DNA of 24,157 nucleotides from a virus. Shown piece by piece: positions 1-24,157 of this stretch. The stretch lies in IMG/VR virus record IMGVR_UViG_3300042934_001310, positions 1-24,157 of that record; one strand, written 5' to 3'. Both the position numbers and the translations under genes were made by a program. The notes beneath the pieces were generated by a model, which was not told where the DNA came from, did not search any database, and was given only the letters and a program-made list of their open reading frames with translations. The number at the start of each line of letters is the position of its first letter. Positions within the stretch are counted from its first letter, which is position 1.

Positions 1-1323
1 ATGGCACGCACCGTTACACCCCTCTCAGATCCCAAATGCGAGGCCGCCAAGCCGCGGGACAAGGACTACACCCTGTTCGACGGCCAGGGCCTGTTCCTGC
101 TGGTCAAGAAGAACGGCAGCAAGATCTGGCGAATGAAGTTCAAGCGCCCGGATGGCCGCGAGGGGCTGGCTACTTTCGGCAGCTATCCCGCGCTGTCGCT
201 CAAAGCTGCCCGGGAGCGACGGGGCGAAGCACTGGAGTTGCTGGCGCACGGCAAAGACCCGATAGAGAACGCCAGGCAGGGGAAGGTCGAGGCAGCGAAT
301 GCCAGGGCCAATACCTTCGGCGTGCTGGCCAAGGACTGGCATGAAGCCTGTTCCAAGAAATGGTCACCAGGTCATGCAGCGACGGTGTGGCGACGGATCG
401 AAACTTATCTGCTCCCGGCCTTGGGCCAGCGCCCGGTGGCTGGCCTGAAGACCCGCGACCTGCTAGCGCCGCTCAAGGCTGTGGAGAAGCGGGAGGTTCT
501 GGATACTGCCGGCCGGCTACGGCAGTACATGACTGGGATCATGCGTATGGCCGTCCAGCACGGGCACATCGACGCCAACCCAGCTGTGGACCTTCAAGGC
601 GCAACCGCCACCCGCAAGACCATTCACCGGCCTGCGCTGGCACTAGATCGGCTGCCTGAGCTGCTGCAGAGGATTGACAGCGACACCGGTCGCCCGCTGA
701 CCCGGCTGGCCACCCAGCTCACCCTGCTGGTTTTCATCCGGTCCAGTGAACTGCGGTTTGCTCGCTGGCCAGAGATCGACACCGGCCGCTCCATGTGGGA
801 GATCCCCGGCGAGCGCCAGCAGATCGAAGGTGTGAAGAACTCGCACCGCGGCTCCAAGATGAGCACGCCCCACCTGGTGCCTCTGAGTCGTCAGGCACTG
901 GCCACGCTCGAGCAGGTGCGCCAGCTCACTGGACGTTTCGACCTCGTGTTCGCGGGTGACAGCAACCACTGGAAGCCCATGAGCGAGAACACGGTGAACA
1001 AGGCGCTTCGCCGCATGGGCTACGACACCAAAGCTGAGGTATGTGGCCATGGCTTCCGGGCCATGGCCTGTTCCGCGCTGGTCGAGTCGGGACTATGGAG
1101 CAAAGACGCGGTAGAGCGGCAGATGAGCCACCAAGAGCGCAACAGCGTGCGTGCGGCGTACATCCACAAGGCTGAGTACATCGAGGAGCGTCGGCTGATG
1201 GTTCAGTGGTGGGCGGACTATCTAGATGCAAATCGTGAAACACACATCACTCCGTATGATTATGCCCACAGAGTGGGAGCCAGCAGAAATGTATTGTCGC
1301 TGAATCGTAAGGTAGGCGCTTGA
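1..1323 (+). CDS. int: P4-type tyrosine recombinase (integrase)
   Basis: Site-specific recombinase that would integrate and excise the element by strand exchange at att sites. The N-terminal part (about residues 1-95; LTDxK-like start, 'DGQGLFLLVKKNGSKIWRMKF', 'LGSYPALSLKAAR'-like stretch) is the DUF4102 arm-binding domain of P4-like integrases. A SAM-like core-binding domain follows (about 105-200), then the catalytic domain. Catalytic residues visible are R247 in FIRSSELR, H350 and R353 in HGFR, H377 in MSHQ, and the nucleophile Y387 in AAYIH. The 440-residue length is normal and the gene appears intact. The ATG is the first base of the window, so its promoter, attL and any tRNA target cannot be seen. 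The gene reads into the element, as is usual when the target tRNA lies just upstream on the same strand. Family assignment is secure; site specificity is inferred from the attR-like sequence at 18988. Confidence 0.95.
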   Translation: MARTVTPLSDPKCEAAKPRDKDYTLFDGQGLFLLVKKNGSKIWRMKFKRPDGREGLATFGSYPALSLKAARERRGEALELLAHGKDPIENARQGKVEAANARANTFGVLAKDWHEACSKKWSPGHAATVWRRIETYLLPALGQRPVAGLKTRDLLAPLKAVEKREVLDTAGRLRQYMTGIMRMAVQHGHIDANPAVDLQGATATRKTIHRPALALDRLPELLQRIDSDTGRPLTRLATQLTLLVFIRSSELRFARWPEIDTGRSMWEIPGERQQIEGVKNSHRGSKMSTPHLVPLSRQALATLEQVRQLTGRFDLVFAGDSNHWKPMSENTVNKALRRMGYDTKAEVCGHGFRAMACSALVESGLWSKDAVERQMSHQERNSVRAAYIHKAEYIEERRLMVQWWADYLDANRETHITPYDYAHRVGASRNVLSLNRKVGA

Positions 1324-1377
1324 CTTGGCTGAGCGCTTCTTGAAGCTCAAAAATTTTCAAAGTGCAGGTTAATTGGC

Positions 1378-2244
1378 ATGCATAAAGTATTAGAGCCGAA
1401 GCAGTTCGAGGCGTTGTCTCTAGCGATCGAGAAATTCATTTCAACTGTTAGAAGTGGCTTTAGGGATGTTATCGAAGGGGTCGATGTTGGATACTGGAAA
1501 AGAATAGATGAAGACGGCATTGCGATGGTTGCTGAGCACTTCAATTTAGCTAGGCTAGAAGCACTAGAGTCAAGTTTTGATGAAGAAGTAGACTCCTATT
1601 TTTCATGGGTCACAGGGCAGCCATCATTTCAGGTTGCCACTAGAAGTCTTGGGTTTACACCCGGAGATCACTTGAGCGGCTATAAGAGGGTTATTCAAAG
1701 GCAAGTAAGTCAGGCTAAATGGATGCCGCACCTACTAGAAGCCGAGGCTGTTAGAGTCGCATCGCTTTACCTAGCGTACGTGGGCGGAATTGCAAAAGCA
1801 TGCGAAGGATTTACGACAGGCAAGCGCAAAAAAGCTGCTTTAGAGGGCCCTAAAGCTATCAAGAAAATGCTTGCTCTGATGGAAGAAATTGACCAGGTTC
1901 GTGAAAATACCGATTTTTTAGAAGGGTCAATAGGTATTGGGGGGAGGCATTGGGAGAGAGTTAAATCGAACTTGCAAGGTACGTTAGAGCACCTATTTTC
2001 AACTACCAAGAGAGATGACAGGGATCTCTCTGCACGGCTGATGGCTTCTGAAGTTATTAGGTTGCACATGAAGCTGTTTTCAAAGCCCTTTAAAAGCGCA
2101 GTCTTTCATATTATGGGCCTACCGGTTTTAGAGAGGTCGTTAGAAATGAAAACGATAGAGCGCTTGATTTCTTTAGAAGACGCTCGTACCAAAGGAATTA
2201 AGTCGGCAGGGTTTAGCGTTCTCATGAGGGAGGTCATATGTTAG
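1378..2244 (+). CDS. Hypothetical cargo protein, 288 aa
   Basis: I do not recognise this family. It is a soluble, charged, apparently mostly helical protein with no signal peptide or clear membrane helix. There is a basic patch around residue 150 (GKRKKAALEGPKAIKK) and a GIGGRHWER stretch near 187-195. The start at 1378 follows a weak purine-rich site (GCAGG about 10 nt upstream). Base composition is visibly AT-richer than the integrase before it and the operon after it, and codon use differs (many AGA, TTA, ATA codons). This suggests separate acquisition into the slot between integrase and regulator. In integrative elements that slot often carries immunity or defence cargo, but nothing in the sequence proves it here. 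No catalytic motif is visible. Confidence 0.7.
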   Translation: MHKVLEPKQFEALSLAIEKFISTVRSGFRDVIEGVDVGYWKRIDEDGIAMVAEHFNLARLEALESSFDEEVDSYFSWVTGQPSFQVATRSLGFTPGDHLSGYKRVIQRQVSQAKWMPHLLEAEAVRVASLYLAYVGGIAKACEGFTTGKRKKAALEGPKAIKKMLALMEEIDQVRENTDFLEGSIGIGGRHWERVKSNLQGTLEHLFSTTKRDDRDLSARLMASEVIRLHMKLFSKPFKSAVFHIMGLPVLERSLEMKTIERLISLEDARTKGIKSAGFSVLMREVIC

Positions 2245-2321
2245 TCAGAAGATTTCAAAAAAACGTAGGGTTTCTGTCGTCTAGAGTTTTTGGGTTTTGA
2301 TTGATTTTCTGTGTTCTAAAG

Positions 2322-2336
2322 ATTGTCCCTGACAAT
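2322..2336. promoter_or_regulatory. Palindrome upstream of the alpA-like gene, possible operator
   Basis: ATTGTC-CCT-GACAAT is a perfect 6-bp inverted repeat with a 3-nt centre. It lies about 80 bp before the AlpA-like gene in the only gap ahead of the long operon. The size and symmetry suit a dimeric repressor or activator site. It is not followed by a T-run, so it is unlikely to be a terminator. Which protein binds it, if any, is unknown. Confidence 0.35.
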
Positions 2337-2415
2337 TTGAGCTTTGTCGTTTCATGTGCTGCCCGGTATTGCGAACCTATATCCCGTTATCTACATCTGT
2401 CTCGGGGTTTAGGAA

Positions 2416-2679
2416 ATGCAAACTTCAACCAGTCAGGCGCGACCGTGCGCCGCTCACCATTTCGACGATTCACTCACCATCATCCGCTTCCCCGAGGTCG
2501 AGGCCATCACAGGCCTGGCCCGCGCTACTGTCTACAAGCGCCTCAAGGATGACCCAACCTTCCCGCGGCCTGTATCGCTGAGCAACAGCAAGTCGCGGGG
2601 TTCGCCTGTGGGGTTTGTTCTGGCTGAGATTCAGGCCTGGGTGCGCCAGCGCATCGCATTACGCGAGGTGGCCGCCTGA
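2416..2679 (+). CDS. AlpA-family regulator / excisionase-like protein
   Basis: Small DNA-binding protein of the AlpA (MerR-like helix-turn-helix) family, which in P4-like and CP4-57-like elements activates or controls excision. The HTH lies at about residues 25-45 (RFPEVEAITGLARATVYKRLK), followed by the typical wing and C-terminal helix (VGFVLAEIQAWVRQR, about 65-80). The 87-residue length is slightly long because of a 20-residue N-terminal extension. AGGAA directly abuts the ATG, so spacing is poor, but no other in-frame start precedes the HTH. It is the first gene of the long overlapping operon, and its stop overlaps the next start (TGATG). Probable role: switch between integrated and replicating states. 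Confidence 0.85.
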   Translation: MQTSTSQARPCAAHHFDDSLTIIRFPEVEAITGLARATVYKRLKDDPTFPRPVSLSNSKSRGSPVGFVLAEIQAWVRQRIALREVAA

Positions 2680-2981
2680 TGGACAAAAGAAAGGCCGACC
2701 AACAGGCCAGCCCAAAAAACACGAACGTCGATGATACCAGCGGCAGCGCGCAACGCACGCGTCTTCTTGCACACCTTCGACAAAATGGCTCCATCAACAC
2801 TTTCCAGGCGATCTCCCTGCTGAACATTGTGCGCCCTGGTGCGCGCATTGCCGAGCTGCGGGCGCTGGGCCACAACATCGTCACCCACCTGGGCACACTG
2901 AAAGACGACCAGGGCCGTGACCATCCGAAGGTTGCCACCTACTTCCTGAGCGCCAGCCCGGTACAGAGGGCGTCCGCATGA
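2679..2981 (+). CDS. Winged-helix-like small DNA-binding protein
   Basis: A 100-residue protein with a polar N-terminal tail (1-25) and then a segment reading 'RTRLLAHLRQNGSINTFQAISLLNIVRPGARIAELRALGHNIVTH' (about 26-70). This matches the helix-turn-helix/winged-helix layout found in many phage and satellite operons, where helix 3 is 'RPGARIAELRALG'. It is probably a DNA-binding accessory factor for replication or regulation. It starts inside the stop of the alpA-like gene and overlaps the next gene by ATGA, so it is translationally coupled to both. Fold assignment is by pattern; exact function is unknown. Confidence 0.75.
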   Translation: MDKRKADQQASPKNTNVDDTSGSAQRTRLLAHLRQNGSINTFQAISLLNIVRPGARIAELRALGHNIVTHLGTLKDDQGRDHPKVATYFLSASPVQRASA

Positions 2982-3460
2982 AATTGACGCTCAAGATCCA
3001 CGACGAACGGCCGATGAATCCTGTTGCACGCAATCGTGATGCTCGGTATGGTTCGCCCGAATCCACGGTAAATCCCGTGGTCGGGTTTGGTCGCCCGAGC
3101 AGATACAGGCGCAACAGCGCCCCATACACGATTGCAGGCGCTTTTTTTGTGCCCGCAGTGACGCTTTATGGTGGCTGTGTGCAGGACACCTTCGGGTGTG
3201 CCGGGTTCCTGTATCTCCGGTCGACCAACCTGTACACAGCTGCCACCTATTCGTTTGGTCGCGAATTTGGCAGCTCTCAATTTGATACGGGAGCTCCACC
3301 TATGCACGCCCTCAATCCGTCCAAAATCCGCGCATACGCCCACCGGCGCTTGGCCCTGGCCGCACTCCGCGCGAACTCATCCCTGTCTGTCCGTCTCGCT
3401 CGCTACAACCATCACGCCAACATCGCCCGTGTCTTGGAAGGCCAAGGCGGTGCGCAATGA
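2978..3460 (+). CDS. Hypothetical protein, possibly Ash-like
   Basis: A 160-residue frame coupled to the gene before it (ATGA overlap) with AGAGGG upstream. The middle part (about 36-100: 'GFGRPSRYRRNSAPYTIAGAFFVPAVTLYGG' and on) has the odd low-complexity look, 'FFV' block and position of the Ash family (PF10554-type) found in P4-like phages. This resemblance is from memory and weak. The last 53 residues from an internal ATG at 3301 (MHALNPSKIRAYAHRRLALA) look like ordinary coding sequence. That ATG has its own GGGAGC site upstream, so a separate small gene at 3301-3460 is a real alternative. The stop overlaps the next start by ATGA. Confidence 0.5.
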   Translation: MKLTLKIHDERPMNPVARNRDARYGSPESTVNPVVGFGRPSRYRRNSAPYTIAGAFFVPAVTLYGGCVQDTFGCAGFLYLRSTNLYTAATYSFGREFGSSQFDTGAPPMHALNPSKIRAYAHRRLALAALRANSSLSVRLARYNHHANIARVLEGQGGAQ

Positions 3461-3765
3461 GCCGTCTCGATTTGCTTCCTCAACTGCGCGTTGTAGAGGG
3501 TGAAGTGCTCGGCGAGGCGGTACTCAGTGCCCAGGACGTTTGCTACCTGAACTTCGCACGTGAGGAACACGCCAAGCTGTCGAAGATTCTCCTTCAGCTG
3601 GTGATTCCTGCCATGGGCGGCTACTCGAATCCGGTCGCCAGCGACATTGCTCGTCACCTCGAGCAGATCCAGACCTTCAGCGGCAATTACTGCTGGCGGC
3701 ACCGTCATCTCGGTGCATCGCATGGGGTTGTGGGTCAGCCTGCTACTGGCGGAGGTCTTGTATGA
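3457..3765 (+). CDS. Hypothetical satellite/prophage protein, 102 aa
   Basis: Not a family I can name. Residues 1-75 (MSRLDLLPQLRVVEGEVLGEAVLSAQDVCYLNFAREEHAKL onwards) look like a compact alpha-helical protein, with 'AREEHAKLSKILLQLVIPAMGG' as an amphipathic core. The C-terminal 25 residues (WRHRHLGASHGVVGQPATGGGLV) are atypical. This could be a recent frame change or simply a disordered tail that encodes the ribosome site GGAGGT of the next gene. It overlaps both neighbours by ATGA, so it belongs to the regulatory/replication operon. Confidence 0.6.
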   Translation: MSRLDLLPQLRVVEGEVLGEAVLSAQDVCYLNFAREEHAKLSKILLQLVIPAMGGYSNPVASDIARHLEQIQTFSGNYCWRHRHLGASHGVVGQPATGGGLV

Positions 3766-3977
3766 CTTCCGTTATCCAGATGCCGAGCGATATTCAAGAC
3801 GATCTGCGCGACGTGCAAGGCGTGCTGGTGCTGCTGAGCATGGCCCTGGCGCTGATCGCCTCGCCAGCCACCCCTGTCATCGTTGCTCGAGTCACCGCTG
3901 TGATGGCGCAGCACACCGCCATGGCCTGGGCCGAAATGCTAGACGGCGTGATTGCTGAGCAAGGAGGTGACCTGTGA
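3762..3977 (+). CDS. Small protein with one hydrophobic segment, 71 aa
   Basis: A 71-residue product with a strong ribosome site (GGAGGT, 6 nt before ATG). The hydrophobic stretch at about residues 20-48 (GVLVLLSMALALIASPATPVIVARVTAVMA) could be a membrane helix or a packed amphipathic helix. The end is acidic. Start and stop overlap the neighbours by ATGA and GTGA. Function is unknown; the position between early small genes and the metalloprotein suggests a satellite-specific accessory role. Confidence 0.6.
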   Translation: MTSVIQMPSDIQDDLRDVQGVLVLLSMALALIASPATPVIVARVTAVMAQHTAMAWAEMLDGVIAEQGGDL

Positions 3978-4690
3978 AGACTGACAAATCTCTGCGCATT
4001 ACGCGCAGCCAGTACCGCCAGCTCGCAGAAATTGCCAAGCAGAATGGCGTTGGCCTGGCGCTGGACACCTTCACGAATATGGATCGCATGTGGGGTTGCT
4101 ACAACGCTTGGGCGAAGCCGATCGTTCGCGACGTGATGTGTGATCGGAAACAGGTTGAGGAAAGAATTGCCATCGTCCTGTCCACCAGCGTGAACGCAGG
4201 GGTTTTCCGTAGGGAAGTACGCCCTGAGCTGGACTGGTCGCAACTGGCGGACGACGAAATCTACCCGTTCCTGGCGTGTCACGAGATTGGGCACCACATC
4301 GACAACTTCTCGTTCTGGGACGTGATGGCTATCGAAAATGTCGAAGTGCGCGAACAGTGCCGCGCAGTGGCCACGCGCGTAAATGAGATGCTAGCTGATC
4401 GCTTTGCCTGGGAGCAGATTCGCCCGGGCGAGCCGGTACCGCTGTGTGAGTGGGGACAAGCGAACGCAGAGGTCATGGCGAACGATCTACACCTGCTGCA
4501 GCGACATATCCCTCGCACGCGCAGAAGCCCGCAGGCGCTTCCGCCAGGGCAGTACTCCTACGTGCCGGCCTCAATGCTAAGAACTGAGGAACTGGCGGCC
4601 TTCGTAGGTCCGCACGTCTCCCCTGCACTGATCGAAACAACTCGGAACAGCCGGCGCGTCCACCGCCGCGATTCCAGACTGAGGGGCTAA
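3974..4690 (+). CDS. HExxH metalloprotein, putative gluzincin-like peptidase
   Basis: A 238-residue protein starting at GTG inside the stop of the gene before it. It contains CHEIGHHID (H103, E104, H107), a complete HExxH zinc-protease motif, and 35 residues later NEMLADRFAWE, where E138 is placed like the third zinc ligand of M48-type and ImmA/IrrE-type gluzincins (ExxAD). The preceding segment 'LADDEIYPFLACHEIGHH' forms the usual helix leading into the motif. There is no signal peptide, so it should act in the cytoplasm. By analogy with ImmA it could cleave a repressor and so trigger induction, but no obvious repressor substrate is adjacent. The C-terminal 50 residues are basic and proline-rich. 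The motif is seen; protease activity and target are inferred. Confidence 0.75.
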   Translation: MKTDKSLRITRSQYRQLAEIAKQNGVGLALDTFTNMDRMWGCYNAWAKPIVRDVMCDRKQVEERIAIVLSTSVNAGVFRREVRPELDWSQLADDEIYPFLACHEIGHHIDNFSFWDVMAIENVEVREQCRAVATRVNEMLADRFAWEQIRPGEPVPLCEWGQANAEVMANDLHLLQRHIPRTRRSPQALPPGQYSYVPASMLRTEELAAFVGPHVSPALIETTRNSRRVHRRDSRLRG

Positions 4691-4692
4691 AG

Positions 4693-4983
4693 ATGACCAC
4701 TTTTCAACAGCGCTTTTCTGCGCTGACGGGATCGGCTTGTCCGGAAAAAGCCACAGAACTGTTTTACGTGAGACACCCCAAGGCCGAACGCGCCTTGCTA
4801 GGGCCATTCCTGAGCCATGCCGACGCGGAGTGTGGGCGCGTGGTGCTACGCAGCGCTGACGCCCTGGTGACAGCATGTCTCGTCGAATTTCTGGACGAGC
4901 TGACCTACTGGCACGCGGTAAACAATGGCCAGGTCTGCCGGGCGTTTGCTGGTGCTGACTGCGTGGGGGTGGAGCATGGCTAA
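4693..4983 (+). CDS. Hypothetical protein, 96 aa
   Basis: Not recognised. A small soluble protein, probably alpha/beta, beginning MTTFQQRFSALTGS. It has several cysteines (C16, C47, C62, C82 and C90) in no clear zinc pattern. GAGGGG about 8 nt upstream supports the start 2 nt after the metalloprotein stop. It overlaps the next gene by 8 nt. It belongs to the same operon. Confidence 0.6.
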   Translation: MTTFQQRFSALTGSACPEKATELFYVRHPKAERALLGPFLSHADAECGRVVLRSADALVTACLVEFLDELTYWHAVNNGQVCRAFAGADCVGVEHG

Positions 4984-5203
4984 GGTCACGCCTATTCGCC
5001 GCAAGGGTGCCGGTGGTCCGCCTGCTAGTGGCGCTCACATTGACAGCGCCAGCTATGCCCTGCTGGTGGAAACCCTAGTGGGCTTCTTGGAGCTGCGCAT
5101 TGCCGAGGGTGACGCAGGCCGTCACTGCCCTGAACTGGAACGCCTGACCAACCAACTGGAACGGCTGGCCAAGCGCTTCACGCCGCCACAGGGGGCCGCA
5201 TGA
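4976..5203 (+). CDS. Hypothetical protein, 75 aa
   Basis: I chose the ATG at 4976 because GGGGGTGGAG lies just upstream and the longer frame from 4925 only adds residues read in the shadow of the previous gene. The protein has a basic, glycine-rich N-terminus (MAKVTPIRRKGAGG) and a helical remainder with heptad-like leucines (SYALLVETLVGFLELRIAE, ELERLTNQLERLAKRF). This suggests a small coiled-coil or helix-bundle protein. It sits directly before the primase-like gene and overlaps it by ATGA. Function unknown; an accessory replication factor is possible. Confidence 0.6.
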   Translation: MAKVTPIRRKGAGGPPASGAHIDSASYALLVETLVGFLELRIAEGDAGRHCPELERLTNQLERLAKRFTPPQGAA

Positions 5204-6090
5204 CCGACGCGACGATCCTCTTCCGTGACGCACTCCAATCGGCCTACGGGCTGCTCGACTGGCTCCCCCTAGACGATGGCGATATTCACCGCTTCCACGT
5301 CCCCGGCGACAAGCCCGGCACGCTCAACGGCTGGTACTGCCTGTTTGCCGATGGCATCGCCTCAGGCGCGTTCGGGAGTTGGAAGACAGGCGGCACCAAC
5401 ACCTGGTGTAGCCGTGAACCGGTGGACGCCCGCGAAGCCGAGCAAGTGCGCCAGCGCATCGAGCAGGCCCGGCGTCAGCGGGAGGCCGAACGGCAGCGGC
5501 GCCAGCTCAAAGCGGCCGGCCTGGCGCAGCGCTGGTGGCGTGATGCCCGTCGTGCCGACCCAGCCCACCCTTACCTAGTCGCCAAGGGCATTCGTGCCCA
5601 CGGCCTGCGCCAGCGTGGTGCCGACTTGCTGATCCCACTGTATGCCAGCGGCGTGCTGGTGAACCTGCAACGGATCGGCCCGGACGGCGAAAAGCGTTTC
5701 CTGTATGGCGGGCGAATCAAGGGCGCGTATTCGCCACTGGGGCGCATCACCCTGGGCAAGCCGCTTTGCATCTGTGAAGGCTGGGCCACGGGCGCCACGC
5801 TTCACGAGAGCGGCTACACCGTCGCCTGCGCGATGAACGCCGGGAACCTGAAACCGGTGGCGCTGGCGCTACGGGCCGACCACCCCGGTACCGAAATCAT
5901 CATCGCCGGCGACGACGACCGCGAAACCGAGGCCGAGGGCAAGGGCAATCCGGGGCGCACTGCGGCCCATGACGCCGCAGCCGCATGTGGTGGTTTGGTG
6001 ACCTTTCCCGAGTGGTCAGCCGACGCGCCGCTGACCCTTTCCGACTTCAACGACCTCGCAGCCTGGAGGTGCCGCCATGCGTCCGCCTGA
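5200..6090 (+). CDS. Toprim-domain primase-like protein
   Basis: A replication protein resembling the primase half of P4-alpha-like satellite replicases. A basic linker (about 76-105, RQRIEQARRQREAERQRRQLK) precedes 'RADPAHPYLVAKGI' (119-131), the conserved stretch seen before the Toprim domain in such proteins. The Toprim fold shows LCICEGWATG (E193, metal-binding glutamate) and IIIAGDDDRE (D238-D240, the DxD motif). There is no cysteine zinc finger at the N-terminus, so this protein may be a partial primase that works with the helicase downstream. It overlaps the helicase gene by 14 nt, indicating coupled expression. At 296 residues it is typical of stand-alone Toprim_3 satellite proteins. 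Confidence 0.88.
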   Translation: MTDATILFRDALQSAYGLLDWLPLDDGDIHRFHVPGDKPGTLNGWYCLFADGIASGAFGSWKTGGTNTWCSREPVDAREAEQVRQRIEQARRQREAERQRRQLKAAGLAQRWWRDARRADPAHPYLVAKGIRAHGLRQRGADLLIPLYASGVLVNLQRIGPDGEKRFLYGGRIKGAYSPLGRITLGKPLCICEGWATGATLHESGYTVACAMNAGNLKPVALALRADHPGTEIIIAGDDDRETEAEGKGNPGRTAAHDAAAACGGLVTFPEWSADAPLTLSDFNDLAAWRCRHASA

Positions 6091-7873
6091 TACCAACGTC
6101 ATCAATCTGCGTCCCGAGGCGCCCAAGGTCGAGCCTGATCGCCCGTGCTGGGGCGTATACGAGCACTGGGTAACCAATGAAAAGGGCCGCAGGCTCAAGC
6201 CTGGTGTGTACTGGCACGGCTTCAAGCGCAGCGCCGGCGATGATGACAGCGACGATGACAAGGCCGACCGCCCAATCACTGACGAGTGGATCGCCACGCC
6301 CGTGACCGTCGCCGCTCGCACCACCAATAGCGATGACGGCAGCGAAGGCCGGTTTCTGCGCCTGCTCACCGACAGCGGCCCCAAAGAGTGGATCATTCCC
6401 ATGGAGGTGTTCGGCGGAAGTGGTGAGGACGCCAGGCGGACGCTGTTCGGCATGGGCGTCATCATTGCGCTGAAGAAGCGCGGCCAATTCATGGAGTACC
6501 TGCTGGACCAGCGCCCTGCAGAGGTGTTCGCCACCACCTGCCGTCCTGGCTGGCATGAGTCAGGCGCCTTTGTGCTGCCTGGGCGTACCATCGGAAGCGA
6601 CAAAGTGCGCTATCAAGCCAGCGCCAAAGGTCAGAACCTGTTCAGCGTGCGGGGGAGCCTGGACGGCTGGAAGGCCGAAGTAGCGGCCAAGTGCGAGGGC
6701 AACCCGGTACTCACCCTGGCCATCGGCTGCGCCCTCGCTGGCCCGCTGCTGAGTTTGGTGGGCGTGCTGGGTGGTGGTGTTCACCTGGTGGGCGACAGCT
6801 CCAGCGGCAAGTCGCTGGCACAACTGATCGGCTCGTCTGTGTGGGGCGACCCAGGCATCTTCGCTGCGTCCTGGGATATGACCAAAGGCGGACTGGAGAT
6901 CGAGGCGTCCAGCCGTAACGACACCATGCTGCCCTTGGATGAGATCAAGCGGGCCGACCCCAAGCGCGTACAGGAAATGGCCTACTCGCTGGCTAACGGC
7001 CAGGGCAAGGGCACCATGACCCGCGACCGGGAGGCCCGCGGCAAGCTGAGTTGGCGCCTGCTGGCGCTGTCCAGCGGTGAACGCTCCCTATCCGAGCACG
7101 CGGCCATCAGCGGCAACGCAGCCCATGCTGGCGCCGAGCTGCGCATGGTCGACGTGAATGCCGGTACCCGCACACACCGCGCCTTCGATGAATTGCACGG
7201 CTTGGAGGGCGCCGACTTCCACCGCCAGCTCACGGTGGCTGTAGGAGCGAACCATGGGCATATCGGGCCGGCCTTCGTGGAGAAGCTGCTGGCCAGTGAT
7301 GACCGCCCCGGCCTGCTCGAGGACTTCGCCGGTATCCGCGCACAGTTCGTCGAGGACAACGCCCAGGCCGGGCGGGTGGCGGATCGCTTTGCGGTGATCG
7401 CGCTGGCGGGCGAAATGGCCATTGCCTACGGTCTGCTGCCCTGGACGCCAGGTACCGCTCTAGCTGACTGCCAGTTGCTGTACGGCGAGTGGTTGAGCCG
7501 GGTGGGCAGCGGCAATGCCGAGGATCGTCAGATCCTGGCCGGCATCCTCGACTTCATCGACAAGCACGGCAGCAGCCGGTTTTCGGATGTGAATGACCAG
7601 ACGCCTGACTCCAAGGTGTTCAACCGGGCCGGGTACTGGAAGGCCTCTGGGGGTAAGCAACTGTACCTGTTCAACAAGTCGGCATTGATCGAGGCCGCGC
7701 ATGGGTACGGACTGAGCCGCATCGTCAAAGCGCTGGATGGCGCCAGTGCGATTGCCGAGCGCGGGGCGGATCGGAAGCGACACGCCAAGAAGTACCGCGT
7801 ACCTGGTGGCGGTTCACCTTGGCTGTATGTGATCGACCCCGAGGCCTTGGACAGTGAAGGTGGTGCCGTATGA
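6077..7873 (+). CDS. DUF927-type helicase, replication ATPase
   Basis: A 598-residue AAA+-like helicase acting in replication of the element. The N-terminal 110 residues are variable and acidic. The DUF927 core holds Walker A at 239-246 (GDSSSGKS), Walker B at about 284-290 (MLPLDEI, D288/E289) and a sensor-like LLALSSGE (329-335). 'GDPGIFAASWDMTKGGLEIEASSRNDTML' is the usual linker between the two Walker motifs. The C-terminal part (about 480-590) looks like a winged-helix DNA-binding region (KVFNRAGYWK...) that could read the adjacent iterons. Together with the Toprim gene it does the work of P4 alpha, split in two. Its stop overlaps a doubtful frame lying over the iteron cluster. Confidence 0.9.
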   Translation: MRPPDTNVINLRPEAPKVEPDRPCWGVYEHWVTNEKGRRLKPGVYWHGFKRSAGDDDSDDDKADRPITDEWIATPVTVAARTTNSDDGSEGRFLRLLTDSGPKEWIIPMEVFGGSGEDARRTLFGMGVIIALKKRGQFMEYLLDQRPAEVFATTCRPGWHESGAFVLPGRTIGSDKVRYQASAKGQNLFSVRGSLDGWKAEVAAKCEGNPVLTLAIGCALAGPLLSLVGVLGGGVHLVGDSSSGKSLAQLIGSSVWGDPGIFAASWDMTKGGLEIEASSRNDTMLPLDEIKRADPKRVQEMAYSLANGQGKGTMTRDREARGKLSWRLLALSSGERSLSEHAAISGNAAHAGAELRMVDVNAGTRTHRAFDELHGLEGADFHRQLTVAVGANHGHIGPAFVEKLLASDDRPGLLEDFAGIRAQFVEDNAQAGRVADRFAVIALAGEMAIAYGLLPWTPGTALADCQLLYGEWLSRVGSGNAEDRQILAGILDFIDKHGSSRFSDVNDQTPDSKVFNRAGYWKASGGKQLYLFNKSALIEAAHGYGLSRIVKALDGASAIAERGADRKRHAKKYRVPGGGSPWLYVIDPEALDSEGGAV

Positions 7874-8229
7874 CCACCAACGCCACTAGCCGAGATTGCC
7901 CATATCCACAGGAACCTAGATTTGGTGGGAACAGTGGGAACAGTGGGAACAGCCAGCAGGGCCGGGGCCCACAGCCGTTCCCACCCAATAAAAAGAGTGG
8001 GAACAAGTGGGAACACACAATCGCTTTCCAATATAAGCGTGATGCTTATCAACCCTGTTTGGTTATCACAGTTCCCACAAAAATCGGCGTGGGAACAAAC
8101 TGGGAACAGAAAAACACCGCTGCAGGCCGCGAGTTTGCTGGGGCGTTCCCACTGTTCCCACTGTTCCCACACTTTTTAAATTCACAGGAACTTGTGTATG
8201 TGAGTATTGCAATGGAGGTAACTCCATGA
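7870..8229 (+). CDS. Doubtful frame over the iteron region, 119 aa
   Basis: An open frame that starts in the helicase stop (ATGA) and ends over the next start. Its product contains GNSGNSGNS and FPLFPLFP stretches. These are just translations of the GTGGGAACA repeats in direct and inverted orientation, and the rest is unremarkable. Coupled start and stop favour a gene. The repeat structure, which explains most of its sequence, favours non-coding origin DNA that happens to stay open. I keep it at low confidence. Confidence 0.25.
   Translation: MTTNATSRDCPYPQEPRFGGNSGNSGNSQQGRGPQPFPPNKKSGNKWEHTIAFQYKRDAYQPCLVITVPTKIGVGTNWEQKNTAAGREFAGAFPLFPLFPHFLNSQELVYVSIAMEVTP
7925..8170. repeat. Iteron cluster, candidate replication origin
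   Basis: Perfect GTGGGAACA occurs three times in tandem at 7925-7951, then at 7997-8005, 8007-8015 and 8089-8097, with a one-mismatch copy at 8100-8108. The inverse GTTCCCAC occurs at 7977-7984, 8071-8078, 8145-8152, 8154-8161 and 8163-8170, the last two preceded by T. That makes twelve copies in 246 bp, clustered as a direct triplet at the left end and an inverted triplet at the right end. P4 and similar satellites have short direct and inverted iterons recognised by the replicase near their replication gene, and this cluster follows the helicase directly. The middle contains an AT-richer stretch (about 8015-8075) suited to unwinding. Confidence 0.75.
8033..8049. repeat. Short perfect inverted repeat inside the iteron cluster
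   Basis: ATAAGC-GTGAT-GCTTAT is a perfect 6-bp stem with a 5-nt loop, in the AT-rich centre between the left and right iteron groups. It could be a structured initiation point or a binding site for an accessory factor. Confidence 0.4.
8212..8227 (+). promoter_or_regulatory. Hairpin that buries a Shine-Dalgarno site and start codon
   Basis: ATGGAG-GTAA-CTCCAT is a perfect 6-bp inverted repeat. Its left arm and loop contain the GGAGG ribosome site, and its right arm ends in the first two bases of the ATG at 8226. In mRNA this would hold back translation of the next gene unless opened by upstream ribosomes or a protein. The structure is seen; regulation is inferred. Confidence 0.45.
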
Positions 8230-8528
8230 GCCTCCTTGCCGACCTGCTCAATCACATGCCGCCGAACGTTGCTGGTGCTGGCAAACCACCCATGGCGAAA
8301 CGCACCCCGGATCGTCCGCGCCTGGTGCTGGTCGAGCCTGCCCAATTGCCACCCAGCCCGTACGCCAACGCCGCCAATGCCACGCCTGAATGGCGCCAGG
8401 CCCGCGACCAGTACATCAGCCATGTCATGACCTGCCGGGGCTGCTATGCGCCCGCTGGTCGCCACTGCCTGATCGGTACCGAGCTGCGCGCCACCTACGA
8501 CAACACGCCGATGGAGGCCCATCCATGA
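8226..8528 (+). CDS. Small protein with a cysteine cluster, 100 aa
   Basis: Not a named family. After a proline-rich N-terminal half, the C-terminal part (about 55-90) reads WRQARDQYISHVMTCRGC and then YAPAGRHC. H66, C70, C73, H80 and C81 could form one zinc site. Such small zinc-binding proteins are common next to satellite replication genes and may act as DNA-binding or adaptor proteins. Its start is in the hairpin at 8212-8227, and its stop overlaps the next gene (ATGA). Moderate confidence that it is real; function unknown. Confidence 0.65.
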   Translation: MSLLADLLNHMPPNVAGAGKPPMAKRTPDRPRLVLVEPAQLPPSPYANAANATPEWRQARDQYISHVMTCRGCYAPAGRHCLIGTELRATYDNTPMEAHP

Positions 8529-9124
8529 CGCTCACACCGACCATGCGCCTGTGCGATATCGCCTTGAAGCCAGGTATCAGCGCCAGTACGCAACTCATCA
8601 CGACGCGGCGCATCTGCCGCAACATCAGCCGCAATCTCGATTCGATCCGCGCCGAGCGACGTGCCATGTGTCGGCAGATGGGCAAGCTGAAAGCGTTCCT
8701 GCCGTTCACCCGACAGGCCATTGCCGATCTGCAGGAGCAAGCGCAGACGCACCGTTCTGTTGAGCGAGCCAAGGCGCTGGTGGCGCTGGCCGGGTTTGGC
8801 CGGTCGCTGCTGTTCGACCATGACGGGCTGGCCCAGGCCTTGGGGTACGACCGTCTGTGCGACCTGCTGAGCGTGAACACGGTGGAGCGCGAGCAGGCCA
8901 GGCAGGAGGGCGTCAACAGCCTGGAAGGCCTGGTATTCACCTATGCGCTGGAGGACAGCGCAGAGCGCCGGGCGCAGGAGTGGAATGACGCACCACTGTT
9001 CAACGCCTGTCACGCCGCCATGGCGGACTTCATCAGGGATTGCCCCGATGGGGTGTTGCCTGACCCGTTCGCACCTGGGGCGCCATTCGGGCCGAAGCTG
9101 CCACCCAAGCTGAACGTGGTGTAA
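8525..9124 (+). CDS. Hypothetical helical protein, 199 aa
   Basis: I chose the ATG at 8525, which overlaps the stop of the gene before it by ATGA; the longer frame from 8390 only adds out-of-family residues. Not recognised. Residues 30-80 form a strongly basic helix (RRICRNISRNLDSIRAERRAMCRQMGKLKAF) followed by a likely coiled segment. Residues 95-150 look like a compact domain (FGRSLLFDHDGLAQALGYDRLCDLLSVNTVEREQAR). The end is proline-rich. Basic helices suggest nucleic-acid binding. It belongs to the operon that carries the replication genes. Confidence 0.65.
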   Translation: MTLTPTMRLCDIALKPGISASTQLITTRRICRNISRNLDSIRAERRAMCRQMGKLKAFLPFTRQAIADLQEQAQTHRSVERAKALVALAGFGRSLLFDHDGLAQALGYDRLCDLLSVNTVEREQARQEGVNSLEGLVFTYALEDSAERRAQEWNDAPLFNACHAAMADFIRDCPDGVLPDPFAPGAPFGPKLPPKLNVV

Positions 9125-9127
9125 GCC

Positions 9128-10072
9128 ATGGCCGCGCCAGCAATGAAACAGGCGGATTCAGCCACTAGGACGAAACAACGGGTTTCAGACGATCAGCGCC
9201 GGCAGGTGCTGGACCTGCGCCGCCGTCACTCGCTGCGTGAAGTGGCCGAGATGACCGGCCTGCCGCTGGGAACGGTGAAGACCCTGGTTTCACGTTCCGG
9301 GGCGTTCCGCGACAACGAACAGCATCGCGCCATGTTCACCATGCCGCCGATCAGCGCCAGCACCGAGACCCTGCCGAGCGTGCCCGAGCTGCCGCCGCAG
9401 GAGGTGGTCACCGGTGATAAGGAGGTGGATGCGGTGCTGTGGCTGCGCTCGATCATCGGCACCGGTCAGAGCGTTCTGATTGAGCGAGCCATGGAGGGCG
9501 CCAAGAAGATCAGGACGCCGCTCGATGTGCTGGAGAAGCGCTACACGGCTCATCTGATGGCTGCCAACCCCGGCCATCCTTTCGCGGCCATGTCGTCGTT
9601 CGGCTTCGCTGACCTGGATGCGCTGGCCACTCGGGCCGTCAAGCAGCACCAGTTGAGGCTGGAAGGCGCTGCCCGCTTCGGTGATGCCTTGCTGGCCGAC
9701 ACCGAGGCGGAAGCGTTCTGCATCAACGCGCTGCGTGGTTTGGAACAAAGCGGTCCTCTGCTCGATTTTGACAAGACGCAGGTCGCCGCCCGGTTCAACG
9801 CCCATCCTGAGCTGCTACCACACACCCTGGCTGATTGCCTGTACGAACTGGACTACTGGGATCACCTGTACCGGATGCGTAACGCCGTCAACCGTGACGC
9901 CAGCGACGGACCGGCCGAGGCCACAGCGCGAGATTGGTTTGTGTTCGGCCTGCTGGCGCAGGTCCGGCCCCGCGACAAAGCCGAGGCGCTGACGGTGTTC
10001 CGCTACCTGGTCGCCAGCGAGCGCGACGACATGGCCGAGTCGGAGGCAATTCTTTGCAACCTGATCGGATAG
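9128..10072 (+). CDS. Helix-turn-helix protein, putative regulator
   Basis: A 314-residue protein with an N-terminal Hin/Trp-repressor-like HTH at about 20-58 (SDDQRRQVLDLRRRHSLREVAEMTGLPLGTVKTLVSRSG, with S35 to T49 as the turn region). The larger C-terminal part (about 95-314) is helical and unrecognised. It lies last before the tape measure gene, so it could be the activator of the late gene, like Delta in P4 or Ogr in P2, although those are zinc-finger proteins and this is not. The start has no good Shine-Dalgarno site; a second ATG at 9143 is an alternative. A terminase small subunit also starts with such an HTH, but no large subunit is present. Confidence 0.6.
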   Translation: MAAPAMKQADSATRTKQRVSDDQRRQVLDLRRRHSLREVAEMTGLPLGTVKTLVSRSGAFRDNEQHRAMFTMPPISASTETLPSVPELPPQEVVTGDKEVDAVLWLRSIIGTGQSVLIERAMEGAKKIRTPLDVLEKRYTAHLMAANPGHPFAAMSSFGFADLDALATRAVKQHQLRLEGAARFGDALLADTEAEAFCINALRGLEQSGPLLDFDKTQVAARFNAHPELLPHTLADCLYELDYWDHLYRMRNAVNRDASDGPAEATARDWFVFGLLAQVRPRDKAEALTVFRYLVASERDDMAESEAILCNLIG

Positions 10073-10181
10073 TCAGGTTGTGCCATCAGCGCAGATCAAC
10101 ACCAACGGGCATAGCCCACTACCGGCGCAAGCAGCGCCATCGAGAGAGCACGATGAGACTAGAACGAGTCAGGAGGAGCAT

Positions 10182-13100
10182 ATGACGACCATTGCCGAGC
10201 TTGGAATACGGGTAGATAGCGGGGACGCTGCCCAGGCGGCGACTGATCTCGAAAGGCTGACGGAGGCTGGTAAGCGCAGCGAGGAGTCAGCAGGCAGGAC
10301 TGGGCGGGCATGGGAGTCGGCGCTCGCTGGCATGCAAGGCGACACCCGGCAGATCGTGGTGGAACTGCAACAGCTCAACGCCAAGCAGGCCCATCTGGCG
10401 CAACAGATGATCACTGTGGGGCGTGCTGTCACCACCGCCTCAACAGCGTTCAGCGGAGCCGCGGCTAACATGACAGCCATGCGCACCGGCGCAGAGAAGG
10501 CTGGCCAAGCGCAGACTGCGTTATCGACTGTGAACGACGTAGCTGCGCAATCTGCACGCCGATCTGCAGAGGGCGTCGAGCAGCAACAGGCCCGACTGCT
10601 TGGTATGGCAAAGGCCTCACTGGAGGCTAGTGGATACGTTCAGTCGCTGAACCACGCCACTCAGCAGAGCATCGAGGTCACTCGCCAGGCCAATACGGTG
10701 CTATCAGACCGGACGAGCCAGCAGGCTGCCATTGCCAGCAGAGCGCAGGCGATCCTAGCCAGTGAGGACAGGCTAGCGGCTGCCTCGAGGGCCACCACAG
10801 CAGCCCAGCGCGATGAGAGCAAGGCCCTGAGCGAACTGCTAGGCAAGATCGACCCGACAGTGGCTGCTTTGGGGCGCCTGGATGATATGGAGCGCAAGCT
10901 ACAGGGATACCGGACTTCCGGCGCGCTCGATGCGGAGACTTTTGGCGAGTACAAGACGAAGCTGGACCAGACCCGCAATGCCTTGGGCGGTGTCGATATT
11001 GCGCTGGGCAAGACCGGAGTGAGCGCAAAACAGACCGCTGCCGCGATGCGGATGCTGCCGGCGCAGTTCTCAGATGTGGTAGTCAGCCTGCAGGCCGGCC
11101 AATCGCCGCTCACTGTTCTTTTGCAGCAGGGCGCCCAGGTCAAAGACTCGTTCGGCGGTGCTGGTGCTGCTGCTCGAGCAATGGGCGGCTACGTCGCTGG
11201 ACTGGTGACGCCTGTTAACGCTGCTGCCGCAGCCGTTGGAGTTCTAGCGGTTGCTGCTTATCAAGCTGGTAGAGAGCAGGACGCTTTCAATCAAGCAGTC
11301 ATCCTCACTGGAAACTACGCTGGCACGTCCGGCGCCAAGCTGACAGACCTGGCCAAGCAGATCAGCGCTACCGTGGGTACCACTGGCGCCGCCGCGTCGA
11401 CGCTGGCGCAGATTGCTGGCGCAGGGGACCTAGCCGGCGAGAGTTTCAAGATAGTCGCTACCACAGCGCTCGAAATGGAAAAGGTAACAGGCCGAGCTGT
11501 GGACGAAACGCTGGCGGATTTCCGAAAGATCGCTGATGACCCGGTGAAGGCTGCCGAGGATCTGAACAGGCGCTATCACTGGCTGACGGCATCCACGCTC
11601 GAGCAGGTTCGCGCCCTGGTCGATCAAGGCGAGAAAACCGAGGCCGTGAGAATAGTCACCGAGCAATTCGGCGAGACCATGACCCGTCGGGCGCAGCTCA
11701 TCAAGGAGGAAATGAGCGGCCTGCCGAAGCTGTTCAATGATATCGGGGATGCCGCCGCCAAGATGTGGGATGGCATCAAGGGCGTATGGCGTGATCCCAC
11801 CTTGGATAAGGTTGCAGATGGTCTGCGCCTTCAAATCAGCTCTATGGAAAATATCCGAAAAGATTTCCGCAACGAGGGCAATTATGACCCCAAAAAGCTG
11901 AAAGCTTGGAGGGCCAGACTGGCTGCAATTGAAGGCCTCTCGAAGCCTGCTACTGGTGTAGTTAGCGCGCAGGGTCAAAGCGACAATGACAAGCTCAATG
12001 CGCTGCTCGATCGTGCCGCTCCGAAGGCTGAGAAGCTGGCAGATCGCATGAAAGAGATTGAGCGGCTCGTGGCCTCGAGCCGTAAGGAGGGGTTTACCGT
12101 TACAGATGAGCAGGTCGAGCAGCTGCGCGCTAAAGCAAGGAAAGACTTCAAGGAGACGAAGACGCCTACAACTCCGGTCAACCTCACGGATGTGAAGGAT
12201 TCACGCAACGCCTTGTCCATGATCCTTTCCGACTACCGAGGGTACGAGAGGGAGCTGAGCGCAATCCAGAAGTCAGGCGTGATTTCGCAGGAAGCGGTGT
12301 ACGCCCAACGGGTGTCCTTGGCCAAGCGGCAGCGGGCGGATGTAACGGGTGCTTACACGGAGGAAATTCAGGCGCTCGAAGAGGCCAAGGGGCTAGCATC
12401 TACCACCGGCGGGCAGCGTATCCAGCTTGACCAGCGAATCGCAAAAGCTCGCTCTGAAATGGTCCGTGCTCAGCGGGAGGCTGACTCTGAGCTGGCAGTG
12501 CTGGCCACGAACGAGCAGGGCAGGCTGGCCAAGCAGGAGGTCGCGGTCAAGGCGTACACCGATCAGCTCGAGCGGCAGCGGCAGGCGCTGGCGACGTCCG
12601 GTACTCGGGCAGCCAATGCCTTGGGCATGGGCGACCGGCAGGCCGGGCTGCAAAGCAATTTGGACAGCGCAACCGACCGGTTCAACGAGGACCGCGCCCG
12701 GCTGCTTGATCGCCGGCGCACAGCCCCTGACAAATACTCCCAAGGCGACTACGAGCGCGATCTGGTCATCCTCGCTCAAGCGGAAGACCGGTACCGGGAA
12801 ACCGTGGTCGACAACTACGACAAGATCACGGTGGCCCAAGGCGACTGGCGCAACGGCGCTTCCTCTGCCTTCCAGAACTACCTGGAGCAGGCACGGGACG
12901 TGGCCGGCCAGACCCGGACGTTGTTCACCGGCGCCTTCACCTCCATGGAGGACGCAGTGGTCAACTTCGCCATGACCGGCAAGCTGTCGTTCTCCGACTT
13001 CACCAAGTCGATACTCGCGGACATGGCCCGGATTGCGACACAGCAGGCGGCATCCAGTCTGCTTTCCAGCCTCGGGACGTCTGCCTTGGGCGGGTGGCTG

Positions 13101-13613
13101 GGGGGCGGTGGTGCTGCTATTGGCGCTACCGGCGCTGCTGGCGCGGCCGGTGGAGGCGGCTTTGATTTCGGTCTCGGCGTTGCCTCGGCAGGAATGACCT
13201 ACCGTCCTGGCGGTTTCTCTGCTGGCGGTTACACCGGTGACGGCGGCAAATACGAGCCGGCCGGGGTCGTGCACGGCGGCGAGTTCGTGCTGAGGCGTGA
13301 GGTAGTCAGCCAGCCCGGCATGCGTGACTACCTAGATACGCTGAACACCCGCGGCTACGTCGATGGCGGCTATGTCGACTCCATCACCACGCAGCCAATC
13401 CCGCGTCAGACGGCTGTAGGCGGCAATAGTTTTCCCATTAGTGTCTCGGTTTCGGCCGGCGGAGAAGGAGGCGCGGCATCAGCAGTGACAAGCGCGGAGG
13501 CGGCGGAGTCAGGCAAACGCATTCAACAGGCCGTCAAGTACGAAGTAGAAACGGCAATCGCAAAATCATTGCGCCACGGTGGCGCCATTTGGCGCGCGGT
13601 GAATGGGAGATAA
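10182..13613 (+). CDS. Lambda-type tail tape measure protein
   Basis: A 1143-residue tape measure protein, the scaffold that sets siphophage tail length and passes DNA out at infection. I chose the ATG at 10182 because AGGAGG lies 7 nt upstream; the frame is open from 10080 without a ribosome site. The N-terminus (TIAELGIRVDSGDAAQAATDLERL) is the typical start of H-family tape measures. A long coiled-coil region follows. Then comes MRMLPAQFSDVVVSLQAGQSP at about 288, a hydrophobic stretch at about 337-360, and the conserved C-terminal NFAMTGKLSFSDFTKSIL block at about 928 (the TIGR01541-type domain). A Gly/Ala-rich linker (about 970-1000) and a globular end complete it. It is full length and intact. 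No other tail, head or packaging gene is present in the window, so this is an orphan morphogenesis gene in a satellite-like setting. Confidence 0.92.
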   Translation: MTTIAELGIRVDSGDAAQAATDLERLTEAGKRSEESAGRTGRAWESALAGMQGDTRQIVVELQQLNAKQAHLAQQMITVGRAVTTASTAFSGAAANMTAMRTGAEKAGQAQTALSTVNDVAAQSARRSAEGVEQQQARLLGMAKASLEASGYVQSLNHATQQSIEVTRQANTVLSDRTSQQAAIASRAQAILASEDRLAAASRATTAAQRDESKALSELLGKIDPTVAALGRLDDMERKLQGYRTSGALDAETFGEYKTKLDQTRNALGGVDIALGKTGVSAKQTAAAMRMLPAQFSDVVVSLQAGQSPLTVLLQQGAQVKDSFGGAGAAARAMGGYVAGLVTPVNAAAAAVGVLAVAAYQAGREQDAFNQAVILTGNYAGTSGAKLTDLAKQISATVGTTGAAASTLAQIAGAGDLAGESFKIVATTALEMEKVTGRAVDETLADFRKIADDPVKAAEDLNRRYHWLTASTLEQVRALVDQGEKTEAVRIVTEQFGETMTRRAQLIKEEMSGLPKLFNDIGDAAAKMWDGIKGVWRDPTLDKVADGLRLQISSMENIRKDFRNEGNYDPKKLKAWRARLAAIEGLSKPATGVVSAQGQSDNDKLNALLDRAAPKAEKLADRMKEIERLVASSRKEGFTVTDEQVEQLRAKARKDFKETKTPTTPVNLTDVKDSRNALSMILSDYRGYERELSAIQKSGVISQEAVYAQRVSLAKRQRADVTGAYTEEIQALEEAKGLASTTGGQRIQLDQRIAKARSEMVRAQREADSELAVLATNEQGRLAKQEVAVKAYTDQLERQRQALATSGTRAANALGMGDRQAGLQSNLDSATDRFNEDRARLLDRRRTAPDKYSQGDYERDLVILAQAEDRYRETVVDNYDKITVAQGDWRNGASSAFQNYLEQARDVAGQTRTLFTGAFTSMEDAVVNFAMTGKLSFSDFTKSILADMARIATQQAASSLLSSLGTSALGGWLGGGGAAIGATGAAGAAGGGGFDFGLGVASAGMTYRPGGFSAGGYTGDGGKYEPAGVVHGGEFVLRREVVSQPGMRDYLDTLNTRGYVDGGYVDSITTQPIPRQTAVGGNSFPISVSVSAGGEGGAASAVTSAEAAESGKRIQQAVKYEVETAIAKSLRHGGAIWRAVNGR

Positions 13614-13615
13614 CC

Positions 13616-13900
13616 ATGATCGAATACGATAAAGAAGGGCTTGTAGACAAGCTCGTTGCGACCATCTGCAACCACTTCAATAGTAAGTTTGCAGAACAGC
13701 CAGATGCCCGGACGGCTAGGGAAACGCTGAAGGAAATGACTGATACCGTCACGCTGGTGACCGCCGCGCTGATGCCAGGTTTCGAGGATGATCCGGTGGA
13801 GTACATACGGCTAGGTCGAGCCGGTTCTAGCCAGGCTCTCCAAGGGCTTTTGAAGACTGTAATGACCCCTGACAGCAAGGCTTGGTCGCCGCGGAGCTGA
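13616..13900 (+). CDS. Small protein downstream of the tape measure gene, 94 aa
   Basis: Start at 13616, 2 nt after the tape measure stop, with GGGAG about 8 nt upstream. Not recognised. A soluble alpha-helical protein (MIEYDKEGLVDKLVATICNHFNSKFAEQPDARTARETLKEM) with no membrane segment. Its position right behind the tape measure gene suggests co-expression and possibly a chaperone or assembly-partner role, as the G/GT proteins have for lambda H. Those sit upstream in phages, so this is speculative. A strong terminator follows. Confidence 0.7.
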   Translation: MIEYDKEGLVDKLVATICNHFNSKFAEQPDARTARETLKEMTDTVTLVTAALMPGFEDDPVEYIRLGRAGSSQALQGLLKTVMTPDSKAWSPRS

Positions 13901-13912
13901 GCGGGAATGGAG

Positions 13913-13941
13913 AAGCCGCCTGAAGCAGGCGGCTTTCTTCT
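13913..13941. terminator. Bidirectional intrinsic terminator
   Basis: GCCGCCT-GAAGC-AGGCGGC is a perfect 7-bp stem followed by TTTCTTCT and preceded by AGAA. It lies between two convergent genes and should stop both the tape measure operon (+) and the lipoprotein gene (-), though the minus-strand T-run is short. Confidence 0.85.
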
Positions 13942-13949
13942 GGCAGAAT

Positions 13950-14558
13950 TTACTGGAGGTCGGAGACATACGATTGCAGAGTTTCGACGTAGGGCGTGTA
14001 CTGCTTTTCCCACTCATCGTCACCTGACAGTACGTTGCTTTCGTCATGACGGTAGACCTGCGCGATTTTCCAGCCACCCTCGGTCTTCTCGATCAGGTAT
14101 TTAAAGTGCGCCCCCATCTTCCTGGCCCGCTGTTGGTCTGAAGTCCCTGTTGAGCTTGACGGAGTGGCATTTGTGATCTTTGCGAAAGCGATCGCTCTGG
14201 TGTCGGTCTCCTGCTTGACCTGCAGAATCTCTCGATCATAAAGGGATCGCCAGCACACCGCTCTAGAGCTGTTCACTGACTGCTCTACAGCACCTGTCGA
14301 CACGCCGGCCACGTCGAATTCGTCCACATCTTTCCGGACAAAGGACTGGCATCTGGCGTACTCCATGGCTTCCTTGGTGTCCAGGTAGCGCCACCAGGTT
14401 TTCAACGCCTGGTCAGGCGATGTGGTGTTGATCTCGAAGTCATAGCCGACGGTCGCCGCTGGCGCTTGGGGCTGCGAGCCTGTACCGAAGACCGACGACG
14501 CCTTGTCGCAGGCCGCCAGACTCAAGCAAAGGGGCAGGATGGCAAGTGCCTTTCTCAT
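13950..14558 (-). CDS. Lipoprotein of unknown function
   Basis: A 202-residue exported lipoprotein. The start at 14558 (MRKALAILPLCLSLAACDK) has GAGAA about 9 nt upstream; an ATG three codons earlier is possible but too close to that site. The signal peptide ends in the lipobox LAAC, so the mature protein should carry lipid on C17. D18 follows the cysteine, which is the classic inner-membrane retention signal. The mature part contains SPDQALKTWWRYLDTKEAMEYARC and near the end GGWKIAQVYR, a layout like small NTF2/DUF4878-type lipoproteins. It is transcribed against the satellite operon and convergent with it, so it is likely a separately expressed cargo gene. A superinfection-exclusion role is possible but unsupported by motif. 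Confidence 0.8.
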   Translation of the reverse strand: MRKALAILPLCLSLAACDKASSVFGTGSQPQAPAATVGYDFEINTTSPDQALKTWWRYLDTKEAMEYARCQSFVRKDVDEFDVAGVSTGAVEQSVNSSRAVCWRSLYDREILQVKQETDTRAIAFAKITNATPSSSTGTSDQQRARKMGAHFKYLIEKTEGGWKIAQVYRHDESNVLSGDDEWEKQYTPYVETLQSYVSDLQ

Positions 14559-14780
14559 AAAGTCCATTTCTCGATGGTGGTTAGTTGCGGCATTCTGCCA
14601 ATGGGAGCGGCTGCTGGCCAGGCGCCTCGTCGGTCACGTGCGCCAGCAGAGGTTCGCGCCACGAAATGCGAACTCATGGTTCCGTGGCGCGAGGCAGACC
14701 GAAACGTCTCACTGAGATCATATGGTCTGTCTCGCCGACCTGGCAGCTATGGCGCCCGGGAGGGGCCGGCAACCAACGAC

Positions 14781-15097
14781 GGTAACCGCACTTGGTAACC
14801 AGCTTGGCCATGGCGTCCGGTCGCCCTGCACCAGCGCCGAACCTTAACAATTGCTAACAGGCTGGAGGGCCGGTCAACCCAAGCCGGACCGTCTCGATGT
14901 CAACTTCTGACCAGGTAGCTGGTGCGAGCCAGGTCAGCCGGTATCCACCTTGGTATCCACTAAATGGGCAGGTTTCGCAGGCAGGACCTGGGCTGATTCA
15001 CGCAGTGGTACGCAGCCAGGTACGCGCTGCTGGTACGCATTCAGGCGCTGGTGGTGGTCTAGTTCGCACCGGTGGTTCGCGCATATGGTTTGCAACC
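14781..15097. repeat. Array of short GGTNNNC repeats in a gene-free stretch
   Basis: The gap between the divergent lipoprotein gene and the HEPN-like gene (14559-15155) holds no convincing gene. Within it are many related heptamers: GGTAACC at 14781 and 14794, GGTCGCC at 14819, GGTCAGCC at 14932, GGTATCCAC at 14940 and 14952, GGTTTCGC at 14971, GGTACGC at 15007, 15019 and 15032, and GGTTCGC at 15074. Several are spaced 12-13 bp, near one and a fifth helical turns. They may be binding sites for a recombination, partition or regulatory protein. No matching protein can be named. Confidence 0.5.
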
Positions 15098-15155
15098 CTC
15101 ACTGTGCGGACTAGACGGCTACAATGGAGACCAATTTTTCCCGCGCACGAGGAAC

Positions 15156-15944
15156 ATGCGGATGTGGGTTTTCGAGCTGGTTGTGCCTGGCGTTTGGCTT
15201 GAGATGGAAGATCGCCAGTTGTCTTGGGAAGTGGGGGGCCTGCTTTGGCACCTCGAAGGGAGTTTTTTTGAAGCCAATACAGCTTTGAACCTATTCCACC
15301 AAGCCTGGGTAACCGATTCCCAAAGTCCTTCCCCTAATCCCGATGACTGGGAGAGGGACAGGGCGCGACGTAGTGAGATACAGGACGCGCTAATCCAGAC
15401 CAAGGGAGATTTTAGTCATGACGACTACATGGAGACCCACTTTGAGGCGGAGGTGATACACAAGCGGGAAAAGTGGTCTCAAGGCCGAGTGCCCAGTGAG
15501 CTGCAACGCAACGTCGTTCTCATCTATGCCAGAGCTTTTCTCTATGCGATGGATGCATTCGACAAATTCCTCACGGTTCTAAGCAAAACCGCCGGCGTTC
15601 CACCAGAAATCACTCAACTAAGTAATAAGATGAGTGAGCATTTCCCTGATTTGCGAGGTGTTAGGAATTCAGCTCAGCATCAAGAAGATCGAGCAAGAGG
15701 GCTTGGGGTACGAGGGGCTAAAATAGACCTCAAGCCGATCGACAACACGATTGTAAAAGCCCCAGCCAAGATGTTGATGCTGAACTGCTTGAATGGATCA
15801 AGATACGGCTCAACGATGGCTGACGGCCATTACGGCGAGGTTGACGTATCTCCCGAGTCGATGGCGTGCCTGCAGTCCTTACTCCTTGAGGTCTTGAATT
15901 GCTTCAGATGGAGGGGCCCTAAGCGGCATCTTCCTAGCGGGTGA
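15156..15944 (+). CDS. Protein with HEPN-like Rx4H motif
   Basis: A 262-residue protein (start ATG 15156 with GAGGA just upstream; ATG 15162 equally possible). An N-terminal region of mixed composition is followed at about 118-180 by helices ending in LRGVRNSAQHQEDRARG. R170-NSAQ-H175 fits the Rx4-6H motif of HEPN ribonucleases, found after a helix as in that fold, and the preceding helix 'RNVVLIYARAFLYAMDAFDKFL' would be HEPN helix 1/2. HEPN proteins cut RNA in many toxin and abortive-infection systems. If this is one, it is a likely defence cargo gene, yet no antitoxin or sensor is directly adjacent. The motif is seen; the nuclease role is inferred. The alternative is a catalytically inactive helical protein of unknown function. 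Confidence 0.6.
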   Translation: MRMWVFELVVPGVWLEMEDRQLSWEVGGLLWHLEGSFFEANTALNLFHQAWVTDSQSPSPNPDDWERDRARRSEIQDALIQTKGDFSHDDYMETHFEAEVIHKREKWSQGRVPSELQRNVVLIYARAFLYAMDAFDKFLTVLSKTAGVPPEITQLSNKMSEHFPDLRGVRNSAQHQEDRARGLGVRGAKIDLKPIDNTIVKAPAKMLMLNCLNGSRYGSTMADGHYGEVDVSPESMACLQSLLLEVLNCFRWRGPKRHLPSG

Positions 15945-16492
15945 CAAGCCATTCATGACCGTGACTCTCGCTTCTGGCTCGTTCATTCACCTGCAGCGCT
16001 GGCGCGAACCTGGGTGGATTGCCTATCGAGAAATGTTGAGGTTGCCAGGCGATGGTTTCCACTTTGGTTTCCACGGTATTGCGGCCTTGCCAGGTGGCAA
16101 CCGTACCGCCACGCCCACCATGAGCAACCACATCAAAACCACGAATTTCCCACACGTCGTCAGCTGATCCAGTCCCAGGTTTTCTCAGGTTCCACGGTGT
16201 CGAAAGCAACGCACTGTGTAGGAATTAAAACGGCAAGCTGGTCAGCAACCTTTACCCGGCCCTTACCAAATGTAAGTCAGGTACGAGACGAAACCCGCAC
16301 GGTCTGTGTGTCTGACTACAGACATCAGGCCATGCCAGCAGAGCAGATGCATACTGCAATCTCATGCGCAAAGACGAGGGGACGGGTGGGAGTAGCGTCG
16401 TAAGGTTGTCTAGGTATAAAGTCGCCGCGCTCGTGATTTATCGCCAAAAATGAGTGGCGGTCTTGCAAATTTGCATCGCTAGGGAGAAATGG
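15945..16492. other. Gene-free stretch of 548 bp
   Basis: No convincing gene on either strand. A minus-strand frame at 15934-16209 is open but has no ribosome site or recognisable product. The stretch carries a tandem GGTTTCCAC pair at 16054-16074 and other GGT-type repeats, and a TAGGTATA element at about 16411. It presumably contains the promoter of the gene at 16493, which I cannot place with confidence. Confidence 0.5.
16054..16074. repeat. Tandem GGTTTCCAC pair with 12-bp period
   Basis: GGTTTCCAC at 16054-16062 and again at 16066-16074, separated by TTT. The pair is built like the GGTATCCAC pair at 14940-14960 (same 12-bp period, one base different in each unit), so the two intergenic stretches share a repeat family. 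Confidence 0.6.
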
Positions 16493-17482
16493 ATGTCTGA
16501 CGTAGCACAGCTGGTAATCAGGTCTGAGGCCGATGCGCTTGCCGTGGTTGAGCAAGCCCTTCAAGGCGCATTCGACGATCAGAGCGTAATGATCCGATTC
16601 GAAGGATGGCCGAATTTTGATGTCGATATCAAAGGTGAGCGGTACCACAGCTCTCTTCCGACGGGTGTTCTAAAATCCTTCATTGAATACCAAAACGCGA
16701 TGAACCGTGCCTTCGCCTCGGTCGCGTATGGGAAGACAGCAAAAGGGATGACTGATGAAGATCGGAAGGACATTGAGCTAGTCTTTGAAATTCATGAAGG
16801 TACAACGGATGCCAATGCTGCACTGGTCGAGCCGCTTACCAAGCTGGGAGAGAAAGCCATCGAACGCATGACGGGGAAGCAGTTGGTCCTCACGATTCTA
16901 GGCGCAGCCCTTATTCTGGGCGGAGCGTGGACTGCTGTGCACTGGATGGATAAGGATGCTGAGGTAAAGATTGATGCTCAAAAATCCGCTCTGATGACCA
17001 GGGTGCTCGTGCAGAACGAGAACTTGGCGCAGTTGCAGGCGGATGTAGCTAAGTCGGCTATGACTTTGGTGAAAGGTGCGCATGACGCAGAACGGATTAA
17101 GTATGGAGACATCACGCTAGAAAAAGAGCAGATTGAAGCCATCAACCAGCGAGGCCGAGTAGCGACTGTCCCGTCCCGCATGGATGGGGCCTACCAAATT
17201 CTGCAGCTTAAAAGGCTGGAAGATCGATGGCGCATCGTGTTGTACAGCGAGGTGCATGGACAGTTCCAGACTGATCTCTTCCGCGGGCAAAACGCTGCTG
17301 AGTGCATTGAAGAAATTTCCACTGCGTTTGCGCGTCATACGGACGTAGATCTGTTTGTGCTAGGCCGCTTTAAGAGCGGTATCGTCCAGTCCGCAACTAT
17401 CCTAGGCAGCAAAGGGAATGGCTTAATCGTTGCAGATGTTGCGCCCGCACCTGATGCCGATGACGACGAGCCAGCGGAGTAA
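16493..17482 (+). CDS. Single-pass membrane protein, 329 aa
   Basis: The start at 16493 is set by AGGGAGAA about 6 nt upstream. The N-terminal 128 residues look like a cytoplasmic alpha/beta domain (SDVAQLVIRSEADALAVVEQALQGAFDD). They are followed by one clear membrane helix at about 130-152 (LVLTILGAALILGGAWTAVHWM) and a charged C-terminal domain of about 175 residues with helical stretches (AQLQADVAKSAMTLVKGAHDAERIK) and an acidic tail. There is no signal peptide, and topology cannot be fixed. Family not recognised. A membrane-anchored two-domain protein on a mobile element could be a sensor or effector of phage defence, but no catalytic motif supports this. The gene stands alone between two long gene-free stretches. 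Confidence 0.75.
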   Translation: MSDVAQLVIRSEADALAVVEQALQGAFDDQSVMIRFEGWPNFDVDIKGERYHSSLPTGVLKSFIEYQNAMNRAFASVAYGKTAKGMTDEDRKDIELVFEIHEGTTDANAALVEPLTKLGEKAIERMTGKQLVLTILGAALILGGAWTAVHWMDKDAEVKIDAQKSALMTRVLVQNENLAQLQADVAKSAMTLVKGAHDAERIKYGDITLEKEQIEAINQRGRVATVPSRMDGAYQILQLKRLEDRWRIVLYSEVHGQFQTDLFRGQNAAECIEEISTAFARHTDVDLFVLGRFKSGIVQSATILGSKGNGLIVADVAPAPDADDDEPAE

Positions 17483-17640
17483 TGCCACAAACAGCCCGGA
17501 ATCAAACCTGGCTGTTTAGCTCCTTCATATCCCATGAGCCGGGGCGCAATGACAGTGTCGACCTCTTCCGTCCGAGGTAAGACCAATGCCCGAGGCGGTG
17601 AAAATCATGGACCTTTGCCATCTCATACCTCTGATAGACA

Positions 17641-17834
17641 CCTGACGGATTCTGGACAGGCTCTGGACGGATCGGCACCAGCACCGCCAGACTGGACAAC
17701 ATGAAGCCAGCATCGTGTCTGGTGCGCGGACAGCTTGATCGTGCCTGGCCAGCTTGCTCTGTCCAAAATAGCAAGCGCTCTAGGCTTGTCCTTGACAGTC
17801 CTTGACGGAAATTTCTGACCACGCCTGACGGATT
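17641..17834. repeat. Degenerate CTGGAC / CTGACGG repeat cluster
   Basis: CCTGACGGATT occurs exactly at 17641-17651 and 17824-17834. Between them are CTGGACAGG (17652), CTGGACGG (17663), CTGGACAA (17692), CTTGACAG (17791) and CTTGACGG (17801). Unlike the 14.8-kb array, spacing is irregular. Function is unknown. Confidence 0.5.
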
Positions 17835-17937
17835 GACTCGCTGGCGGTTCAGCGTGATCTGCATGTAAACCATGCAGCATGGGGCCTGGCGCTGAATCGG
17901 GCGGGCCTGTAGTGGCGAAGATCGTCAGAAATTTCCG
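17806..17937. repeat. Three nested perfect inverted repeats
   Basis: The outer pair is 14 bp, CGGAAATTTCTGAC at 17806-17819 against its exact reverse complement at 17924-17937. A 7-bp pair, TTCAGCG (17848-17854) and CGCTGAA (17890-17896), lies inside it. Innermost is CTGCATG-TAAAC-CATGCAG at 17859-17877, 7 bp with a 5-nt loop. All three are nested but not quite concentric, giving a cruciform or long RNA stem with internal loops. CTTGACG just before the left outer arm is mirrored by CGTCAAG shortly after the right one. Confidence 0.65.
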
Positions 17938-18400
17938 AGCGTGCTCGTCAAGGGAAATTCGGCAGTCACGGATCTGTCAAAACCTGACATGCCGGGCCTA
18001 CGAAGGGAGCGGTCAATATGGCCCAGCCTTAGCCTGTGGACACCATGGGAGCTGTAACCAGGCCCCCACTATGGATAAGGAATGGTGAAGATCGCCACGC
18101 CCTAGCGGCAAAGGGTTCTCCTAGACGGAGATACCCCGAAAGCTCGGGGCATCGCCTGGGGTTGGCTAGCCTTGGAGAGATTACCAATATCGACCGGCTC
18201 GACTGTCAATTCTGCTGTCCGGCAGAGTTGGCCGACAAGGTGGTGCTGTAACATCCTGAAAGCAGGCTGAAACAGGTGCCAGGCGGTGAATGTATGTCTG
18301 GCAGATGGCATTGTCTCAAATTGCAGGTGATGCCGGCCGAACTCGCCTTAAGCTGCTCCTTGGTGGCATATTGCGATCTCACTGTCCAAAGGAATGCCCA

Positions 18401-18778
18401 ATGACATATGTACTGAAGCAATTATCAGCAGCAGAGATTCGACACATTGCAGACCTTTCGCGAGCAATGATCGAGGATGGACCGTCAGTCGTGCGCATAG
18501 GGGAATTCGATCTCGATCGACTTTTCAATAGAACTCCTGAAGAGGCCGCTCTGGCAGAGGGAATTTTGGCCTTGAGCCGTGAGAAAAAGCTGGAGCTGAT
18601 TGCTCTTACTTACTTCGGCCGGGGCGATGCTAGTGACGAAGAGCCGGAGGCAGGCATAGCTCGCTTACGCCGAATCTTCGAGCGCGATTCAGACGACGAG
18701 ATCGCCGACAAGATCGCTGGAAAAAGCCCTGCTTTGGCTTCCTACCTAGACAATGCTCTAGCAAAAGTTGAAGCCTAA
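18401..18778 (+). CDS. DUF3775-like protein, 125 aa
   Basis: The start at 18401 is supported by AAAGGAA about 8 nt upstream. The C-terminal half, EKKLELIALTYFGRGDASDEEPEAGIARLRRIF and then SPALASYLDNALAKVE, matches the DUF3775 pattern (a conserved L-x-A-L-x-x-x-GRGD stretch followed by a helix ending in YL/YLE). The protein is small, acidic, helical and cytoplasmic, with unknown biochemical role. Family assignment is from memory of the pattern. It is the last gene before the attR-like site. Confidence 0.65.
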   Translation: MTYVLKQLSAAEIRHIADLSRAMIEDGPSVVRIGEFDLDRLFNRTPEEAALAEGILALSREKKLELIALTYFGRGDASDEEPEAGIARLRRIFERDSDDEIADKIAGKSPALASYLDNALAKVEA

Positions 18779-18806
18779 GGTCAGGATTCTTTCCTCCTGG
18801 GACCTA

Positions 18807-18849
18807 GCGCGACACGCGGTTCAACAAAGTGGCGATCTCTGTGTCGCGC
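18807..18849. repeat. 9-bp perfect inverted repeat near the element end
   Basis: GCGCGACAC (18807-18815) and GTGTCGCGC (18841-18849) are exact reverse complements with 25 nt between them. No T-run follows, so a terminator is unlikely. It could bind a recombination accessory protein. Confidence 0.5.
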
Positions 18850-18910
18850 ACTACCCTGCAGGGCGGTGGAGGAATGGAGCGCGCCAAGTCGGGAGCGGGG
18901 TACTTTTCGG

Positions 18911-18932
18911 TTTAGGTATATGTTTAGGTATA
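18911..18932. repeat. TTTAGGTATA direct repeat, possible integrase arm sites
   Basis: TTTAGGTATA at 18911-18920 and 18923-18932, a 12-bp period. It lies 56 bp inside the candidate attR core, where integrase arm-type sites normally lie as short direct repeats. The second copy continues as TAGGTATACA, which recurs at 21656-21665. Confidence 0.5.
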
Positions 18933-18987
18933 CAGTGGTGGCTTGTGACTATGAACACCCTGTGTTTGCTGTCTTTCAGGTGCCCGA

Positions 18988-19010
18988 TTCGACTCCTGCC
19001 TCCGGCACCA
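18988..19010 (+). other. Candidate attR: 3' end of a tRNA gene without its body
   Basis: The 23 bases read in order as a T-loop (TTCGACT), the 3' strand of a T-stem (CCTGC), the 3' strand of an acceptor stem (CTCCGGC), a discriminator A and CCA. The 5 bases before the loop (CCCGA) do not pair with CCTGC, and no D or anticodon arm precedes, so the tRNA body is absent. This is the hallmark of the distal att copy left by tRNA-targeting P4-type integrases. Orientation (+) agrees with a tRNA upstream of base 1 on the same strand as the integrase. The implied tRNA starts GCCGGAG, as some Pseudomonas leucine tRNAs do; I cannot verify the isotype. Confidence 0.65.
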
Positions 19011-19318
19011 GTATTTTCAAGACCTCCAGAGGCATAGCCTCCTACGTGAGGCAATGCTGTGACAGCAGGGTGACAGCAAAAGCATCCTTCACAGTGTTCG
19101 CCCCAGCTCGCGTAAGCTGGAGGATGGATACCATGATCTGGTATGGGATGACGAGATCTGAGATAATTATCCTAGAAGGTAGCAGTCGATCTGCCGTATG
19201 GCCTTAACGCTTCCCGCCTTCGCCCTAGACCCATGAGCTTATCGCTCATACAGCTTATTACCGGGTGGGAAATCCAGCCAGGTATGGATTTCAGATATCG
19301 CCAAGGTAGGTTTAATGT

Positions 19319-20242
19319 ATGCTCGATAAGTATGAGCGTTGGGTTCACTTCTATACTGCTTCATTACTGAGTTCCCCTATTGGTGCTCCAGAATTTAGTA
19401 TTAAGGAAGTATTTAAAAAGCTTGAAGAGCGCTTCGCAAGAAGTCAGTGCTTCAAGCTGGTGGAACGCAGTTCTGCATGTATCCGAATTACTCGCTTTGC
19501 CTTTAATGAATCTGAAACCTCGGTTGCGCTGTTGCTGCAATATTCGGACTCAAAGGCTTCAGATCCCTCGTTTGGTGATCTCGTATCTGGCAACCTCCGT
19601 CAGGAGCCTAAGCTTGCTGGTGAAGGTATTGCTGTCTCCGCGCATCTGCATTTGAAGTTGACTTCTTTACCCAATAGACCCCTTGAGTTCTTGCTGAAGC
19701 TCGAGGATGTTCCTGGGCTGGGGAAGAGTCGGATCCTGCCTTTTTTGAATGGCATGATTAAAGAAATCATGCAGCGTGACTTCATTGATGCTGTAGATGG
19801 TAAAAAGAAAGTCTGCCATCCGATTCTAATATTGGAGCACCATGCTTCACAATCTCTTAAAGAAAACCTTGATAGTGGCGAGCTTCGATTTATTGAGCTA
19901 AGTAAAAATAAGAGTGTTTCGGGCATGGATGAGGACCATTATTTGGTCCGGAGCACTGCCAGCTTGAAAGTCAAGATTGCGGCTAACCTCGACGGAGAAG
20001 TTTCTGTAGGAATCGTGAACCGATTGAAGGAAAAATACGCAAAAGACGGCTATGATCATGTAAAAGTGGTGTTCAAGCACAAGGAAGGCAAGCAGCGTAC
20101 TGTCGACGTTAGCGGTCCTCGCCAGGATGCGGGAGAGGCATTGTTTGGCAAGGTTGAAATGATTACGCTGGTCAATCCTCTTCCTCAATGCTCTGACTAT
20201 TTGAATGATGAAGTGCTCAAGAAGATGAATGCACTAAAGTAG
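19319..20242 (+). CDS. Hypothetical soluble protein, first gene of a two-gene unit
   Basis: A 307-residue protein with AAGGTAGG about 9 nt before the ATG. No signal peptide or membrane segment. It seems to have an N-terminal domain (1-130, alpha/beta, FSIKEVFKKLEERFARSQCFKLVERS) and a second part rich in beta strands (about 205-300, ASLKVKIAANLDGEVSVGIVNRLKEKY, HVKVVFKHKEGKQRTVDVS). Not recognised; not clearly KwaB/DUF4868. It is AT-richer than the flanking genes. The stop lies 10 bp before the start of a four-helix membrane protein. A soluble sensor with a membrane partner is the plan of several abortive-infection systems, so a defence role is a fair hypothesis and no more. Confidence 0.75.
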   Translation: MLDKYERWVHFYTASLLSSPIGAPEFSIKEVFKKLEERFARSQCFKLVERSSACIRITRFAFNESETSVALLLQYSDSKASDPSFGDLVSGNLRQEPKLAGEGIAVSAHLHLKLTSLPNRPLEFLLKLEDVPGLGKSRILPFLNGMIKEIMQRDFIDAVDGKKKVCHPILILEHHASQSLKENLDSGELRFIELSKNKSVSGMDEDHYLVRSTASLKVKIAANLDGEVSVGIVNRLKEKYAKDGYDHVKVVFKHKEGKQRTVDVSGPRQDAGEALFGKVEMITLVNPLPQCSDYLNDEVLKKMNALK

Positions 20243-20252
20243 AGGTAATGTG

Positions 20253-20933
20253 ATGAGTAGCTCTAAAAGACTTCTTATGCCTCTGTCATATCTGCGCATC
20301 GAACGGAAGGGTAAAGCTTTCGACGAGCTTGTGTTGCCATTACTTCTTTTGGCATTAACTCTTTGCTTTTTCTGGTTGCTAGACTGGAAACTAGTTATTT
20401 TTGGTAGCAGTGGCCTTGTTTCCGGTGTGGGCAGTTATCTGCAAGTTGTCACTGGCTTCTATATAGCGTCTCTAGCGGCAGTTGCAACATTCAATCAAAA
20501 AAACATGGATTTAAGGATGGCAGGGGATAGCCCTACACTTACTGTTGAGTGGAAGGGGCGTCGGCTAGAAGAGCAGTTGACGCGTAGGAGGTTTCTATGC
20601 TTCTTGTTTGGATATCTCTCGTTTTTGTCAATTTTTGTCTATTTCGGTGGAGTAGGAGCTAACCTTATCGCGCCCCCTCTGGTGGCCGCTCTTCCTAAAG
20701 ACTATTTGTTTTTTGTCAAATGGGGCTTTGTATCTGTCTATCTGTTGGTTGTGTATAATTTGATTTGTACTACCCTGCTCGGCTTGTATTACATGACTGA
20801 GCGTATCCATCGTCCCGAATCCGAATTTGTGGGATCTGACAGCCAGCCTGAAGAGGACGAGCGCCCTGATTCGGATCGTGATGATAGAGCAGTAAATTTT
20901 GAAAAGCCCTCTGCCGAAGAAAACAGCTGGTAG
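20253..20933 (+). CDS. Four-helix membrane protein, second gene of the unit
   Basis: The start is at ATG 20253 (AGAGGT about 7 nt upstream); GTG 20250 is in frame and possible. Predicted membrane helices by eye are 27-44 (VLPLLLLALTLCFFWLLD), 63-80 (LQVVTGFYIASLAAVATF), 114-134 (FLCFLFGYLSFLSIFVYFGGV) and 152-178 (LFFVKWGFVSVYLLVVYNLICTTLLGL). A basic cytoplasmic loop (KGRRLEEQLTRRR) lies between helices 2 and 3, and the C-terminal tail is strongly acidic (EEDERPDSDRDD). No transporter or enzyme motif is visible. It is AT-rich like its partner and would be co-transcribed. It could be a pore-forming or membrane-disrupting effector, but that is inference from architecture only. Confidence 0.75.
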   Translation: MSSSKRLLMPLSYLRIERKGKAFDELVLPLLLLALTLCFFWLLDWKLVIFGSSGLVSGVGSYLQVVTGFYIASLAAVATFNQKNMDLRMAGDSPTLTVEWKGRRLEEQLTRRRFLCFLFGYLSFLSIFVYFGGVGANLIAPPLVAALPKDYLFFVKWGFVSVYLLVVYNLICTTLLGLYYMTERIHRPESEFVGSDSQPEEDERPDSDRDDRAVNFEKPSAEENSW

Positions 20934-20942
20934 AGAAAATTT

Positions 20943-21551
20943 TCAGGCGTCGCGTATTCTTAAAACTGTCGTAGTTGAGCAGTTGGTGTGTCGGGCAGTT
21001 GCTCGAATACCTAAGCCAGCTGCCAGCAATTCTCTAACTCGTTTGTGCAGATTCTCATCCACCGGGCGTCCTTGGTACTTACCGGCCGCCTTGGCCTTCT
21101 CGATTCCCTGCGCTTGACGCTCGCGGCGCTGTTCATAATCTTTTCTGGCTATCGCCGCCATCATTTCAACCAGCATCGAGTTGATTGCTGCCAACATGCG
21201 TCCCGTGAACTCGTCGCCTTTCATATCACGCATTCCTTGGTGGCTAGTGGGCAGGTCGAGCGCGATGATACGCAGTCCTTTTGTGTCGATTCCAGCCTTC
21301 AGCTTTGCCCAGTCTTCCGCAGGGAGACGGGGCAGGCGATCAATAGATTCAATTAACAGCACATCGCCCTTATGGGCATCATTCAGTAGGCGCAGTAGCT
21401 GTGCCCGATCTGCGGCGGCACCGCTAGCGTTCTCCAAGTACTCGCAGGCAATGACGTTGTTATGGTCGCTAACGAACTTCTCCAGGAAGGACCGGGCGCG
21501 GCCGGCGTCTTGCTCGTCGGTGGATGCTCGAAGGTAGGCGCGGATGAACAT
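20943..21551 (-). CDS. Small serine recombinase (resolvase/invertase family)
   Basis: A 202-residue serine recombinase. The N-terminal catalytic domain has R8 and the nucleophile S10 in YLRASTDEQD, R49 in ADRAQLLRLL, and D71-R72 in IESIDRLPR. The long E-helix follows (about 115-150), then GKYQGRP and a C-terminal HTH (about 170-200, LHKRVRELLAAGLGIRATARHTNCSTTTVLRIR). The size fits resolvases and invertases, not large integrases. It converges on the membrane-protein gene, with only 9 bp between the two stops. It could resolve or invert this accessory segment. No invertible segment or full res site is obvious, but a palindromic stretch lies just upstream of its start. Confidence 0.9.
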   Translation of the reverse strand: MFIRAYLRASTDEQDAGRARSFLEKFVSDHNNVIACEYLENASGAAADRAQLLRLLNDAHKGDVLLIESIDRLPRLPAEDWAKLKAGIDTKGLRIIALDLPTSHQGMRDMKGDEFTGRMLAAINSMLVEMMAAIARKDYEQRRERQAQGIEKAKAAGKYQGRPVDENLHKRVRELLAAGLGIRATARHTNCSTTTVLRIRDA

Positions 21552-21553
21552 AG

Positions 21554-21595
21554 TGCAACCTGTATCATTTAGGGTGTTGTCCTAATGCTGTTGCA
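21554..21595. promoter_or_regulatory. Palindromic stretch upstream of the serine recombinase
   Basis: TGCAAC (21554-21559) and GTTGCA (21590-21595) form an outer inverted repeat around TTAGG-GTGTTGT-CCTAA (21569-21585). It starts 3 bp before the recombinase ATG on the minus strand, so it covers that gene's promoter. It may be the recombinase's own binding site (a res or crossover subsite) or an autoregulatory operator. Confidence 0.45.
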
Positions 21596-21711
21596 TTTTG
21601 GGTTGTACTTATCAAGCGAAAAGGCAGCCAGTGACTCAATTTGCCTGTATCAGCCTAGGTATACATCACGTAACATATCAGTTGCCGGGCGTATTGCCAC
21701 AAGGACGAAAC

Positions 21712-22638
21712 ATGACTATTCGTGATCTAACCCTGGAGCTAGCCGAGCAGCGGAAACGTGTGGCTGATCTGGACAAAAGGGAAAAGGAACTGGATCAGTT
21801 GCGGAAGCAGCTTGCCCAGCGTGAGGCGGCTGTCGAACACCGTATGCTGCAGGAAAAAAAGCTTCTCGAGCAGCGAGAGATGGAGCTTTTTGATTCAGTA
21901 GAGAAGAGAAACTCTAGCCTTTCTCAGCATGAGCAATCTTTGGCCAGGCGACAAGAAGAGGTTGAACGTGAGCTTTTGGAGCAACGTGCCGAGCTTGTCA
22001 AGGAAAAAAAGGATTTCATACGTCGACGACAGGAAATGCATGAGCTCGCAAGTGAGTTAGAGCAGGATAAACAAAGGCTGACAGAACAAAGTCAAAAAGC
22101 GCTTCAGGATAACTCAAAGAAATTTGTGGGCGCCGCTCTCAATCTTCTAGGTGTTAAGGAGAAGCTTTTTCACTGGATTTCAGGTGCATGGGCAGTCGCG
22201 GGAGCTTTTTCGTTGTTGATGGGGGTGGTAATTGCAGTCTTGACCATGTTCAGCAGCTCGGATACGTATCATCAATCTGCAGGCGCTGGTCTTGCATACT
22301 ATTTCTTCCATCTATTCCGGGGCTTAGTTGTAGTAGGGCTTTGTGGCGTGCTTTCAAGATACGCCTTCATTTTCAGCAAATCCTACATGCACGAATCCCT
22401 AAAGATAGGAGAGCGTGCGCACGCGATACGTTTCGGTGAATTTTATCTTGATACCTACGGGGCAAATGCCCATTGGAGTGAGGTGAAAGAAGCGTTCGCC
22501 CACTGGAATATCAATGGGCAAAGCGCATTTTCGGAAGCTGAAACCTCCCCGACCGATCCGGCAGTCGTTGGAGCTGCGACAAATATAGTCGAGAAAGTAT
22601 TGGCTAGTGCAACTGAGCTTGGGAAGAAATCCGCCTAG
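21712..22638 (+). CDS. Coiled-coil protein with two membrane helices
   Basis: A 308-residue protein. The start at 21712 is preceded by AAGGACG; the longer frame from 21598 lacks a ribosome site. Residues 5-135 form an almost unbroken charged coiled coil (LAEQRKRVADLDKREKELDQLRKQLAQREAAV and on). It is followed by two membrane helices, about 158-181 (GAWAVAGAFSLLMGVVIAVLTMF) and 199-222 (FHLFRGLVVVGLCGVLSRYAFIF), and a C-terminal cytoplasmic-looking domain of about 85 residues. No enzyme motif is visible. Not a family I can name. Coiled-coil-plus-TM proteins occur as effectors or scaffolds in phage defence and also in other membrane systems. It stands alone; its stop lies 7 bp before the end of the convergent pseudogene. 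Confidence 0.75.
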   Translation: MTIRDLTLELAEQRKRVADLDKREKELDQLRKQLAQREAAVEHRMLQEKKLLEQREMELFDSVEKRNSSLSQHEQSLARRQEEVERELLEQRAELVKEKKDFIRRRQEMHELASELEQDKQRLTEQSQKALQDNSKKFVGAALNLLGVKEKLFHWISGAWAVAGAFSLLMGVVIAVLTMFSSSDTYHQSAGAGLAYYFFHLFRGLVVVGLCGVLSRYAFIFSKSYMHESLKIGERAHAIRFGEFYLDTYGANAHWSEVKEAFAHWNINGQSAFSEAETSPTDPAVVGAATNIVEKVLASATELGKKSA

Positions 22639-22645
22639 CCAGATC

Positions 22646-23213
22646 CTATTTGTCTTGCGCCTCGATTGAGGCAGAGATAATCGCCCCGCCCCAGCGGCGC
22701 TCGCCAATGCAGATCGGGGCGGGGTTGTCGCTGGCGATGGTGTTCTTGCACTTCCGAAAGCATAGGAAGGCAGGTTCTCGACGGCTCCGCTTTGAGATAG
22801 GCCTTTGGCCTGGGAGCTGAACATCTGGATCACTCCACCAGCGGTATTTGCAATGCCCGCCCCCATGACTGTTGTGGCAGCTGCTCCCGCAGTCATGAAT
22901 GACGCCACGATGATTAGCATTACCCCTATCACTGTCTGTATAAGACCTGCGCGCTTGCTTCCTGCGATCACGGGTATGAATCTCAGTACACGTGTTCCGC
23001 CGGGATCCAATTCTCCCTCGCCGATATTCTTGCCATTTTGAACACGGCAAACCTTAGGACCTTCGCCTCAGCCTCAACCAGATCTTTGGCGGATCCAGGG
23101 AAGTTTACATCCGGCGCTTTCGCTGCGTCGCGCGGGCCACCCCTGTCCAGCAGCAACGTGTGGCTCTTGTCATACTTCCGTCCGAGGAAACTGGGGCAAG
23201 CCAGGTTCTGCAT
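22646..23213 (-). pseudogene. Remnant of a lambda-type tail assembly protein I gene
   Basis: Three segments in different frames on the minus strand add up to one lambda-I-like protein of about 190 residues. From 23213 the frame reads LGRKYDKSHTLLLDRGG and then NFPGSAKDLVEAEA (N-terminal ubiquitin-like part). After a shift near 23060 it reads NGKNIGEGELDPGG and then TRVLRFIPVIAGSKRAG, the hydrophobic TVIGVMLIIVASFMTAG stretch, and LPSYAFG. After a second shift near 22748 it reads NTIASDNPAPICIGERRW, then GGAIISASIEAQDK and a stop. The order matches intact family members. Such genes lie between K and J in lambda-like tails; neither neighbour is present, so this is a decayed fragment of an old prophage. 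Confidence 0.8.
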
Positions 23214-23381
23214 ATGGTCAAAACCTCAGGCCCTTAGCGACCCGGATCAGGTTTCCTGACATTTCGTAAGCAGCCGCAAAGCTCCCAAGCCCAGCAACTC
23301 TCGCAGTCCATCTCCGCAGGACGCAACACGCAACCCTATGCCAAACTCCCTGCACCCTAAACGGACACACAAGGAAGACCC

Positions 23382-23861
23382 ATGTCAGAAGAAGCCTTCG
23401 AACACCTGCTAGACACGTCCATGGACGCCCTAATGGACAAGCAGCAAGCGCTGCACGATCAATACGCACTGGCCGACATGGCACGCTGGGCGCTCGATCA
23501 AGAAACGGCCACCGTACAGTTCTTCGACGAGCAGGACCGCCTGGCCGTCGAAGGGCAGATCCTCAACATCGGCTCGTTCTCGCCCAACCATTCGAGCTGG
23601 AAGTGGGCCTGGAGCAACCCTTCGATACCTGAGCCGCTGCGTGAGCGCGCGCTGGTGTTGAAAGAGTTGGAAGCAAGCACGGGAATGGATTTCTTCGGCT
23701 TCGAAGGGACACTCAGCCTGGAGGACGAATCCATGGCCTGGCAGCTGGCGGCCATCGCCGTGCAACACCTGGGCGCGCTGGGCTGCTATCGGGCAGCATC
23801 GTCGGGCGATGCGCCTACGGTGTACCTCGCCCTCACCGAGCTCAAGCACGTCAGTCACTGA
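23382..23861 (+). CDS. DUF6882-family protein
   Basis: A 159-residue cytoplasmic protein with AAGGAAG about 7 nt before the ATG. The pattern (MSEEAFEHLLDTSMDALMDKQ, then GSFSPNHSSWKWAWSNPSIPEPLRERA, then MAWQLAAIAVQHLGALGCYRAA) matches the DUF6882 family common in pseudomonads. Biochemical role unknown. Codon use and GC content differ from the accessory segment to its left, so I take it as the first host gene on the right side. Confidence 0.8.
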   Translation: MSEEAFEHLLDTSMDALMDKQQALHDQYALADMARWALDQETATVQFFDEQDRLAVEGQILNIGSFSPNHSSWKWAWSNPSIPEPLRERALVLKELEASTGMDFFGFEGTLSLEDESMAWQLAAIAVQHLGALGCYRAASSGDAPTVYLALTELKHVSH

Positions 23862-23908
23862 ATACAGTGCAGCGCATGCCGCGGCTGTGCCCGTGCGCGC
23901 GGATGAAT

Positions 23909-23927
23909 CCGCTCCGACCCGGAGCGG
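23909..23927. terminator. Stem-loop downstream of the DUF6882 gene
   Basis: CCGCTCCG-ACC-CGGAGCGG is a perfect 8-bp stem 48 bp after the stop. No T-run follows, so it is either a weak terminator or an mRNA-stabilising structure. It lies between the DUF6882 gene and poxB; the 226-bp gap otherwise shows no gene and presumably holds the poxB promoter. Confidence 0.4.
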
Positions 23928-24087
23928 TAGCCTGAAAGACCACCGCACGCACCGGCGCCTTGCAACACGTCCACAACCGCAGCACACCACATGACGATTC
24001 CTTCACACACTCAAACGAACACCCCCCGCCACGCCCCTGTCTCTACTCCATCGATCACTTCCTTCCCTTCGCACCAGGAGTTTTCAT

Positions 24088-24157
24088 GGCAAAGATCAAC
24101 ATGGCCCAGCAACTGGCCTCGACCCTCGAGCAGGCCGGTATCAAACGGATTTGGGGC
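24088..24157 (+). CDS. poxB: PoxB-like pyruvate oxidase, N-terminal fragment
   Basis: Only the first 23 codons are in the window. MAKINMAQQLASTLEQAGIK followed by RIWG matches the start of thiamine-diphosphate-dependent, ubiquinone-linked pyruvate dehydrogenase (E. coli PoxB has KTLESAGVKRIWG here). In PoxB this is the beginning of the first ThDP-fold (PYR) domain. The enzyme oxidises pyruvate to acetate and CO2 and passes electrons to ubiquinone at the inner membrane. AGGAG lies 5 nt before the ATG. Truncation is by the window edge, not a defect. Other ThDP enzymes share this fold, so the assignment rests on a short segment. Confidence 0.7.

Follow-up and report, generated by a model that had tools for sequence, protein, structure and literature searches.

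The locus considered here lies in a window of 24,157 bp, an entire IMG/VR virus record, and raises the question of whether a cluster of short repeats behind a predicted helicase gene is a replication origin and, if so, which part of which protein reads it. The initial annotation had proposed an origin at 7925–8170, targeted by the winged helix at the C terminus of the DUF927 protein. The genes around it are encoded on the + strand in the order integrase, AlpA, primase, helicase, array, small genes and tape measure, and int, AlpA and a pri-rep-ori module of the PICI type are all present:

1–1323, + strand: tyrosine integrase
2416–2679, + strand: AlpA
5200–6090, + strand: TOPRIM (DnaG-type) primase (Pfam Toprim_3, 2.2e-10; PHROG DNA primase, 9.3e-66)
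6077–7873, + strand: DUF927 replicative helicase (Pfam DUF927, 5.5e-65)
7484–7870, + strand: C-terminal winged-helix domain of the helicase, codons 470–598 (AlphaFold model of the domain alone)
7745–7820, + strand: beta-wing, codons 557–581, with K567, K572 and S580 (co-variation with the iteron word)

Primase and helicase are two open reading frames, with no alpha-like fusion. Profile searches matched the helicase to SaPIbov1 Rep (8tch, 1e-17) and to the SCCmec helicase Cch (5dgk, 8e-10), and its predicted structure resembles 5dgk (Z 17.8) and 8tch (Z 17.7) across most of its length, the ATPase core (264–368) of the model being of low confidence. Judged by these comparisons, the DUF927 helicase is probably the origin-binding initiator (Rep) of the element. 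A full-length tail tape measure gene (10080–13613), odd for a satellite, is the only structural gene recognised among those examined. Further along, two adjoining genes at 19319–20933 resemble the PADLOC candidate defence pair PDC-M53A (6.6e-29) and PDC-M53B (2.3e-49), next to a serine resolvase/invertase gene on the − strand (20943–21551).

The repeat unit (G/C)TGGGAAC(A/G/T) occurs 12 times within 7925–8170, seven times on the + strand (starts at 7925, 7934, 7943, 7997, 8007, 8089 and 8100) and five times on the − strand (7976, 8070, 8144, 8153 and 8162), while 5000 dinucleotide-preserving shuffles of 7874–8225 gave 0.054 matches on average and 1 at most. The twelve direct and inverted iterons of the initial annotation are thereby confirmed; a single further match is found in the window outside the array. 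Eight of the 12 are exact copies of GTGGGAACA, and those at 7976, 8070, 8100 and 8144 carry one mismatch each. As had also been described, the array directly follows the helicase gene, with 52 bp between the stop codon (7873) and the first iteron, and both of its outer ends consist of three tandem 9-bp iterons in opposite orientation, which face inwards; 7925–7950 and 8145–8170 form a perfect 26-bp inverted repeat. Six iterons on the left (7925–8015) and six on the right (8070–8170) leave a centre of 54 bp. This centre is richer in AT than the window, as claimed, but only moderately so (0.53–0.60 vs 0.426). The features of the array are:

7907–7918, + strand: flanking element on the left, CACAGGAACCTA, common to every iteron type (alignment of 25 relatives)
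7925–7951, + strand: three tandem iterons GTGGGAACA
7976–7984, − strand: iteron GTGGGAACG
7997–8005, + strand: iteron GTGGGAACA
8007–8015, + strand: iteron GTGGGAACA, which completes the left set of six
8016–8069, no strand: centre, probably the unwinding region of the origin, with the kept words AATATAAG and GGTTATCAC (conserved columns)
8070–8078, − strand: iteron GTGGGAACT, the first of the right set
8089–8097, + strand: iteron GTGGGAACA
8100–8108, + strand: iteron CTGGGAACA
8144–8170, − strand: three tandem inverted iterons, GTGGGAACG at 8144–8152, then two GTGGGAACA

The word CACAGGAAC is found on both flanks of the array in the same orientation (7907–7915 and 8183–8191). The central word GGTTATCAC, at 8060–8068, and the left flank are common to the iteron types A, B and C defined below. 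Single-stranded DNA of the array folds strongly (z −8.4), a trivial consequence of the inverted repeats. A structured RNA was rejected, with no Rfam match in 7500–8600, and so were DnaA boxes, with no TTATNCACA within the array region.

Origins of SaPIs lie directly 3' of rep, whose product recognises them through its C-terminal domain; apparently two Rep hexamers are bound at the origin (PMC7581432). In Gram-negative PICIs an AT-rich region 3' of rep has an iteron set on either side, and a rep-ori segment from one of these elements supports plasmid replication (PMC6092414). SaPIbov1 shares with the window a homologous DUF927 self-loading helicase (an activity predicted here from homology), a C-terminal winged helix and iterons directly 3' of rep; unlike SaPIbov1, the window has a Gram-negative host and 9-bp units of the GTGGGAACA type in two sets of six, and its close relatives swap several words. 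Likewise, EcCICFT073 and its Gram-negative kin have int, AlpA, primase/rep, two iteron sets and an AT-rich region, whereas in the window primase and helicase are separate and a tape measure gene lies behind them, along with other cargo. The origin of satellite P4, to which the array had initially been likened, involves the alpha protein, type I iterons and crr. P4 has a similar life style, and there too short iterons are read by the element's own replication protein, but the window has a two-gene primase/helicase of which the helicase is a DUF927 protein, and no second iteron cluster was seen in this 24 kb record, which is possibly incomplete. The repeat unit indeed differs from that of P4, as had been remarked; the closest known system is, however, supported to be the SaPI/PICI-type origin, with its DUF927 Rep and iterons directly 3', rather than P4. 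Altogether, layout and Rep homology bear out the proposal of a probable origin, and its assignment to the known SaPI/PICI kind is well supported.

A further relative is phiAH14b, a mitomycin-induced Pseudomonas satellite that is apparently packaged in helper capsids (PMC4936722), as described in passages that make no mention of an origin. The order int-AlpA-primase-DUF927 helicase-array is the same as in the window and the helicases are 84% identical, but phiAH14b has a type-B word, NGGGGAAC, and a type-B wing. Its sole iteron cluster (9300–9522) lies directly behind the helicase.

In order to follow the array through related elements, we assembled a first set of 87 relatives, mostly from Pseudomonas, and assigned iteron types from the arrays by pattern. 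The geometry is kept in over 80 relatives, with sites at nearly equal distances behind the helicase stop, and the word varies. Type A (GTGGGAAC) is found in the window and 14 relatives, type B (NGGGGAAC) in 40 and type C (GTGGCAAC or CGGCAAC) in 22, with AGGGACA (L061, L063) and GGGGACA (L062) as rarer words. The change is concerted, every copy within an array carrying the changed word: type B differs from type A by G instead of T before GGGAAC, and type C by C instead of G at the last G of GGG. Type-B relatives usually have ten or eleven recognisable sites, and one of their tandem spacings is 8 bp, not 9. Four type-C loci (L015, L017, L021 and L057) have only T before GGCAAC, at 45/45 sites, whereas both T and C occur at this position in type-C loci that have the D(N/S/I) wing; this difference is possibly a finer layer of the wing-word code. 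Some relatives (L053, L068, L071) have no array behind the helicase; L053 carries a type-A wing with no array after 5791, and its flanking DNA looks rearranged. Incompatibility was considered as a driver of word diversity and found no support, as the pairings in five strains with two elements (B+C, A+C, A+B, B+B and C+C) are close to random.

The word was then compared with the helicase, a co-variation with the C terminus having been suggested by the initial annotation. Using 31 helicases made non-redundant at 95%, a set that still holds related sequences, the nearest neighbour was of the same iteron type in 31/31 cases for residues 540–598, but in 13.5/31 for residues 1–500. This strongly positive result, obtained from sequence comparison, is due to columns 557–582, where the C-terminal winged helix has its beta-wing. 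At column 567, type A has K (15/15) and type B has S (40/40) after a one-residue insertion, while the residue is mostly deleted in type C; column 572 is K in types A and B and N in type C (22/22), and column 580 is S/T in types A and B and Q in type C (22/22). On a tree of the N-terminal part of the helicase (87 rows) the word requires 21 switches, the least possible number being 4, and the sister of the window is a type-B element, L009. Among independent, well-supported pairs, N572 and Q580 accompany type C (GTGGCAAC) in 9/9 and S567 accompanies type B (NGGGGAAC) in 9/9 (sign test, p 0.004), with no difference in column 567 for one further pair. The only element with a B-like word and no S567, L165, belongs to a separate lineage; its wing (EKDRTRNTKKY, against EKGQKRNTKKY in its AGGGACA sister L063) apparently represents an independent solution, as read from these sequences.

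Modelled alone with AlphaFold, the domain 470–598 is a winged helix (pLDDT 79.5) with helices at about 481–497, 534–540 and 546–555 and a wing that ends at strand 582–586. The solved structures nearest to it are SaPIbov1 Rep (Z 10.4), TcpK with oriT DNA (Z 8.8) and Cch (Z 7.8), although the Foldseek E-values of these matches are weak (0.015–0.3). TcpK inserts its beta-wing into the major groove of tandem 9-nt boxes, its canonical helix making one backbone contact only (PMC6137059). This protein of plasmid pCW3 has a similar winged helix and reads its boxes (GGAACTTTA) with the beta-wing, but it is no helicase: it acts as a stand-alone dimer at a conjugation oriT, and the identity is 9%. Going by the model, the specificity residues found here would belong to the part of the fold with which TcpK contacts DNA, a likeness at the level of the fold. 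The C-terminal winged helix (470–598) is therefore probably the iteron reader, and the earlier assignment of this domain as the target-binding part holds in so far as the domain co-varies with the word; the signal, however, lies in the beta-wing, and the canonical recognition helix (about 546–555) is nearly constant between iteron types.

How wing and word change together is seen when the window is aligned with L009. Identity is 90–96% up to about 7600, drops to 62% in the wing codons, rises to 89% in the gene tail, falls to 50–73% in the array and returns to 93% in the next gene, which indicates that about 600 bp have been replaced; a stretch of about 450 bp holds both the wing codons and the array. 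In L005 (5850–6430), and likewise in L075, a type-A wing and a type-A array are followed by a complete orphan type-B array, and these tandem arrays look like the remnant of a cassette exchange. The sequences thus show the wing of the initiator and its sites moving together as one specificity cassette, in which the wing would do most of the reading.

It could be argued that wing and iterons co-segregate merely as neighbours and that another protein reads the iterons. At the DNA level (28 representatives), the nearest neighbour is of the same type in 28/28 for both the wing codons (z 13.6) and the array (z 14.4), but the iteron type is tracked as well by the spacer (z 8.0) and by the first 55 bp beyond the array (z 9.8). 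Mere linkage therefore accounts for some of the association, in keeping with the single exchanged block of the window-L009 profile. In contrast, no association is seen for the primase (z about 0) or for the gene that follows the array (z 2.1), and the last part of the helicase gene, which separates the wing from the array, is barely type-linked (z 2.2, 18.4/28) although it is inside the exchanged block, which argues for a functional coupling on top of the linkage. Moreover, the same residues changed in all nine independent switches, related initiators bind their origins with the C-terminal domain, and TcpK, which has a similar fold, binds 9-mers. Neighbourhood as the whole explanation is hence unlikely.

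It is less probable still, and in our view quite doubtful, that the array is no origin but serves as an operator or in copy control, acting on the helicase gene or on the operon that follows from 8226. Initiators often also regulate their own expression, and a dual role is conceivable for an array between two genes; however, two sets around an AT-rich centre match the published PICI and SaPI origins, neither the window nor phiAH14b has another cluster, and the downstream gene is not type-linked. That the repeats belong to a coding sequence can be practically dismissed: the frame 7870–8229 is open for 119 codons in the window and for 107–119 codons in most type-A relatives, but no conserved protein was found there, the frame being reduced to 49–53 codons in most type-B relatives and variable in type C, and 8-bp spacing steps and repeats on both strands also speak against it.

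Very probably, then, 7925–8170 serves an integrative satellite-like element as its replication origin, and the DUF927 helicase would bind the iterons there with the winged helix at its C terminus, mainly through the beta-wing. Because homology and anatomy are shared with SaPIs and PICIs, we propose a similar loading mechanism, in which the helicase would bind each 9-bp iteron via the winged helix, the beta-wing (about 557–582) would read mainly the variable bases, and the two sets of six iterons would load two hexamers head to head across the centre, which would melt; the separately encoded TOPRIM primase would then prime the opened strands. Six sites per side would fit one hexamer per side, but this is no more than a hint, given that ten or eleven recognisable sites are the usual number in type B. 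We further consider it rather likely, with less assurance than for the origin itself, that a few beta-wing residues set origin specificity while the recognition helix stays constant, and that satellites swap a wing-plus-origin cassette of about 600 bp, passed between elements as one unit, many times within one genus. As part of this reading, the code may be legible: K572/S580 would specify G and N572/Q580 would specify C at the third G of GGG in GTGGGAAC, and a one-residue insertion with S567 would specify G instead of T at position 2.

We also asked how far such arrays extend, by searching viral contigs for the type-A word, and likewise for the type-C word, in three exact tandem copies. Arrays were found directly behind DUF927 helicases of 22–36% identity in five contigs (L100, L101, L106, L107, L112) and about 600 bp behind another of this group (L102); scanning viral contigs with a profile yielded little more. 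Plasmid DUF927 genes are accompanied by other words, TGGGACA in Legionella, GTTGGTTCA in E. coli and CTGGTAACA in Salmonella, and pHS87b has AGGGAAC some 660 bp behind its DUF927 gene. A GTGGGAACA array also lies at the 3' end of a gene from a different helicase family, VapE-like by Pfam (L110, 5829–6066), and another one in L109 (314–484), where the gene is VapE-like only by resemblance of a truncated C terminus. Phage-like contigs L103 (3904–3992), L108 (9917–9942) and L111 (6580–6668) have GTGGGAACA triplets with no recognised adjoining helicase. Conversely, TOPRIM-DUF927 fusions of 900–974 aa are common in Pseudomonas (L186–L205), and 19/20 have no array directly behind the gene; this subfamily must have either its origin elsewhere or a different role. 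It rules out DUF927 as a general marker of such origins and, together with the array-less relatives above, means that DUF927 alone does not imply an iteron origin.

These results provide a probable origin for widespread Pseudomonas satellite-like elements, including phiAH14b, for which we found no mapped origin. What appears new and unexpected is the natural series of wing-plus-word switches, though an earlier description is possible beyond the open-licence literature searched. The series is matched, in that helicase bodies of up to 97% identity go with wings and words that differ by type, and the word differences are essentially single-base, which makes initiator-origin recognition testable by reciprocal swaps. 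For the satellites themselves, such an exchange would mean that a new replicon specificity may be gained in one recombination step.
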